A stretch of 64,000 bases of DNA from NCBI GenBank assembly GCA_017441925.1, contig JAFRUE010000008.1, forward strand, positions 1 to 64,000, written 5' to 3'. Of this stretch, positions 1-64,000 are shown piece by piece; positions within the stretch are counted from its first letter, which is position 1, and each line of letters begins with the position of its first letter. Origin of the DNA: Bacillota bacterium. GTDB taxonomy: Bacteria > Bacillota > Clostridia > Lachnospirales > Bianqueaceae. The translations under genes and the position numbers were made by a program. The notes beneath the pieces were generated by a model. It had not been told where the DNA came from. It searched no databases and saw only the letters and a program-made list of their open reading frames with translations.

Positions 1-16
1 CCCTACTCGGGGAGCT

Positions 17-135
17 GGCCGGTGATGATGCGCCTGTGGGAAACACCCGTTCCCATACCGAACACGATGGTTAAGCCACAGGCGGCCGAAGGTACTTGGT
101 GGGTAACTGCCTGGGAGAATAGGAGATTGCCGGCC
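17..135 (+). rRNA. rrf: 5S ribosomal RNA
   Basis: About 119 nt with the classic 5S layout. The 5' end GGCCGG (17-22) pairs with CCGGCC (130-135) to form helix I. The internal loop stretch with CCGTTCCCATACCGAACACG (about 48-67) is the conserved 5S core. It is presumably the last gene of an rRNA operon whose 16S/23S genes lie before the window. Ends are set from the helix and could shift by one or two bases. Confidence 0.95.
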
Positions 136-154
136 TTTTCTATTTCCGCATGTC

Positions 155-179
155 GCTGAGCATCCGCTCGGCTTTTTTT
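155..179 (+). terminator. Terminator of the rRNA operon
   Basis: Stem GCTGAGC (155-161) / GCTCGGC (166-172), closed with one G-U pair and followed by seven T. It lies 20 bases after the 5S gene. Confidence 0.8.
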
Positions 180-205
180 GTGCCGTTGAATAGACAGCAT
201 AATAA

Positions 206-230
206 AATCCCCGCACTTTGTACGGGGATT
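206..230 (-). terminator. Terminator of the cupin gene
   Basis: Perfect inverted repeat AATCCCCG / CGGGGATT (206-213 and 223-230). On the minus strand it is followed by a T-rich run (TTTTATT), so it ends the gene that stops at 265. Confidence 0.75.
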
Positions 231-264
231 GATGACGGATTCGTGACGGTTAGGTCATAGAGTC

Positions 265-648
265 TCAGTATTCCTGATCCAGATCGGCTGCTTCGGTCAC
301 ACCTTCTACGGAAGGATTGTTTTCGACGACGAGGATCAAGCCGTCCTCGGAGACCCGGCGGCTGTGCCAGGTCGTTTTCGTGACGTTGTAGATCTTATAG
401 GGCTCGAGTTCCGTGATATCCATCGGGCCGGGTTTCTCAGCCTGACCGGCCGTAAAGAGCGTGCAGGAGCCTTTCAGCAGTACGAAGACTTCGTCGGTCA
501 TCATGTGGCGGGTCATTCTGCGGATCGGACGGTATTCCGGAGATCCGCCGGACATCGCAACGCCCCACGTGCCATACTGAACCAGCATATTGAACCGGCT
601 TCCTTCATATTCATATACTTCCAGACCGTTGGTTTCCTGTGTTTTCAT
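265..648 (-). CDS. Cupin-fold protein of unknown substrate
   Basis: A 127-residue protein that looks like a single small beta-barrel (cupin) domain. The middle has the cupin pattern DEVFVLLKG followed by a glycine- and proline-rich turn, and a late His in TTWHSRR that could be a metal ligand. The usual first cupin motif HxH is not obvious: HMMTDE occupies that place, so metal binding is uncertain. It has a good ribosome site (GGAGG) and its own promoter at 688-716 and terminator at 206-230, so it is probably a single-gene transcript. Small cupins of this kind often bind sugars or act as sensors, but no specific role can be read here. Confidence 0.75.
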   Translation of the reverse strand: MKTQETNGLEVYEYEGSRFNMLVQYGTWGVAMSGGSPEYRPIRRMTRHMMTDEVFVLLKGSCTLFTAGQAEKPGPMDITELEPYKIYNVTKTTWHSRRVSEDGLILVVENNPSVEGVTEAADLDQEY

Positions 649-687
649 GATAAATGCCTCCTGTGATCCCTGTTCTGTGTTGCATCT

Positions 688-716
688 ATTATATCAGCCG
701 CAGGGACAGATGTAAA
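688..716 (-). promoter_or_regulatory. Promoter of the cupin gene
   Basis: On the minus strand: -35 TTTACA (711-716), 17-bp spacer, -10 TATAAT (688-693), about 40 bases before the start codon. Confidence 0.7.
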
Positions 717-751
717 GCTAAAGGGTGGCTGCCGGCAAGAGGGCAGTATGC

Positions 752-782
752 AAACAAAAAACCCGGGCATAGCCCAGGTTTG
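752..782 (-). terminator. Terminator of the HtrA-type protease gene
   Basis: On the minus strand AACCTGGGC / GCCCGGGTT with a three-base loop, followed by a T tract (TTTTTTG). It lies about 20 bases after the stop at 800. Confidence 0.85.
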
Positions 783-799
783 TGTCTGGTATAAACGGA

Positions 800-2254
800 T
801 CAGGTGTTATCCGAACCGGCTTCACCGGCGTCGGATCCATAGCCATAACCGTCGAAGATGTCCTGCAGCCATTTACCCCAGTCATCCAGAGTTCCCCACG
901 GAATCTGTTCTTCGGACTCTTCGGAATCATTGTCTCCTGAACTTCCCGGGAACGGCAGCTGCGGCTGTCCGGACTGTCCGTGCTTCTCGTCGGACGCGGC
1001 AGAATCTTCCTTATTATTCTGCTGAGCGGTGGTGCCGGTCTTTTCGTCCAGCACGAGAGCCACATCCTCGGTCTTCTGTGTCTTGCTGTGGTAGATCGTA
1101 AGAATGACTTCATCTCCTGCAGAATGCTGCTTCAGCAGAGCTTTGAGCTGAGTCGTACTGACAACAGGCGTACCGTCAAAAGCCGTGATCATATCGCCTT
1201 CCGCGAGACCGGCTTTGTCAGCCGCGGAACCCTCTGCGACAGCCTGGATGTAGATGCCTTCCGGCAGACCGTAATACTGTGTCACTGCGGAAGAAAGAAT
1301 TGCCGTTGAGATACCGATGGACGGACGGCCTTTGACGTATCCGTACATCAGCAGATCCTGAGCGATCGACATCGCGTCGTTGATCGGAATGCAGAAACCG
1401 ATTCCTTCAACCGACGCGTTGCCGGAGGTGACAGAAGTCGAATATTTCGCGGTTGTGATACCGACTACATTTCCGTTCATGTCGAAGATCGGCCCACCGG
1501 AATTGCCGCTGTTGATCGCGCAGTCCGTCTGGAACATATTGATCGGAGTTCCGTTTTCGCTGATTTCACGGTCAAGAGCGGATACATAACCGACAGTCAG
1601 GGTGTTGGTCAGCTCACCCAACGGGTTACCGATCGCCGCTACCTGTTCACCGACCTCGATGTTGTCAGAATTGCCGATCGAAACAGTCGGCAGGCCGGTT
1701 GCATCGATCTTAAGCAGCGCAACATCGTTGTCTTTGTCGCCGCCGATGATCTCGGCAGTATACTTTGTGCCATCCGTCGTTGTGACGGTGATCGTGTTGG
1801 CATCTGCTATAACGTGATAATTGGTCATGATATAACCGTCTTCTGTAAGGATAAATCCGCTGCCGGAAGAGGCCATCGGCGTGATCTGACCGAAGATGTT
1901 GGTCGTTGTGCCTTCGTTGGCGATTGCGACGACCGCGTTTGCATAAGCCGCGTATACGCTTTGCGGCGTCATCGCGGCAGTCGTCGGATTGGCCGTGACC
2001 GTAAGTGTCCCGTCCGCAAGACTCAGCTTGTCTGCCTTAGCTTCAGAGACGGACTTCAGACCGGTGCCGGCCGACGCCACGGCCTGACTGTGCAGCATAA
2101 TGCTTGAAACAGCGAAACCGCTCGCTCCGCCGACGATCGCGCAGATGAGTACTGCCGCCAGGAATTTACGGAAGCCGTGTTTTTTTATTTTACGGGCTGT
2201 TGGACGCTCGGTGTTGTTTCCCATCGAATTCATATAGTTCTCATAGTTCTCCAT
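800..2254 (-). CDS. Membrane-anchored HtrA/DegP-type serine protease (S1C) with PDZ domain
   Basis: A 484-residue trypsin-like protease for extracytoplasmic protein quality control. The start at 2254 is chosen because AAGGAGGTT lies 7 bases upstream; the longer frame adds 18 residues without a ribosome site. In order: a cytoplasmic tail (1-30), one membrane helix (about 31-51), a protease domain with catalytic triad His147 (TNYHVI), Asp177 (DNDVAL) and Ser252 (GNSGGP), a PDZ domain (about 310-405), and a low-complexity acidic tail rich in S, E, D and G (405-484). The tail is longer than in B. subtilis HtrA. It is transcribed alone and divergently from the dehydratase operon. The family assignment is firm; the substrate is unknown. 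Confidence 0.93.
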   Translation of the reverse strand: MENYENYMNSMGNNTERPTARKIKKHGFRKFLAAVLICAIVGGASGFAVSSIMLHSQAVASAGTGLKSVSEAKADKLSLADGTLTVTANPTTAAMTPQSVYAAYANAVVAIANEGTTTNIFGQITPMASSGSGFILTEDGYIMTNYHVIADANTITVTTTDGTKYTAEIIGGDKDNDVALLKIDATGLPTVSIGNSDNIEVGEQVAAIGNPLGELTNTLTVGYVSALDREISENGTPINMFQTDCAINSGNSGGPIFDMNGNVVGITTAKYSTSVTSGNASVEGIGFCIPINDAMSIAQDLLMYGYVKGRPSIGISTAILSSAVTQYYGLPEGIYIQAVAEGSAADKAGLAEGDMITAFDGTPVVSTTQLKALLKQHSAGDEVILTIYHSKTQKTEDVALVLDEKTGTTAQQNNKEDSAASDEKHGQSGQPQLPFPGSSGDNDSEESEEQIPWGTLDDWGKWLQDIFDGYGYGSDAGEAGSDNT

Positions 2255-2411
2255 GACAGATAACCTCCTTCTTGTTTCTTCTATCATCATGTCCCAGTAT
2301 AGCAGCAAAATATGAAGAATATTGAACGTAAAAATGAAGAAACTGTTCGGAATTGTAAATTTTTATGAACGGCTTTCCGACAGAACAGCTTCAGGACTGC
2401 TTTCTGCGGAA

Positions 2412-2440
2412 TTGACAGAAACGGGCTGGAGACTTATAAT
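2412..2440 (+). promoter_or_regulatory. Consensus promoter of the sugar-acid operon
   Basis: -35 TTGACA (2412-2417), 17-bp spacer, -10 TATAAT (2435-2440), both perfect consensus, 39 bases before the dehydratase start. Confidence 0.88.
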
Positions 2441-2479
2441 AACAGCAGAAGTGAATGCAATGAAAAAACGGAGGATATT

Positions 2480-4195
2480 ATGGAACAGCGAAGCAAAGAC
2501 GAACGGGAGCTGTGGGCGCAGTTTGACGCGCTGGAGCTTGGATCCGGATGGACTGAAGATGACGTCCGCAAGCCGCAGATCCTGATTGAAGACGTATACG
2601 GAGACTCTCATCCTGGCAGCACGCATCTGAACGGACTCACAGACGAGGTGCGTTTCGGCGTGCTGGAAAAAGGCGGATTCGGCGCGAAATATCACGTTAC
2701 GGACATCTGTGACGGATGTGCGCAGGGACATGACGGCATGAACTGGGTACTGGCTTCCCGTGAAGCCATCTGCGACATGGTAGAAGTCCATGCCGGAGCG
2801 CTTTCCTGGGACGGAATGGTGCTCTCAAGCTCCTGTGACAAATCGATTCCCGCGCATCTGAAGGCTGCGGTCCGCATCAATATCCCGACGATCTATGTCC
2901 CGGGCGGATCTATGCGTCCGGGTCCGGATATGACAACGTCCTTGGTCGCGGGGGACATTTCTCTGCGACAGAGAAGAAAGGACAACATCACTCCGGAGGA
3001 GATCCGTGAGTATAAGATCACGGGCTGCCCGAGCTGCGGCGCCTGCACGTTCCTGGGGACAGCGTCCACAATGCAGTGTATGGCGGAGGCGCTCGGCCTT
3101 GCTCTGCCCGGAAGCGCGCTGGTCCCTGCGACCATGCGGGATATCACCGAGTATTCACGCCGTGCCGGACGTCAGATCATGGAGCTTGTCAGACTCGGCA
3201 TCCGTCCGCTTGATATCGTCACGCCCGCCTCGATCCGCAACGCGATCATCGTGCACAGCGCGATCGGCGGTTCGACCAACGCGATGATCCATCTGCCTGC
3301 GATCGCGAGAGAAGCAGGACTGGAGTTGCCGATGGAATGGTTCGACGAGATCAACCACAGGATCCCGCATCTGGCGAATCTGAATCCGAGCGGGACACAG
3401 CTGACAGAGAGTTTCTGGTTCGCGGGCGGCGTTCCGATGATCCAGTATTATCTGAAGGATGAGCTTGATCTGAATGTTATGACCGTAACAGGACATACGC
3501 TCGGAGAAAATCTGGAACGGATCGAAAAGGACGGATTCTTCCGCCGGAACGTCCGTTATCTGCATAATTACGGCCTGGAGAGAGAAGATGTTATCGTCAG
3601 ACCCGAAGACGCGAAGGAGAACGGTTCCGTTGCGCTTCTTAAGGGCAATCTCGCGCCGGACGGAGCTGTTTTCAAGTATTCGGCCTGCGTTCCGGAGATG
3701 AGGAGCTTTACCGGTACCGCAAGGGTATATGACAGTGAAGAAGCCGCGCATGACGCAGTCGTCGCGCATGAGATCAACCCGGGAGAAGTCGTGATCATCC
3801 GGTATGAGGGTCCGCGCGGCAGCGGCATGCCCGAGATGCTGATGACGACGGAAGCGATCTGCTGTGATCCGCAGCTGAACGGTACGACCGCGCTGATTAC
3901 GGACGGACGTTTCTCCGGAGCGACGCGCGGTGCGGCAATCGGCCATGTATCGCCGGAAGCGGCCCGCGGAGGCCCGATCGCTTTTGTCGAGACAGGAGAC
4001 CTGATCACCTGTGACCTTGAGAAACGCACGATCAACGTGACGGGTATCGCCGGACGTCCGGTCAGTCCGGAAGAGGCGGCGAAAGTACTTGCCGAGAGGG
4101 CGGAGAAGGGCTATAAGAAGCCTTCCGGACGCAAGGGAATGTACCGCCGCTATACGGAGAACGCGCTGTCCGCGATGGAAGGCGCAGGGTACTGA
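2480..4195 (+). CDS. IlvD/EDD-family dehydratase, probably of a sugar acid
   Basis: A 571-residue iron-sulfur dehydratase of the dihydroxy-acid dehydratase / 6-phosphogluconate dehydratase family. Conserved cysteines are Cys77 (DICDGC), Cys119 (SSCDKS) and Cys189 (CGACTFLGTASTM), which fit the cluster ligands of the family. A second conserved block is TALITDGRFSGATRG near residue 475. The start has GGAGG five bases upstream. True IlvD acts in branched-chain amino-acid synthesis, but no ilv or leu gene is nearby. The next gene is a DHDPS-family aldolase and a sugar ABC transporter follows, so conversion of an aldonic or uronic acid to a 2-keto-3-deoxy acid (xylonate/galactonate type) is more likely. 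Substrate is inferred from context only. Confidence 0.85.
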   Translation: MEQRSKDERELWAQFDALELGSGWTEDDVRKPQILIEDVYGDSHPGSTHLNGLTDEVRFGVLEKGGFGAKYHVTDICDGCAQGHDGMNWVLASREAICDMVEVHAGALSWDGMVLSSSCDKSIPAHLKAAVRINIPTIYVPGGSMRPGPDMTTSLVAGDISLRQRRKDNITPEEIREYKITGCPSCGACTFLGTASTMQCMAEALGLALPGSALVPATMRDITEYSRRAGRQIMELVRLGIRPLDIVTPASIRNAIIVHSAIGGSTNAMIHLPAIAREAGLELPMEWFDEINHRIPHLANLNPSGTQLTESFWFAGGVPMIQYYLKDELDLNVMTVTGHTLGENLERIEKDGFFRRNVRYLHNYGLEREDVIVRPEDAKENGSVALLKGNLAPDGAVFKYSACVPEMRSFTGTARVYDSEEAAHDAVVAHEINPGEVVIIRYEGPRGSGMPEMLMTTEAICCDPQLNGTTALITDGRFSGATRGAAIGHVSPEAARGGPIAFVETGDLITCDLEKRTINVTGIAGRPVSPEEAAKVLAERAEKGYKKPSGRKGMYRRYTENALSAMEGAGY

Positions 4196-4239
4196 GCCGG
4201 CTGCCGTTCGGGACAGAATAATCAACAGGAGAATAATCT

Positions 4240-5139
4240 ATGAAGTCAGAGTATATCACACCGTCGGTCACGTTGTTCAAGGAAGACGGAAGCCTGGATC
4301 TGGCGAGCCAGGAGAAGCATTACCAGCGGCTGATCGATGCTGAGATCAGCGGAATCCTGATCCTCGGAAGCATTGGCGAATTCTTTGCTTTGCGCATGGA
4401 GCAGAAAAAAGAAATGATCCGTCACGCGGCTTCCGCAATTAAAGGAAAAACGCAGTTCCTGATCGGAACGGGCGGGATGCAGCAGGGAGAGCTGCAGGAG
4501 CTGACAGCTTTCGCCTTTGAGAACGGAGCAGACGCGGCAGTCGTGATCTCGCCGTACTATTTCACAATGAATGAAGACAGTCTGCGGAAGTATTACGGTG
4601 CAGCGGCAGAGGCGGCATCCGGAATGCCGGTGTATATTTATAACTTTCCGGACCGCACAGGATATGATATCAGTCCGGCGCTGATGCTTGAGCTTGCCCG
4701 TACGTATCCCAATATCCGCGGGGTAAAGGATACAATCCCCGGTGTCGCCCACACGCGCGATATCGTTAAGACCGTCAAGGCGGAGTTCCCGGATTTCCGC
4801 GTATACTCAGGGTTCGACGATAATTTTGCCTACAATATCCTTTCGGGCGGGAACGGATGCATCGGCGGGCTGTCCAATGTGATTCCGGAGTTTTTCCGGG
4901 ACTTCCGCAAAGCACTTGAAGATGAGGACCTCGGCAAAGTCTCAACGATGCAGCAGACTGTCAACAAGCTGATGGATATTTATAATGTAGGCGTACCGTT
5001 CGTGCCGTACATCAAAGCCGCGCTTTACGCACTCGGGTATATCGGAAGCGCCCAGTCGACCTTCCCGCTGCCCGGAGCATCCGAGGAGCAGATCGGACAG
5101 ATCCTGTCGATCCTGAATTATTCCGGCAAAAATCAATAA
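4240..5139 (+). CDS. DHDPS/NAL-family aldolase, probable 2-keto-3-deoxy sugar acid aldolase
   Basis: A 299-residue class I aldolase of the dihydrodipicolinate synthase / N-acetylneuraminate lyase family. The Schiff-base lysine is Lys163 (RGVKDT) and the catalytic tyrosine is Tyr134 (YIYNFP). The carboxylate-binding loop reads GSIGE (43-47) rather than the GTTGE usual in DapA. That change, and the dehydratase 44 bases upstream, argue for cleavage of a 2-keto-3-deoxy sugar acid to pyruvate and an aldehyde, as in YagE-type enzymes, rather than lysine synthesis. Ribosome site AGGAGA precedes the start. It shares a transcript with the dehydratase. Confidence 0.85.
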   Translation: MKSEYITPSVTLFKEDGSLDLASQEKHYQRLIDAEISGILILGSIGEFFALRMEQKKEMIRHAASAIKGKTQFLIGTGGMQQGELQELTAFAFENGADAAVVISPYYFTMNEDSLRKYYGAAAEAASGMPVYIYNFPDRTGYDISPALMLELARTYPNIRGVKDTIPGVAHTRDIVKTVKAEFPDFRVYSGFDDNFAYNILSGGNGCIGGLSNVIPEFFRDFRKALEDEDLGKVSTMQQTVNKLMDIYNVGVPFVPYIKAALYALGYIGSAQSTFPLPGASEEQIGQILSILNYSGKNQ

Positions 5140-5240
5140 TTCGAAGGCCACAAGAGGACGATAGCGGCCTGAAAATAAGGCTTTTGACCGTAAATTTGTT
5201 CAAACCGCACAATTTTTAAGACTTTTTTTGGCGAAAAAAC

Positions 5241-5269
5241 TTGACAAGTTTTCTATGCTGTGAGATAAT
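5241..5269 (+). promoter_or_regulatory. Promoter of the LplABC-type transporter genes
   Basis: -35 TTGACA (5241-5246), 17-bp spacer, -10 GATAAT (5264-5269). The longest open frame of the permease begins at TTG 5241, inside the -35 box, which shows that the true start is downstream (5355). Confidence 0.82.
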
Positions 5270-5354
5270 ACGGGTAGATTTCTATCGGTTTTTTTGGAAA
5301 TTGTTTTTTTGGAAACGGATTTGTTCTATTATTATTACAAAGGGGGGGCTGTTG

Positions 5355-6305
5355 TTGAGCAACGGTACTGCAGTTCAGTCAAGCACAAAGAAAACAAAAG
5401 GACAGAAACTGCTTCAGGCCATCGGGAGAGATTGGCAGTTATACATCTTCATTCTTCCCGCAGTTGTCTTCTACATTGTTTTCCACTACCTGCCGCTGTA
5501 CGGTATCCAGATCGCCTTCAAGGACTATAAGGCTGTTCAGGGTATCACAGGCAGCGCGTGGGTCGGGTTAAAACATTTCAAGACATTCTTCAGTTCTTAT
5601 CTGGCCAAGCAGCTGATTGTCAACACTCTGGCAGTTAATATCTTCAACCTGCTGTGGGGATTCCCGCTTCCGGTCATCCTTTCACTGCTTCTTAACAGAC
5701 TGCCTTCAGAGAGATTCAAGAAGTTCAATCAGACCGTCATTTACATTCCTCACTTTGTTTCAACGGTTGTTCTTGCCGGTATGCTTTACATCTTCCTGGA
5801 TCCCAACAACGGTATTGTCAATAAGCTCATTGCCTTCCTGGGAGGCACGCCGCAGTACTTCATGGCTGAGAGCAAATGGTTCCGTACCGTATTCGTAGCT
5901 TCTTCCATCTGGCAGAATACAGGTTGGAATACCATTATTTACATCGCTGCCTTGACCGGTATCGATCAGGAGATGTATGAAGCAGCCAAGATCGACGGCG
6001 CTACGATCCTTCAGCAGATCTGGTACATCGATATGCCGAGTATCATTCCGATGGCGATGATGATGCTGATCCTTAACTCCGGACAGGTTATGGCGGGCAA
6101 CATGCAGAAGACGCTTCTTCTGCAGACGTCAGGCAACAAGGGTACATCCAATACGATCGGTATGTATGTTTACTCCATGGGTCTGACACAGGGCCAGTTC
6201 TCCTATACCGCGGCTATCGGACTTTTCCAGAATGTGGTCAGCTTCCTGATGGTTATCACGGTTAACACGATTTCGAACAAGCTGAGTTCGATCAGTATGT
6301 TCTAA
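5355..6305 (+). CDS. Sugar ABC transporter permease, LplB type
   Basis: A 316-residue inner-membrane permease of the CUT1 class (LplB/YtcP group), imported sugar not known. TTG 5355 is chosen as start because a strong AGGGGGGG ribosome site lies at 5341-5348; TTG 5352 is an alternative. Six hydrophobic segments are visible from about residue 25 onward. The coupling (EAA) loop reads EAAKIDGATILQQIW, which docks on the ATPase. It is followed by a second permease and a binding protein, with no ATPase gene in the cluster. CUT1 systems of this sort usually share an MsmK/UgpC-like ATPase encoded elsewhere. Confidence 0.9.
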   Translation: MSNGTAVQSSTKKTKGQKLLQAIGRDWQLYIFILPAVVFYIVFHYLPLYGIQIAFKDYKAVQGITGSAWVGLKHFKTFFSSYLAKQLIVNTLAVNIFNLLWGFPLPVILSLLLNRLPSERFKKFNQTVIYIPHFVSTVVLAGMLYIFLDPNNGIVNKLIAFLGGTPQYFMAESKWFRTVFVASSIWQNTGWNTIIYIAALTGIDQEMYEAAKIDGATILQQIWYIDMPSIIPMAMMMLILNSGQVMAGNMQKTLLLQTSGNKGTSNTIGMYVYSMGLTQGQFSYTAAIGLFQNVVSFLMVITVNTISNKLSSISMF

Positions 6306-6323
6306 GGGGAGGAGGACACTATC

Positions 6324-7259
6324 ATGGCAAAAGAAAAGACTGTCAGAATCCATAAAGAGAACAAAGTCCAGCTGACGATGGGCGATAAGATCTTTACCGT
6401 TATCAACCATATCATCTGGGTACTGGTTCTGTTCATCGTTCTGTATCCTCTGTACCTGATCATTATCTCTTCTGTTTCCGATCCGTATGCGGTTCTGAAC
6501 GGCGATGTCGTCATCGTCCCGATCGACTTCTCACTGATCGGTTATGAGAGAATCCTGCACTATACGACACTGTGGCGCGGCTACCTGATGTCCATCATCT
6601 ATACGGTAGCAGCTACGGTCCTCGGTATTTTCCTTACGATGCTGGCAGCTTACGCGCTGTCCAATAAGTTCCCGGGCAAAGGCATCTTCAACTTCATGAT
6701 CATCTTCACGATGTTCTTCAACGGCGGTCTGATCCCGACCTTCCTGGTCATGAAGGATATCGGCCTGTACAACAATCCGCTGATCATGATCCTGATGGGC
6801 GCGATGAGCGTTTGGAACACAATGATCGCGAGAACGTACATGCAGACTTCGATCCCGCGTGAACTGTATGAGGCGGCTGAGATCGACGGTTCGTCGCATT
6901 TCCAGTACTTCTTCAAGATCGTTATTCCGCTGTCCAGCACGATCATGGCGGTTCTGTCGGTTTACTACGCAGTCGGCAAGTGGAACGACTACTTCACCGC
7001 TCTGGTATATCTGAGAAACCAGGCGTTCTGGCCGATGCAGACCGTTCTGCAGAAGATTCTTGCCGCGCTGACAATGTCTGCCGGAGACGTTGCCGAGATG
7101 TTCCAGGATAACTACACAGACGTCGCTGAGACGCTGCGTGTTTCCAACGTCGTTAAGTACTGCGCGATTATCGTTTCCACGGTTCCCGTAACTGTCCTTT
7201 ACCTGCTGATGCAGCAGTACTTTGAGAAGGGCGTTATGATCGGATCCCTGAAGGGATAA
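6324..7259 (+). CDS. Sugar ABC transporter permease, LplC type
   Basis: A 311-residue CUT1 permease, the partner of the gene ending 18 bases upstream. A strong GGGGAGGAGG ribosome site precedes the ATG. Membrane helices run from about residue 30 to 300. The EAA loop is EAAEIDGSSHFQYFF, and the C-terminus has the usual GVMIGSLKG ending. It forms the heterodimeric channel with the LplB-type protein and receives substrate from the lipoprotein encoded next. Confidence 0.92.
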   Translation: MAKEKTVRIHKENKVQLTMGDKIFTVINHIIWVLVLFIVLYPLYLIIISSVSDPYAVLNGDVVIVPIDFSLIGYERILHYTTLWRGYLMSIIYTVAATVLGIFLTMLAAYALSNKFPGKGIFNFMIIFTMFFNGGLIPTFLVMKDIGLYNNPLIMILMGAMSVWNTMIARTYMQTSIPRELYEAAEIDGSSHFQYFFKIVIPLSSTIMAVLSVYYAVGKWNDYFTALVYLRNQAFWPMQTVLQKILAALTMSAGDVAEMFQDNYTDVAETLRVSNVVKYCAIIVSTVPVTVLYLLMQQYFEKGVMIGSLKG

Positions 7260-7343
7260 TCCGGTCCGGTCCATTATTCTGTATCGATCGCCGCAAGGCG
7301 TACCGATAAAATAGTATTTCATTACTGGAAAGGAGATCTAAGT

Positions 7344-9077
7344 ATGAAAAAGTTTGTTGCGATGCTGCTCGTTCTTGCGATGACTGCTTCTCTGCTCATC
7401 GGATGCACGGGCGGTGGAAACAACTCCAGCAAGCCCGCTGAGTCCAGCAAGGCCGCTGAGTCCAGCAAGGCCGCTGAAGAAAGCAAGGCTGCTGAGGAAA
7501 GCAAGGCTGCTGAGGAAAGCAAAGCTGAAGAGCCGACAACGGAAGTTGTTAAGACTCTGACGAACTGGGATGGCACTACCATGGATCTGCCGATCGTTTC
7601 TGACGGATCCGTATCCTTCACTCAGCTGCAGGGTATCCGTGACACGGATGCTTCGACTCTGAGCCCGGATTTCTGGTATTGCAAGAAGTCTGAGGAAGAC
7701 ACCGGTATTCATGTTGACTATACTCAGGTCAATATGTCTGACTGGAACAACCAGGTCAACCTGATGTTCGCTTCCGGAGAATATCTGGATACGATCAACA
7801 GAAGCTCTGGCGCTATCGACACCGAAATGTACGGTGTTGACCAGGGAATCCTGGTAGCTGTTGATGATCTGCTTCAGTACATGCCTGTTTACAAGGCTCG
7901 TCTGGATGCCGACACCGCTTCCTGGAAGTCTATCATCCGTTCCGACGGCAAGATGTATGGTATCGCCAAGATGTCTGATGATGGAACCCGTCTTAACAAC
8001 GCTTGGTTCATCAACAAGACCTGGCTTGACAACCTGAACATTGCTATGCCGGAGACCACCGATCAGCTGCTTGAAGCTCTGCGCGCTTTCATTAAGGAAG
8101 ACGCTAACGGCAACGGCGATGCTAATGATGAAGTTGGTTATGAGGCTGTCTTTGATGAGATGACCACCAACATCTTCAATGCTTGGGGAATTCCTGAGAA
8201 CAGCAAGCACATCGGACTTGATGACGATGGAAAGGTTGTTTTCCATCCGTTCAACGAGAACTATCGTGCAGCTGTTGAATGGCTTGCTACCCTGTATGCG
8301 GAAGGTCTGATGGATCAGGCTAACGTTACGCAGGATGGTAACTCCAAGATCGCTACCTACAACAAGACATGGGATGCTGAAGGAAAGCACAGCGTATGCG
8401 GCTTCGTTACCTGCCATCGTCTGAAATCCATGGGTTGGGATGTACTGCAGAACGACCTCGTATGGATGCCTGGTATCCATGCAGAAGGCCTGTCCTTCAA
8501 GAACCAGACCGGTATTGGCTCTGCTGGTGATGCTTTCTACTTCACCGTATCCAACGAAGTTCTGGAATATTCCGCTAAGTGGGTTGATTATCAGCTTTGC
8601 GACCAGTCCATGTATGAGACATACTACGGACCGGAAGGCAACATCTGGAACTGGAACGCAGATCACAAGTGCGAGCTTGGACCGGCCGGAGACCAGGGCG
8701 TTATGGAGTTCTCTCTTGGCGTTAACGGAATCTACTATCTGCCGGCTTGGTACTACAATGAGACATTCGTACAGCCTGACTACCGTGTAGAGCGTATTGA
8801 GTACAACCAGTACTATGCTGAGCACGGATATCAGGAGAAGAATCCTTATGGTATCCTGAATGGCGGAATCAGCCTGACTCCGGATGCTTCTGCTGAGATC
8901 GCTCAGATCTTTGCGAACATCGAGACCATCTACGATCAGAAGATCGCTGACATGATCATGCATGGTGTTACCGACGACGCTTGGACCAGCTTCGAGACTG
9001 AGCTGACCAATGCTGGCGTTGAGAGATACCTTGAGCTCTATCAGGGACCGGCTGACGATTATCTGGCTGGCAAATAA
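7344..9077 (+). CDS. Extracellular solute-binding lipoprotein of the LplA-type sugar transporter
   Basis: A 577-residue lipoprotein. The signal peptide ends in LLIGC with Cys21 as the lipidation site. Residues about 29-64 form a low-complexity linker made of six-residue repeats (SKAAEE/SKAAES), which would space the protein from the membrane. The rest is a type I sugar-binding fold with many aromatic residues. It lies 84 bases after the permease with ribosome site GGAAAGGAGAT and ends at a strong terminator (9117). Codon choice is visibly shifted to GCT, GAA/GAG and AAC compared with its neighbours, as expected for a highly expressed binding protein. Ligand unknown; neighbouring dehydratase and aldolase suggest a sugar acid or oligosaccharide. 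Confidence 0.92.
   Translation: MKKFVAMLLVLAMTASLLIGCTGGGNNSSKPAESSKAAESSKAAEESKAAEESKAAEESKAEEPTTEVVKTLTNWDGTTMDLPIVSDGSVSFTQLQGIRDTDASTLSPDFWYCKKSEEDTGIHVDYTQVNMSDWNNQVNLMFASGEYLDTINRSSGAIDTEMYGVDQGILVAVDDLLQYMPVYKARLDADTASWKSIIRSDGKMYGIAKMSDDGTRLNNAWFINKTWLDNLNIAMPETTDQLLEALRAFIKEDANGNGDANDEVGYEAVFDEMTTNIFNAWGIPENSKHIGLDDDGKVVFHPFNENYRAAVEWLATLYAEGLMDQANVTQDGNSKIATYNKTWDAEGKHSVCGFVTCHRLKSMGWDVLQNDLVWMPGIHAEGLSFKNQTGIGSAGDAFYFTVSNEVLEYSAKWVDYQLCDQSMYETYYGPEGNIWNWNADHKCELGPAGDQGVMEFSLGVNGIYYLPAWYYNETFVQPDYRVERIEYNQYYAEHGYQEKNPYGILNGGISLTPDASAEIAQIFANIETIYDQKIADMIMHGVTDDAWTSFETELTNAGVERYLELYQGPADDYLAGK
7428..7535 (+). repeat. 18-bp tandem repeat encoding the lipoprotein linker
   Basis: Six units of 18 bases starting AGCAAG at 7428, 7446, 7464, 7482, 7500 and 7518 (the last is degenerate). 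Each encodes a six-residue SKAAEE-like block. Whole-codon repeats like this can change copy number by slippage without loss of frame. Confidence 0.85.
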
Positions 9078-9116
9078 TCAGAGTTTGATCTGATCAATAC
9101 CTAACAGGTAAAACGA

Positions 9117-9148
9117 TTCCCCTCCGGACTATCCGGAGGGGAATTTTT
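9117..9148 (+). terminator. Terminator of the transporter operon
   Basis: Stem TTCCCCTCCGG / CCGGAGGGGAA (9117-9127 and 9133-9143) followed by TTTTT. Confidence 0.92.
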
Positions 9149-9172
9149 AGTGTTTATTCGATAATAACAGGT

Positions 9173-9213
9173 AAAAAAGACCGCTCTCCGGGTCACCCGG
9201 AGGGCGGTCTTTT
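9173..9213. terminator. Bidirectional terminator between convergent genes
   Basis: Long near-perfect hairpin, AAAGACCGC...TCTCCGGG / CCCGGAG...GGCGGTCTTT, with A tract before and T tract after. It serves the minus-strand lipoprotein gene at 9236 and backs up the plus-strand terminator at 9117. Confidence 0.88.
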
Positions 9214-9235
9214 GATGCGGTAGCAAACTGAAGCG

Positions 9236-9988
9236 TTACGGCGTAAACTCAACTTGTTCTACGACGATCTCGAATCCTTTGTTTGAGAAGAGTGCCTTAA
9301 CGTCATCTGCGGACGCGGATCCCGGAAGCTCAGCAAAAAGGGGAATTGCAGTAGCGGAAACCGTGGAATCATCACCCTGGAAGAATGTGATCAGAACAGG
9401 ATGCGCGTTTTCAAAGACATAGACGAAGATTGTGTTTTCGGTCAGATCATATGAAACAAAAGTCTTAGCGGCTGTACAAATACTTGCTGCCGCGATAGCG
9501 GCGGAACCGTATGCATTGTTGATCATTGAGGATACGGTCAGGATCATACGCCCCTGCATGTACTCTTTCAACGGATCGGAAAGGGACGCGCCTCCGCCGG
9601 AGGAAGCGATTGCCGCATCAAGATAAGCGGCGAGATTCGGAACAGTGACTTTATAAACAGCCTGCGGGGCCGAATAATCGCCTTCGGCGAGCTTGGCGAT
9701 CTCTTCGGAAACCGCCGGCGAGCTGCCCATGTAGACCGAGACATATACATTGTCTGTGACCATGTCCGAGATCAATTCGATCAGATCCATCCCATGCTCT
9801 GCAAGAGATTTGCTTGGAAGAGGCTGTGCTGGAGGTGGGACAGCACCAGGGGTAGTCGAGTCAGCGGGTACAATAGGAGCAGCGGACGAAGCATCAGCAG
9901 CGCCGCCGGAGCCGCTGCAGGCCGAGAGGAACATGGCCGCAGCAAGGATCAGGCACAGAAGGGCAGCAGTTATTTTTTTGCCGGTCAT
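9236..9988 (-). CDS. Lipoprotein of unknown function
   Basis: A 250-residue secreted lipoprotein. The signal peptide (1-23) ends in FLSAC with Cys24 as the lipidation site. A Ser/Ala/Pro-rich linker follows (about 25-60), then a soluble domain without motifs I recognise. The start follows a GAGGAGG ribosome site that overlaps the stop region of the upstream GH2 gene by spacing (12 bases apart), so it is the last gene of the minus-strand run. Function cannot be named; the alanine-rich helices and hydrophobic C-terminal part resemble DUF4358-type lipoproteins only loosely. Confidence 0.8.
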   Translation of the reverse strand: MTGKKITAALLCLILAAAMFLSACSGSGGAADASSAAPIVPADSTTPGAVPPPAQPLPSKSLAEHGMDLIELISDMVTDNVYVSVYMGSSPAVSEEIAKLAEGDYSAPQAVYKVTVPNLAAYLDAAIASSGGGASLSDPLKEYMQGRMILTVSSMINNAYGSAAIAAASICTAAKTFVSYDLTENTIFVYVFENAHPVLITFFQGDDSTVSATAIPLFAELPGSASADDVKALFSNKGFEIVVEQVEFTP

Positions 9989-10000
9989 TCAGGAGCCTCC

Positions 10001-11713
10001 TCACTTGGTCAGCTCATGATAGAGCTTTTTGACAGTGTAGTAGGCGAGTTTTGGACGACGGTATTCGTCCACGATACCCTTGTTGTTCATCTGACGGGGA
10101 CGCATCATCGCCCAGCTGCGGGTCACACGGACATCGCAGAACTGCCAGATGAAGATTCCGCTGACCGCGGGATTATTCAGGACGGCGGGGATCTGCTTCG
10201 ACAGGACTTCTGCCTGATTGTCTTCTGTCCATTTATCCATGTTCGGATTGCGGTATCCGTAGATGCCGCCGGCACCGATCTCCGTGATCAGGAAAGGCTT
10301 GCCGGCCCCGGGCGTTGTCTGTATCCAGTCGAGCAGCTTCTGCAGCTGCACCTCAGGGGATTCCATGCCTTGGAAATCATACCAGCCCGGATAGATGTTA
10401 AAGGATACGATGTCCGGCAGATCCAGGCAGATGTCATTGAAGTGCTTGCAGCTTGCAAACGACGTCGGACGGCTGTGATCCAGCGATTTGAGCAGCGCGA
10501 ACTGCTTCTCATAGCAGCCGCGGCCGTATTCGGTCTCGCTCGCACACTCGTTCAGCAAGCCCCAGATGATGATGGACGGATGATTGTAATCATCACGGAT
10601 CATCTCACGGATCACGTTCTCACACTGGTCTTCAAAATGCGGATTGCGCATCTTGTCCTCGCGGAAACCGCGCGCATGGTTCTCCTCCCAGACCATGATG
10701 CCTTTTTCATCACAGAGGTCCAGGAAAAGCGGGTCCTGCGGATAATGGGATGTGCGGACCGCGTTCGCGCCTGTATCCAGGAACAGGTTCAGGTCAGAGT
10801 CCATGATCTGCGGCGGGATCGCGCAGCCAAATGCCGGATGATATTCGTGGCGGTTGAATCCGCGGATCTGCAGCTCTTTGCCGTTGTAGAGGATCTTGCT
10901 GCCCTTGACCTCGATCGTGCGGAAGCCAACACGTTCTACACGGTCGTCATAGATAGAAGAATAAGACTCTGCATCCGCGTCTTCGGGGATCTCATCCGGA
11001 TCCGGATCACAGATATAGACCGCGACTTCATACAGCTTCGGATGGTCAGGAGAATAGGTCTCGGCACCAGCGGCAGCGACTTTCCTGCAGATCGTGACGG
11101 ACGCGCCGGCCGCAAGCTCCTGCGGCTCACTGATCCTTGTCGTTTCATCGAGGAAATCCGCCTCGGCTTCCAGATAGAATTCCTGAGGATCTTCCGATAC
11201 GTTGCGGATCACGGCCTCGATCTCAAGCGCCCAGGCGTCGTTCTCGCGGACCGGTGTCAGATGCAGGCTCTGCACGTACAGGCTGTCGAGCTCTTCCATA
11301 TAGCAGGCACGCGTGATGCCGCCAAAGGTGTAATAATCGTTCTCGGTGTGCAGTGCGGATTCTTCGTTGAATTCATTGGAAACATGCACGGACAGGCGGT
11401 GAATGCCCGGCTCAAGCCCTGTCGCGATGGCTTCGAACGCTGTGAAAGCGTTGTAATGGTGCGCCAGCAGCTGATCGTCCAGATAGACGTCGGCGGTATG
11501 GCTTACGCCTTCAAAGACAAATCTGGTCTCTTCTGTGCAGAGCACGTCGCGGGAATAGACAGCCTTGCCGCGATAGCTTTCGTAGCCGGGATAGGTCTCC
11601 CATGCGCTCGGAACATAGACCTGGATCGGTTCGCGGCCTTCCGCCTGGAAGGTCCACATACCGGAAAGTTCAGTCGGCTGATTTAAGGTATGGATAGGAA
11701 AACTTCTGAACAT
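10001..11713 (-). CDS. GH2 beta-glucuronidase (or beta-galacturonidase)
   Basis: A 570-residue glycoside hydrolase family 2 enzyme: jelly-roll sugar-binding domain (about 10-160), immunoglobulin-like domain (160-270) and TIM barrel (270-570). The acid/base is Glu389 in LLNECASE and the nucleophile Glu478 in LITEIGAGG. Asn543-x-Lys545 (MNNKGI) matches the N-x-K pair that in E. coli GusA contacts the substrate carboxylate, so a uronic acid substrate is likely. No signal peptide, so it acts in the cytoplasm on imported glucuronides. Length is near that of the compact bacterial GUS enzymes. It sits between a HAD phosphatase gene and a lipoprotein gene. Confidence 0.88.
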   Translation of the reverse strand: MFRSFPIHTLNQPTELSGMWTFQAEGREPIQVYVPSAWETYPGYESYRGKAVYSRDVLCTEETRFVFEGVSHTADVYLDDQLLAHHYNAFTAFEAIATGLEPGIHRLSVHVSNEFNEESALHTENDYYTFGGITRACYMEELDSLYVQSLHLTPVRENDAWALEIEAVIRNVSEDPQEFYLEAEADFLDETTRISEPQELAAGASVTICRKVAAAGAETYSPDHPKLYEVAVYICDPDPDEIPEDADAESYSSIYDDRVERVGFRTIEVKGSKILYNGKELQIRGFNRHEYHPAFGCAIPPQIMDSDLNLFLDTGANAVRTSHYPQDPLFLDLCDEKGIMVWEENHARGFREDKMRNPHFEDQCENVIREMIRDDYNHPSIIIWGLLNECASETEYGRGCYEKQFALLKSLDHSRPTSFASCKHFNDICLDLPDIVSFNIYPGWYDFQGMESPEVQLQKLLDWIQTTPGAGKPFLITEIGAGGIYGYRNPNMDKWTEDNQAEVLSKQIPAVLNNPAVSGIFIWQFCDVRVTRSWAMMRPRQMNNKGIVDEYRRPKLAYYTVKKLYHELTK

Positions 11714-11745
11714 AATGCCAATTCCTTTCTTAATGATTTTACAGA

Positions 11746-12342
11746 TCAGAGCATAGCTGCCAGAATCCGGTCGGTCTCTGCGCGGGAACGATGCACGATC
11801 CCCTGCATGCCGAGCGCTTTTGCCGCGGCAATGTTATCCGGATTGTCGTCGATCATGACGCATTCTTCCGGAACCAGACCGTAGCGGTCCAAAAGCGCCT
11901 TATAGATCCCGGCCTCCGGCTTGATGATCTGCACTTCGTAGCTGATCAGGGCTCCGTCGACCACGTCAAGAAAAGCAAACGGCGGCGTGGCATTCTCATA
12001 GGAGAGGCGGGAATAGTTGCTGAGCAGATAAATGCGGAGGCCTTTGGCACGATAGCCGGCCAGCCATTCCTTTGCGAAGGGATATTCGCGGCAATTTTCG
12101 CCGACGCGGGTGAAATACTGCCGGATCTCGGTTTCATATTCAGGCGCGAGCGCAGCGCAGCGGCGGATGATTTCTTCATTAGGCAGCAGGCTTCGGTCGA
12201 ATTCATTCCACCAGGGACCCTGGACGGTCGCTTTGGCGATCCGTTCAAACATCTCGCCGGTGTAACCCATCTCGTGCATTAGGTCCTTCCAGCGGAAATC
12301 CACCAGGACCATTCCGATGTCAAAAACAAGATTCTTAATCAT
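11746..12342 (-). CDS. HAD-family phosphatase (YihX-like)
   Basis: A 198-residue HAD hydrolase. Motif I is FDIGMVLVDF with Asp8 as the nucleophile; the second Asp of the usual DxD is Gly, as is common in the FDIGGV/FDLGNV branch that includes sugar-phosphate phosphatases and epoxide-hydrolase N-domains. Motif II is LLSNYS, the motif III lysine lies in IIKPE, and motif IV is CVMIDDNPDN. A helical cap is inserted after motif I. It is 32 bases upstream of the GH2 gene in the same direction. Hydrolysis of a sugar phosphate is plausible but not shown. Confidence 0.87.
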   Translation of the reverse strand: MIKNLVFDIGMVLVDFRWKDLMHEMGYTGEMFERIAKATVQGPWWNEFDRSLLPNEEIIRRCAALAPEYETEIRQYFTRVGENCREYPFAKEWLAGYRAKGLRIYLLSNYSRLSYENATPPFAFLDVVDGALISYEVQIIKPEAGIYKALLDRYGLVPEECVMIDDNPDNIAAAKALGMQGIVHRSRAETDRILAAML

Positions 12343-12366
12343 AGCGGATACTTAGGCCGGATAGCC

Positions 12367-13446
12367 TTACAGCCCGGGGACAGCCGTGATGCCGATGCCG
12401 GGCGTCTGGTTCATGTGGATCACCGGGCCCGCATAGTCCGGTCCGCCGGTATACGGATCGATCCGGCAGAGCCCCGGCCCGTCAAGATCCGCGCGTGTGA
12501 TGACGGATCGTGCCGCGGCCAGATGCGCTCCCGCGCTGACGGCGAGTTTGCTCTCCAGCATGCATCCCATCATGCATCTGACGTTGTAGATCTCTGCGAT
12601 CGAGCAGATTTTAAGCGCTTCGTAGATGCCGCCCGTTTTCATCAGCTTGATGTTCACAAGGTCGGCCGCGCGCATACGGATCACATTGATCGCGTCTTCT
12701 GCGGAGAAAATCGACTCATCCGCGAGGATCGGAGTATAGGTGTTCTGTGTTACCATCTGCATGCCGGCAAGATCGTGTGCTTTGACCGGCTGCTCGACAA
12801 GGTCGATGCCGATCTCAAGATCCTCGAGACGGCGGATGATGCGGACTGCGTCCTTTGGCTCCCAGCCCTGATTCGCGTCGACACGGATCAGTACGTCAGG
12901 ACCGACGGCTTCGCGGATCGCCTGAATGCGGCCGATATCCGCAAGTCCTTCTTTGCCGACCTTGACTTTGAGGATGCGGTAACCCTCGCTGACGGCCTTG
13001 ATGCTGTCCGAGACCATCTTTTCAACGGTATCGACACTGATCGTCAGATCCGTCTCCACGGTATCGGAGGAGCCGCCAAGCACCTTATAGAGCGGCTGTC
13101 CGAGTGCCTTGGCATACAGATCATAGACCGCCATATCAACGCAGGCCTTCGCAGAAGTATTCTTCAGGATCGAAGCGTGCAGGCGGGTCATGATGGTGTC
13201 AAGCTCCAGAATATCGATCCCGACGATCGACGGCACGATAAAATCGCGGATCGCGGTCACGATCGAGCCCTTGGTGTCGCCGGTGATAACGGCGGTCGGA
13301 GGCGCTTCACCGTAACCGACCGCATCCGTATCCGTCGTCAGTGCGATCACGATATCGTTCACTTCATCGACACTGCGCAGAGCGGTTTTGAACGGAGTGA
13401 CCAGCGGAATGTGGACTTCTCCGATCCGGACTCCTGTGATTTTCAT
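12367..13446 (-). CDS. Enolase-superfamily dipeptide epimerase (L-Ala-D/L-Glu type)
   Basis: A 359-residue member of the muconate lactonizing subgroup of the enolase superfamily. The catalytic lysine pair is Lys160/Lys162 (LKVKVG); metal ligands are Asp190 (RVDANQ), Glu218 (VEQP) and Asp243 (LADES); the opposite-face base is Lys267 (NIKLMK). The motif DLDGP near residue 322 is typical of L-Ala-D/L-Glu epimerases (YkfB group) and related dipeptide epimerases. These enzymes recycle murein peptides. An NlpC/P60 peptidase and oligopeptide transporter genes, the usual YkfC/YkfD partners, lie 49 kb away at the end of this window. The exact dipeptide specificity is inferred. Confidence 0.87.
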   Translation of the reverse strand: MKITGVRIGEVHIPLVTPFKTALRSVDEVNDIVIALTTDTDAVGYGEAPPTAVITGDTKGSIVTAIRDFIVPSIVGIDILELDTIMTRLHASILKNTSAKACVDMAVYDLYAKALGQPLYKVLGGSSDTVETDLTISVDTVEKMVSDSIKAVSEGYRILKVKVGKEGLADIGRIQAIREAVGPDVLIRVDANQGWEPKDAVRIIRRLEDLEIGIDLVEQPVKAHDLAGMQMVTQNTYTPILADESIFSAEDAINVIRMRAADLVNIKLMKTGGIYEALKICSIAEIYNVRCMMGCMLESKLAVSAGAHLAAARSVITRADLDGPGLCRIDPYTGGPDYAGPVIHMNQTPGIGITAVPGL

Positions 13447-13492
13447 AAGGTTTCAGCACCTCCTGTAAGAAATATCCTGATGGCGGCAGATA

Positions 13493-14671
13493 TTAATGGT
13501 GGAACAGGCGCAGTCCGGTGAAGGACATGACCATGTCGTGGCGGTCGCAGGCTGCGATGACATCGTCGTCACGGACAGAACCGCCCGGCTCTGCGACGTA
13601 CTTGACACCGCTCTTGAAAGCGCGCTCGATATTATCACCGAACGGGAAGAAAGCGTCAGAACCCAGCGCGACGTCCTTCTGCTGCGCGATCCAGGCTTTT
13701 TTCTCCTCGGCGGTGAAGACCGGCGGCTTCTCGGTGAACGTGTTCTCCCAGACGCCGTCCGCGAGGAGGTCCATATACTCGTCGCCGATATACAGGTCGA
13801 TCGCGTTGTCACGGTCCGGACGGGACAGATCATCGCGGAAAGGCAGATTCAGGACCTGTGGGGACTGGCGCAGCCACCAGTTGTCAGCTTTCTGGCCGGC
13901 GAGGCGCGTGCAGTGGATGCGGGACTGCTGTCCGGCGCCGATACCGATCGCCTGGCCGTCCTTGACATAGCAGACAGAGTTGGACTGCGTGTATTTGAGT
14001 ACGATCATGGAGATCGCAAGGTCGAGCATGGCTTCTTCCGGGATCTCTTTGTTCCTGGTTACGATATTCTGGAAGAATTTGTCATCGATATTGAGCTCGT
14101 TGCGTCCCTGCTCAAACGTGATGCCGAAAACCTCGCGGCGCTCGAGCGGCTTGGGGACGTAATCCGGGTCGATCTGCAGGACGCAGTAGGCGCTGCCCTT
14201 CTTGGCCTGGAGCATCTCCAGTGCCTTGGGCTCGTATCCGGGAGCGATGACGCCGTCGGAAACTTCACGGCGGATCAGTCTCGCGGTCGCGACGTCACAG
14301 ACATCGGACAGAGCGATAAAGTCGCCGAAAGAGGACATGCGGTCGGCGCCGCGGGCCCTTGCGTAGGCAGAGGAGAGGGGTGTGAACTTTTTCACATCGT
14401 CGACCCAGTAGATCTTCTTCAGCGTGTCGGACAGAGGACGTCCGATCGCGGCGCCTGCAGGAGAAACGTGCTTGAAGGACGTCGCTGCGGGCAGGCCGCT
14501 GACGGCCTTGAGCTGCGATACGAGCTGCCAGCCGTTCATGGCGTCGAGCAGGTTGATGTAGCCGGGGCGTCCGGACAGGACGGTGATCGGCAGATCGCTG
14601 CCGTCTTCCATATAGATGCGGGCCGGTTTCTGGTTCGGATTGGTGCCGTACTTAAGCTGCATTTCGTTCAT
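13493..14671 (-). CDS. Stand-alone AICAR formyltransferase (PurH-type domain)
   Basis: A 392-residue protein equal to the C-terminal transformylase half of bifunctional PurH. It transfers a formyl group from 10-formyl-THF to AICAR in purine synthesis. Recognisable blocks are KYGTNPNQ at the N-terminus, SFKHVSPAGAA (the catalytic Lys-His pair), YTQSNSVCYV, and GSDAFFPFGDNIERA near the end. The N-terminal IMP cyclohydrolase domain of PurH is absent; the next gene upstream, 13 bases away, encodes a separate PurO-type cyclohydrolase that takes that role. Ribosome site AAGGAGAAA. Confidence 0.92.
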   Translation of the reverse strand: MNEMQLKYGTNPNQKPARIYMEDGSDLPITVLSGRPGYINLLDAMNGWQLVSQLKAVSGLPAATSFKHVSPAGAAIGRPLSDTLKKIYWVDDVKKFTPLSSAYARARGADRMSSFGDFIALSDVCDVATARLIRREVSDGVIAPGYEPKALEMLQAKKGSAYCVLQIDPDYVPKPLERREVFGITFEQGRNELNIDDKFFQNIVTRNKEIPEEAMLDLAISMIVLKYTQSNSVCYVKDGQAIGIGAGQQSRIHCTRLAGQKADNWWLRQSPQVLNLPFRDDLSRPDRDNAIDLYIGDEYMDLLADGVWENTFTEKPPVFTAEEKKAWIAQQKDVALGSDAFFPFGDNIERAFKSGVKYVAEPGGSVRDDDVIAACDRHDMVMSFTGLRLFHH

Positions 14672-14684
14672 AGACGTTTTCTCC

Positions 14685-15401
14685 TTATTGATTTTTATTG
14701 ACGATGCGGGTCTCTGTCAATCCGGTCGCGATGTCGATCGTGCGGACGAACAGGGACACTTTGTTGTCTTCGTTCAGGCTGTTCCAGATAAGCTGCGTCA
14801 GCGCGTCGATGTCCGCCTGCGGAAGCTCGAGCAGAGTCGGCTCGCCCTCGAAGCTGGGCAGCGGATTCCCGTCCCCGGCATAAGTGTGGATGAAACGCGC
14901 CTCGCCTGCCTTCGGGTTTTCATATGTGAAGGTATAGCGCAGGCAGTTCGACGGATCGCCTTCGTCGGATTTAAGAATCGACATGGCGTAGGAATATTTC
15001 CCGCCGCGGACCTCGAGGATGCCGGAAATGCGGGGCGTATAATTCGGCGCATCGGGCTCAAATTCGCGGCCGCGCAGTGCCTGCTCAAAGGTCTTTCCTG
15101 CGGTCAGGCCTTCATAGATCGTGTCGGTCTGATCGCCGTTCGTTACGATGGTCGTATCGCCAAGGACGCGGACCGGCGCATAGATAATCAGACTCGGATC
15201 GGACATCAGGGAAGGATCGAAAGCCTCTGTGCGGATGCCTTCACCGTCGGTAACAAAAACGCGGTTGCGGCTGTTTACACTCCGCCCCATGATGAAATAT
15301 GCGGTAAAGGCTTTGGTACCGTCGGCTGTCCTGCCGATCATGATCCCTCTGCCCGGATAAGTATTGCCCTGCAATTCTGACTGGATCGACTGAATCTGCA
15401 T
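14685..15401 (-). CDS. IMP cyclohydrolase, PurO type
   Basis: A 238-residue protein of the IMP cyclohydrolase-like family (PF07826), first known as archaeal PurO, which closes FAICAR to IMP. The start at 15401 follows AAGGAGG by six bases; an upstream in-frame ATG at 15434 has no ribosome site and falls on the -10 box. Typical features are the early block GNTYPGRGIMIG, YFIMGRSVNSRNRVF, and a central stretch NYTPRISGI. It forms an operon with the stand-alone transformylase, so together they perform the two PurH reactions. No relation in sequence to the usual bacterial PurH N-domain. Confidence 0.87.
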   Translation of the reverse strand: MQIQSIQSELQGNTYPGRGIMIGRTADGTKAFTAYFIMGRSVNSRNRVFVTDGEGIRTEAFDPSLMSDPSLIIYAPVRVLGDTTIVTNGDQTDTIYEGLTAGKTFEQALRGREFEPDAPNYTPRISGILEVRGGKYSYAMSILKSDEGDPSNCLRYTFTYENPKAGEARFIHTYAGDGNPLPSFEGEPTLLELPQADIDALTQLIWNSLNEDNKVSLFVRTIDIATGLTETRIVNKNQ

Positions 15402-15433
15402 ACGTTTCCTCCTTATTTGTTGAATGCGGTACA

Positions 15434-15462
15434 ATCATAGCATATTTCACGAGGGTTTACAA
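15434..15462 (-). promoter_or_regulatory. Promoter of the purO-led operon
   Basis: On the minus strand: -35 TTGTAA (15457-15462), 17-bp spacer, -10 TATGAT (15434-15439), about 33 bases before the start codon. No PurR-like or riboswitch structure was recognised. Confidence 0.6.
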
Positions 15463-15897
15463 GGCAGAAATAAAATGTCCTGCCGCCGCTGTTTCTGCTT
15501 TTCAATTTACCGCCATATCCGTTTTTCTTTTCTTTTCCCTCATCCCAATTCGTGTCAGCAATTGCTTATTATTCTATGAAATTCTTCGGATTTCTGATAA
15601 TCCCGTATGAATTTTGTCAGCATTGTTCAGGTTTGCTTTGTAGAAAATACAAATGCTGACACGAAACAGGCAATCTGATGCATTAATTTGTATCAGAAAA
15701 AACTCTGAATTATAGGCTGCCGTTCAAAAAACTGACACACTGGAGGAAGATAACCGGCAGGGACAGTTCCGCAAAAGAAAAAAAAGAACAGATCAAGCGG
15801 CTCCTGCAGGCTTTTTCTCGGTTTCTGCAAGAATGCCGAAGATCTGTCCTTTTTTCTGCATATAAAATACACCTGCCATTGAATTGCAAGAATCAGA
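15463..15897. other. Gene-free AT-rich stretch with inverted and repeated TGTCAG motifs
   Basis: No credible coding region. It contains a nearly perfect 16-bp inverted repeat (15545-15560 and 15650-15665, one mismatch; core TTCGTGTCAGCA / TGCTGACACGAA) with 89 bases between the arms. Further copies of TGTCAGC or its complement lie at 15615-15621 and 15732-15738. Runs of A/T and a poly-A/G tract follow. It separates the purine operon from the nuclease-like gene, both read on the minus strand. It may be regulatory or the remains of an element. Confidence 0.5.
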
Positions 15898-16641
15898 TCA
15901 GAAAACACCACGCGCATGCAGCATCTGTTCGATCTCTACAAGGTCAATACGTTTGCCGTGCGTTTTACTGATCAGCAAATCTATGCCGTCGACGAAACCG
16001 TCGTAATGATACCGCATATATTTATTCTTCCAATCCTCTGTATAACCGGCTTCATTCAGCATTCCGAGGTGCTCATGATAGACAGTCCGGCCGTCTACGG
16101 TATACTTAAAGTCTGGATAAATATGCCATCCGCCGATGTACGCCCGCGGTGCATATTCGAAATGAATATGGCGTTTATGCAGCATTTCGACAATTGCAGC
16201 TTCGCCTGTTGAGCAGACGTAGATATTATTTGTATAATAAATATACTGATCCGCGTGACGGCGGTCGATAATGGCAAGTTTTGCTGCCAGGCGCCGGCGG
16301 TAGCCCGGCAAGCCCAGCGAAGCCTTGCGGATTCTTGTCAAAGCCGAACGGATCAGCTTTTTCTTTTTTAGAAGTTCAATCAGATTCGCATTCCTTTTCA
16401 AGGAAAGATATTTGTCCTGCCGCTTATGATTCATGCACGTTTGCATGCTGTAATAGACCCGGTCTCCGCGGCGCCGCACAGCAAGTGTCCCTCTCGGCAG
16501 AAAACGCAGTTCATACAGCAGTTTCGCATGCATCGTAACCAGGTCCTCGACCTCAAGCGACTCGATGACGACTTCCGGCTTTGGCACCAGCAGCTCGGGT
16601 ATTTCCAGATAAGGCGCAGAAAAAACATCGTAAAGATCCAT
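15898..16641 (-). CDS. Putative PD-(D/E)xK nuclease-like protein
   Basis: A 247-residue protein I cannot assign to a named family. The C-terminal half (about 150-245) reads like a PD-(D/E)xK nuclease core: a helix with a conserved Glu (GEAAIVEMLHKR), then YPDFKYTVDGRTVYHEHLG, in which PDF supplies the acidic residue and EHLG occupies the (D/E)xK strand, then a Tyr/Lys-rich helix. The same pattern ends many helicase-linked restriction-like nucleases. The basic N-terminal half (60-125) is helical and may bind nucleic acid. Ribosome site GGAGG is 8 bases upstream. It stands alone. The assignment rests on motif reading only. Confidence 0.6.
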   Translation of the reverse strand: MDLYDVFSAPYLEIPELLVPKPEVVIESLEVEDLVTMHAKLLYELRFLPRGTLAVRRRGDRVYYSMQTCMNHKRQDKYLSLKRNANLIELLKKKKLIRSALTRIRKASLGLPGYRRRLAAKLAIIDRRHADQYIYYTNNIYVCSTGEAAIVEMLHKRHIHFEYAPRAYIGGWHIYPDFKYTVDGRTVYHEHLGMLNEAGYTEDWKNKYMRYHYDGFVDGIDLLISKTHGKRIDLVEIEQMLHARGVF

Positions 16642-16733
16642 TCACCATTCCTCCGTAAAACATCTATACCCTTATTATGTTACGTTTTTTGAAAATGGCT
16701 GGCGAAATGCTGTTTTTCCTGAAAAAGAATATG

Positions 16734-16790
16734 TTGTTCTGTCAGAAAACTGTGCTATAATGACTATATTCATGGCGTTTTCTGACAGAT
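16734..16790 (+). promoter_or_regulatory. Promoter flanked by paired palindromic operators
   Basis: -35 TTGTTC (16734-16739), 16-bp spacer, -10 TATAAT (16756-16761). A perfect 13-bp inverted repeat flanks the -10: TCTGTCAGAAAAC at 16738-16750 and GTTTTCTGACAGA at 16777-16789. The left arm core TTCTGTCAGAA is itself almost palindromic, so two repressor dimers could bind about 39 bp apart. The downstream genes are the isomerase and oxidoreductase. Confidence 0.65.
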
Positions 16791-16896
16791 ATAGGCTGAA
16801 TCCGGCCGCAATGGATCATATTTAGCCGGATCAGACCTAAACAGGCAAAGATGGACAGAACTGAATTGAACGGACATACAAAAGGAGGAAGATCTT

Positions 16897-17721
16897 ATGA
16901 AAGTCGGGATCTGCGTACAGTTTCGTAAGGACCTGGATATGGCGGAGGAATTCCGCAAGGCCGCGGCAGAGGGATTCGATAACTGCCAGCTGCTTTCCTG
17001 GGATCCGGAGACATGGACCGATGAGAACGCGGCTCTGATCCTTCGCTGCGTGGAAGAGAGCGGTGTGCGGATCAGCGGATTCTGGTGCGGCTGGGAAGGC
17101 CCCAAAGTCTGGAATTCCTATGAGGGACAGGAGACGCTTGGACTGGTGCCTCCGGCATACCGCGAGATGCGGGTCCGCAACCTGTGCGACGGTGCGGATT
17201 TTGCGAAAAAAATCGGCGTCACGGATGTGATTACGCATATGGGCTTCATTCCGGAATATCCGAACGATCCGCGCTATAAGGGCTTCTGCGACGCGGTCCG
17301 GACGGTCGCGGAGCATTGCGCTTCCAACGGGCAGTGGCTGCTTTTTGAATCCGGGCAGGAGACGCCGACAACTATGCTGCGGAGCTTTGAGGACATCGGC
17401 TGCCCGAATCTCGGCGTGAATCTGGACACGGCGAACGTGATCCTGTACGGCCGGGCCAATCCTGTCGACGCGCTTGACGTTATCGGACGGTATGTCCGGA
17501 ATCTGCATATGAAGGATGGTCTGTATCCGGTAAACGGCCACGATCTGGGGCGGGAAGTCCCGATCGGGCAGGGCAAAGTCGATTTTGTGAAGCTGATCGC
17601 GCGGCTTGGCGAGCTTGGTTACGATGGACCGCTCACGATCGAGCGGGAGATCACGGGTCCGCAGCAGACAGCGGATATCCGTGCGGCAAAAAAATATCTG
17701 GAGGCGATCCTGAATGCTTAA
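16897..17721 (+). CDS. Xylose isomerase-like TIM-barrel sugar isomerase/epimerase
   Basis: A 274-residue AP-endonuclease-2 / xylose isomerase-like barrel. Likely metal ligands are the Glu in LLFESGQET (about 150), Asp in NLDTANV (about 184), His in NLHMKD (about 210) and Glu in TIEREI near the C-terminus. Such proteins interconvert ketoses or inosose-type cyclitols. The next gene, an oxidoreductase, overlaps it by 8 bases, a frequent pairing in catabolism of inositol-like or oxidised sugars. Ribosome site AGGAGG. Regulated by the operator-flanked promoter at 16734. Substrate unknown. Confidence 0.87.
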   Translation: MKVGICVQFRKDLDMAEEFRKAAAEGFDNCQLLSWDPETWTDENAALILRCVEESGVRISGFWCGWEGPKVWNSYEGQETLGLVPPAYREMRVRNLCDGADFAKKIGVTDVITHMGFIPEYPNDPRYKGFCDAVRTVAEHCASNGQWLLFESGQETPTTMLRSFEDIGCPNLGVNLDTANVILYGRANPVDALDVIGRYVRNLHMKDGLYPVNGHDLGREVPIGQGKVDFVKLIARLGELGYDGPLTIEREITGPQQTADIRAAKKYLEAILNA

Positions 17722-18646
17722 AGTTGCGGTTATCGGATGCGGTAATATCAGCGGGAGCCACGTCCCCAACTGGATGAAGATGGAGAATGTCCGGCTCACT
17801 GCGGTGTGCGATCTGGAGAGGGATAGGACCGAGAGATGGCTCGCGAAGTATCCGGACCTTCATATTTATACTGATTATGCGGAAATGATGGACCAGGAGA
17901 AGCCGGACATTCTGGATATCTGTCTCCCGACATATCTGCATGTGCAGTATGCCGAGGACGCGATGCGGCGCGGAGCGCATGTGCTGTGCGAAAAGCCCGT
18001 CGGGCTGACCGAGGATGAGGCGAAAAGCGTCTACAGAACAGCACGCGAGACCGGCCGCCTGTTCATGGTCGCGCAGGTGCTCCGCTTCTGGAACGAATAT
18101 AAGTATCTGAAGGATGTCATTGAGACCGGCCGTTTCGGCGCTTTGCACTATGGCCGGATGTACCGGAACGGCGGCTATCCCAAGACGAGCTGGCACGGCT
18201 GGATGATGAAGAACGAACTGTCCCGCATGGTGCTGCTCGACCGGCATATTCATGATCTGGATTTTCTGGTCTACGCGATGGGCAAGCCGGAGCATTTTGA
18301 CGTGTTCCGCCGTACGAAGGGCGTGGAGGATATTCTGACGGTCATCTACCGGTATGGGGACGCTTTTGTCAATGCGGAATCCACCTGGTATCTGCAGGAA
18401 GACGTGCCGTTTACCGCGGGTTATTTCTTTGCGTTTGACAAGGCATCACTTGATTATGACGGGAAAAAGCTGACCGTATATCCGGCCGAAGGAGGGTCGT
18501 TCTGCCCGCTGAACCGCAATAATGCCTATGAGGCGGAGATCCGCTATTTCGCGGAATGCGTGGAGCAGGACCGTCCGATCACGATGGTGACGGAAGACAG
18601 TCTCCTTGCAGTCATGAATGTCGTCGACGCGATCGATGGCCGGTAA
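17714..18646 (+). CDS. Gfo/Idh/MocA-family NAD(P)-dependent oxidoreductase
   Basis: A 310-residue protein with an N-terminal Rossmann fold (VIGCGNISGSH, residues 5-15) and the family motif CEKPVGL, where the lysine is catalytic. The C-terminal half is the open beta-sheet substrate domain with a conserved His in DRHIHDLDFL. It oxidises or reduces a sugar, cyclitol or sugar acid carbonyl. The start overlaps the isomerase stop by 8 bases, so the two are translationally coupled and likely act on the same compound. Confidence 0.9.
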   Translation: MLKVAVIGCGNISGSHVPNWMKMENVRLTAVCDLERDRTERWLAKYPDLHIYTDYAEMMDQEKPDILDICLPTYLHVQYAEDAMRRGAHVLCEKPVGLTEDEAKSVYRTARETGRLFMVAQVLRFWNEYKYLKDVIETGRFGALHYGRMYRNGGYPKTSWHGWMMKNELSRMVLLDRHIHDLDFLVYAMGKPEHFDVFRRTKGVEDILTVIYRYGDAFVNAESTWYLQEDVPFTAGYFFAFDKASLDYDGKKLTVYPAEGGSFCPLNRNNAYEAEIRYFAECVEQDRPITMVTEDSLLAVMNVVDAIDGR

Positions 18647-18692
18647 GTTCGAATATCGACAGATCGACTGCTGACAAGATCGGCAGCAAGAC

Positions 18693-18721
18693 TTGACTTT
18701 TTATACAGTTTCTCTTATAAT
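18693..18721 (+). promoter_or_regulatory. Promoter of lysA
   Basis: -35 TTGACT (18693-18698), 17-bp spacer, -10 TATAAT (18716-18721). Only 53 bases separate it from the start, too short for a lysine riboswitch. Confidence 0.82.
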
Positions 18722-18774
18722 TTTCTCTATCTTGTATATAGAGGCGGACCGAACCGCCGGAGAGGAGAAGAGAA

Positions 18775-20034
18775 ATGCCGTACAGATATGATTTGGTCAC
18801 CGGTAAGAACGGATTCTGGGAGAATACGGATCCGGCTGCGCTTGCGGCCCAATATGGAACTCCTCTGTATGTTTATAATGAGAGGATCCTCAGAGAACGC
18901 TGCCGCGAGATGCGGGAGCTTGTAAGCTATCCGAATTTTCATGTTAATTATTCCGCCAAGGCGAATACGAATCTTACTATCCTGCGTATTGCGCGGGAAG
19001 AGGGACTGTACGTGGACGCGATGTCTCTCGGAGAGATCACGGTCGAAGAAGCGGCGGGATTCGACGCGAAGCATATTTTCTTCATCAGCAATAATGTCAG
19101 CCGGGAAGAGATGGCGCAAGTGATCCATAAGGGGATCTACGTCGGCGTCGATTCGGTCTCGCAGCTTGAGATGTTCGGACAGCTCTGTCCGGGCGGGAAA
19201 GTCTGTGTGCGTCTGAATACCGGTGTCGGGGCCGGACATAGCGCGGCTGTCGTTACCGGCGGACATGAGACGAAATTCGGCATCGATCCGGACCAGTACG
19301 ATGATATGAAGCGTACTGCTGATAAATACGGACTGCATTTGACCGGAATCAACCAGCATATCGGGTCGCAGTTCATGACTTCTGACGATTTTCTGGAAGG
19401 GACCAGACGGCTGCTCGAGGTCTGCATGCAGTATCCTGAGCTTGAGATGATCGATCTCGGCGGAGGCCTCGGCATACCTTACCATAAAGCGGACGGAGAA
19501 GGACGTCTGGATCTCGCGGCGCTCGGAAAGGCTCTGGACAAGATGTTCAGGGATTTTGCCGCGGCTTACGGACGAGAGGTCGAGTTCAAGCTTGAGCCCG
19601 GCCGGTACGTTGTTGCGGAATGCTGTGTGCTGCTCGGCAGAGTCCATGACACAAAGACCGTCTATGAAAATCGCTTTGCGGGGACAGATCTCGGATTCAA
19701 CGTGCTGGTGAGACCGGTCATGTACGGTTCCTGGCATGATGTCGAAATCTACCGTGCAGACGGGGACGATACAGGCATCCGTCAGGTCGTCAGTGTTGTC
19801 GGTAATATCTGTGAGAGCGGAGATTATCTGGTGACGAAGCGCGAACTGCCTGAGATTCTCGAGGGGGATCTGATCGGCGTCATGGACGCGGGTGCTTATG
19901 GTTATTCTATGTCTTCTAATTATAACTGCCGGCTGCGTCCGGCCGAGGTTCTGATCACAACGAATGGAGAAGTGAAGCTGATCCGCCGCAGAGACCGTTT
20001 GGAGGATCTGCTCGCCGGATTTGAAACATGCTGA
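18775..20034 (+). CDS. lysA: Diaminopimelate decarboxylase
   Basis: A 419-residue PLP enzyme of fold type III that makes lysine from meso-diaminopimelate. The PLP lysine is Lys62 (NYSAKANTN). Other family blocks are QHIGSQ, IDLGGGLGIPY, EPGRYVV (substrate Arg) and ICESGD, in the correct order. Length matches LysA. The neighbouring genes do not belong to lysine synthesis, and the DHDPS-like gene at 4240 seems catabolic. It starts a four-gene plus-strand run: ydcF-like overlaps its end by 7 bases and asnA follows. Confidence 0.95.
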   Translation: MPYRYDLVTGKNGFWENTDPAALAAQYGTPLYVYNERILRERCREMRELVSYPNFHVNYSAKANTNLTILRIAREEGLYVDAMSLGEITVEEAAGFDAKHIFFISNNVSREEMAQVIHKGIYVGVDSVSQLEMFGQLCPGGKVCVRLNTGVGAGHSAAVVTGGHETKFGIDPDQYDDMKRTADKYGLHLTGINQHIGSQFMTSDDFLEGTRRLLEVCMQYPELEMIDLGGGLGIPYHKADGEGRLDLAALGKALDKMFRDFAAAYGREVEFKLEPGRYVVAECCVLLGRVHDTKTVYENRFAGTDLGFNVLVRPVMYGSWHDVEIYRADGDDTGIRQVVSVVGNICESGDYLVTKRELPEILEGDLIGVMDAGAYGYSMSSNYNCRLRPAEVLITTNGEVKLIRRRDRLEDLLAGFETC

Positions 20035-20783
20035 TACTGGAAATTCTGTGCATACTGGGCGGGATTTTCTGCCTGGGATATTATATCGTACTGACGATGA
20101 CAGTCGGATTCGGGATCATTTTCTCCGGATTCTGGCCGGTCACCGCGGCGCTGCTTGCGGCAGGGGCTTTCTGCTGCCGGAAAGTCCGTACAGGAATATG
20201 GAACCTGCCCATGGGGTGGCGGCGGACGATCTATGTCATTGTCACCGTTGGGATCATTGTTTTTGCGGTCCTGCTCCTGTGGATCATCCGGACCGGCCGG
20301 CAGAGACCGTCTCCAGGCGCGAAATACTGTATCGTGCTGGGCTGCAAGGTTAATGATGACGGTCCGTCTCTGTCGCTGTATTACCGCATCAAAGCGGCCG
20401 AGGAATATCTGAAGGCATCGCCGGAGACAGTCTGTATCGTTTCGGGCGGCAAGGGCGGCGACGAGCCGGTGAGCGAAGCCAACTGCATAGCGGAGGAGCT
20501 GATCCGGCGCGGCATCCCGGAAGAACGCATCATACGGGAGACGAAGTCTTTCTCAACAAAAGAAAACATCACCAACAGCCTTGCGCTGATGGACAGCCCT
20601 GACGCTGAGACCGTGATCATTTCAAGCGATTATCACATGCTGCGCGCGCTTCTGATCGCGCGGAAGACGGGTCTTGCCAATGTGCATGGGTGCGGTGCTT
20701 ACGCGGGTCCGGCGATGGGCGTGAATTATACGGTACGGGAAGTTCCCGCGCTGATCAAGGACTGGATCTGCGGGAATCTGTAA
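20028..20783 (+). CDS. YdcF-like (DUF218) membrane protein
   Basis: A 251-residue protein with three N-terminal membrane helices (about 3-25, 33-50 and 66-87) and a DUF218 domain (about 97-245) on one side of the membrane. The domain opens with YCIVLGCKV, then a CIVSGGKGGDE strand-loop, a conserved ENITNS, and VIISSDYHMLRA. DUF218 proteins such as SanA and YdcF are linked to envelope functions; some bind nucleotides. It overlaps the end of lysA by 7 bases, so it is co-translated. Confidence 0.88.
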   Translation: MLILEILCILGGIFCLGYYIVLTMTVGFGIIFSGFWPVTAALLAAGAFCCRKVRTGIWNLPMGWRRTIYVIVTVGIIVFAVLLLWIIRTGRQRPSPGAKYCIVLGCKVNDDGPSLSLYYRIKAAEEYLKASPETVCIVSGGKGGDEPVSEANCIAEELIRRGIPEERIIRETKSFSTKENITNSLALMDSPDAETVIISSDYHMLRALLIARKTGLANVHGCGAYAGPAMGVNYTVREVPALIKDWICGNL

Positions 20784-20825
20784 ATATAGAGATCTATAAG
20801 TGCGGATACAAGAGGAGGTATGGCA

Positions 20826-21833
20826 ATGAAACTGATTCTGCCAAAGCATTATGATCCGAAGCTTACAGTCAGAGAGACAGAGCGCGCGATCAAATATATC
20901 AGGGACACTTTCCAGCGGGAACTCGGCGAACAGATGAATCTGGAGAGGATCTCCGCGCCGCTTTTTGTCGGCCGGTCGACGGGACTGAACGACAATCTGA
21001 ACGGAGTCGAGCGCCCGGTTTCTTTTGACATCCCGTCTGTTCCGGGAGACGAGTACGAGGTCGTGCATTCTTTGGCCAAGTGGAAGAGAATGGCGCTCGG
21101 ACAGTACGGTTTCAAGCCCGGAGAGGGCCTGTATACCAATATGAACGCGATCCGGCGGGACGAAGAACTCGACAATCTGCATTCCTGCTATGTCGACCAG
21201 TGGGACTGGGAAATGGTAATCACCAAAGAGGAGCGGACCGAGGAGAAGCTGAAGGAGGTCGTCCGGAAGCTTTTCAAGATCATGAAGCATATGGAGCATG
21301 AGGTCTGGTACCAGTATCCGCAGGCCGTTAAGCATCTGCCGGAGGAGATCACGTTTGTAACGAGCCAGGAGCTTCTGGACATGTTCCCGGATAAGACGCC
21401 AAAGGAGCGCGAAAACGCGATCACACAGCAGTACGGGTGCGTTTTCGTCATGAAGATCGGCGATAAGCTGTCAGACGGCAAGCCGCATGACGGGCGGGCT
21501 CCGGACTATGACGACTGGGAGCTGAACGGGGACATTCTGTTCTGGTATGATCTGCTCGGCTGCGCGCTGGAGATCTCCAGCATGGGTATCCGTGTGGATG
21601 AGAAATCGCTGCGTAAACAGCTGGACAAAGCGGGCTGCCCTGAACGGGCAGAGCTGCCTTTCCACAAAATGCTGCTCGAGGGGCAGCTGCCTTATACGAT
21701 CGGCGGCGGCATTGGCCAGTCGAGGCTTTGCATGCTGCTGTTGAACCGCGCGCATATCGGTGAAGTGCAGGCCGCGGTGTGGCCGGAAGAGATGCGCAGG
21801 CAGTGTCTGGAGGACCGGATCGAACTGCTGTAA
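20826..21833 (+). CDS. asnA: Aspartate-ammonia ligase
   Basis: A 335-residue ammonia-dependent asparagine synthetase related to class II aminoacyl-tRNA synthetases. The second ATG (20826) is chosen because GGAGG ends at 20818, seven bases before it; ATG 20820 would be one base from the ribosome site. Family blocks include [37 protein letters not shown] and the ATP-site [15 protein letters not shown] near the end. Length agrees with E. coli AsnA (330). It is the last housekeeping gene before the fucosidase. Confidence 0.95.
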
Positions 21834-21896
21834 GTGGGACTGGATACAGAAGCAGCTTTGTGGAGGACAGATATAACAGTGCCGGAGGGATACAAA

Positions 21897-23372
21897 ATGT
21901 ACGATATGCAGCAGGATCTTGACAGAATTGAGGCCGTGATCGTGAAAGGACCGTACAAGGACAACTGGGAATCGCTCTCAGCCTATACCGTGCCGGAATG
22001 GTATAAACAGGCCAAATTCGGCATCTTTATCCATTGGGGCGTATACAGCGTGCCGGCTTTTGCCAATGAATGGTATCCGCGGAACATGTATATCCGGGGC
22101 ACGAAGGAATATGAGCATCATATCGGAAAATACGGCCCGCAGAAAGATTTCGGCTACAAGGATTTTATTCCGATGTTCAGGGCTGAGCGTTTTGACCCGG
22201 ACGAATGGGCCGCGCTTTTCAAGGAAGCAGGCGCCCGCTACGTTGTTGAGGTCGCTGAGCATCATGACGGTTTCCAGATGTACAAGAGCCGGATCTCGCA
22301 TTGGAACGCCGCGGAAAAAGGCCCGTGCCGTAATGTGATGGGAGATCTGGAATATGCCTGCAAACGGGAGGGGCTGATCTTCGGGACCTCAAGCCATCGC
22401 GCCGAGCACTGGTTCTTTATGGGCGAAGGCCGCCGATTTGACAGCGATATTCATGAGCCGCTCGAGCGCGGCGATTTCTACTGGCCGTCCATGCCGCTTG
22501 AATCCGGACATCACGACCTGTTTGCCAAGCCCGTCCCGACCGAAGAATATCTGAATGACTGGCTGGTCCGGACCTGTGAGATCATCGATACATATCAGCC
22601 ACAGATCCTGTATTTTGACTGGTGGATCCAGGAAAGTATCTTCAAACCGTATCTGCAGAAGCTTGCAGCCTATTATTACAACCGTGCTGCAGAGTGGGGA
22701 CGCGGCGTCGTGATCAACTATAAACATGACGCGTTCCTTTTCGGTACAGCGGTTCCGGACATCGAGAGGGGACAGTTCGCAGCGATCCAGCCTTTCTACT
22801 GGCAGACGGATACGGCTGTCGCAAAGAATTCCTGGGGCTATACAGAAGGGAATGAATACAAGGATCCGCGCGATATCGTGCAGGATCTTGTCGATATCGT
22901 GAGCAAGAACGGTAATCTGCTGCTTAACGTCGGGCCTAAGCCGGATGGAACGATCACGGACGAGGATGCCGAGGTCCTGCGCGGGATCGGAAAATGGCTT
23001 GCAGTGAACGGTGAAGCGATCTACGGCGCAGGGATCTACCGGAAGCCGGGAGAAGGACCGACCGCAACGCCGGAGGGGCAGTTCTCAGACGGGGTCAAGA
23101 AAAACTATACCAGCGAAGATTTCCGCTTTACGACGGCAAAAGGCTGTCTGTACGCGATCGCGCTCAAGGCGAGCGAGGACGGGAAGTACTGCATCCATAC
23201 ACTGGACGAGAGGGATGCTTCGCGCATGGCCAATTTCCACGGGATCATCGAGGACGTCGGCGTGCTCGGCTGCGATGAGAAACCGCTTTGGCACAGGGAA
23301 GAAGACGGCCTTTATCTGGAAACTTCTTTCCGGTCCGATTATCCTGTCACCTTTAAGATCAGACTGAAATAG
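21897..23372 (+). CDS. GH29 alpha-L-fucosidase, cytoplasmic
   Basis: A 491-residue family 29 glycosidase. ATG 21897 is preceded by GGAGGG at the right distance; the open frame reaches GTG 21834 with no ribosome site. The barrel contains the family blocks WYKQAKFGIFIHWG, EVAEHHDGF (substrate His) and LYFDWW with Asp241 as the predicted nucleophile. A C-terminal beta domain follows (about 395-491). No signal peptide, so it acts on imported fucosides. It lies 63 bases after asnA. A second, shorter GH29 gene is encoded at 27637. Confidence 0.92.
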   Translation: MYDMQQDLDRIEAVIVKGPYKDNWESLSAYTVPEWYKQAKFGIFIHWGVYSVPAFANEWYPRNMYIRGTKEYEHHIGKYGPQKDFGYKDFIPMFRAERFDPDEWAALFKEAGARYVVEVAEHHDGFQMYKSRISHWNAAEKGPCRNVMGDLEYACKREGLIFGTSSHRAEHWFFMGEGRRFDSDIHEPLERGDFYWPSMPLESGHHDLFAKPVPTEEYLNDWLVRTCEIIDTYQPQILYFDWWIQESIFKPYLQKLAAYYYNRAAEWGRGVVINYKHDAFLFGTAVPDIERGQFAAIQPFYWQTDTAVAKNSWGYTEGNEYKDPRDIVQDLVDIVSKNGNLLLNVGPKPDGTITDEDAEVLRGIGKWLAVNGEAIYGAGIYRKPGEGPTATPEGQFSDGVKKNYTSEDFRFTTAKGCLYAIALKASEDGKYCIHTLDERDASRMANFHGIIEDVGVLGCDEKPLWHREEDGLYLETSFRSDYPVTFKIRLK

Positions 23373-23390
23373 AACACGATAACAGAACAG

Positions 23391-23432
23391 GGACTGTGAG
23401 CGCTGATCGAAGCATCGGACGCAGTCCTTTTT
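23391..23432 (+). terminator. Probable terminator after the fucosidase
   Basis: GGACTG (23391-23396) pairs with CAGTCC (23422-23427), followed by TTTTT. The inside of the hairpin is imperfect. Confidence 0.55.
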
Positions 23433-23468
23433 CAGTAAAAATGATCTGTGGATTCGGAATATCCGAGA

Positions 23469-23497
23469 TTGACATCCAACGGTTGTGAGATTACAAT
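23469..23497 (+). promoter_or_regulatory. Promoter of the pectin-fragment genes
   Basis: -35 TTGACA (23469-23474), 17-bp spacer, -10 TACAAT (23492-23497), 49 bases before the GH105 start. Confidence 0.78.
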
Positions 23498-23546
23498 AAG
23501 ATAGTCTTTATTACCGTAAGCAATAAGAATACAGAGGGGGCGTAAT

Positions 23547-24593
23547 ATGAGCTACAAAGAAACCGCGGACAAGGTACTGGCGATGCTGCAGCATGCGGAC
23601 GGGAATGATCCGTCACATGGCCATCTGACTATGAATAACTGGGAGTGGCCTACCGGAGTCGCACTGTACGGTATTTACAAAACCTACCAGATGAGCGGGG
23701 ACACTTCGATCCTGGATTATCTTAAGGGCTGGTATGACGATATGCTCAGCCGGGCGGAGAAGCCGCACCGCAACGTGAATACGGTCGCGCCTGTACTGAC
23801 GCTGACATGCCTTTATGATGAGACCAGGGATCCGAAGTATCTGCCGGTCATCGAGAGCTGGATCGACTGGGTCATGAAAGAGATGCCCCGCACCGAGTAC
23901 GGCGGACTGCAGCACTGCACGGTCTGGAATAAGCATTATCAGCAGCTCTGGTGTGATACGCTTTTCATGGTCGGACTGTTCCTGGCTAAGGCAGGGACGG
24001 TTCTTGACAGACCCGAACTCATCGAGGAGGCGGAGTACCAGTTCCTGATCCATATCCGCTATCTGCAGGATAAGGTGAAAGGCCTGTTCTATCACGGCTG
24101 GACTTTTGACCGCAGACACAATTACGCGAATGCGTTCTGGGCGCGCGGCAATGCGTGGTTTACAGCCGCGGCGATCGAGCTGTACGATATTACCCGCCGT
24201 GAAAACGCTGCGATGCGCATGATTCAGTCGGCGTGGAAGGATCAAGTACTTGCGCTTTGGAAATACCAGCGTGTGAACGGGTTGTACAGTACGCTGATCG
24301 ATGTAGAGGAGTCCTATTGTGAGACCAGCGCTACGGCGGCGATCGCTTATGGCGTGCTGAAGGGAATCCGTCTCGGATGGCTGCCCACAGAAATGTATCA
24401 GGCAATGGGTAAGCTCAGCGCGGATGCGGTACTGGCCCAGATCGACGAGACCGGCGCTGTACAGGGCGTTTCCGGCGGCACAGGCATGGGCCATGACCTG
24501 CAGCACTATAAGGACATTATCGTAACACCGACAGCATACGGGCAGGGCCTGACGTTCCTGCTGCTGACGGAACTGATGATACAGGAAGGCTGA
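23547..24593 (+). CDS. GH105 unsaturated galacturonyl/rhamnogalacturonyl hydrolase
   Basis: A 348-residue (alpha/alpha)6-barrel hydrolase like B. subtilis YteR/YesR. It removes the unsaturated uronic acid left at the end of pectin fragments by lyases. The predicted catalytic Asp137 lies in QLWCDTLFM, the place of Asp143 in YteR. Aromatic-rich blocks such as FWARGNAWF and YCETSATAAIAYG are typical. No signal peptide. Ribosome site AGAGGGGG. The oligogalacturonate lyase gene begins 45 bases later, giving a consecutive pectin route in the cytoplasm. Confidence 0.92.
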   Translation: MSYKETADKVLAMLQHADGNDPSHGHLTMNNWEWPTGVALYGIYKTYQMSGDTSILDYLKGWYDDMLSRAEKPHRNVNTVAPVLTLTCLYDETRDPKYLPVIESWIDWVMKEMPRTEYGGLQHCTVWNKHYQQLWCDTLFMVGLFLAKAGTVLDRPELIEEAEYQFLIHIRYLQDKVKGLFYHGWTFDRRHNYANAFWARGNAWFTAAAIELYDITRRENAAMRMIQSAWKDQVLALWKYQRVNGLYSTLIDVEESYCETSATAAIAYGVLKGIRLGWLPTEMYQAMGKLSADAVLAQIDETGAVQGVSGGTGMGHDLQHYKDIIVTPTAYGQGLTFLLLTELMIQEG

Positions 24594-24638
24594 GAACGGC
24601 GGCAAAGCGCCGCAGATCATAGCAAGGAGGGTCACACA

Positions 24639-25700
24639 ATGTTCGAATATCAGGATAAGATCACAGGCTACACGATCCGCCAGTATACGGAAGGACCGGA
24701 ACGCAACGCGAAGCTGTATTTCACCTGCGAGAATTTCTCGGTGGATGACAGGTATTTCTTCTTCACGAAGCAGGAGCTTCCGGGCAAAACGAACGGTGGC
24801 TGCTACAGAGCAGATGTTGAAACGGGCGAGCTCACACGGATCGCGGACAGCCGTTTTAAGGGATTCGCGACGGACAGGGAGAAGAATACCGGTTACGTCT
24901 GCAAAGACGGGACGGAGGTCTATGCTGTTGACCTTGCGACGGGCGAGATGAAGAAGGTCGGTGACCTGCCAAAGGGCTGCGATATCACCGGACATCTGAC
25001 GGCAGCGGATACCGGCAGGATCGCCTGCGGAGCGCATCTGGCCAATAAACTGTACGCGCTGGTCATCCTCGATCCCGGCAAGGAAGCCGAGACCGTCTAT
25101 CTGACCGATCAGCATCTGGGTCACGTGCAGATCTGTCCCACCGATGAAGATCTGATCTTCTATATCCATGAGACCGGCGGTGACGCTTTCCAGCGTACGT
25201 GGATGTACGACGTGAAAGAACGTTACGCGCGTCCTTATTATGTTGAGCATCCTCATGAGTGGATCACCCACGAGGTGTGGAGCAGCGACGGAACCGAAAT
25301 GGCGATCATGAAGCTGGATCCGCCGGGATTTGTAGACGGTTCCAAGGGAGAAGTCCATACCGGCAACATCATTATCGGGGATAAGGACGGCCGCCATTTT
25401 GACGTCGCGGCATCCGGTGTACAGTGCCTGCATCCGGCATTCAGCAGGGACCGCAAGTGGCTGTGCGCGGACGTTATCAGCTATCTGGGGACAGATATCC
25501 AGGAAGGCGTAATGCTCTTTGAGCGTGCGACCGGAAAGGGCAAGATGGTCGCGACGACCAATACTAACGGAGGCAGCCCGGATCATCAGCATCCTTCGTT
25601 CAACCGCAGGGGAGATATGATCCTGTTCTCCAATCCGAACGCAAACGGCATCGCGCAGGTCAGCACGATCGATCTGAAGCAGGTCCTGAAGGACTGGTAA
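24639..25700 (+). CDS. Oligogalacturonate lyase-like beta-propeller (PL22)
   Basis: A 353-residue seven-bladed propeller protein resembling cytoplasmic oligogalacturonate lyase, which splits short pectin chains into unsaturated products. Histidines sit in conserved places: QHLGHVQICP, FYIHETGGD, HPHEWITHEVWSSDG and DHQHPSF (His316, Gln317, His318), the last matching the manganese-binding His/Gln cluster known in the Yersinia enzyme. It is 36 residues shorter than that enzyme. It follows the GH105 gene with ribosome site AAGGAGG and ends at a bidirectional terminator. PL22 membership is from motif reading. Confidence 0.82.
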   Translation: MFEYQDKITGYTIRQYTEGPERNAKLYFTCENFSVDDRYFFFTKQELPGKTNGGCYRADVETGELTRIADSRFKGFATDREKNTGYVCKDGTEVYAVDLATGEMKKVGDLPKGCDITGHLTAADTGRIACGAHLANKLYALVILDPGKEAETVYLTDQHLGHVQICPTDEDLIFYIHETGGDAFQRTWMYDVKERYARPYYVEHPHEWITHEVWSSDGTEMAIMKLDPPGFVDGSKGEVHTGNIIIGDKDGRHFDVAASGVQCLHPAFSRDRKWLCADVISYLGTDIQEGVMLFERATGKGKMVATTNTNGGSPDHQHPSFNRRGDMILFSNPNANGIAQVSTIDLKQVLKDW

Positions 25701-25733
25701 TATCACAGCAGAAGGGACAGTACGGAAAATAAC

Positions 25734-25774
25734 AAAACCGGTCTCAGCCGCATTGAACGGCGGGACCGGTTTTT
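25734..25774. terminator. Bidirectional terminator between convergent genes
   Basis: AAAACCGGTC...AGCCG / CGGCG...GACCGGTTTTT hairpin with an A tract before and a T tract after. It serves both the lyase gene and the minus-strand gene ending at 25826. Confidence 0.88.
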
Positions 25775-25825
25775 GATGGATCGAAAGACAGCAGGAGGCG
25801 GATGCTTCCTGCAGACAGAACGCGG

Positions 25826-26593
25826 TTACAGAATATAATTCGGCGCGTCTTTAACCGAGAGATAGAGATCTTTGACCTTGGCAAGCTGCTCTTCGTCGCC
25901 TTTGCACAGCAGACGGACAACACCTTCATATCCGGCAACACCGCCGGCGGCGATCAGAACAGGACGGATCCCGCACAGATCCTCGATGGCGTCAAGCTCC
26001 GTATAGGGGATGCCCACGGTCGGATAGAGGTGCGGACCGTTGACGGACGGGTCGTTGACAAGCTGGGCAAGCTCATAGACCGGCCTGTCCACCCTCTTCT
26101 CCAGACCGACCGGATGGATCAGCGTGGTGCGGCGGCCGACAGCTGCTGCCTGACACGGTCCGATCGTTCCGGTCTGCGGATTGCCGATCAGAATGCCGGC
26201 AGTGCGGCTCTCCGGATGGACAGCGTTTGCCCCTTTGAAGATGATATCCTTTGATCCGAGAGAGGAAGCGATGTCATAGATCGTCTGGCCTTCTTTCCAT
26301 TCTCCGCGGACCAGAACAATGTCCTCGGCCCTTGCCGGAACGGGTGGTACAGGCGGGAAAGTCGGCACCGGTTCCGCAGGCTTTACGATACCCCTGTAGA
26401 AGCCGCGTTTCTGGAAGAGAATGTCCTGCCTGGCCAGAATCTCCGCCGCGATCTCCGCGTTCGTGGTACCGCTGATGATGACAACGATGTGATTCTCCAG
26501 CGCGTCCTGTACGTCCGCACGGCTGAGAAGGCCTTTTGCGATCAGCTGTTTACCGGCTGCGGGGGTGATTTCCAATTGGATTCCCTGTGTCAT
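25826..26593 (-). CDS. Conserved-looking protein of unknown function
   Basis: A 255-residue soluble protein I do not recognise. The first 75 residues look like a small alpha/beta domain (IVVIISGTTNAEIAAEIL); a proline-rich joint follows (about 73-87, EPVPTFPPVPPVP). The C-terminal domain has glycine-rich blocks that look like ligand-binding loops: FKGANAVHP, GILIGNPQTGTIGP, LIHPVGLEKRV and LIAAGGVAGYEG. A nucleotide or metabolite binding role would fit, but nothing more can be said. It stands alone with a GGAGG site and shares a terminator with the lyase gene. Confidence 0.75.
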   Translation of the reverse strand: MTQGIQLEITPAAGKQLIAKGLLSRADVQDALENHIVVIISGTTNAEIAAEILARQDILFQKRGFYRGIVKPAEPVPTFPPVPPVPARAEDIVLVRGEWKEGQTIYDIASSLGSKDIIFKGANAVHPESRTAGILIGNPQTGTIGPCQAAAVGRRTTLIHPVGLEKRVDRPVYELAQLVNDPSVNGPHLYPTVGIPYTELDAIEDLCGIRPVLIAAGGVAGYEGVVRLLCKGDEEQLAKVKDLYLSVKDAPNYIL

Positions 26594-26730
26594 GATGTAT
26601 CCTCCTTATAAGAAGTGTTTTCAGACTGATTTATAAAAAATCGTAAAAAAGTGTTCGCGTTACGTCAAAGTATGGTAAAATAGAAGAAGCAAAGTACGGA
26701 AACTGTATTGCAATCAAAGGGGGAAATAGT

Positions 26731-27543
26731 ATGGAAGCATTCTGGAGTACAGTCGTATCCGGTATTACCAATTACGGCGGCAAGATCCTGCTTGCGCTTG
26801 TGGTCTTTATCGTCGGCAAAATCGTTATCGGCAAGATCGCCAAACTGCTGGATAAGGTTAAGGGCGTCGGCAAACTGGAAGCGACCGTGAAAACATTCCT
26901 GATCAACGCGATCAAGACTGTTCTGTATGTGGTTCTTGTTATCGCGATCGTCGGCATCCTGGGCATTCCGATGGCGTCCGTAATCGCGATGCTCGCGTCG
27001 GCAGGTCTTGCGATCGGCATGGCACTGCAGGGATCTCTGGCCAATTTTGCCGGCGGGATCATGCTGCTGATCTTTAAGCCCTTCAAGGTCGGGGACTTCG
27101 TTGAAGCGGCCGGTACGACCGGTACGGTCAAGGAACTGACGCTGTTCTATACAGTATTCACAACGCTTGACAACCGCCGCGTTATGGTTCCGAACGGTTC
27201 GCTGATGAATTCCAACGTCACGAACTATTCAGCGGAAGGAAAGCGCCGCGTCGATCTGACCTTCGCCTGCGCAAAGAGCGAGGAGCCGGCCAAAATCCAG
27301 GATATGATTCTGGAAGTCGTCAATGCCAACGAGAAGGTGCTTAAGGGTGAAGGAGCTCCTGCCGAGCCGTTTGCCCGTCTTTCCGGAGGGACCAACGAGG
27401 CTATGCAGTTCACGGTCCGCGCATGGTGCCTCAATGCCGATTACTGGGATGTTTACTTTGATCTGACGCAGGCGATCACCGAGAAATTCGGCGCGCAGGG
27501 CGTACAGGCACCGGCAGTCCGCATTATCTCCGATCAGAAATAA
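26731..27543 (+). CDS. Small-conductance mechanosensitive channel (MscS family)
   Basis: A 270-residue channel of minimal MscS type, relieving osmotic pressure. Three membrane helices lie at about 8-28, 58-78 and 85-112. The pore helix carries the glycine/alanine packing pattern ASAGLAIGMALQGSLANFAGG (about 89-109), followed by the beta domain start FKVGDFVE. The C-terminal domain ends at about residue 268. Ribosome site AAAGGGGG. Transcribed alone, ending at 27630. Confidence 0.93.
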   Translation: MEAFWSTVVSGITNYGGKILLALVVFIVGKIVIGKIAKLLDKVKGVGKLEATVKTFLINAIKTVLYVVLVIAIVGILGIPMASVIAMLASAGLAIGMALQGSLANFAGGIMLLIFKPFKVGDFVEAAGTTGTVKELTLFYTVFTTLDNRRVMVPNGSLMNSNVTNYSAEGKRRVDLTFACAKSEEPAKIQDMILEVVNANEKVLKGEGAPAEPFARLSGGTNEAMQFTVRAWCLNADYWDVYFDLTQAITEKFGAQGVQAPAVRIISDQK

Positions 27544-27593
27544 GTACAGAAACGGCTGCGGGATTATGCCGCGGCACACCGGATCCGTTCGGG

Positions 27594-27630
27594 AACCGGA
27601 CAGAACGCACACTGCGTCTGTCCGGTTTTT
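27594..27630 (+). terminator. Terminator of the mechanosensitive channel gene
   Basis: AACCGGACAGAACGCA / TGCGTCTGTCCGGTT hairpin followed by TTTT. Confidence 0.87.
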
Positions 27631-27636
27631 CTTATG

Positions 27637-28602
27637 TTACAGACGCTTCCCGACCTCGCGGAGAATGTCCTGACTGGGTCCGGGGATACGGCCGAGCGCG
27701 TCCGGACCAACGTTCAGCAGGTAGTTGATGCCTCGTTCATTCAGATGGTTCTTAAGCTCGAGGACCTTGTCGGCGCTCTTCCAGTTCTGATCGAAGGATT
27801 TGAATCCCCAGGTGTCGTTCAGTGTCGCGGGCGTCTCCACAAGCTCATCACCGAAATATTCGTCAGCGATCTGATTGTCGCCGAGCGAGCGGTAATCGCA
27901 GACGCCGTTCCCGATACGGGAGTTGATCAGACAGTCGGGCTGATAATGCTTGACCATATCATACAGCTCCTGGCTCTGTGCCATGGAGATGACATTTGGA
28001 GTGTCGAACCAGATCAGGAGCAGGTCGCCATACTGCGTCAGGATCTCCTGAACCTGCGGCTTGATCTTGTTCTCAAAGCATTCCGCGTAATCTTTGTGCG
28101 CATTATCCGGGAAATCCCAGTCATTCGTCCAGAATCTGGGTACACCGTTGACCATACGGGACTTGTTGTATCCGCCGCCGTTCGGCTGCTCCCAGTCCAG
28201 TTCCTGTGAGTAATACAGACCGAGCCTGATGCCTTTTTTGGCGCAGGCATTGGCCATTTCGTAAATGACATCGCGGCCGAAAGGACTTGCCTTGACGATC
28301 GTATAATCGCTGGCCTTGGAGTCGAACATCGCGAATCCCTCGTGATGCTTGGAAGTAATGACGATATATTTCATGCCGGAATCCTTGGCAAGCTGTACCC
28401 AGTCGTCCGCGTTGAAGAGGATCGGGTTGAAAGCCTTCGCCAGGGGCCGGTATTCCGACAGCGGGATCTGCAGATCATGCAGGATCCACTCGCCGAGACG
28501 GTTCGTCCTGACGCCGTTCCATTCGCCAGCCGGCAGACAATAGAGGCCCCAGTGGATCATCATGCCATACTGTGCCTGTTTGAACCATTCCTTATTGGAC
28601 AT
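27637..28602 (-). CDS. Short GH29-type alpha-L-fucosidase
   Basis: A 321-residue protein that contains only the GH29 catalytic barrel. Conserved blocks are WFKQAQYGMMIHWGLY, ITSKHHEGF (His86/His87) and LLIWFDTP, in which Asp200 is the predicted nucleophile; the end reads NYLLNVGPDALG. Unlike the enzyme at 21897 it has no C-terminal beta domain and no signal peptide. It is read divergently from the XRE/ImmA operon. Linkage preference cannot be deduced. The family is clear; the lack of the C-terminal domain is a known variation. Confidence 0.88.
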   Translation of the reverse strand: MSNKEWFKQAQYGMMIHWGLYCLPAGEWNGVRTNRLGEWILHDLQIPLSEYRPLAKAFNPILFNADDWVQLAKDSGMKYIVITSKHHEGFAMFDSKASDYTIVKASPFGRDVIYEMANACAKKGIRLGLYYSQELDWEQPNGGGYNKSRMVNGVPRFWTNDWDFPDNAHKDYAECFENKIKPQVQEILTQYGDLLLIWFDTPNVISMAQSQELYDMVKHYQPDCLINSRIGNGVCDYRSLGDNQIADEYFGDELVETPATLNDTWGFKSFDQNWKSADKVLELKNHLNERGINYLLNVGPDALGRIPGPSQDILREVGKRL

Positions 28603-28683
28603 GAAAGCATTGCTCCTTTTCTGCTATCGTATCATTATGCTCCTATATTACCGAATCCGGACTGGAAAGTCAATACCCTGGAG

Positions 28684-28773
28684 CATGAACTTTTATGAAT
28701 TTATTTTTTAAAAAACACTTGACAGGAAGCGGAAACCGAGTATAATACAATCAAAAGTTCTTAAAAGTTCATG
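28684..28773 (+). promoter_or_regulatory. Promoter with flanking operator repeats before the XRE/ImmA operon
   Basis: -35 TTGACA (28719-28724), 16-bp spacer, -10 TATAAT (28741-28746). CATGAACTTTT (28684-28694) and its exact complement AAAAGTTCATG (28763-28773) flank the promoter, and a second AAAAGTTC lies at 28753-28760. This is the arrangement expected for autoregulation by the XRE repressor encoded next. The left site may also influence the divergent fucosidase gene. Confidence 0.75.
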
Positions 28774-28793
28774 TTTGGAAAGGACCGGTTCAG

Positions 28794-29225
28794 ATGAAGA
28801 GCTTCAGTGATAAGATCAGAGACGCGCGGGCGTCGCTTGGGCTTTCCCAGGCGGACGTGGCACAGGCGGCCGAGGTCTCGGTACGTTCCGTTGCAGCGTA
28901 TGAGAACGGGGAGAAGAAGCCCCGTCAGGGTACGATGCTTAAGCTTGCCAAGGCACTTCAGGTGTCGGTGACATTTTTGACGGATGACAGCTGTGAGGAT
29001 CCTCTGGCTGATATAGATAAGGATGGATATATCGCAGAGGCCAGAGAGCATTACGGCGCGTCCGGAGTCAGGGACATGCAGCAGCTCATGCGGGAGAACG
29101 CGGCGTTTTTCGCGGGCGGCAGCATCTCGCAGGAGGAGAAGGATATGCTCTTCGAATCTCTGGCGCAGGCTTATTTTGCCTGTAAGAATGCGGCCAAGGA
29201 GAAGTTCGGGAGGAAAGAACCGTGA
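28794..29225 (+). CDS. XRE-family repressor (Cro/C1-type HTH)
   Basis: A 143-residue regulator. The helix-turn-helix occupies residues about 6-62, with LGLSQADVAQAAEVSVRS as the DNA-reading part. The C-terminal part (about 70-140) is helical and may mediate dimerisation or contact with the protease. The next gene (ImmA/IrrE type) overlaps the stop by 4 bases (GTGA). In ICEBs1 and similar elements an ImmA protease cleaves its paired XRE repressor to switch genes on; by analogy this protein should repress the operon that ends with a Y-family polymerase. Operator candidates flank its promoter. Confidence 0.88.
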   Translation: MKSFSDKIRDARASLGLSQADVAQAAEVSVRSVAAYENGEKKPRQGTMLKLAKALQVSVTFLTDDSCEDPLADIDKDGYIAEAREHYGASGVRDMQQLMRENAAFFAGGSISQEEKDMLFESLAQAYFACKNAAKEKFGRKEP

Positions 29226-29785
29226 CCTATGCGCAGATCTGCGAATCCGTAGCGCGCCTCCGGAGACGGTACGGAGATTCGGATCCGGCGAGGCTGTGCC
29301 GGGAGATGGAGATCCAGCTGCTGTATCAGCCGCTGGGCAGCCATCCGGGCGCGATCAAGGGATATTTTATTGTATGCAAAAGGATCAGGGCCATTACGGT
29401 CAATATGGATCTGCCGCCGGTGATGCAGCGGATCATCACGGCACATGAGCTGGGACACGCGGTGCATCATAAGAGCAGCCGGGCGCAGGCGTTTCATGAC
29501 GTCGTTCTGTTCGATCAGACGTCCGCTCTGGAGAAGGAGGCCAATCTTTTTGCGGCGGAGCTTCTGCTGACCGATGAGGCTGTTGTTGACGTGCTGAATC
29601 AGGACATGACCTTTTACTCGGCGGCATCACAGCTGCAGGTCCCGATGGAGCTTCTGGATTTCAAGTTCCGGATCATGAAGTGGAAAGGGTATAAACTGAC
29701 CGAACCGCCGGAGGCTGCCAGCAGTACGTTTTTGAAGAATATGGGGGTTCCGCAGGATGGATACAGCGAGGACGGATTCACCTAA
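29222..29785 (+). CDS. ImmA/IrrE-type metallopeptidase
   Basis: A 187-residue protein of the ImmA/IrrE family, starting at GTG 29222 within the stop of the repressor gene. The zinc motif is HELGH (His75, Glu76, His79) in ITAHELGHAVHH, and a downstream glutamate in LEKEANLFAAELL is the likely third ligand, all in family order. The expected role is cleavage of the XRE repressor after a stress signal. Unlike IrrE it has no clear extra sensor domain. The next gene overlaps its end by 29 bases. Confidence 0.92.
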   Translation: MTYAQICESVARLRRRYGDSDPARLCREMEIQLLYQPLGSHPGAIKGYFIVCKRIRAITVNMDLPPVMQRIITAHELGHAVHHKSSRAQAFHDVVLFDQTSALEKEANLFAAELLLTDEAVVDVLNQDMTFYSAASQLQVPMELLDFKFRIMKWKGYKLTEPPEAASSTFLKNMGVPQDGYSEDGFT

Positions 29786-30038
29786 AGTCTATGTTGCCGT
29801 AGCGGCAACTTTTACATCGGACGGGACTATGCTGCCGAGAGAGATCACATGGGAGGACGGCCGGCATTACCGGATCGACAGGATCACGGGAATGCAGCAG
29901 GCCGCGGCCAGGACGGGAGGCGTCGGAGACAGATATACGATTTGGATCGGACGGCAGCAGAGCTATCTTTTCTTTGAAAGGAGCAGCGCGCTTGTCGGCA
30001 ACCATATCGGCAGATGGTTTGTGGAGCGCAGACAGTAA
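29757..30038 (+). CDS. Small protein of unknown function in the polymerase cassette
   Basis: A 93-residue basic protein. It overlaps the end of the protease gene by 29 bases in another frame and ends 20 bases before the polymerase start, so it is held tightly inside the operon. The predicted fold is mostly beta: VYVAVAATFTSDGTMLP, then ITWEDGRHYRIDRI, then DRYTIWIGRQQSYLFFE, ending in GRWFVERR. No cysteine or known motif is seen. A start-site GGGGG lies 9 bases upstream. Its position suggests a polymerase accessory or regulatory partner, which is inference only. Confidence 0.72.
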   Translation: MDTARTDSPKVYVAVAATFTSDGTMLPREITWEDGRHYRIDRITGMQQAAARTGGVGDRYTIWIGRQQSYLFFERSSALVGNHIGRWFVERRQ

Positions 30039-30058
30039 AGCGGAAGGAGGGGACAGAG

Positions 30059-31567
30059 ATGGCGGATCCTGTATATATCGCGATCGACCTGAAGTCTTTT
30101 TATGCTTCGGTGGAGTGCATGGACCGTGGACTCGACCCTCTGAATACAAATCTCGTAGTGGCGGACGAGTCGAGGACGGACAAGACGATCTGCCTGGCGG
30201 TCTCACCGGCCCTTAAAGCAATCGGCGTACCGGGCAGACCGAGACTTTTTGAAGCGAAAGAAGTAATCCGGGAGCGGAATTACCAGCGCAAACGCGTGGC
30301 ACCGGGCCGTGTTCTGACCGGAGAATCATGTGACGCGCGGGAACTGGCCGTTTCTCCGCAGCTCGCGATCGGATTTATCACTGCAGTCCCGCGTATGAAG
30401 CGCTATATGGAGTACAGTGCAAGAATCTATCAGCTGTATCTGAAATACATCGCGCCCGGGGACATCCATGTCTATTCGATCGATGAGGTTTTTATTGACG
30501 CCACGCCTTATGTCAAAATGTACGGGAAGACACCGTATGAGCTTGCAATGATGCTGGTCCGGGAAGTGCTGCGTGCTTCCGGAGTGACTGCGACGGCCGG
30601 GATCGGAACGAATCTGTATCTGTGCAAGATCGCGATGGATATTGTGGCAAAGAAGATGCCGGCGGATCAGGACGGTGTCCGTGTGGCGGAGCTGGATGAG
30701 ATGTCATACCGCAGACAGTTGTGGTCGCATCGGCCGCTGACGGATTTCTGGCGGATAGGGAGCGGATACGCAAAGAAACTGGAAGGCCACGGACTGTTTA
30801 CAATGGGGGATATTGCCAGGCTTTCCCTGCAGAATGAAGACCTTCTGTATCAGATGTTCGGCATCAACGCAGAGCTTCTGATCGACCACGCCTGGGGCTG
30901 GGAGCCCTGCACCATGGCAGAGATCAAATCTTATGTACCTTCTGCCAACAGTATCAGCTCCGGACAGGTGCTGGCGGAACCGTATGATACGGAGAGAGCT
31001 AAACTGGTCATCCGGGAGATGACGGACTTCCTTACTATGGATCTGGTGGAAAAAGGCCTGCTGACCCGGCAGATCGTGCTGACGATCGGATATGACGTAC
31101 GGAATCTGATGGACGAGAGGATCCTGAAACAGTACACAGGTGCGGTCCGGGCCGATCATTACGGCCGGCTGATACCACAGCATGCGCACGGATCGGTTAA
31201 TCTGGGACAGTATACCGCGTCTACGGAACAGATCCTGCAGGCGGTATCCGAGCTGTATGACAGGATCATAGACCCGCGGCTGTGGATCCGCAGGCTCAAT
31301 GTAACAGCAGCCGACGTGATCCGGGAGGAGGATGCCGGCAGTACAGAAGCAGTTACACAACAGCTGGATCTGTTTACGGATTATGAGACAGAGCAGGCAG
31401 GACAGGAGCGGATGCGCAAACGGCAGGAGCGGGAGAAGAAGGGACAGAAAGCGATCCTTTCGATCCGCAGGAAATACGGAAAGAATGCAATACTCCGGGG
31501 AACGGATTACAGAAAAGGCGCAACGCAGAAGGATCGGAACGAACAGGTCGGAGGGCATAAGGGATGA
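30059..31567 (+). CDS. Y-family DNA polymerase (UmuC/UvrX type)
   Basis: A 502-residue translesion polymerase. ATG 30059 follows GGAGG by eight bases; the frame opens 45 bases earlier without a ribosome site. Catalytic residues: Asp10 in YIAIDLKSFYASVEC and Asp142/Glu143 in VYSIDEVFID. The HhH-like thumb region follows (about 225-265), then the little-finger domain (about 300-415) and a charged Lys/Arg-rich tail that may carry a clamp-binding site. The YolD-like gene overlaps the stop by 4 bases, the typical Firmicutes partner. It should copy damaged DNA with low fidelity once the repressor is removed. Confidence 0.93.
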   Translation: MADPVYIAIDLKSFYASVECMDRGLDPLNTNLVVADESRTDKTICLAVSPALKAIGVPGRPRLFEAKEVIRERNYQRKRVAPGRVLTGESCDARELAVSPQLAIGFITAVPRMKRYMEYSARIYQLYLKYIAPGDIHVYSIDEVFIDATPYVKMYGKTPYELAMMLVREVLRASGVTATAGIGTNLYLCKIAMDIVAKKMPADQDGVRVAELDEMSYRRQLWSHRPLTDFWRIGSGYAKKLEGHGLFTMGDIARLSLQNEDLLYQMFGINAELLIDHAWGWEPCTMAEIKSYVPSANSISSGQVLAEPYDTERAKLVIREMTDFLTMDLVEKGLLTRQIVLTIGYDVRNLMDERILKQYTGAVRADHYGRLIPQHAHGSVNLGQYTASTEQILQAVSELYDRIIDPRLWIRRLNVTAADVIREEDAGSTEAVTQQLDLFTDYETEQAGQERMRKRQEREKKGQKAILSIRRKYGKNAILRGTDYRKGATQKDRNEQVGGHKG

Positions 31568-32043
31568 GCAGAGAAGACAGGAACTACGAGGACATTATTT
31601 CACTGCCGCATCCGGTGTCCAGGAAGCACAAACAGATGTCCATGCATGACAGAGCAGCACAGTTTGCGCCGTTTGCGGCTTTGACCGGTTATGAGGACAT
31701 GGTGGAGGAGACGGCGAGACAGACTGATCCTTGCAAAGACCTGGAGGAAGACGCGAGAGAACTGCTGGACGCGAGAGTAGCGTTGCTCTGTGCATATGAA
31801 GAGGTGCATCCGCAGATCCGGATAACATATTTCAATGCGGATAAATTGAAAGACGGCGGAGCCTATCTGACAATAAGCGGGATACTGCAGTCGGCAGACA
31901 CAGAAAAAAGACTGATCCGGATGCAGGACGGCAGAAAGATCAGCCTTGAGGATATAGTTGATATTGACAGTCCGCTGTTTTTACAGACAGAATGGCAGGA
32001 CGAGCATAGAACAGATGAGGGTTCCGGCAGAGTCACAACGTGA
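31564..32043 (+). CDS. YolD-like protein
   Basis: A 159-residue protein with the YolD-family signature near the N-terminus: KHKQMSMHDRAAQFAPFAAL then TGYEDMVEETAR. YolD-like proteins are thought to be functional counterparts of UmuD for Y-family polymerases in Firmicutes. The ATG overlaps the polymerase stop (ATGA), so the two are made together. The C-terminal half is a beta-rich domain ending with DIVDIDS. Its last 11 bases overlap the end of the convergent MBL-fold gene, leaving no space for a terminator. Confidence 0.9.
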   Translation: MSREDRNYEDIISLPHPVSRKHKQMSMHDRAAQFAPFAALTGYEDMVEETARQTDPCKDLEEDARELLDARVALLCAYEEVHPQIRITYFNADKLKDGGAYLTISGILQSADTEKRLIRMQDGRKISLEDIVDIDSPLFLQTEWQDEHRTDEGSGRVTT

Positions 32044-32803
32044 CGGCAAGACCGTCATAGGCGGTGCGGAAACCGGACGCTTCACAGATTGCCGAGGTTT
32101 CCGCGTGAGATTTATGCAAGGTCCTTGCAAGATGGGAGATATATACGGCCGTATGGTCATCGATGGCCCCTACAGTACGGAATGACGGCAGCATGAGACG
32201 GATCATGGGGATACTGTTGTGCTCTCCCAGACGGAAATCTCCGACATAATCCCCACAGGTGCCATCCAGCACCAGCATATCCAGATGAGTATCACGGAGC
32301 GCGTTGAAAGTGCTGTTCAGGATCCATGCTCCATCCAGTGCATAGTACAGCTTTTTGCCTTCAAGTTCGATCAGCAGATGCTGAGGATATGAATCTTGTC
32401 CGTGATTTGCAGGCAAGCCGGTGACCGTCAGGCTATCGCCGATCCTGTATGTTTCATGGAGGTGCATGCGATGGAGCTCGACATTGGGGATTTCCGGAAA
32501 CGGAGCATCTTCTCTAAGCCATATACGAAGCGGAGGCCTGTCTCCGGCGGCAAGCCGATGTACACTTTCCGGCTGAAAATGATCATTGTGAAGATGCGTA
32601 AAGAAAAGATCTGTGATATCGGTAGAGCTGATTCCAGCGATCTGAAGACTGTTCAGCACATGCGGACCTGCATCGATCAGGAAGCGGCCGGTCAAGAGGG
32701 CTGCCGATGCACGGCGTGTATCCGGATCAAACCGGTCGGGGAAGTCTTCCAGAATGGATCTGGAGTAGTCGGCAGCTCCGGTGCCAAGAAACTGTATGGT
32801 CAT
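32033..32803 (-). CDS. MBL-fold metal-dependent hydrolase
   Basis: A 256-residue metallo-beta-lactamase fold protein. The metal motif is HxHxDH: His70, His72, Asp74 and His75 in FFTHLHNDHF. Further ligands are the His in LPANHGQ, Asp in YALDGAW and His in YISHLA. It belongs to the PhnP/RNase Z-like side of the superfamily, with an N-terminal FLGTGAAD. It may act as a phosphodiesterase. The 3' end overlaps the YolD-like gene by 11 bases tail to tail. Ribosome site AAAGGAG. Confidence 0.88.
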   Translation of the reverse strand: MTIQFLGTGAADYSRSILEDFPDRFDPDTRRASAALLTGRFLIDAGPHVLNSLQIAGISSTDITDLFFTHLHNDHFQPESVHRLAAGDRPPLRIWLREDAPFPEIPNVELHRMHLHETYRIGDSLTVTGLPANHGQDSYPQHLLIELEGKKLYYALDGAWILNSTFNALRDTHLDMLVLDGTCGDYVGDFRLGEHNSIPMIRLMLPSFRTVGAIDDHTAVYISHLARTLHKSHAETSAICEASGFRTAYDGLAVTL

Positions 32804-32921
32804 GGATTACTCCTTTGCTTTAATATAGTATAGCAGAAAGATTCTGATAGCTTTATTTTACGACAGGACAGGATTTCCTTCAATGAGGTATACAAAGCAG
32901 ATTGTAAACAATTTGTGAAAA

Positions 32922-32963
32922 TTAGCACTCACCTCTTGCGGCTGCTAATAATTGTGGTATAAT
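32922..32963 (+). promoter_or_regulatory. CIRCE element and promoter of the Hsp20 gene
   Basis: TTAGCACTC (32922-32930), nine bases, then GGCTGCTAA (32940-32948). The left arm is the exact CIRCE half-site and the right arm differs from GAGTGCTAA at two positions, with the canonical 9-bp gap. The -10 TATAAT is at 32958-32963 and the -35 (TTGCGG, 32936-32941) lies inside the element, so HrcA binding would block the promoter. Confidence 0.8.
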
Positions 32964-33032
32964 AGGATCAGATCGAAGGAAAGAGAGAAATTCCCGAGAT
33001 CCCTACAATACCATCAAATGGAGGAATGACAT

Positions 33033-33473
33033 ATGTTACCGAGCATTTTTGGAGAGAATTTTCTGGATGACTGGTTCGATTTCCCGAGCACCAAGGACAT
33101 CTTTGCGCATAATCCCGTATATGGCAAGCACGTTAAGGATCTGATGAGAACGGATGTCAGAGAGACCGAGAACACCTATGAGCTGGATATCGATCTTCCG
33201 GGATTCAAAAAGGAACAGATCGAGGCTGTGGTGGAGAACGGATATCTGACCATCTCTGCAGCCAAGGGTCTTGATAAGAACGAAGAGGACAATCAGGGCA
33301 AGTTCATCCGCAGAGAACGTTATACCGGATCCTGCAGCAGGAGTTTCTACGTAGGAGATTCTGTTACGGAGAAGGACATTTCCGCGAGATTTGAAGATGG
33401 CATCCTGAAGCTGTCCATCCCGAAGAAACCCGAAAAACCGGTCGAGACACGCAGGACCATTGAGATTCAGTAA
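33033..33473 (+). CDS. Hsp20 / alpha-crystallin small heat-shock protein
   Basis: A 146-residue holdase chaperone. The alpha-crystallin domain covers about 40-140: it opens with RTDVRETENTYELDIDLPGF and closes with the conserved ARFEDGILKLSIPKK. The short N-terminal arm begins MLPSIFGENFLDDWF. No C-terminal IxI motif is obvious; the end is RRTIEIQ, where IEI may serve. Controlled by the CIRCE-type site at 32922 and ended by the terminator at 33541. Confidence 0.95.
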   Translation: MLPSIFGENFLDDWFDFPSTKDIFAHNPVYGKHVKDLMRTDVRETENTYELDIDLPGFKKEQIEAVVENGYLTISAAKGLDKNEEDNQGKFIRRERYTGSCSRSFYVGDSVTEKDISARFEDGILKLSIPKKPEKPVETRRTIEIQ

Positions 33474-33540
33474 CCTGCAGGAGCAGACCAGGGGACGGAA
33501 TCCGATTCCGTAACACACCTGGGGAGAACGTAAGTGAACG

Positions 33541-33578
33541 ACAGGCCCCGGACAAAGATGCCCGGGGCCTGTTTTTTT
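33541..33578 (+). terminator. Terminator of the Hsp20 gene
   Basis: ACAGGCCCCGG / CCGGGGCCTGT hairpin with seven T. Confidence 0.92.
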
Positions 33579-33661
33579 GCACTTCGTGAATCCGCTTCAC
33601 AGGATACTTTCAAAAAAACATAAAAATCCATGAAAAACATATAAAAAATGAAAGAAACCTA

Positions 33662-33689
33662 TTGCAATTATTCAAAAACAGAGTATACT
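33662..33689 (+). promoter_or_regulatory. Promoter of gdhA
   Basis: -35 TTGCAA (33662-33667), 16-bp spacer, -10 TATACT (33684-33689). Confidence 0.68.
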
Positions 33690-33702
33690 GTTAAGAAGTT
33701 AG

Positions 33703-35058
<1,356 letters not shown>

Positions 35059-35111
35059 GATCCAGGATCACTATCCTAACACTGTAGAGTTTGTTTCTTC
35101 CTCAGAATTTC

Positions 35112-35146
35112 AAACAGAAGCCTCTCAAAAAAGGCTTCTGTTTTTT
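35112..35146 (+). terminator. Terminator of gdhA
   Basis: AAACAGAAGCCT / AGGCTTCTGTTT hairpin with a T tract. Confidence 0.92.
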
Positions 35147-35147
35147 C

Positions 35148-35175
35148 TTGTAATATTTTAAGATTATGCTATAAT
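35148..35175 (+). promoter_or_regulatory. Promoter of birA
   Basis: -35 TTGTAA (35148-35153), 16-bp spacer, -10 TATAAT (35170-35175), directly after the gdhA terminator. Confidence 0.65.
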
Positions 35176-35252
35176 GTATTTAGGGAACACAGCCTCTTTT
35201 TAACATGAGAAGGGGGATAAAGATTCTATTTGAAATTGGGGAGTGAGTGGCT

Positions 35253-36233
35253 GTGTCGGCAAAACAGGAAGTATTAAAAGTATTGGAGAATAACCGCGGA
35301 CAATATGTCTCCGGAGAGAAGATGGCAGCAGATCTCGGCATCTCGCGTGCGGCAATCTGGAAAGCAATTAAGGGACTGCAGGATACGGGATATATGATCG
35401 ATGGCGTCAGGAAAAAAGGATATTGTCTGACGGGACAGAGCAACCGGCTGTCATTATATATGATTCAGCCGCTGCTCAGAGAGAAGTACAGGGGAGTTCA
35501 TATCTATCTGTATGATCAGATCGATTCCACTAACCGTGCTGCAAAAGAAATTGCAAACGGCGGCGCACCGCACGGAACCACACTGATCGCCGATATGCAG
35601 TCAGCCGGAAGGGGCAGACTCGGACGCAGCTTTGTGTCCCCGGCGAACAGCGGCCTTTATATGTCCATTATTCTGCAGAAAGGTGTCCTCAGCAATAAAG
35701 CGATCAACGTGACAACGATGACAGCGGTTGCGGTCTGCCGTGCGATCGAGAGGCTTACGGACAAGAAACCGCAGATCAAGTGGGTAAATGATATCCTTGT
35801 CGACGGGAAGAAGGTCTGCGGAATCCTGGCAGAGGCTTCCATGGATGTGGACAGCCAGCGGATCAACCGGATCGTGATCGGTATCGGATTGAATATCTCG
35901 ACCAAAGCAAGCGATTTCCCGGAAGAAATCCGGGGCGTTGCCGGTTCTCTGTACGAGAACGGCTTCTCGCCGATTTCCAGGAATCAGTTCGCAGCCGCAA
36001 TCATTAATGAAGTCCTGGACGGCGCGGAGCAGATCGAATCCGGCGAGTATATGGAAGAGTACAAGAAGAAATGCGTCACGATCGGGCAGCGTGTATTCTT
36101 TGAGCAGGACGGCATCCGGTATGAAGGAGAAGCCGCCTCGATCGCAGATAACGGCGCATTGATCATCCGGCAGGACAGTGGCGCGGAGATACCTGTCAGT
36201 TTTGGAGAAGTGTCCGTGCGGACTGTGGAATAA
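35253..36233 (+). CDS. birA: Biotin-protein ligase with N-terminal repressor domain
   Basis: A 326-residue bifunctional BirA. Residues about 1-60 form the winged helix-turn-helix (LGISRAAIWKAIKGLQ); the ligase domain has the biotinyl-AMP loop SAGRGRLGRSF (about 118-128) and IKWVNDILVDGKK; an SH3-like C-domain follows. It activates biotin and attaches it to carboxylase carrier proteins, and may repress biotin genes. GTG 35253 is preferred since GGGGAG ends nine bases before it; GTG 35247 is three bases from that site. Confidence 0.93.
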   Translation: MSAKQEVLKVLENNRGQYVSGEKMAADLGISRAAIWKAIKGLQDTGYMIDGVRKKGYCLTGQSNRLSLYMIQPLLREKYRGVHIYLYDQIDSTNRAAKEIANGGAPHGTTLIADMQSAGRGRLGRSFVSPANSGLYMSIILQKGVLSNKAINVTTMTAVAVCRAIERLTDKKPQIKWVNDILVDGKKVCGILAEASMDVDSQRINRIVIGIGLNISTKASDFPEEIRGVAGSLYENGFSPISRNQFAAAIINEVLDGAEQIESGEYMEEYKKKCVTIGQRVFFEQDGIRYEGEAASIADNGALIIRQDSGAEIPVSFGEVSVRTVE

Positions 36234-36262
36234 AACCAGACAGCCTCAATATGAATCCAAGT

Positions 36263-36298
36263 AAAAAAGTCTTCCGAAATTTTCGGAAGACTTTTTTT
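36263..36298. terminator. Bidirectional terminator between birA and the SCIFF maturase gene
   Basis: Perfect AAGTCTTCCGAAA / TTTCGGAAGACTT hairpin with A run before and T run after. Confidence 0.93.
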
Positions 36299-36319
36299 AT
36301 GCTTTCAGCAGTGCCGGGT

Positions 36320-37753
36320 TCAGGCATCCTGAGGCGCAGCAGATACATCCTGCGCCTCAGCAGCTTCAAGCGCTTCCTGCTCATCGAGCGCTTCCGCGGC
36401 CTTGACCATGATCGCGCATTCGATGCGCTTGCGGTGCAGTTCGCAGCCGAATTCATAGATTCCGGTAAGCGATCCTGTCGCGTGATACGCATTTGCCGTG
36501 CAGCCGCCGCCGCAGAACATTTTGGCGAAACAGTCCTTGCACTCCTTGCGCGCGTATATGTTGCAGAGTTTGAATTCGTCCTGCAGATCCGTATTCTGTA
36601 CACCGTTAAAGACGTCGCCGAGCCTGAAGGCTTCGTTGCCAACGAACTGATGGCAGGGATAGAGGTCGCCCCAGGGCGTCACCGCCATGTACTCCGTACC
36701 GACTCCGCATCCCGAGATCCGCTTGTACAGGCAGGGACCGCCGGAGAGATCGATCATATAATGATAGAATGTGAATCCATTGCCGACGCGGTCGCGGCGC
36801 AGCATTTCCTTAGCCAGGATTTCGTACTGTTCCTTCAGAACGGGCAGATCCTCCGGACGCAGTGCGTACGGCTCTGACGGATCGGAGACAACGGGCTCCA
36901 TCGCAAGTTGTTTGAAGCCCTGATCTGCAATATCAAAGATGTCATTTGTAAAATCTGTATTATAATGCGTATAAGTGCCGCGGATGTAATAACCTTCCTG
37001 GTTCCGCAGATCCGCAAGCTTCTTGAAACGGGGCAGGATCCGGTCGTAAGTGCCCTGGCCGCCGAGCGTCTTGCGCATGCGGTCGTTGGTCTCTTTGCGG
37101 CCGTCAAGGCTCAGAACAACATTGTAGCACTCGCGGTTTACAAATTCCATGACCTCATCGGTCAGCAGCACGCCGTTGGTCGTCAGCGTAAAGCGGAAAT
37201 TCTTGTTATATTTCTTCTCGATCTCACGCGCATACGCGACGATCTGCTTAACGACTTCAAAATTCAGGAGAGGCTCTCCGCCGAAGAAATCGACCTCGAG
37301 GTTGCGGCGCCTGCCCGAGTGCGCGATCAGGAAATCAAGCGCGGCCTTGCCGACCTCGAAGCTCATCAGAGCTTTGCTGCCCTGGTATTCGCCCTTGCCG
37401 GCAAAGCAGTACTGACAGGTCATGTTGCAGTCGTGCGCGATGTGCAGGCACAGCGCCTTGATCTCGGTTTTGCGCTTCTTGTAGTCAAAAGCGAGATTCT
37501 CATAACGGTCCGTCGAATAGAGACGGCCTGCGGCTCGCAGCGCCTCGATATCTTCAAAGACTTCATTGATCTCTTTCTCCGTAACGTCCTCGCGGTCCGC
37601 GTACTTCGCAAGGATCTCAGCGGTCACTTCCTCGCGGGATTTGTTCTCATAGAGACGGATCATATCGTAAGCGACCTCGTCCACAGCGTGAACGCTGCCG
37701 CTGTTGCAGTCCAGAATGATGTTGTAACCATTCAGCTGGTAGGCATGGATCAT
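36320..37753 (-). CDS. scfB: Radical SAM maturase of the SCIFF peptide (ranthipeptide synthase)
   Basis: A 477-residue radical SAM-SPASM enzyme that forms thioether cross-links in the SCIFF peptide. ATG 37753 follows AGAGGA; the longer frame adds 19 residues without a site. The first 85 residues resemble a peptide-recognition (RRE/PqqD-like) domain. The SAM cluster motif is Cys109-x3-Cys113-x2-Cys116 (DCNMTCQYC). Residues near 158-161 carry the FGGEP loop. The SPASM part has many cysteines, including GPCLYKRISGCG, LYPCHQF, and the run KECKDCFAKMFCGGGC. The precursor gene is directly upstream. The Ala/Glu-rich tail (about 450-477) is less conserved in such enzymes. Confidence 0.95.
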   Translation of the reverse strand: MIHAYQLNGYNIILDCNSGSVHAVDEVAYDMIRLYENKSREEVTAEILAKYADREDVTEKEINEVFEDIEALRAAGRLYSTDRYENLAFDYKKRKTEIKALCLHIAHDCNMTCQYCFAGKGEYQGSKALMSFEVGKAALDFLIAHSGRRRNLEVDFFGGEPLLNFEVVKQIVAYAREIEKKYNKNFRFTLTTNGVLLTDEVMEFVNRECYNVVLSLDGRKETNDRMRKTLGGQGTYDRILPRFKKLADLRNQEGYYIRGTYTHYNTDFTNDIFDIADQGFKQLAMEPVVSDPSEPYALRPEDLPVLKEQYEILAKEMLRRDRVGNGFTFYHYMIDLSGGPCLYKRISGCGVGTEYMAVTPWGDLYPCHQFVGNEAFRLGDVFNGVQNTDLQDEFKLCNIYARKECKDCFAKMFCGGGCTANAYHATGSLTGIYEFGCELHRKRIECAIMVKAAEALDEQEALEAAEAQDVSAAPQDA

Positions 37754-37829
37754 GTGGGTAATTCCTCTTTTCTGAAAATAGACCGCACAGGAACGCGGCA
37801 AGTGGTGCAAGAACGGTCCGGGCAGTTAC

Positions 37830-37878
37830 AAAAAAGCTGTATGAAAGCACAGGAATATGGCTTCCATACAGCTTTTTA
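37830..37878 (-). terminator. Partial terminator between SCIFF precursor and maturase genes
   Basis: On the minus strand AAAGCTGTATGGAAGC and GCTTTCATACAGCTTT form a long hairpin followed by TTTTTTG. It lies 12 bases after the precursor stop. Since no separate promoter for scfB is obvious in the next 80 bases, readthrough probably feeds scfB, giving more peptide than enzyme. Confidence 0.82.
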
Positions 37879-37890
37879 TATGTCCTGTTC

Positions 37891-38046
37891 TTACTCTTCC
37901 TCTTTCTTAAGCTGCTCGCACTGCTGGTTAACGATACCGCAGGATGTCTTGCATGCAGACTGGCAGGAAGTCTGGCACTCTCCGCATCCGCCGTTCTCAA
38001 CGGACTTGGCGAGGTCACGAGTGTTGATGGTAACGATTCTCTTCAT
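37891..38046 (-). CDS. scfA: SCIFF precursor peptide (six cysteines in forty-five)
   Basis: A 51-residue peptide starting MKRIVTINTRDLAK. The six cysteines are Cys21, 24, 28, 32, 36 and 43, in the core CGECQTSCQSACKTSC. The start follows GAAGGTG; the longer open frame to 38160 runs through the promoter and is not real. It is the substrate of the radical SAM enzyme encoded downstream, which links cysteine sulfurs to neighbouring residues. The natural role of the product in Clostridia is not established, although links to quorum sensing and metabolism have been proposed for ranthipeptides. Confidence 0.96.
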   Translation of the reverse strand: MKRIVTINTRDLAKSVENGGCGECQTSCQSACKTSCGIVNQQCEQLKKEEE

Positions 38047-38086
38047 GAAAACACCTTCTTTCAATGTATGGTTCACATCGGATTTT

Positions 38087-38115
38087 ATTATAACGGCTTT
38101 TAAGGAAGCTGTCAA
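38087..38115 (-). promoter_or_regulatory. Perfect consensus promoter of scfA
   Basis: On the minus strand: -35 TTGACA (38110-38115), 17-bp spacer, -10 TATAAT (38087-38092). It lies six bases beyond the stop of the upstream lipoprotein gene. Confidence 0.9.
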
Positions 38116-38120
38116 TAGAT

Positions 38121-40052
38121 TTACGATCCGTTTTTCAGAGCTTGTGCGATATCTTCCCAATAAACCGTGCCGAACACGGGCCGGGTGACCGCCGCCATCA
38201 GATCCAGCTTTTTCTTAAGCAACGGCGCGGCTGTCAGCGTATCATATTGCTCCAGATAATCCTGACCGTCTTGGAAGAAATATTCAATAATCGTAGCCCG
38301 GTCTTCGTGCATGGCATAGGTTGAGTATTCCTCTACAAAACTGGAAGCATCGCCTGCGCCATAGACCAGAATGGTGCTTCTGTCCGTGGGCAGCGGTGTA
38401 TCTGTTTCATCCCGGTAAAAGAATCCGTCCGGATTATAAGACGACCATTCCGTGTCAGAAATAATAAATCCGTCCCCTTCCGCGCGTTTCTCCACGGCAT
38501 GCCAGATTTCATGATGAATCACCGCGTCCGAAGAGTTGTTCACATCCAGGAAGATGTTGTACCAGGCCGCTGTCTGGACAGTCACACCGGCCGCTATCAG
38601 ATCCGGTTTCCGCATCGAAGCGAAGAAACCGAACCGCAGTCCGCCCAGACCTGTTTCCGTCTTAAAGGTCTCGTAGAATTCCTGAGGGTAGACCGAAAGA
38701 ATCCCATCCAGACGGTTAAGGGAAGAGATAAGAGCAGCGCTTTCCTCGTCCGGGGACAGTTCTGTGGTGGAATGGACCTCATAGCCGTCCGGCGAAAGGG
38801 GATCAGCCTGTGTGCTCAGCCGTATGCAGATCCCGTACCGTTGTTCCAGCGTATCAGCCAGTGCGCGGGCTTCCTTCAGATAGTCCGGAAGGGTTATCTC
38901 TGCTTCCGTTGACGGTTCCGGAAGGACTGCCGACTGCAGCTCTTCTGATTCTGTGAGGGCAGAGGGATTGATGATCAAAACCTCGCAGCCGTCGTCGGTG
39001 CTAGCTCCGACCAGGATGCATCCTGTCCTTTCATCATAGGATGTTACGAGATAACAGCCGCCATTATAGGCCTTGACCGGCAAGCAGGCGCCGTTTTGCG
39101 GATCAAAGAGAGATATCGCACTAAAACTGTCTCCACTGTCCGTATAAGTATCTGTATGGATCAGCGTCAAGGGAGAAGCAGCGCAATTCTCCAGCTCCAT
39201 CTGGCTGGAACAGCGGTAGACGGCCGGCTCGGCGTTCTTTTCGATACCGTACACCAGCAGCGCGCCGTCCGACATGGGATCCATCCCGAGTGCAGAGAAG
39301 GAGAAACCCGTCACCGTCTTGCCCGCGAATCCGAAAGAACCGTTGTCTTCGATCGTATAAAGGAGCTCTTTATCAAAGGTATAGACCAGATAATGATAGA
39401 GGAGGATACTGCTTTCCACGTTCTCGCGGACCAGGACGGATTTCGTTTCCGGATTGACGGCTATGATTTGCGCCCAGTTGTGGAAGGAGAGGACGGCCTC
39501 CGTCGTTCCTTCCGGCGAAACACGGACCAGATTACCGCCGTTCAGGATATAAGCGCAATTCTCTGAAGAACTGTAGACAGCAGCGGAACCCTGAACGGGA
39601 ATCGTTTTGACCAGATGAAAATCGCTGTCCAGGCAGCAGAGTGCACCTTCGTCCGGATCCATGGTCAGGACTTCGCCGTCTGCCCGCACCGCAAAAGGAA
39701 TTCCGAAGGACTGCTCCGTTTCGCTGCGGGTAATTACCATCTCGGATTCGGGATCCACGAGGCAGTAGACGGTACCGTTGTCCGTATCGCCATAGACGAG
39801 GATCCTTCCGTCCTGTGCCGGAACGATCGCTTCAATCATATTCAGGTCCTGGAGGCAGGCAAGCTCGCGCAGCGCAGGGTATTCTGTCTCCGCAGACGGG
39901 GATTCTTTTTCGGATGTATTCTGGGATTCTGCTTCGGATGCGGCCGGGATGCTGCTGTCAACAGTAGTATTGCTGCTCGTATCTGCCGGCGCGCTGCAGG
40001 AGGAGACCAATACTGTGAATGCGATCAGAAGTGCCGATAATTTAATCTTCAT
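38121..40052 (-). CDS. Lipoprotein with a putative zinc-metallopeptidase domain
   Basis: A 643-residue secreted lipoprotein. The signal peptide ends in VLVSSC with Cys19 as lipidation site; an S/T/E-rich linker follows to about residue 50. Residues about 50-370 contain repeated short strands (such as GRILVYGDTDNGTVYCLVD) suggesting a beta-propeller. The C-terminal part carries HEIWH (His514, Glu515, His518) in AVIHHEIWHAVE and a later EEYSTYAMHEDRA that could give the third zinc ligand, so it looks like an HExxH metallopeptidase. Start at 40052 follows AAGGAG. It lies immediately upstream of scfA in the same direction. The catalytic function is predicted only. Confidence 0.8.
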   Translation of the reverse strand: MKIKLSALLIAFTVLVSSCSAPADTSSNTTVDSSIPAASEAESQNTSEKESPSAETEYPALRELACLQDLNMIEAIVPAQDGRILVYGDTDNGTVYCLVDPESEMVITRSETEQSFGIPFAVRADGEVLTMDPDEGALCCLDSDFHLVKTIPVQGSAAVYSSSENCAYILNGGNLVRVSPEGTTEAVLSFHNWAQIIAVNPETKSVLVRENVESSILLYHYLVYTFDKELLYTIEDNGSFGFAGKTVTGFSFSALGMDPMSDGALLVYGIEKNAEPAVYRCSSQMELENCAASPLTLIHTDTYTDSGDSFSAISLFDPQNGACLPVKAYNGGCYLVTSYDERTGCILVGASTDDGCEVLIINPSALTESEELQSAVLPEPSTEAEITLPDYLKEARALADTLEQRYGICIRLSTQADPLSPDGYEVHSTTELSPDEESAALISSLNRLDGILSVYPQEFYETFKTETGLGGLRFGFFASMRKPDLIAAGVTVQTAAWYNIFLDVNNSSDAVIHHEIWHAVEKRAEGDGFIISDTEWSSYNPDGFFYRDETDTPLPTDRSTILVYGAGDASSFVEEYSTYAMHEDRATIIEYFFQDGQDYLEQYDTLTAAPLLKKKLDLMAAVTRPVFGTVYWEDIAQALKNGS

Positions 40053-40066
40053 GTCGAACTCCTTAA

Positions 40067-40097
40067 AAACAAGGAGTGGCAGAAAAAAGCCACTCAC
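40067..40097 (-). terminator. Possible terminator after the decarboxylase gene
   Basis: On the minus strand GAGTGGC and GCCACTC form a short stem with a T-rich loop, followed by CTTGTTTTT. It overlaps the start region of the lipoprotein gene, so it could also control that gene. Confidence 0.5.
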
Positions 40098-40135
40098 CTG
40101 TATTCTTTATATCTTGTTTTCGTTATATAGCTGAT

Positions 40136-41599
40136 TTAGTTGATTTCGTACTCGACGACGTGGACATAGGCCGGAAGCTCGCCGTAGGTGGACTGCACCG
40201 TGATTCCGTCCTGAATCAGAGATTCGATACGGTCGATACTGGCTTTCGTGATCTCCTCGCCCGGAACGACCAGCGGGATTCCCGGAGGATAGGCGAAGAT
40301 GATCTCGCGGCTGATACGTCCCTCGCTGTCTGCCAGGCGGATTTTGTCGTCTGGCATATCCTTGGCCGCGCTGATCGTCATACGGGTCAGAACGTCCTGA
40401 ATCGGAGGCGGAGTAGCGGGCTTGGTCGGTACGTCGGTGCCATACTCGCGGTCGATTTCGATCAGAGCATTGAGCAGCCGTTCAAAACCTTCGTCCGTGT
40501 CGCAGATGCTCGTCAGTGCCAAGCCGTAATCTGCGGCGATCATTTCCAACTCGATCTTGTATTTGTTGAGCATGATGGACTCAAACTCTCCGCTTGAAAG
40601 AGAAATATTCTTGATGCTCATGACGATCTTGCTGGGATCATACGCGTAGAAAAGCGGATGGTTTTCAATGCTGTCCAGACCCTTGCAGAGGATCCGGATA
40701 TGCTTCAGCTGCTCGGTCTCCCGCGCGAACTTGTTGATTCTGCGGATATACTCGTGGAAAAGCGACTCCTGCTCGTCATTCAGCAGATGGACGCAGTTGT
40801 CCATTGCCGCCATGAAGATATAGGACGGACTCGTGCTCTCGAAAATCGACAGAGCGGAAGCCACATTGCGGCACATGTCTTCGAGACGGTCGCGATTCTT
40901 CCACAGGCTGGAGCACAGATGCAGCAGAGCAGTCTGCGTGGGGCTCGGCAGCGTTTTGTGGATGCTCTGGATGACAAGATCCGCGCCCTCGGTGATCGCG
41001 CTCTTCGGGAAGGACGGATGGAAGCCGAAATGCGGGCCGTGCGCCTCGTCTACGATGAGCGGCACCTGATGGTCGTGCAGGACACGGCTGATCGAGGCAA
41101 TGTCGGAAACAACGCCGTCATAGGTCGGAGAGGTGATCACGCACAGCTTGATATCCGGATATTCATCCAGCGCGGCCTTAACCTGCTCCGGTGTAATACT
41201 GGCGTTGACGCCGAAATTCTCGTCAAACGGCGGGAACAGATAGATCGGCTGCAGTCCGCAGATGTGCATCGCGTTATAGACGGCCTTATGGCAGTTGCGG
41301 GCAAGCAGAATCTTATCACCGCGGCGGGACAGCGAGAAAATCGCGGAGATCAGTCCAACCGTGCTTCCATTGATCAGGTACCAGCATTTATAGCTGTCGA
41401 AAACGCGCGCTGCCAGCTCCATGGAATCCTTGAGGATCCCCTGGGGATTGTGCAGGTTGTCGCTGCCGGCAACCTCTGTAACGTCGATTCTATAGGGATC
41501 GATTCCCTGCATAAAATCGAAGCGGCGCTTGTGCCCGGGCATGTGCATCGGGTAGATGTCCTGATCATAGTACTCGTTCAGATAATCCAGAATTCTCAA
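40136..41599 (-). CDS. Orn/Lys/Arg decarboxylase-family PLP enzyme
   Basis: A 487-residue fold type I decarboxylase of the compact Gram-positive class (as in SpeA of B. subtilis), giving polyamine precursors. The PLP lysine is Lys215 in SIHKTLPSPTQTALLH, and the PLP-ring aspartate is Asp184 in VDEAHGPHFGFH. The N-terminal block is MHMPGHKR, and the C-terminal domain (about 380-487) has YPPGIPLVVPGE. Whether arginine, lysine or ornithine is the substrate is not determined by these motifs. It is 75 bases after the TPR gene with no clear ribosome site beyond GGAGAAA. Confidence 0.92.
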   Translation of the reverse strand: MRILDYLNEYYDQDIYPMHMPGHKRRFDFMQGIDPYRIDVTEVAGSDNLHNPQGILKDSMELAARVFDSYKCWYLINGSTVGLISAIFSLSRRGDKILLARNCHKAVYNAMHICGLQPIYLFPPFDENFGVNASITPEQVKAALDEYPDIKLCVITSPTYDGVVSDIASISRVLHDHQVPLIVDEAHGPHFGFHPSFPKSAITEGADLVIQSIHKTLPSPTQTALLHLCSSLWKNRDRLEDMCRNVASALSIFESTSPSYIFMAAMDNCVHLLNDEQESLFHEYIRRINKFARETEQLKHIRILCKGLDSIENHPLFYAYDPSKIVMSIKNISLSSGEFESIMLNKYKIELEMIAADYGLALTSICDTDEGFERLLNALIEIDREYGTDVPTKPATPPPIQDVLTRMTISAAKDMPDDKIRLADSEGRISREIIFAYPPGIPLVVPGEEITKASIDRIESLIQDGITVQSTYGELPAYVHVVEYEIN

Positions 41600-41674
41600 A
41601 TCCGTTTCTCCTACTCTAGATTGATATTTTTACAGAACCGTCCTGCAGAACCTTGTAGAACCGTGAATCAAAAC

Positions 41675-42688
41675 TTATTTGTCGGAAGAATCTTCCTTAT
41701 AAGATGCCAGCTCGGAGAGCTCCTCGGTCTCGATCTCGTCGTCGGAGGTCTTGCGTGCGGCGGCTGCCTGCGCAGCAGCAAGCGCCTCGGCCTCATCGGC
41801 GATTTCGTCCTCCAGCGGAGCGCTCAGATAAGCGGCTGCCGTAGAGTCCGAAGAGTCCGTCAGATAGGCTTTATATTTCTCAAACTGTTCCTCGACCATC
41901 TCGCGCGAAACGGTATTCATACCGGTGATCGAGCTCTTGCGCGCCATATCGAAGAATTCGGCTGCAGCCGGATAATTCTCCCAGGCGGCGTAGATCAGAC
42001 CGAGATGGTATTTGCTATCGACCATTGTGTCCTTGAGATCCAGAGCCCTGCGGAAATATTTTTCTGCTGTCTCGAGATCTCCCTGCCGGTAGGCGATCTG
42101 TCCCAGATTGTCGTAAGCAGGGCCGCAGGATTCGTCCATCTTCAGCGCTTTGTTGGTGTATTCCTCGGCTTTCTCGTAATCGCCGGCTTCAACGTAGAAA
42201 TACGCGAAAGTCGTGAAGAAATCGGCGCTGAAATACTGATATTTACTCTCCATATTGCCCATGATCTCAAGCGCGCGGTCAAGCTCGCCGCACTTCCAGC
42301 AGGCGATCGCGAGGTTCTGCTCCGAATACTTGACGAGCAGCGGAATGACCTTGGGATCGGAAGCAATCTTGTCGAAAATGTCCCTGGCCTGCTCATAGGA
42401 GCCGTTCTTAAGAAGATCAAATCCGTAGGCGACCATCGCGTGCGCACACTTTGTATCATGCTCGGCAGCGTATTTGTAGAGCTTCCCGACGAATTTGGGC
42501 TTCCTGAGGAAACCGTCGAGCAGATACGCGGTCCATCCGACTGCGGTGCCGAGATGCGTGACGTAACCGACGATCCCGTAAGCCAGGAAGATCAGGACGC
42601 ACCAGCCGAACGGGATCTTCAGGACGATACACAGTAAAAGAAGAACAAATGTTATGATCAGATAAGGATGCTTCTGTATAAAGTTCAA
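41675..42688 (-). CDS. Membrane-anchored TPR-repeat protein
   Basis: A 337-residue protein starting at TTG 42688, chosen because AAAGGAGG is eight bases upstream. Two adjacent hydrophobic segments (about 8-26 and 28-48) anchor it; the rest is cytoplasmic or exposed helices with at least three TPR-like units, best seen in GPAYDNLGQIAYRQGDLETA and the following repeat. The tail (about 285-337) is rich in Ala, Glu, Asp and Ser. Partners are unknown. It lies between the amidohydrolase and decarboxylase genes in one direction and has its own promoter at 42734. Confidence 0.85.
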   Translation of the reverse strand: MNFIQKHPYLIITFVLLLLCIVLKIPFGWCVLIFLAYGIVGYVTHLGTAVGWTAYLLDGFLRKPKFVGKLYKYAAEHDTKCAHAMVAYGFDLLKNGSYEQARDIFDKIASDPKVIPLLVKYSEQNLAIACWKCGELDRALEIMGNMESKYQYFSADFFTTFAYFYVEAGDYEKAEEYTNKALKMDESCGPAYDNLGQIAYRQGDLETAEKYFRRALDLKDTMVDSKYHLGLIYAAWENYPAAAEFFDMARKSSITGMNTVSREMVEEQFEKYKAYLTDSSDSTAAAYLSAPLEDEIADEAEALAAAQAAAARKTSDDEIETEELSELASYKEDSSDK

Positions 42689-42733
42689 GGCGTGTTCCTC
42701 CTTTATAGAATGCGGAAAAAAGGGGCAAGTCAC

Positions 42734-42762
42734 ATCATAACATGATGCCCCGGATTCTGCAA
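42734..42762 (-). promoter_or_regulatory. Promoter of the TPR gene
   Basis: On the minus strand: -35 TTGCAG (42757-42762), 17-bp spacer, -10 TATGAT (42734-42739). It sits inside an imperfect hairpin (arms ATGCCCC / GGGGCAT, 42743-42776). Confidence 0.6.
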
Positions 42763-42845
42763 GAGTCAGGGGCATATTAGTTTAGAAATTTTAAGAAAAA
42801 AGTTTAAGACCGGTTGACCGGCCAGCCGCGGCTTTCAGCCGGGGA

Positions 42846-43757
42846 TCATACAAAATAAGCGGCCTCGGCATTGTCGTGCAGGATCAGCTGCTTTTCGTCC
42901 TCGGACAGTTCCGGAGCTTCCTCATAGATGTTGATGAGTTCGCGGTAGGTGTTGCGCACCAGATTGGAGGGAAGATCCGTCCCGAAGATAAGGCGGTCCG
43001 CGCCGAGGATATCGATCGCGTCCCGTACGAAGGAGCGGGTGACCGGGTACGGCGGCTCGTCGGGCCTTACATTATGGGAGAGAGATGCAAGATCAAACCA
43101 TACATTCGGCAGCTTCAGTGCGCGCAGGCCTTCTTTCATCTCTTCCCGCTGATCCTGACGCGGCGCGAGCAGATGGCAGACGATCACGTGCATCGTGGGA
43201 TGCTCCAGAATCATGCGGCGCAGCGCCGGAATCTGGCTGCTTTCCGAACCGAGCTTGCCGATATCGATGACAAAGACGAGTCCGTGCTCATCGGCATATT
43301 CGAATTCGGGCTTCATGATTTCACCGTCAAGCGGGAGCGTGTGATGGTTGGCCATCAGACCGGATCCGGTGGAGACTTCCCATTTAACAACGGGAATCTT
43401 CAGATCTTCAAAGAAATGCCTGACAATCTCGTCACGGTTGCGGGAGAAAGGATCGTAGGATACGGACGCGAGGAAACGGTCCGGGTATTTCTGCGACGCT
43501 TCATACGTGTACAGATTCTGATAGCCGATATAGTTGCCCTGCAGGCAGACAGCCTTTTCGACACCGTTCGCGTCCATTTCCTTAAGGACGGCTTCGGGCG
43601 TCGCCTGATATTCACCAAACTGCGGCGGGATCAGGGTGATGATTTTGCCATCGTCGTACTGGGCCTTGCCGCCGCCGATCGGACGCAGCACACCGTCCGC
43701 GCCGATTCCGGCGATCTCCTGCACCAGATGGACGTGGGCATCTATAACTTTTCTCAT
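42846..43757 (-). CDS. Amidohydrolase-2 family metal-dependent hydrolase
   Basis: A 303-residue TIM-barrel protein. The metal motif is His8-x-His10 (IDAHVHL) at the N-terminus; later ligands are His in VIVCHLLAP and Asp in IFGTDLPSN. The family includes decarboxylases and lactonases of aromatic and sugar compounds. No substrate can be assigned. The start follows GAGGAG. It is controlled by a consensus promoter at 43798 placed back to back with that of the aldo/keto reductase. A GC-rich hairpin followed by a T tract near 42800-42828 may end its transcript. Confidence 0.88.
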   Translation of the reverse strand: MRKVIDAHVHLVQEIAGIGADGVLRPIGGGKAQYDDGKIITLIPPQFGEYQATPEAVLKEMDANGVEKAVCLQGNYIGYQNLYTYEASQKYPDRFLASVSYDPFSRNRDEIVRHFFEDLKIPVVKWEVSTGSGLMANHHTLPLDGEIMKPEFEYADEHGLVFVIDIGKLGSESSQIPALRRMILEHPTMHVIVCHLLAPRQDQREEMKEGLRALKLPNVWFDLASLSHNVRPDEPPYPVTRSFVRDAIDILGADRLIFGTDLPSNLVRNTYRELINIYEEAPELSEDEKQLILHDNAEAAYFV

Positions 43758-43797
43758 AATGTCAGCTCCTCACGTATGATTTCGATTCGTTACAGAA

Positions 43798-43826
43798 ATT
43801 ATAGCCGTTTTGGCAGCAGGTGTCAA
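43798..43826 (-). promoter_or_regulatory. Promoter of the amidohydrolase gene
   Basis: On the minus strand: -35 TTGACA (43821-43826), 17-bp spacer, -10 TATAAT (43798-43803). Confidence 0.85.
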
Positions 43827-43843
43827 GAAGACAGCACAACCGC

Positions 43844-43872
43844 TTGACAGAAACGCTTTCCGGCCCTATAAT
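43844..43872 (+). promoter_or_regulatory. Promoter of the aldo/keto reductase gene
   Basis: -35 TTGACA (43844-43849), 17-bp spacer, -10 TATAAT (43867-43872). Its -35 lies 17 bases from the -35 of the divergent promoter, so the two compete for the same DNA face. Confidence 0.87.
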
Positions 43873-43937
43873 ATTAAATGTAGATACATACATTTTTTTG
43901 CTTTATTATCTTTATTTTTTTGACAGGGGGTACAGAA

Positions 43938-45059
43938 ATGGCAGAATTTTTCGGCAGAAGATCCCCGGAGCTGGGCTTTGGTCTGATGAGACTTCCCCGC
44001 GATCCGGAGACAAAGAAGATCGACGTTGAGCAGGTCAGCAAGATGGTCGACGCGTTCCTTGACGCGGGACTGACCTATTTTGACACCGCATATGTATATG
44101 AGGGCTCCGAAGAGGCGACAAGAGAGGCTCTTGTAAAGCGTCATCCCCGCAACACCTATACTCTGGCCAGCAAACTGAACGCGAACGCGGCCAAGGACGA
44201 AGCGGACGCGAAGAATCAGATCTATGTCAGCCTGGAGCGTACGCAGGCGCAGTATTTTGATTATTATCTGCTGCATGCTCTTTCCGAGAACAACATTCAG
44301 AAGTACTATGATTACAATCTGTTTGAGTATGCAAAAGAGCTGAAGGCCAAGGGCCTGGTCAAGCACATCGGCTTCTCTTTCCACGGCTCACCGGCGCTGC
44401 TGCAGCAGATTCTGGACGAGCATCCGGAGCTGGAGTTCGTTCAGCTGCAGCTTAACTACATCGACTGGGAGAATCCGAAGGTCGCTTCCCGCCAGAACTA
44501 TGAGATCGCGGTCGCGCACAATATGCCGATCGTTGTCATGGAGCCGGTAAAAGGCGGCACGCTGGCAGCTCTTCCGCCAGAGATCGACAAGATCTTCAAA
44601 GATGCTGAACCCGAGATGTCCACAGCATCCTGGGCGATCCGCTATATCGCTTCCCGTCCGGGCATCTTCACGGTCCTTTCCGGCATGTCCAATATGGAGC
44701 AGGTTGAGAATAACCTTTCCTACATGGCAGACTTCAAGCCGCTGACCGAGGATGAGGAGCAGAAGGTCGCGGATGTTGTCAATGCGCTCAACAGCGTAAA
44801 GACCGTTCCCTGCACGGCCTGCCGTTACTGCACCGAAGGCTGCCCGATGCAGATTCCGATTCCGGATATCTTCCGTGTGATGAATGACTATCTGGTATAT
44901 CAGAATCTCGAGAGAGCCAAGAACGGCTATGCGCGCATCACGAGCAGAGGCGGCGGCAAGGCGTCTGACTGTATCGATTGCGGACAGTGCGAAGATCAGT
45001 GCCCGCAGCACATCGAGATCCGCGAGCAGCTTAAGAAGGCAGCGGAGCTGTTCGAATAA
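43938..45059 (+). CDS. Aldo/keto reductase fused to a two-cluster ferredoxin domain
   Basis: A 373-residue protein. ATG 43938 follows GGGGGT; the frame opens 18 bases earlier. Residues 1-280 form the AKR barrel with Asp49 and Tyr54 of the catalytic tetrad (YFDTAYVYEGSEE). The C-terminal part has two cysteine sets, CTACRYCTEGCPM and CIDCGQCEDQCP, typical of two [4Fe-4S] clusters. This class is common in anaerobes and may use ferredoxin or pass electrons rather than rely on NADPH alone. Substrate unknown. Single-gene transcript between the promoter at 43844 and the terminator at 45079. Confidence 0.93.
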   Translation: MAEFFGRRSPELGFGLMRLPRDPETKKIDVEQVSKMVDAFLDAGLTYFDTAYVYEGSEEATREALVKRHPRNTYTLASKLNANAAKDEADAKNQIYVSLERTQAQYFDYYLLHALSENNIQKYYDYNLFEYAKELKAKGLVKHIGFSFHGSPALLQQILDEHPELEFVQLQLNYIDWENPKVASRQNYEIAVAHNMPIVVMEPVKGGTLAALPPEIDKIFKDAEPEMSTASWAIRYIASRPGIFTVLSGMSNMEQVENNLSYMADFKPLTEDEEQKVADVVNALNSVKTVPCTACRYCTEGCPMQIPIPDIFRVMNDYLVYQNLERAKNGYARITSRGGGKASDCIDCGQCEDQCPQHIEIREQLKKAAELFE

Positions 45060-45078
45060 GATTTGCGAAAGAATCATC

Positions 45079-45114
45079 GAGGCACCTGTTTCGAGAGAGA
45101 CAGGTGCCTTTTTC
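45079..45114 (+). terminator. Terminator of the aldo/keto reductase gene
   Basis: AGGCACCTGT / ACAGGTGCCT hairpin followed by TTTT. Confidence 0.92.
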
Positions 45115-45148
45115 TGTCCCGGAAAATATGCCGTGAAGCCCTTTTTCC

Positions 45149-45177
45149 TTGACTTTTAAGCCAAAACAGAGTACAAT
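45149..45177 (+). promoter_or_regulatory. Candidate promoter of the Gld-like ABC operon
   Basis: -35 TTGACT (45149-45154), 17-bp spacer, -10 TACAAT (45172-45177). A second TATAAT lies at 45270-45275 close to the gene but has no good -35. A small hairpin (CGGGAA...TTCCCG, about 45211-45229) lies in the leader. Confidence 0.65.
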
Positions 45178-45306
45178 CTGTCTTTGGATTATACTCTTTG
45201 GAGCGGGCCGCGGGAACAGCTTTCCCGACATATTTACAGGCTGTTCACAACCTGTTCAAATGTGTCCGCTATAATGAGATAAACTGATAATCAGGAGGAG
45301 AAGACC

Positions 45307-46257
45307 TTGATAGAAGTAAAGAATCTGGTTAAGAGATACGGTAACCACCTGGCACTCGACAACGTATCTTTTACCGTAGAGAACGGCGAGGTCATCGGTT
45401 TCCTCGGCCCTAACGGAGCCGGTAAGTCCACAACGATGAATATCATCACGGGTTACCTGTCTTCTACAGAGGGAGAGGTTCTGGTGGACGGCGTCAGTGT
45501 CCTGGATGAGCCGGAGAAAGCAAAAAAGAAGATCGGCTACCTTCCGGAGATCCCGCCGCTGTATACCGATATGACAGTGGATGAGTATCTGCTTTTTGTC
45601 TGCCAGCTTAAGGGCGTTGCCGCGGACAAGAGAGTCGAGACCGTGACGAGGATCGCGAGACAGACGAGGATCGCGGACGTGAGGAAGCGTCTGATCCGCA
45701 ACCTGTCAAAGGGTTACAGACAGCGTGTCGGAATTGCGCAGGCGCTGATCGGCGATCCGGATGTTCTGATCCTGGACGAGCCCACCGTCGGACTGGACCC
45801 GAAGCAGATCACAGAGGTCCGTTCTCTGATCAAGGAGCTTTCCGAGACGCATACGCTTATCATCAGCTCCCATATCCTGGCTGAGGTGCAGAACGTCTGC
45901 ACGCGCGTCATCATCATCAACAAGGGACGTATCGTCGCGACGGACACGCCGGAGAATCTGGCCAAGTCTTCTGTCAAGTCCAATAAACTCGAGATGCGCA
46001 TCAAGGGACCCAAGAACGACGTGCTGAACGGTATTACCGCGATCGAGGGAGTTACGGCGGCTGAGATCGTGCGGATCCGTGAAGAAGGCTCCGTCGACAT
46101 CGATATCGATACCGATGAAGAGCATGACGTCCGCGAAGCGATCTTTGAGTTCTGCAGCGAGAACCATTATCCGATCCTGCAGATGAAGAGCCTGGAAGTC
46201 AGTCTGGAAGACATCTTCCTGCAGATCACCGGTGAAAGAGAGGGCAGAAGATCATGA
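45307..46257 (+). CDS. ABC transporter ATPase of a Gld-like export system
   Basis: A 316-residue ATPase starting at TTG 45307 after AGGAGGAG. Walker A is GPNGAGKST (34-42), the signature is LSKGYRQR (133-140), and Walker B is VLILDE (153-158). The residues beyond 220 form a C-terminal domain similar to that of GldA/NosF-type ATPases. It overlaps the permease gene by 4 bases. With the next three genes it matches the GldA-GldF-GldG plus DUF4340 set found in many non-gliding bacteria. The exported substrate is unknown. Confidence 0.92.
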   Translation: MIEVKNLVKRYGNHLALDNVSFTVENGEVIGFLGPNGAGKSTTMNIITGYLSSTEGEVLVDGVSVLDEPEKAKKKIGYLPEIPPLYTDMTVDEYLLFVCQLKGVAADKRVETVTRIARQTRIADVRKRLIRNLSKGYRQRVGIAQALIGDPDVLILDEPTVGLDPKQITEVRSLIKELSETHTLIISSHILAEVQNVCTRVIIINKGRIVATDTPENLAKSSVKSNKLEMRIKGPKNDVLNGITAIEGVTAAEIVRIREEGSVDIDIDTDEEHDVREAIFEFCSENHYPILQMKSLEVSLEDIFLQITGEREGRRS

Positions 46258-47120
46258 CAGCTGTATATCTGAAAGAACTCAGAAGCTATTTCAAAACACC
46301 GCTAGGATATGCGTTCATGGCGTTTATGCTGGTCCTTTTCGGCATCTATTTCATGCTGTACGGACTGTTCTATCATAACGCGGATTACAGCATGGTGCTG
46401 AATTCCGTCACGATGCTGATCCTCTTCGCGCTGCCGCTCCTGACGATGCGGATGTTCTCCGAAGAGATGCACAATAAGACCGATCAGCTGCTCCTGACTT
46501 CTCCCGTATCGGTCTGGAAGATCGTCCTCGGGAAATACCTTGCGGCGATGACGCTGTTCGCGCTGGTCCTTGTGATCACGATGTTCCAGCCTCTGGTGCT
46601 GCACGCGCTCGGCGGGAACGTCCCGACCGAGAAGGTCATCGGCGGCTACATCGGTTTCCTGCTGTACGGTTTCGCGTTTATTTCGATCGGCATGCTGATT
46701 TCTGCGCTGACGGAGAACCAGCTGGTCGCGGCGCTTGCGAGCATCGGCGTATTCATGCTGATCTTCCTGCTCGACGGCATTACGGCCCTGCTGCCGACTT
46801 CTCACTTCTTTGCGATGATCTGCCTGATCATTGCGATCCTGCTGGTCAGCTTCCTGATCTACCGTGCGATCCGCAATATCTATGTGACAGGCATCGTCGC
46901 GATCGTCGGCATCGCGGCAGCGGTACTGCTGTTCTTCCTGGTGCCGTCTTTCTATGAGAATCTGCTTACCAAGGTCGCTGACTGGATCAGCCTTGTCATC
47001 CGTTACTCCGACTTCTATACGGGAGTCTTTGACTTCTCGAATGTGGTCTTTTACATCTCCTTCTCGGTCCTGATGATCTTCTTCACCGTGCAGATCATCG
47101 AGAAGAGAAGATGGAGCTAA
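46254..47120 (+). CDS. ABC-2 type permease (GldF-like)
   Basis: A 288-residue membrane protein with about six helices and the ABC-2 opening MTAVYLKELRSYFKTPLGYAF minus a few residues of variation. The cytoplasmic loop MRMFSEEMHNKTDQLLLTSP is typical of GldF/NosY-like permeases and should contact the ATPase. ATG overlaps the ATPase stop (ATGA). It is followed after 15 bases by the GldG-like gene. Confidence 0.92.
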   Translation: MTAVYLKELRSYFKTPLGYAFMAFMLVLFGIYFMLYGLFYHNADYSMVLNSVTMLILFALPLLTMRMFSEEMHNKTDQLLLTSPVSVWKIVLGKYLAAMTLFALVLVITMFQPLVLHALGGNVPTEKVIGGYIGFLLYGFAFISIGMLISALTENQLVAALASIGVFMLIFLLDGITALLPTSHFFAMICLIIAILLVSFLIYRAIRNIYVTGIVAIVGIAAAVLLFFLVPSFYENLLTKVADWISLVIRYSDFYTGVFDFSNVVFYISFSVLMIFFTVQIIEKRRWS

Positions 47121-47135
47121 GAGGAGGGTACAGAC

Positions 47136-48593
47136 ATGGCTAAACTGAATTACAAGAATGCCGTCCGCGGGAACAAGAACCTGAAATACGGCGGATATAT
47201 GACCATCATTATGATCTTCGCGGTGATCGCGATGATCGTTGTGAACCTTCTCTTCCAGCAGCTCCGCTTCAAGGTCGACCTGACGCAGGAGCAGCTCTAT
47301 ACGATCGGAGCCAAGACCAAGATCATTCTGGATGATCTGGATCAGGACGTTACGATCACCGGACTGTATGTGACCGGACGCGAGACGACGGAAGCGGTCA
47401 CGCTGATCGAGGATTATACCAAGAACAGCAGCCATATTTCCTACAAGCAGGTGGATCCGTACACCAATCCGGATTATGTCGCCAAGTATAAAGAAGATAC
47501 CGAGACGATCGCGGCCAACAGCCTGATCGTTGAGAATGTCGAGACGGGCAAGTTCAAGATCGTTGCGCAGAATGATCTGTATCAGTACGAACAGACAACG
47601 GGCTCGAACGGCTACAGCACGAATTATGAGATCACGGCGTTCCGCGCGGAGGAAGCGCTGACGTCCGCGATCCAGTATGTTACGAATGCCAATACGCCGA
47701 TCCTCTATACATTGACCGGACATGGCGAGAGCGCACTTGCTTCCGGCATGTCCACTATGCTGAAGAAAGCGAATTTCGACATCCAGAGCTTTAATTTCAT
47801 GAATCCCGATCAGAAGCTTGAGGCCAATAACTATACGGTTCTTCTGATCAATAACCCGATGCAGGATATCTCGGATTATGAGCTGGAGGATCTGGAGAAC
47901 TATCTGGAGGCCGGCGGGGCTCTGATGCTTAACCTTTCCGTCAATTATCCGGGACTTGCGAACTTTGACGCCCTGATGGAGCGTTACGGTGTTCAGGTCG
48001 AGAAAGGATCGCTTGTCGAGTCCGATCCGAACTACTATTACTACTATTCAAATCTGCTGATTCCGGAACTGGGTTCGCATGATATCCTGAAAGATATCGG
48101 CGCCAATACGGTTGCCGTTCTGACGCCTATCGCGATTACACAGCGCGAGAACCGCAACAGTGCGACTGAGATCACCGAGCTGCTGACGACATCCGATCAC
48201 GCGATCGTTAAGAAGAACGCGGAGAGCAAGGATCTGGACTATGAAGAGGGCGATCTGCAGGGTAAATTCGATCTGGGCCTTCTGATCAACGAGGCCGTTT
48301 CCAAGGACGGCAAGCTGTATTACACCAAGTTCGCGCTGTTCGGCAGCTCCTATATGTTTGACAGCGACGTTGGATACATGACCGCAGGCAACTACAATCT
48401 GTTCCTGAACACGCTGAATACGCTGCAGACAGAGGTTGACACCCTGTATATCGATCCGAAGGAATACGTTTCGACGGATATGATGGTATCGGCAGGACAG
48501 CTCGTTGTATGGAGCGGAGTATTCGTTGTTGCGATTCCTCTCGGAATCCTGATCATCGGTCTTGTCGTCTGGTCACGGAGGAAGCGTCTATGA
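47136..48593 (+). CDS. GldG-like auxiliary protein of the ABC system
   Basis: A 485-residue membrane protein with one helix near the N-terminus (about 21-43) and one near the C-terminus (about 457-479), enclosing a large extracytoplasmic domain. The start of the domain (LTQEQLYTIGAKTKIILDDL) and the block ILYTLTGHGESAL are hallmarks of the ABC_transp_aux/GldG family. It lacks any enzyme motif. Translation is coupled: its stop overlaps the next start (ATGA). Role probably structural in an envelope export complex. Confidence 0.9.
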   Translation: MAKLNYKNAVRGNKNLKYGGYMTIIMIFAVIAMIVVNLLFQQLRFKVDLTQEQLYTIGAKTKIILDDLDQDVTITGLYVTGRETTEAVTLIEDYTKNSSHISYKQVDPYTNPDYVAKYKEDTETIAANSLIVENVETGKFKIVAQNDLYQYEQTTGSNGYSTNYEITAFRAEEALTSAIQYVTNANTPILYTLTGHGESALASGMSTMLKKANFDIQSFNFMNPDQKLEANNYTVLLINNPMQDISDYELEDLENYLEAGGALMLNLSVNYPGLANFDALMERYGVQVEKGSLVESDPNYYYYYSNLLIPELGSHDILKDIGANTVAVLTPIAITQRENRNSATEITELLTTSDHAIVKKNAESKDLDYEEGDLQGKFDLGLLINEAVSKDGKLYYTKFALFGSSYMFDSDVGYMTAGNYNLFLNTLNTLQTEVDTLYIDPKEYVSTDMMVSAGQLVVWSGVFVVAIPLGILIIGLVVWSRRKRL

Positions 48594-50161
48594 GCAAAGG
48601 CAAAAAACTGCTCATTTTCGGGATCATTATCGTGCTGATCGCCGGAGCGACAGCAGGTATTTCCATCCTGCGCGACCGCGGCGTTATCCCGGATCCGGAG
48701 TCTTCTGAAGAATCTTCGGTGCATTTTGAGAGCTCCAGCACGCAGATCCTCGATTACGATGCTGAGGATATCGAATCCATTAAGGTCAAGAATACGGCAG
48801 CGGCTTATACGCTGGTGTCTTCCACTGCGACGGAGAAGGATTCGAGCGGCAACAGCGTCAGCGTACAGAAATGGACAATGACGGAACATCCCGACTGGGA
48901 GCTTTCTACCGACGCGGTCAAGAATCTTGTCGGTATCGCGACGGGGCTGAGGCAGGTCGCGATCGTCGCAGAGGATAAATCGACCGCCAATCTGGCCGGT
49001 TTCGGACTTGCGTCACCGGTCGCGAATGTTACGATCACTTATTCGGACGGAAGAGAGGTCACGCTCAGCGTCGGCGATACGACACCGGACGGAATCTACC
49101 GCTACGCGATGCTTTCCACGCTCAATGAGATCTTTACGGTCTATAAGAGCGTTGACACGTATGCTGAATATACGCTGACCAATCTTCGGAATATCGTTAT
49201 CAACGCGATCCATACGGATGAGACGCTGTATTATCTGTTCGCGCAGAAGAAGGATGAGCGTCCGATCGAGATCGAGTATTCGAAGGATGAGCGCGAGAAC
49301 ATTTACGATCCATCCTATCTGCGGTTCATTTCTCCGTATACGTGGGATTCCGCGATCGTGAGCGGCAATATTCCCGAGAACTTTACGAAATATGAGACGC
49401 CGACGATCTCCGAACTGATCGAGAGCGAAGCGGCGGATCTTGCGAAATACGGCCTGGCAGAGGATAATTTTGAATATCATCTGAAGCTGACGACACGTAT
49501 GGAAGTCCAGACGGATTCGTCCGCGGCGCAGACGGAGAGCTCCGTCAAAGCGGAGAAGACGTACGAGTATCATGATGTCGATTATTACTTCGGCACAGAC
49601 GCCGGAGACGGGCTGATCTACTTCCGTCAGGGCGATTCTACGGATGTCTATACGGTCGATTCAAGCGTCCTTAAGAGCTACAGCTTTGAGCCGTTCGACT
49701 ATCTGCAGCATCTGCTGTATCTGTTCCCGATCAATGATCTGGATTCGTTCTCTTTCACCGCAAAGAGGACGCCTGACGCGGCTTATGAGACGCATAAGGG
49801 ATCCGTGCTCAGACAGGACGAAGCAGATGTCGCAAGCACGGAAGATTCTTCCGCAAAGCGGCTTGAGGTCTATTATTTCGACGAGATCCTTACGGATGAA
49901 GATCTTTTCAAGGATATCTATCAGCTGCTGATCGGTATCCGGCTGGATTACGAGATCCTGGACGAAAAGCCGGCATATGATCCGAACGATAAGATCACGA
50001 TCAAATATACTTCGGTAGGCGGAAAGACGGTTACGGTAGAACTGTACCGGCTCAGTGATCTGTATTATGTTACGCCGTACGGCGACACCTGGATGGCCTG
50101 CAACATGCAGCAGATCAAGACGCTGTGGGAGAAGACCGACCTGGCGCTGGCTGAGGAATAA
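48590..50161 (+). CDS. DUF4340 membrane-anchored protein
   Basis: A 523-residue protein with one N-terminal membrane helix (about 6-24) and a large extracytoplasmic region. ATG 48590 overlaps the stop of the GldG-like gene and has GGAGG nearby; the open frame to 48509 is an overlap artefact. The central DUF4340 pattern is recognisable from DAVKNLVGIATGL and FGLASPVANVTITYSDG, repeated in weaker form later. It completes the four-gene ABC set. Function not established in any Firmicute that I can name. Confidence 0.88.
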   Translation: MSKGKKLLIFGIIIVLIAGATAGISILRDRGVIPDPESSEESSVHFESSSTQILDYDAEDIESIKVKNTAAAYTLVSSTATEKDSSGNSVSVQKWTMTEHPDWELSTDAVKNLVGIATGLRQVAIVAEDKSTANLAGFGLASPVANVTITYSDGREVTLSVGDTTPDGIYRYAMLSTLNEIFTVYKSVDTYAEYTLTNLRNIVINAIHTDETLYYLFAQKKDERPIEIEYSKDERENIYDPSYLRFISPYTWDSAIVSGNIPENFTKYETPTISELIESEAADLAKYGLAEDNFEYHLKLTTRMEVQTDSSAAQTESSVKAEKTYEYHDVDYYFGTDAGDGLIYFRQGDSTDVYTVDSSVLKSYSFEPFDYLQHLLYLFPINDLDSFSFTAKRTPDAAYETHKGSVLRQDEADVASTEDSSAKRLEVYYFDEILTDEDLFKDIYQLLIGIRLDYEILDEKPAYDPNDKITIKYTSVGGKTVTVELYRLSDLYYVTPYGDTWMACNMQQIKTLWEKTDLALAEE

Positions 50162-50186
50162 AAGGCACAGTATATGGGAACACAGG

Positions 50187-50235
50187 CGGATTCTTCTCTC
50201 GCGAAGCACATCTTTACGGGGGAAGAATCCGTTTT
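50187..50235 (+). terminator. Terminator or attenuator before the FGGY kinase gene
   Basis: CGGATTCTTC (50187-50196) and GAAGAATCCG (50222-50231) form a perfect 10-bp stem followed by TTTT. It ends the ABC operon. No promoter is obvious in the 20 bases between it and the kinase start, so some readthrough may be needed. Confidence 0.78.
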
Positions 50236-50256
50236 ATCATAAGGAGGGCAGTGTAA

Positions 50257-51858
50257 ATGACAGCCAAAGAGAAGGTCCTGCAGGGCGAGACTACGCTCGG
50301 ACTTGAGTTCGGATCCACCAGGATCAAGGCGGTCCTGACGGACAAGGAGGGACAGATCCTCGCAGAGGGCGGACACTCCTGGGAGAACCGCTACGAGAAC
50401 GGTATCTGGACCTACAGCATGGAGGATATCGAAACGGGCTTCAGAGCCTGCTACGCGGAGCTTGCCGCGGATGTCGCAAACCGTTTCGGTGTACCGCTTA
50501 CCACGATCGGCGCGATCGGCATCAGCGCTATGATGCACGGTTATATGGCCTTTGGCGCGGACGGAACACTGCTCGTGCCTTTCCGTACGTGGCGCAACAA
50601 CAATACCGGAGCGGCTTCGGAGAAACTGACGGAGCTCTTCGGATATCCGATCCCGCAGCGCTGGAGCATCGCGCATCTGTATCAGGCGATCCTGAACGGA
50701 GAGCCGCACGTGTCGGAGATCAGCTATATTTCGACGCTTGCAGGATTTATTCACTGGAAGCTTACCGGCCGCAAGGTTGTCGGAGTCGGAGAGGCCATCG
50801 GAATGTTCCCGGTCGATCTTGAGTCCGGCACTTATAACAAGAAGATGGTCGGACAGTTTGAAGAACTGATCAGGGATAAGGCTTATCCCTGGAAACTCGA
50901 AGAGATCCTGCCTGAAATTCTCTATGCGGGACAGGAAGCGGGTCGTCTGACAGAAGAAGGCGCGCGCTTCATCGATCCGACAGGGACACTGCAGCCCGGC
51001 ATCCCGTTCTGTCCGCCGGAAGGCGATGCAGGGACGGGAATGGTCGCAACGAACAGTGTTGCGGCCTATACCGGCAACGTTTCCGCAGGGACGTCCGTTT
51101 TTGCGATGATCGTCCTGGATAAGCCGCTTTCAAAGCCCTATCCGGAGATCGACCTGGTCGCGACACCGTCCGGCAAGCTCGTCGCGATGGTGCATTCCAA
51201 TAACTGTACGACGGCGCTGAACGCCTGGATCGGACTGTTTGACGAATACGCTAAGCTGCTCGGTGTGGAACAGACGACGGACGAGCTGTACGGCAGGCTG
51301 TACCGCAAGTCGCTCGAGGCGGCTCCTGATGCGGGTGGACTGCTTGCTTACGGATATTACAGCGGAGAGCACATCACCGGATTCGAGACCGGCTGCCCGC
51401 TCTTTGTACATCCGGAGTCCGCAGACTTCACACTTGCGAATTTCATGCGTACACATCTGTATACGTCGATCGGAGCGCTTACGATCGGCATGGAGATCCT
51501 GAAGAAAGAGAACGTACGGATCGACAGGATCCTGGGCCACGGCGGACTGTTCAAGACAAAAGGCGTCGGACAGCAGATGCTTGCGGACGCGCTCGCCGCG
51601 CCGGTCTCTGTCATGCCTACAGCAGGAGAAGGCGGACCGTGGGGAATGGCAGTCCTGGCAGCCTATATGAAGTACCGCGCAGAGGGAGAGACTCTGGAAG
51701 AGTATCTGAACCGGGCCGTTTTCTCCGGCGTTGAGAGTGAGACACTGGATCCGCAGCCTGAGGGCACCGCAGGATTTAAGACATTCCTCGAGAGATACCG
51801 CGCAGGACTTGGAATCGAGCGGGCGGCTGTAGAGAGCAGCCTTGCCGGTCACGAATAA
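50257..51858 (+). CDS. FGGY-family carbohydrate kinase, probable ribulokinase
   Basis: A 533-residue sugar kinase. The N-terminal nucleotide fold opens with [16 protein letters not shown], and the C-terminal fold has the adenosine loop [14 protein letters not shown] and [15 protein letters not shown]. Sugar-binding residues sit in [11 protein letters not shown] and RTWRNNN. The next gene is an AraD-type epimerase 13 bases downstream, so L-ribulose is the most likely substrate, although the protein is not a close AraB by length or sequence pattern and xylulose is possible. Ribosome site AAGGAGG. Confidence 0.87.
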
Positions 51859-51871
51859 GGAAGGACAGATC

Positions 51872-52567
51872 ATGCTTAAGAAACTGAAAAAACAGGTTTA
51901 CGACGCGAATATGGCGCTGCCGCGCCACGGCCTTGTGCTCTTTACATGGGGCAATGTGAGCGGGATCGACCGGGAACGCGGTCTGGTCGTCATCAAGCCT
52001 TCGGGCGTCGATTACGATACGATGGAAGCCGACGATATGGTCGTCGTCGATATGGAAGGCAATGTGGTAGAGGGACATTATAAGCCATCGTCCGATACAG
52101 CGACGCATCTGGAGATGTATAAGGCTTTCCCGGAGGCAGGCGGTATCGTCCATACGCATTCCACCTGGGCTACGATCTACGCGCAGGCAGGACTGGAGAT
52201 CCCTGCGCTCGGTACAACACATGCGGATTATTTCTACGGACCGGTCCCCTGCACGCGCAGGATGACGCCGGAAGAGATCGCGGAGGATTACGAGAAGAAT
52301 ACCGGGATCGTGATCGCAGAGACCTTTGCAGGCAAGAATCCAAGCGATGTACCGGCAGTGCTGGTCAACAGCCACGGACCGTTCACCTGGGGCAAAGACG
52401 CGGACGAAGCGGTCTATCACGCCGTCGTGCTCGAGCAGGTCGCGAATATGGCCTACCATACCGCTGCGCTCGGCGCAGTCACAGCAGCCCAGCCCATGCA
52501 GCAGGAGCTTCTGGACAAGCATTTCCTCCGCAAACACGGTGCGAACGCATACTATGGACAGAAGTGA
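51872..52567 (+). CDS. araD: L-ribulose-5-phosphate 4-epimerase
   Basis: A 231-residue class II aldolase-family epimerase that links arabinose use to the pentose phosphate pathway. ATG 51872 follows GGAAGGA; the frame opens 30 bases upstream inside the kinase gene. Length equals E. coli AraD (231). Metal ligands are the histidines in VHTHSTWAT (His-x-His) and the later His in MAYHT; the block [16 protein letters not shown] is typical of AraD. Acts on the product of the kinase encoded upstream. Confidence 0.95.
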
Positions 52568-54419
52568 CGTGGTGAAAAAGAAAGCAGGCGGCAAGTCCGC
52601 CTTGACAAAATGGCTGCTCGGTCTGTGTATACTGGCGATGGCAGCCGGATTCTTCCGGACGGTCCCGGTGAAAGCAGCCGGTCAGGAGGTGTCGCTCACC
52701 TTAAGCTCCGGCGAAGTCCAGGTCGGCGACTGGGTAGAGGCAGAACTGGTCTTTACCAGCGACACAGAGCTCGCGGGCGTGTACGCGCACATCACCTACG
52801 ATCCGACAGTGTTGGAATATCTGGACGGCGACGCGGAAGGCGACACCGGATCCCTGACGATCAGCCGGATGGAGGAGAACGCCGAGCGGACGCTTTCCTA
52901 TACGCTGAATTTCAACGCGATCGGACAGGGCAATACCGAGATCAAGGTCACCGAGACCGGAATGTACAACGCCAACGCCGAGAATATCGGTTCGCCGACG
53001 GCCTCGGCAGCACTTACGGTCACATCCGCAGAGCAGCTTTCGTCCAATTCGGCGCTGCAGAATCTGATGCCGTCTTACGGGACGCTCAGACCTGCTTTTG
53101 CAGCGGATATCTATGACTATTCGCTCGAAGTGCCGAACGAGATCGATTCCGTCGTGCTGACAGCGGTCGCTTCGGACCCGACGGCGGGCGTTGAGGTCGG
53201 CGGCGTAGGCAGTCTGGCGGTCGGAGAGAACCTCCGGCCAGTCACGGTCATCGCGCAGGACGGATCGACTTCCGTCTACACAGTGCATGTGTTCCGGGCA
53301 GAGTCTGAGGAATCTGTCGAGGAAGAGTCTTCCAGGGAAGAATCAGGCGAGGAAGAATCGCATGAGACGGCTTTCTTCAAGGTTTCCGGCATGACGCTGT
53401 ATCTGCAGTCCGCGCCGGAGGACGCGGTTCCTCCGAAGGGCTTTGATCTGATGACGATCACGTATGCGGACGAGAATTATCTCGGAGCCATCGCGCAGGA
53501 AAGCGGTGACATCCTGCTGTACCTGACGGATTTCCGCGGGGAGAACGGTGCTTTCTACTATTATGACTCGGAGTGGAACTCCTGCCGCAAGGCTGCATAT
53601 GTCGAGCAGAACGGCAAGCTTTATATCCTGCTGAATGCGGAGGAGGGCGACACGGTCCCCGAGAGCGCGCATATCGAGACGGTCGAGATCGGCGGATATC
53701 CGGTGGAGGTCTATATTCCGGACGGAAGCACGGCGGCAGATGCGACAGAATACATCGTTTACAGCAAACATGATGAGAAGCTCTACTCCTACAGTACCGC
53801 CACCAGACGGCTCTCGGATTATGTACCGCCGGCAGCCGATGAACCGGAAGAATCTTCCGCACCTGCAGAGGAGAGTGCTGCGGAGGAAAGCCGTGCGGAT
53901 GAAAATACATCTGCTCCGGAGCCGGCTGAAAGCAGGCCGGACGATCCGAAGCAGGGACAGAGTTCAGGGGGGATTTTTGGAGTGCTCAGCAGATTTTCAG
54001 GGTTTGTACGTTATATCCCGTATTTGATGATCCTGCTTGCCGTTATCGCGCTGATCCTGCTGCTTATGATCATTATTCTTGCGGTATCCACACGCAAGCG
54101 CGGCAGGAAGGCATCCAGATCCGGTAAGGGGACAGTATCGCAGGAGACTCGCAGGCTGCAGTCCGGCGGCGCGGATACAGCGGCTGCGGCAAACAGACAG
54201 AATACTGCTGTAAGCGCGCAGGCGCCGGAGGATCCCGAGGATATTCCGCTTGATCCGGGCGCTTTTGAATCCTGGAGAGAGACCACCGGCCGGATTCCGG
54301 TCAGCAAGATGACGGAGGTCCATACTACGCGGTTCGAGACGATCACCAAGATCCTGCCGGATACCAGTGAAGCGGATGCAGGCAAGACCGGCAAAGACGG
54401 GAAGAGGCGCAGAAAGTGA
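52554..54419 (+). CDS. Surface protein with cohesin-like and cadherin-like domains and a membrane anchor
   Basis: A 621-residue protein. It starts at ATG 52554 (overlapping araD by 14 bases) or GTG 52569/52572; no ribosome site decides. Signal sequence at about 10-38. A cohesin-like domain follows (about 43-160; [32 protein letters not shown]), then a cadherin-like beta-sandwich (about 163-250; [18 protein letters not shown]), acidic linkers, a second beta domain (about 270-400), a Ser/Glu/Ala linker, one membrane helix (about 482-506) and a basic cytoplasmic tail. No dockerin is present in the window. The rhomboid-like gene overlaps its stop (GTGA). Confidence 0.8.
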
Positions 54420-55315
54420 AACTCCTGGACCGTCTGAACCGTAAATTCGGGAGATTCGCGATCTCCAACCTGATGCTCTACATCGTCATCGGGAAGGCGG
54501 CGGTCTATATCGCCGGATTCTTCAATATGTCGATCTCGAGCTATCTGATGCTGGATCCGGTCCTGGTCAAGCAGGGACAGGTCTGGAGGCTGCTGACCTT
54601 CCTGATCGTACCGAATTACGTCTCGTTTACTGATATCTTCTGGCTCGCGATCAGCCTGTATTTTAACTATTTCATAGGAAGGATGCTGGAACGGGAGTGG
54701 GGCGCGTTCCGGTTCAATATTTATTATCTGATCGGCGTGATCTGCACGATCGCTTTCTCCATGATCTTCAATGTGCCGGGCAGCACGTTCTTCCTGGATG
54801 AATCGCTGTTCCTGGGATTCGCGACGCTCTATCCGAACGTGCAGGTGCTGCTGTTCTTCTTCCTGCCGATCAAGGTCAAATGGATGGGATTTGTCGTGGG
54901 GGGTCTGCTGCTTTTCCAGTTCCTCTCGGGAGGCTGGGCGACAAAACTGATGATCTTCGCCGGACTGCTCAACTATATCCTCTTCTTTGCACCGGATCTG
55001 ATCGCAAGGATCCGTAGCGGGATCAGGAGGGAGCGTTTTGAAGATCTCTCCCGGCCGGGTGGCAGGTCCGGAATGTATAAAAAGACCGGCGATAACGGCA
55101 AAATCATTACGGACGTTACGTTCCACCGTTGTGTGGTCTGCGGCCGTACGGAAAAAGACGCACCTGACATGCAGTTCCGTTACTGCGCACAGTGCGACGG
55201 CAACAAAGAATACTGCATGGATCATCTGTACAATCACGTGCATTACAGAGATCCTTCACTGCATCCTGAGGATGCACAGCCTGGAGCCGGCTGGACCCCG
55301 CCTCAGGGGAAATAA
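54416..55315 (+). CDS. Rhomboid-like membrane protein without catalytic motif, with zinc-ribbon tail
   Basis: A 299-residue protein starting at GTG 54416 inside the stop of the cohesin-like gene. Six hydrophobic helices span about 18-200, with rhomboid-like marks such as QVWRLLTFLIVPNY and EREWGAFRFNIYYLIG. The serine motif GxSG and the paired histidine of active rhomboids are absent, so it is probably a pseudoprotease. The C-terminal cytoplasmic part has CVVCGR, YCAQC and EYC, a zinc-ribbon-like set. Coupling suggests it works with the surface protein upstream. Family by pattern; role unknown. Confidence 0.8.
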   Translation: MKLLDRLNRKFGRFAISNLMLYIVIGKAAVYIAGFFNMSISSYLMLDPVLVKQGQVWRLLTFLIVPNYVSFTDIFWLAISLYFNYFIGRMLEREWGAFRFNIYYLIGVICTIAFSMIFNVPGSTFFLDESLFLGFATLYPNVQVLLFFFLPIKVKWMGFVVGGLLLFQFLSGGWATKLMIFAGLLNYILFFAPDLIARIRSGIRRERFEDLSRPGGRSGMYKKTGDNGKIITDVTFHRCVVCGRTEKDAPDMQFRYCAQCDGNKEYCMDHLYNHVHYRDPSLHPEDAQPGAGWTPPQGK

Positions 55316-55324
55316 CACGAGCTA

Positions 55325-55375
55325 AAAGAAAAAGGCGCTGTACAGAGACGATAGGAATCTCCGTGCAGCGCTTTT
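55325..55375. terminator. Bidirectional terminator between convergent genes
   Basis: AAGGCGCTGTACAGAGA / TCTCCGTGCAGCGCTT hairpin with A run on the left and T run on the right. Confidence 0.85.
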
Positions 55376-55394
55376 GTTCTGCCTGTCCGGCTGT

Positions 55395-55955
55395 TTATTT
55401 TTCAAAATGTCTTTTCACGATGGCTTCGGCAGGCTTGCCGTATACCTCGTAATTCATCTCTTCTTCGATCTTATCGGGCGGATAGAGTTTGTGGCTCCAT
55501 GACCAGAAGACTTCACCGCCGACCCAGCTGCGTTTATCACAGGCGGAGAGCATATCTTCATACCAGTCGGCCTGTCCCTTAAGGTCTGAACCGGTCCGCA
55601 TGCTCCAGTCATTGGGGACAGTATTGGAGCCTACTGTGGACATACAGCCGGTCTCCGCAAAGAAGAAAGGCTTATCATAAGCCTTTACGACTTTTTCAAT
55701 ACGGTCGAGTTCCTGCTCCCATTTACCGATAGGGTAATAGCCGCTTGAGCAGATTACATCGACACAGTCCCACCAGTGGACGTTATGTTCCTGGTATTTG
55801 TCACAGTTGTAAGTCACGATTCCGGAATAAACCCTGCGTATATCCGAGATCAGCTGCCGCCATTCCTGTTCCCGGTGGTCCGCCATGACCATTTCACATC
55901 CGGCAGAGACAAAAGGCGCGAAAGAGAAGCCTTTTACAGGTTCGAAAGATTTCAT
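55395..55955 (-). pseudogene. Internally deleted GH113-type glycoside hydrolase
   Basis: A 186-residue frame. It begins MKSFEPVKGFSFAPF, which resembles the start of GH113 barrels (KGFTFG), then jumps directly to VSAGCEMVMADHREQEWRQL, which belongs past the middle of the barrel. About 120 or more residues are missing, in frame. The second half is intact and includes the acid/base Glu in GCEM, the strand SSGYYPI, and the predicted nucleophile in FFFAETGC. A normal enzyme has about 320 residues, so half the barrel is gone and activity is unlikely. The ribosome site is AGAGG. Confidence 0.72.
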
Positions 55956-55982
55956 GATGCGTGACCTCTGTAATGTTTTCTC

Positions 55983-56020
55983 AAAAGAGGGAGGCATCTC
56001 CGGACGGAGAGCCTCCCTCA
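55983..56020 (-). terminator. Terminator of the purine permease gene
   Basis: On the minus strand GAGGGAGGC...CTCCG / GGAG...GCCTCCCTC hairpin followed by TTTT. Confidence 0.85.
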
Positions 56021-56062
56021 AAACTGTGCTTGTTTAGTCTGACTTAGTTTAGCCCGACGGGC

Positions 56063-57421
56063 TTACCCAAGATGCAGTACCAGTGTTATAATACGGAAGA
56101 TGAACAGAGCAGCTGCGACCCACATGACCGGGGGTACATCCTTGACCTTACCGGTGCAGACCTTCAGGATGATCCATACGAGGAATCCGAACATGATGCC
56201 GTTCGCGATGGAGTAGGTGAAGGGCATGAAGATCATGGCGACGAATCCGCCAACGACATCCGCGATGTCTCCGTCGAATTTCATCTTCAGAACGGATTTG
56301 GTCATCAGCAGTCCGACGAAGATCAAAGCCGGCGCGGTAGCGAAGCCCGGGATCGCCAGGAAGATCGGGGACAGGAACAGAGCCAGAATGAACAGAACAC
56401 CGGCGGTGACAGCAGTCAGACCGGTACGTCCGCCAGCGGAAACACCGGCTGCGGATTCAACATAGCTCGTAACGGTAGAGGTACCGAGAACAGCACCGAC
56501 TACAGTACCAAGAGCGTCAGACATAAGAGCCTTGCCGGCATTCGGCAGATGGCCTTCCTTGTCGAGCAGGTTGCCCTGATCCGCAACACCGATAAGGGTG
56601 CCGACGGTATCGAACAGGTCAACGAACAGGAACGCGAAGGTGATGACCAGGAAGTTCGGCAGATTGGATACGACGTATCCGAAGTTGAACTTGAAGAAGG
56701 TCGGAGCCAGAGACGGAGGCATCAGACTGGTGAAGTTGGGCAGCAGAGACAGTCCGTCATACCAGCCGATCAGCTGTGCGCAGATGCCAAGGATCCAGGT
56801 GGCGATGATGCCCCAAAGGATCGCGCCTTTGACCTTGAAGTAATACATGATGGAGATCAGAACCAGTCCGATCATAGCCAGAGCGAATTCAGCGGTACCG
56901 ACAGCACCAAGGGTCACCAGTGTGGAAGCGTCGTCAGCAACGATTCCGGCACCCTCAAGAGCAACGATAACGATGAAAAGTCCGATACCGGCGGAGATAC
57001 CGTATTTCAGGTTCGCGGGCACGGAGTTAACAAGAGCCTCACGGAATTTGAAGATCGAAAGGATGATAAAGATGATACCTTCGACCAGGATCGCAGTCAG
57101 TGCGATCTGCCAGGGATTCTCGATCCCCTGTGCGGCGATGGCGGGAACTACGGAGAACGCGAAGTACGCGTTCAGGCCCATTCCGGAAGCCAGAGCCACA
57201 GGATAGTTTGCAAGGAAGCCCATCAGAATGCTGGCGAATGCCGCGGAAACGGCCGTAGCGGTAAAGATTGCACCCTGATCCATGCCGGCAGCGGAAAGGA
57301 TGCTCGGGTTGACTGCCAGGATATACGCCATTGAAAGGAATGTCGTAAGTCCGGCAACGATCTCGGTCCTTGCTGTCGTGTTGTGTTCCTTGAGCTTAAA
57401 GAAGTCCTTCAAGAAATTCAC
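56063..57421 (-). CDS. NCS2/AzgA-family purine permease
   Basis: A 452-residue transporter with about 12-14 membrane segments, of the AzgA/PbuG (hypoxanthine, guanine, adenine) branch. Signature stretches are AGLTTFLSMAYILAVNPSIL, GMGLNAYFAFSVV and DLFDTVGTLIGVADQ, the last containing the conserved acidic residues. It imports purine bases for salvage. Promoter at 57487. The 65-base leader has no purine riboswitch pattern. Confidence 0.94.
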   Translation of the reverse strand: MNFLKDFFKLKEHNTTARTEIVAGLTTFLSMAYILAVNPSILSAAGMDQGAIFTATAVSAAFASILMGFLANYPVALASGMGLNAYFAFSVVPAIAAQGIENPWQIALTAILVEGIIFIILSIFKFREALVNSVPANLKYGISAGIGLFIVIVALEGAGIVADDASTLVTLGAVGTAEFALAMIGLVLISIMYYFKVKGAILWGIIATWILGICAQLIGWYDGLSLLPNFTSLMPPSLAPTFFKFNFGYVVSNLPNFLVITFAFLFVDLFDTVGTLIGVADQGNLLDKEGHLPNAGKALMSDALGTVVGAVLGTSTVTSYVESAAGVSAGGRTGLTAVTAGVLFILALFLSPIFLAIPGFATAPALIFVGLLMTKSVLKMKFDGDIADVVGGFVAMIFMPFTYSIANGIMFGFLVWIILKVCTGKVKDVPPVMWVAAALFIFRIITLVLHLG

Positions 57422-57486
57422 GCTCCTATCTGAAAATAAAAATTCCGTGCCTGACTCTTGGATGGATCAGGACAACAGGTACTTTA

Positions 57487-57514
57487 AGTATACCATTTCT
57501 TCATAATTTGTCAA
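57487..57514 (-). promoter_or_regulatory. Promoter of the purine permease gene
   Basis: On the minus strand: -35 TTGACA (57509-57514), 16-bp spacer, -10 TATACT (57487-57492). Confidence 0.75.
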
Positions 57515-57530
57515 TGCTGAAATTCATAAA

Positions 57531-58982
57531 TTATTCATATTTCATAGAAAGAGTAATGACCGCGCTGCCTGTCTTTTCCTTCAGAAAGAGCAGCTGGTCA
57601 GCGTGTCCTGTCGGATCCGTCAGCTCCCAGGTCAGGGTGACAGTGACCCGGCCGAAAACATTCTGCGTCTGTCCCTTCCCGTCCCGTATCAGTGCGGGGA
57701 TATTCGCCTTGAGGCCATTGATAAACGCGTTGACCCTGGCATAGCTGACGTAGCCGCCATTCCAGAGCGATGCTTTCTGAGACAGTACATACGCAAGGAT
57801 TGCGTAACGGCCGTCGGCCGGCAGCACATAGACGGCGGGATCATGAAGATCCCAGTTCATGGTGACAGCCTGCAGGGTATCGTTCTCTACTTCGTAAGAT
57901 TCCGTGTATCCGGAATGGACCGGAACGACATCGATGACAACAACGTTTTCTATATCGCTGCCGTATTGCGGGTTTTTATAGTAGGCAACGTTTTCATGAT
58001 ACTGCTGTACCGTAAGCGGCCAGCGGTTCGGCGGATATTTGGCATATTCTGCGGCACAGAAACGGCCAAGCCCGATCAGCAGTACGCTGAGGATAGCGGC
58101 AGCAGCCCATATCCTGCCGCGGGGCAGGAATTCGATCTCGTTATGATCGTCCCATTCCAAGCTCTCGCCGTTTTCATATTGCCGGTAGCTTTTGATAAGA
58201 CGCCAGATCCGGACGATCGGCAGGTCCAGACCGCGTCCGTACAACAAGCGCTTCCAGTTCCGCTGATACGCCTCCTGGAAAGTCAGAAAACGGCCTGTAT
58301 CATGGATTATGCGTTCTCCGAGCATCCATTTGCCGAAGGTAAAACCGGTCCGGGACAGAAGAAAGGATTCCGCGAGAAAATACAGTGCCAGATAGAACAG
58401 GATTCCCAGCAGATAAAAGAGCGGAGAAGGCCGGTCGACATACCGCACACCGAATACGACAAATATCAGGAACATACAGATAAGGATATAGAGATGGCCG
58501 TCTAGAAAAGCGGCAAAATACCGGCGGAACGGATGCGGCGGATCATAGACTACATCCCTCGCCCGTATGGTCCTGTCGGAATATGTCTCGCGGGAAGGCT
58601 TCTTGTGCGGCTCGGCCGGTCTGTCCATCATCTGCAGATAACGCGCGGCATCCAGTGCGGAATACGTCGCATGTTCTGTCTGGATGGTTCGGCAGATATT
58701 CTCCTGCGCCTGCAGATCTTCCTGCTCGGCGGCAATGGCCTGCATCCGGCTGTCCACGATAAACTGCAGCGAGACCGTGTCCTCCTGCAGCTGACGGATC
58801 TGTTCAACCGAAATCTTAAGACGGCGCAGCAGGCGGATCTTCAGCAAGGTCCGGACGTCTTCGTCGGAATAATCCCTGTAGCCGTTGGCCCGGCGGACGG
58901 GCGAGAGCAGGCCTTCTTTTTCATAGTAGCGGATATTGGGACGTTCAAGTCCTGTTTTGATTTCGACTTCGCGGATATCCAT
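57531..58982 (-). CDS. MerR-type regulator fused to an RDD membrane domain
   Basis: A 483-residue protein. ATG 58982 follows GGAGG by six bases. Residues 1-70 are a MerR DNA-binding domain (IREVEIKTGLERPNIRYY, GLLSP), then a coiled linker (about 70-110). Residues about 150-290 form an RDD membrane domain: PFRRYFAAFLD carries the Arg/Asp pair and GFTFGKWMLGERI the RDD glycine motif, with helices at about 163-180 and 186-206. A last helix (291-309) leads to an extracytoplasmic domain of about 170 residues. So DNA-binding, membrane and outer sensor parts are in one chain. Autoregulation by the operator at 59017-59047 is likely. Confidence 0.85.
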   Translation of the reverse strand: MDIREVEIKTGLERPNIRYYEKEGLLSPVRRANGYRDYSDEDVRTLLKIRLLRRLKISVEQIRQLQEDTVSLQFIVDSRMQAIAAEQEDLQAQENICRTIQTEHATYSALDAARYLQMMDRPAEPHKKPSRETYSDRTIRARDVVYDPPHPFRRYFAAFLDGHLYILICMFLIFVVFGVRYVDRPSPLFYLLGILFYLALYFLAESFLLSRTGFTFGKWMLGERIIHDTGRFLTFQEAYQRNWKRLLYGRGLDLPIVRIWRLIKSYRQYENGESLEWDDHNEIEFLPRGRIWAAAAILSVLLIGLGRFCAAEYAKYPPNRWPLTVQQYHENVAYYKNPQYGSDIENVVVIDVVPVHSGYTESYEVENDTLQAVTMNWDLHDPAVYVLPADGRYAILAYVLSQKASLWNGGYVSYARVNAFINGLKANIPALIRDGKGQTQNVFGRVTVTLTWELTDPTGHADQLLFLKEKTGSAVITLSMKYE

Positions 58983-59016
58983 TGAGATCCTCCTTTCTGA
59001 CCCTCGGTCTGATTGT

Positions 59017-59047
59017 ACTGTACAGTATAAAGCGGCTTTACAGTCAA
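59017..59047 (-). promoter_or_regulatory. MerR-type promoter/operator of the MerR-RDD gene
   Basis: On the minus strand: -35 TTGACT (59042-59047), a 19-bp spacer and -10 TACAGT (59017-59022). The long spacer contains the palindrome TAAAGCCGCTTTA (59028-59040), the layout that MerR proteins untwist to activate. A second palindrome TACTGTACAGTA (59016-59027) covers the -10. Confidence 0.75.
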
Positions 59048-59125
59048 GCGTTTTTTGTAAATCGGTCCGGAATAAATGAATTTTGCCCTTTTCTGTATTA
59101 TAACGTACTTTTCGGGATCTGGCTA

Positions 59126-59154
59126 TTGAAAAATAATGCAAAAAGGTATATTAT
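59126..59154 (+). promoter_or_regulatory. Promoter of the MATE gene
   Basis: -35 TTGAAA (59126-59131), 17-bp spacer, -10 TATTAT (59149-59154). Confidence 0.6.
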
Positions 59155-59232
59155 CTTTAATTGCGGCTGCAGCCGAATACAGAGACGGTATAGATACAGA
59201 GAGATGGCACAGCCGGAGAGAAGAGAGGTATT

Positions 59233-60636
59233 ATGCAGATTTCAAAGCTCATGGAGAGACAGAACAAGCCTACCGGAAGATCCGGCCTGAACGGCGGCAA
59301 TATGCTTTTCAGCCCGGCGGACCTGCGCAGGCTGATCATACCGCTGCTGATCGAGCAAACGCTTGCGATCCTGGTCGGCATGCTCGACACGATGATGGTG
59401 TCTTCGGTCGGAGAGGCTGCGATTTCCGGTGTTTCGATCATCAATGAGATCAACGCGCTGATGATCAATCTTCTTGCCGCGCTCGCGACAGGCGGAGCGG
59501 TTATCGTGTCCCAGTATCTTGGTGCGGGCAACAGAGACCATGCCAATCTGTCTGCTTCACAGCTGATCATGACCGCGACGGGCGCGTCCATGATCCTGAT
59601 GATTATCTGCGAGATCGCCAACCGTCAGATCATTCAGATGATCTACGGCTCGATCGACGAAGAAGTCATGAAAGCGTCCGTGATCTATTTCCGGATCACG
59701 GCCATATCTTTCCCGTTCCTTGCGGCGTATAACAGCTGCGCGGCTCTCTACCGGTCAATGCGCAAAACGAGCGTTACGATGTGGGTCTCCATGCTGATGA
59801 ATATCATCAATCTGGCAGGCAACTATATCGGTATCCATGTGCTGAAGCTCGGTGTCGCGGGCGTTGCCTGGCCGACATTGATCTCACGCGCGGTCGCCGC
59901 GATCATCATGATGAATCTGGCGTTTAACAAGAAGAATCCGGTCTATCTGAACTGGAAAGGTATCTTCAGCTGGAACGGCGGGATCATCAAAGAAGTGCTT
60001 GGGATCGCAGTTCCGAACGGCATTGAGAACGGCCTGTTCCAGCTTGGCCGCGTCATGGTCGCTTCGATCATCACAACATACGGAACGACGCAGATCGCCG
60101 CGAACGGTGTCGGAAACAACGCCGGCTCGATCGGAATGGTCTTCTGTTTCGCGATCAATATGGGGACGGTGACGGTCATCGGACAGTGCATCGGCGCGAA
60201 CGAATACGATCAGGCCCGATATTATATGAGGAAACTGATCTTGATGAATACGGCCTTTACCGCGCTCGCAAATGCGGTGATCTGGATATTTACGCCGCAG
60301 CTTGTCGGAATGTACAAGATCACGGAGGAAGGCGCAGAGATCGCGCGGACCATGATCCTCTGGCACTGCATTGCTACGCCGCTCCTGCATCCGATGGCCT
60401 TCACGCTGCCTAACGGTCTGCGTGCGGCCGGCGATGCCAAATATACGATGATCGTCGGCGTCCTGTCGATGTTTATCGCGAGGATCGGCGGCTCGTATGT
60501 GCTGGGGACACTTCTCGGCTTGAAAGTCCTCGGAACCTATCTTGCGATGTTCCTCGACTGGGTCGTGCGCATCGTCTTCTTCTATACTCGTTACAAGTCG
60601 AACAAATGGACAAAATACCGTGTCGTAAAGGATTGA
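59233..60636 (+). CDS. MATE-family efflux transporter
   Basis: A 467-residue transporter with twelve predicted membrane segments in two related halves, beginning after a 30-residue cytoplasmic tail. Typical stretches are MLDTMMVSSVGEAAISGVSI in helix 1-2 and GVAWPTLISRAVAAIIM. MATE proteins expel cationic drugs or metabolites using Na+ or H+. It is divergent from the MerR-RDD gene, whose protein could control it, since MerR members often regulate a neighbouring efflux gene; no shared operator is seen in its own promoter. Ribosome site AGAGAGG. Confidence 0.93.
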   Translation: MQISKLMERQNKPTGRSGLNGGNMLFSPADLRRLIIPLLIEQTLAILVGMLDTMMVSSVGEAAISGVSIINEINALMINLLAALATGGAVIVSQYLGAGNRDHANLSASQLIMTATGASMILMIICEIANRQIIQMIYGSIDEEVMKASVIYFRITAISFPFLAAYNSCAALYRSMRKTSVTMWVSMLMNIINLAGNYIGIHVLKLGVAGVAWPTLISRAVAAIIMMNLAFNKKNPVYLNWKGIFSWNGGIIKEVLGIAVPNGIENGLFQLGRVMVASIITTYGTTQIAANGVGNNAGSIGMVFCFAINMGTVTVIGQCIGANEYDQARYYMRKLILMNTAFTALANAVIWIFTPQLVGMYKITEEGAEIARTMILWHCIATPLLHPMAFTLPNGLRAAGDAKYTMIVGVLSMFIARIGGSYVLGTLLGLKVLGTYLAMFLDWVVRIVFFYTRYKSNKWTKYRVVKD

Positions 60637-60839
60637 TCCGCTGAATGATCGGCTGAAGAACTGGTTGGACAATGGATTGGAAAACCGGCTGAACAATGGG
60701 TTCGCTGAACAGCGGATTGGTTGAAAAACTTCGGAGTTTACTGTCCCTGACGGTCTGTTATTGGGTCGGAGGGACGGTTTCCCTCATTTTGGATATGCGG
60801 GCGGCGGCTCCGGCTGAAAAAACAGGGAAAAACGCAAAT

Positions 60840-60878
60840 AGTTCAGTACAAGGATGGCTCCAGGTACTGAACTTTTTT
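60840..60878 (+). terminator. Terminator-like hairpin, copy 1
   Basis: AGTTCAGTAC (60840-60849) and GTACTGAACT (60864-60873) form a perfect 10-bp stem followed by TTTTT. The sequence before it, GCAAAT, is shared with copy 2. Confidence 0.8.
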
Positions 60879-60954
60879 ATAAAATTACCGATAATTCAGC
60901 CAGTTAGCCTGTTCGACGGCCTCAAAAGCAGAACAAACGAAGAAAACTGCAAAT

Positions 60955-60991
60955 AATTCAGTACAGAGAAGGCGCCGTGTACTGAATTTTT
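60955..60991 (+). terminator. Terminator-like hairpin, copy 2
   Basis: AATTCAGTAC (60955-60964) and GTACTGAATT (60979-60988) form a perfect stem followed by TTT. Similar in stem, spacing and flank to copy 1. Confidence 0.75.
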
Positions 60992-61040
60992 GCGAAAAAA
61001 GAGCTGAAATTCAGCCGGCCGGGTTATGCTGGACCGATCA

Positions 61041-61200
61041 GGGAGAGTTCGGCACGGGAAATGGACTCCTGCGTATTCACTAGGGACAGTTCAACATGGA
61101 AAACGGGCCCAATAAGCTTGCCGGGGACAGTTCAGCCGGGAAAGGCCGGCCAAGGAATCCAATCGAAGAGTCCGGCTAGGCAATCAGTTCGGCCGGAAGC
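61041..61200 (+). repeat. Degenerate tandem repeat of about 42 bp
   Basis: GGGACAGTTC-like heads start at 61041 (GGGAGAGTTC), 61083 and 61124, each followed by a GGGAAA-like motif (GGAAAA in the second copy) within about 12-16 bases. A weaker fourth CAGTTC lies at 61185. Units are 42 and 41 bases long. Confidence 0.6.
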
Positions 61201-61253
61201 AGTTTGTTTCGAGCCGCAGGTTCTAATATGCGCGGCATGTATCCGCCGGGGAC

Positions 61254-61291
61254 AAAAAAAGAAATCGCCTTCCATTAGCAGAAAGCGATTC
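61254..61291 (-). terminator. Terminator of the cold-shock gene
   Basis: On the minus strand AATCGCTTTC / GGAAGGCGATT hairpin followed by TTCTTTTTTT. Confidence 0.85.
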
Positions 61292-61316
61292 CCATGTCCA
61301 GTACACTCTGATCTTA

Positions 61317-61532
61317 TCAGCCGATAATACGTACGTTTACAGCACGCATCTTGCTGCTGTTCTTGGGATCAGTCTCAACGTCGAAGGAAACCTTCTGCTG
61401 CTCGTTGAGAGTCTTGTAGCCGTCAACCAGAATAGAGGAGAAATGTACGAATACGTCATCTCCGCCCTCGTCAGGAGAGATAAATCCATATCCCTTCTCC
61501 GGGTTGAACCACTTAACAGTACCAGTCTTCAT
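61317..61532 (-). CDS. Cold-shock domain protein
   Basis: A 71-residue Csp: single OB-fold RNA chaperone. RNP1 is KGYGFI (13-18) and RNP2 is VFVHF (27-31). The start is preceded by AAGGAGG. The insertion PDEGGDD between the two motifs is normal. The 5' leader is about 110 bases long and contains a stable hairpin, in line with temperature-controlled leaders of other csp genes. Which Csp paralogue it is cannot be told. Confidence 0.96.
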
Positions 61533-61581
61533 GAGAACACCTCCTTACTAATATTGCCACTGTCTGTATTCATCAAAAAAT

Positions 61582-61622
61582 CACATGCGTAAGCGATATG
61601 AAACCCGACTTACAAACATGTG
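61582..61622 (-). promoter_or_regulatory. Hairpin in the cold-shock gene leader
   Basis: CACATG (61582-61587) pairs with CATGTG (61617-61622) and GTAAG (61589-61593) with CTTAC (61609-61613), nested, inside the leader RNA. Possible thermosensor element. Confidence 0.5.
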
Positions 61623-61651
61623 AAATCAATGAAACATATGGATACAAAAAA

Positions 61652-61680
61652 AATATACAATAAAAGAATCCGAAAGTCAA
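61652..61680 (-). promoter_or_regulatory. Promoter of the cold-shock gene
   Basis: On the minus strand: -35 TTGACT (61675-61680), 17-bp spacer, -10 TATATT (61652-61657), about 120 bases before the start codon. Confidence 0.75.
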
Positions 61681-61730
61681 TATGTAAAACAAAAAATTTT
61701 AAATATATATAAGAGATCCGGTTTACAAAC

Positions 61731-62567
61731 TCAAACCGGGAAGATGCTGCCGCAGGCGTACAGCTCCTCGAGCAGGTCCGGACGGAAATCCGGATCCGCG
61801 GGATCGAGGCTGTTCACGACGACGCCGTAATATCCTCCGCGCGAAGTGGAGTGGACAAAGCGGTCGCCTCCGAGGCACATCGCGACATGTCCCGGGAAGA
61901 AGAAAAGATCGCCTTTCTGTACTTTCTCACGCGGGATCGGATGGACGGCAAAGCCTGCCGGCATCTTGGCGTCGCGGTAGATCAGTACGCCGTTCAGCAT
62001 GTACGAAACCATGCACAGTCCGGAACAGTCGAGTCCAAGAGGACTCCTGCCGCCCCAGTGATACTGCGTGCCCAGATAGGAGAGAGCAGTCTGCGTCACA
62101 GAATCGCGGAACGCCGCTTCGTCGATATCGGAGATGGCGCGAGGCGCCTGATACGGCGCAAGGAAACGGAAGCGGATATAGCCCGCGCGCCCGTCAAGCA
62201 GACGTACGCATACCCAGCCTTTCGCGTCCGGCAAAGACAGGCAGACCAGCCGGGAACCGCGTACAAGACTGATCAGAGGACGTGCGGTAATGTCCGGCGC
62301 GGAGAGAATATCGGCATACGAATGCCCGAGTCTCCATTTGGCGGCGTCTTCCCAGGCTTGCGTCCCGGGATCCGCTGCAAGCAGCTCGTCTTCCGCGATC
62401 CAGCCCTCATAATGATAATGTGTCCGGACACGGCAGCGTCCCGAAGCGGGGTCGCTCTCCAGTATCCGGACTTTATCGCCGTAGAGTACTTCGTCGGTCT
62501 GTCCTGCGGAGGCCGCCGGACTTCCGTACAATACTCCGATCGGAACATTTACATAAGCGGTTTTCAT
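61731..62567 (-). CDS. NlpC/P60 peptidase with SH3 domains (YkfC-like)
   Basis: A 278-residue cysteine peptidase. ATG 62567 lies 10 bases after the OppF-like stop; no strong ribosome site is seen and the open frame reaches 62636 inside the previous gene. Residues about 1-65 and 78-140 look like SH3-type domains. The NlpC domain has Cys181 (GLDCSGLC), His227 (FFPGHVAM) and His239 (RFVHSTS). No signal peptide, so it should cut imported murein peptides (gamma-D-Glu-diamino acid bonds), as B. subtilis YkfC does. Location next to an oligopeptide transporter supports this. Confidence 0.88.
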   Translation of the reverse strand: MKTAYVNVPIGVLYGSPAASAGQTDEVLYGDKVRILESDPASGRCRVRTHYHYEGWIAEDELLAADPGTQAWEDAAKWRLGHSYADILSAPDITARPLISLVRGSRLVCLSLPDAKGWVCVRLLDGRAGYIRFRFLAPYQAPRAISDIDEAAFRDSVTQTALSYLGTQYHWGGRSPLGLDCSGLCMVSYMLNGVLIYRDAKMPAGFAVHPIPREKVQKGDLFFFPGHVAMCLGGDRFVHSTSRGGYYGVVVNSLDPADPDFRPDLLEELYACGSIFPV

Positions 62568-62577
62568 AACTACAGTA

Positions 62578-63519
62578 TTACTCTTCTGCAAGGATTTTCT
62601 TGTATTCTTCAAGTTCCGCCTTGTTGCCGTGGACAAGGTGGCCGGGAAGGATCTCGGTCACGAACGGCTTGTCCGTCTCGTAGTGGTGCATGGACGGATC
62701 ATAGACCGTCAGGACTTTGCCGCGCTCGTGCTCGGGATCGGGCATCGGGATCGCGGAAAGCAGTGCACGCGTATAAGGATGCAGCGGATGTGCGAAGAGC
62801 TCTTCCGTCTCGGCGAGCTCGACGATGACGCCCTTGTGGATGACGGCGATCCGGTCGCAGATGAAACGCATGACGGACAGGTCATGGGAGATGAACAGAT
62901 AGGTCAGCCCGCTCTCACGCTGCAGTTTTGCCATCAGGTTGAGCACCTGGGCACGGATCGACATGTCCAGCGCGGAGATCGGCTCGTCCGCGATGATGAA
63001 TTCCGGATGCATGACCATCGCGCGCGCGATGCCGATACGCTGCCGCTGTCCGCCGGAGAATTCATGCGGGAAACGGCTTGCGAACTCGGGCAGCAGACCG
63101 ACGGAATGCAGCGCTTCAGAGACGATGCGCTCTTTTTCTGCCTGGGTATATTTCTCCGGGAGGTTCAGCAGACCTTCAGAGACGATATAATCGACTTTGG
63201 CTCGCTCGTTGAGGGACGCCATCGGATCCTGGAAGATCATCTGGATCTTGCGGGTGACCTCTATGTCGAGCTGACGGGAGATCTTGCCGTTGATCTTCTG
63301 ACCGTTGTACAGGATCTCACCGGATGACGGATAGATGCGGATGATCGCGCGTCCGATCGTTGTTTTGCCGGAGCCGGACTCGCCAACAAGGCCGAATGTC
63401 TCACCCTTATAGATCTGGAAACTGACATGGTCGACAGCTGTGAAAGGATGGCGGCGGGATCCGAACTGTACGGTCAGATCGCGAACGTCGATCAGGACTT
63501 CCTTATTCTTTTCAGGCAT
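62578..63519 (-). CDS. Oligopeptide ABC transporter ATPase, OppF type
   Basis: A 313-residue ATPase. Walker A is GESGSGKTT (46-54), the signature [16 protein letters not shown], Walker B FIIADEP with the D-loop SALD. The C-terminal extension typical of OppD/OppF is present ([12 protein letters not shown]). Overlaps the upstream OppD-like gene by 8 bases and precedes the NlpC/P60 gene by 10 bases. Likely imports murein peptides, given its neighbour. Confidence 0.93.
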
Positions 63520-64000
63520 GGGAGGCCCTCCTTTCCGCCAGTTTGCGGATGTATTCCGGGGGGTCTACTTTGGGAGCCCGCGGATCCAGCAGCCAGGTCC
63601 TGGCCTTGTGTGTCGGAGAAACTTCGAAGAACGGCGGCCTTTCGATATAGTCGATTTCAAGCGCATAGGGATTGCGCGGGGCGAAAGCGTCCCCGACGAT
63701 GCCCTCGTGCAGGATCGGCGGCGTACCGGCAATCGAATACAGATCTTCGCCCTTGATGCCGAGCTGCGGCAGAGAACTCAGCAGAGCCCAGGTATACGGA
63801 TGCCGAGGATCGTAGAAAAGCTCTTCGCAGGTCGCGACTTCAATGATGTCACCGGCGTACATAACCGCGATGCGGTCCGCGATATTCGCTACGACACCCA
63901 GATCGTGCGTGATATAAATGGTCGTCAGATGGTATTTCTTCTGCAGGCCGCGGATCAGGTCCAGGATCTGTGCCTGGATCGTGACGTCGAGAGCCGTTGT
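63512..64000 (-). CDS. Oligopeptide ABC transporter ATPase, OppD type (partial)
   Basis: The C-terminal 162 residues of a second peptide-transporter ATPase; the N-terminus with Walker A lies beyond the window. The visible frame opens at [13 protein letters not shown], just after Walker B, then has the H-loop [12 protein letters not shown] and the OppD-type C-domain ([21 protein letters not shown]). It pairs with the OppF-like protein, overlapping its start by 8 bases. The usual cysteine motif near the GDAFAPR block is replaced (FAPRNPYAL), so the [4Fe-4S] site seen in some OppD proteins is not evident. Confidence 0.92.

Follow-up and report, generated by a model that had tools for sequence, protein, structure and literature searches.

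A MerR-type DNA-binding domain joined to a variant RDD membrane domain in one chain: a putative self-regulated membrane protein of clostridia

Introduction

Transmembrane transcription regulators (TTRs) are a known class, treated in the main text of the survey PMC10269533. In ToxR, CadC and TcpP, a DNA-binding domain, a membrane segment and an outer domain follow one another in one chain, and the best-known members are single-pass proteins with an OmpR-type winged helix-turn-helix (wHTH) which act on other genes. How a protein fixed in the membrane finds its DNA site is an open question for such regulators. SoxR, CueR, MtaN and BmrR of the MerR family are soluble proteins, each with a small cytoplasmic ligand. 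MerR proteins activate transcription by distorting DNA. The promoters activated have spacers of 19-20 bp (PMC8113463, PMC1526738).

Two further systems are of relevance. RDD proteins (PF06271) are poorly understood membrane proteins; the domain has been proposed to contain a binding site that lies within the membrane and faces the cytoplasm (PMC12419801), and the Halobacillus RDD protein has been reported to be a Na+(Li+,K+)/H+ antiporter, in which R124, R129, D154 and D158 are essential and R35 and D42 are not (PMC5996927). In B. subtilis, SdpI is a membrane receptor-immunity protein and SdpR an autorepressor (PMC1626106); SdpI is receptor and effector at once, the repressor is sequestered at the membrane, and the switch controls its own operon.

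Here we describe a gene in which a MerR and an RDD domain are joined. It is located in a stretch of 64,000 nucleotides (the window; positions 1 to 64,000 of contig JAFRUE010000008.1, assembly GCA_017441925.1) from a gut bacterium of the Bacillota (order Lachnospirales).

Results

The features of the locus are collected in Table 1. MerR and RDD are encoded by one open, unbroken frame, and a single chain of 483 residues, as originally predicted, rather than two polypeptides was found. A frame of 536 residues in the list of open reading frames only adds in-frame codons upstream of this gene, starting at a TTG. The chain runs from the MerR domain through the RDD domain and a last membrane helix to a C-terminal domain of about 170 residues, and a full-chain AlphaFold2 model built on 25 relatives has a mean pLDDT of 81.6.

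Table 1. Sequence features in and around the merR-RDD gene (window coordinates; residues are those of the encoded protein).
Feature	Position	Strand	Details
Putative autoregulatory MerR promoter/operator	59017..59047	-	TTGACT, 19 bp, TACAGT; dyad TGTAAAG-CCG-CTTTATA at 59026-59042
Shine-Dalgarno sequence AAGGAGG	58989..58995	-	Strong; precedes ATG at 58982
merR-RDD gene	57531..58982	-	483 aa; ATG 58982; stop 57531-57533; single copy in genome
MerR winged helix-turn-helix, residues 1-67	58782..58982	-	Pfam MerR_1 E 5.6e-17; structure matches Z ~12-13
MerR-type dimerisation helix, residues 72-102	58677..58769	-	31-residue helix in model; aligned with MtaN, SoxR
Variant RDD domain, residues 149-288	58119..58538	-	Pfam RDD E 3.2e-13 (149-247) and conservation
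Membrane helix 1, residues 151-176	58455..58532	-	AlphaFold2 model; holds R154 and D161
Membrane helix 2, residues 187-212	58347..58424	-	AlphaFold2 model
Membrane helix 3, residues 290-313	58044..58115	-	AlphaFold2 model
C-terminal domain, residues 314-483	57534..58043	-	Alpha/beta fold; predicted outside
Sigma-70-like promoter	57487..57514	-	TTGACA, 16 bp, TATACT, 11 of 12; precedes downstream NCS2 purine/uracil permease gene

The MerR head scores 62.1 bits with PF13411 (MerR_1; curated cut-off 21.6), and its modelled structure resembles those of GlnR, TnrA, SoxR, CadR and MtaN. The helix that follows the HTH fits, as predicted in the model, the long antiparallel dimerisation helix of the MerR family. 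Between the MerR part and the membrane lies a linker which is flexible in the model (residues 124-146) and, over residues 122-147, of low confidence and poorly conserved. Such a linker would suit proteolytic activation, in which a membrane protease frees the MerR domain to act as a soluble regulator, but its length and sequence differ among relatives and no protease is a conserved neighbour in the neighbourhoods compared, and we consider this highly unlikely.

The RDD assignment was upheld by the profile search, with 50.6 bits against a curated cut-off of 24.1 for PF06271, a cut-off also passed by the relatives scanned. R154 and D161 are invariant in 25 of 25 aligned relatives, and residue 278, beside the invariant W277, is acidic in all 25 (D or E; D in the window protein), so that the one arginine and two aspartates highly conserved in PF06271 are represented by R154, D161 and [D/E]278. 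Residues 235-275, the stretch which in an ordinary RDD domain holds the third hydrophobic helix, are instead amphipathic and charged in the window protein (maximal Kyte-Doolittle value over 17 residues, 0.66) and amphipathic in most relatives too. Three hydrophobic segments are accordingly not found within the domain, and a separate third helix follows it. For this reason, and since the Pfam match covers model positions 2-104 of 137, the domain is classed as a variant, non-canonical RDD. Of the RDD segments predicted at about residues 150-290, Pfam matches those within 149-247, and the third in-domain helix has been replaced. A structural match of residues 145-289 to a chain of the peroxisomal retro-translocon (Z 8.0) was dismissed as a common helical arrangement.

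By analogy with the functions proposed for other RDD proteins, either an intramembrane binding site or cation/proton antiport could be the effector or the sensing function of this domain. If transport were the function, the MerR part might sense a cytoplasmic cue, or nothing, and set the dose of the fused RDD transporter, while the outer domain would be no sensor. The strict retention of the RDD signature residues while the outer domain drifts, as well as the occurrence of RDD-ectodomain proteins without MerR (see below), are in line with this. However, the two best-kept residues are the counterparts of the Halobacillus R35 and D42 and not of the four residues essential there, and the non-hydrophobic third RDD helix makes transport less likely, which leaves such dose-setting decidedly unlikely.

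The predicted last membrane helix and the roughly 170 residues beyond it were likewise recovered. The presence of three membrane helices, together with a middle loop rich in Arg/Lys in most relatives, places the C-terminus of the protein probably outside the cell. Folded alone by AlphaFold2, the C-terminal domain reaches a pLDDT of 85.7 and a pTM of 0.83. Its sequence shows strong divergence, with a mean pairwise identity of about 24%; it matches no Pfam family in the window protein and has no sequence relative in the PDB (best E 1). Fold comparison gave no confident match (the best, VIA, at Z 4.4 and rmsd 4.0 over 100 aligned residues), nor did Foldseek give a confident relative (best E 0.015), from which novelty of the fold does not follow. 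Given the strong divergence and the lack of a known relative, a sensor role of this domain is a guess.

The search for the MerR-RDD architecture retrieved the same layout in about 20 relatives from several families, and it is therefore neither a chance event nor an assembly artefact. Eight relatives matching across both MerR and RDD were retrieved from GTDB contigs (Lachnospiraceae, Clostridiaceae, Christensenella and others), and at E<=1e-25 relatives were found in 20 of the 392 genomes of the window's order, distributed over six families. Among 398 genomes sampled from the phylum no other match was found at 1e-40, and a plasmid search returned only RDD proteins without MerR coverage. The one other RDD protein of the home genome, a frame of 259 residues on a different contig, also lacks MerR.

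Several relatives have a degenerate MerR part or none. In a subgroup (genus g78) the RDD domain and ectodomain are kept while the HTH is degenerate (MerR_1 only 19.7 bits in L143), and RDD-ectodomain proteins without MerR occur in six more genomes, in three of which Pfam confirms the RDD domain. When a maximum-likelihood tree was built from the shared part, the MerR-less proteins fell among the MerR-bearing ones in at least two places, which makes repeated loss of MerR likely, in an unrooted tree that cannot separate gain from loss. This distribution suggests that RDD and ectodomain can function without MerR, and as they also occur without it, they are probably the working part of the protein. 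In one genus the MerR-RDD gene is split over two frames in one species (L137, 5180-6677, genome G051) and present without MerR in another (L190, genome G038), as if the fusion were decaying. At L193 (3294-3836, minus strand) the RDD domain is missing, and a possible MerR remnant passes straight into a membrane helix and the start of the outer domain.

The putative promoter upstream of the gene reads TTGACT-GTAAAGCCGCTTTATACTG-TACAGT, with a dyad of the form TGTAAAG-N3-CTTTA(C/T)A inside the spacer, which by its sequence is the classic form of a MerR-activated promoter. The promoter proposed earlier at this position appears to be a MerR-type operator conserved across relatives, with the consensus TTGACTGT[A/G]AA-N5-TTNA-N5-TANNNT in which TTGACTGT is invariant. 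It precedes 20 of the 22 orthologs whose HTH is recognisable and is missing from the broken gene of L137 and from L138, which has a drifting HTH. Of these 20 operators, 19 have a spacer of 19 bp and one, that of L134, has 18 bp. None of the 11 relatives in which MerR is degenerate or missing is preceded by it, and the best match there does not exceed that in shuffled sequence. The association of operator and recognisable HTH has a Fisher p of 4e-7, uncorrected for relatedness among the proteins.

Exactly one operator site is present in the home genome, both with up to one and with up to three mismatches, a threshold at which more degenerate sites could be missed. Among the 392 genomes of the order 21 exact sites were found, 20 of them directly upstream of a MerR HTH gene: 11 MerR-RDD genes, seven genes for other membrane-anchored MerR proteins and two truncated MerR genes. 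All intact MerR genes behind exact sites encode membrane-anchored proteins (with RDD, DUF1648 or other modules), and the remaining site (L157) is probably due to chance. Two mismatches, allowed in 12 related genomes, yielded two further sites before MerR genes (L201, L207); some of the sites were inspected, and among these no other credible target was seen, the rest of those inspected being chance-like. The sole recognisable target in the home genome thus appears to be the gene's own promoter and not a wide regulon. A link between a MerR-type wHTH and the membrane or cell pole is known from RocS and RacA (PMC11500499), and the protein could in principle be such a chromosome-membrane tether rather than a promoter regulator; with one site per genome, placed in promoter geometry within the 19-bp spacer, and no repeated sites, the chance of this is almost negligible.

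Other membrane-anchored MerR proteins carry the operator too. Three MerR-DUF1648 proteins (L158, L045, L054) have it upstream of their own genes. Locus L057 contains three tandem membrane-anchored MerR genes (5971-10655) and a further operator copy 54 bp before a gene for an exported S-layer-homology protein, which may be a second target for regulators of this class. In addition, the long chain encoded at L060 (6001-7881), where an operator of the merR-RDD type was not found, combines a MerR HTH with an FtsX-like permease domain, and L201 (genome G370) encodes a similar-looking MerR chain of 438 residues with membrane helices.

A gene for a MATE exporter starts divergently at 59233, and MATE exporter genes adjoin merR-RDD in the window and in two relatives. 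Downstream, the strong promoter-like site in front of the NCS2 permease gene suggests that this gene can be transcribed independently. In four close relatives (L126, L127, L128, L129) the gene lies between recD2 and comF, with its own operator present, and in three of the four metK and mreB are found upstream of this arrangement. In other relatives the gene lies beside unrelated genes; no conserved operon partner was found, and as the neighbours differ in this way, none is apparent as a target. Rfam gave no match near the gene. Elsewhere in the window, a glycoside hydrolase gene (GH113; 55395-56021, minus strand, 208 residues) covers only profile positions 131-289 of 289 with a plausible N-terminus, and seems to have lost the first half by an internal deletion. 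A membrane-anchored surface protein (52557-54416, plus strand) has a Cadherin-like domain and a weak match to cohesin, below the cut-off, and is followed by a rhomboid-like membrane protein (54416-55315).

These data also bear on whether the protein is a TTR in the classical sense, behaving like ToxR or CadC by sensing an outside ligand and controlling a regulon of several genes that includes its own promoter. The membrane topology with a predicted outer domain, the operator before the S-layer-homology gene in the cousin locus L057 and the adjoining MATE exporter genes would all agree with this. However, the home genome holds a single operator even at three mismatches, the extra sites inspected in the 12 related genomes are chance-like or lie before other MerR genes, and the neighbouring genes are not conserved, and a regulon of this kind is therefore unlikely.

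Discussion

The proposal of a one-component membrane regulator is supported insofar as the sequence describes a single-chain, membrane-embedded MerR protein, and a membrane-embedded MerR regulator is what it appears to be. The reading we favour, at a probability of about 0.6, is that of a self-contained regulator of this type acting on its own promoter, with the RDD-ectodomain as the likely effector. As the sole recognisable target is its own promoter and the RDD-ectodomain exists also without MerR, the protein resembles a membrane effector or sensor that regulates itself more than a receptor serving a regulon of other genes.

In such a scheme the three-helix variant-RDD anchor, with the C-terminal domain, in the topology proposed here, outside, would keep a MerR dimer at the inner membrane face, where the dimer would occupy its own gene's promoter with the 19-bp spacer. 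An envelope signal, for which a lipid-linked or membrane-active compound would be a candidate, might engage the RDD site or, if sensing occurs on the outside, the outer domain; the coiled coil would then shift and the MerR part distort the over-long spacer, turning its own gene on (we infer activation rather than repression). The output would be more of the same membrane protein, and the RDD-ectodomain is for this reason the most likely effector, perhaps protective, transporting or lipid-binding, to which MerR would be a built-in thermostat.

More tentatively, and with somewhat less than an even chance of being correct, the locus may represent a clostridial class that combines one MerR head and a conserved operator (TTGACTGTAAA-N5-TTTA, 19-bp spacer) with many different membrane modules, among them RDD-ectodomain and DUF1648. 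Each such protein would control nothing but its own synthesis and serve as an inducible device for membrane protection or envelope maintenance. The operator signature finds the whole class in unannotated genomes. With the sole recognisable site beside the encoding gene, the problem of how a membrane-bound regulator finds its site becomes simple and testable, as a membrane protein made from a transcribed and translated gene would enter the membrane close to its own operator. The architecture would also extend MerR proteins to transmembrane signalling and give the RDD domain a regulatory setting.

Phrase searches of the literature revealed no publication that deals with a combination of MerR and RDD or with a membrane-bound MerR protein, and no MerR or RDD family is named in the main text of the TTR survey (PMC10269533), whose supplementary tables may list MerR-type members. 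With the MerR family the window protein shares the winged HTH, the dimer helix and the 19-bp-spacer promoter with its dyad, while it differs from the soluble members in being membrane-embedded. With the RDD family, including the Halobacillus protein and VanZ-RDD fusions, it shares the arginine at the start and the aspartate in the middle of helix 1, the GK motif and a later acidic residue, and differs in the amphipathic charged stretch in place of the third helix, in the separate helix and outer domain that follow, and in the fusion to MerR. The other membrane-anchored MerR proteins (DUF1648, FtsX or unnamed helices) have a closely similar HTH, several of them with the same operator before their own gene, and carry different membrane modules where the window protein has RDD.

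SdpR/SdpI resembles the present case in that an autoregulator is coupled to a membrane protein, and the sole operator, at the gene's own promoter, points likewise to a regulator of its own membrane-protein gene. The Sdp system, however, consists of two polypeptides with a repressor, whereas here one chain and an activator-type MerR promoter are found, and Pfam detects MerR and RDD only, not an SdpI-type module, in the window protein. The parallel is therefore a functional one only, as if the two Sdp proteins had been fused into one chain. It would be stronger if DUF1648, which we take to be an SdpI-type domain, is one indeed, since MerR-DUF1648 fusions have the same operator; a term search found no paper linking DUF1648 and SdpI. 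Compared with the TTRs, finally, the window protein likewise combines a DNA-binding domain, a transmembrane region and a presumed outer domain in one chain, but it is of MerR type, three-pass and RDD-based, with its own promoter as sole recognisable target. The MerR-RDD chain, of which no published account was found, would extend this known class.
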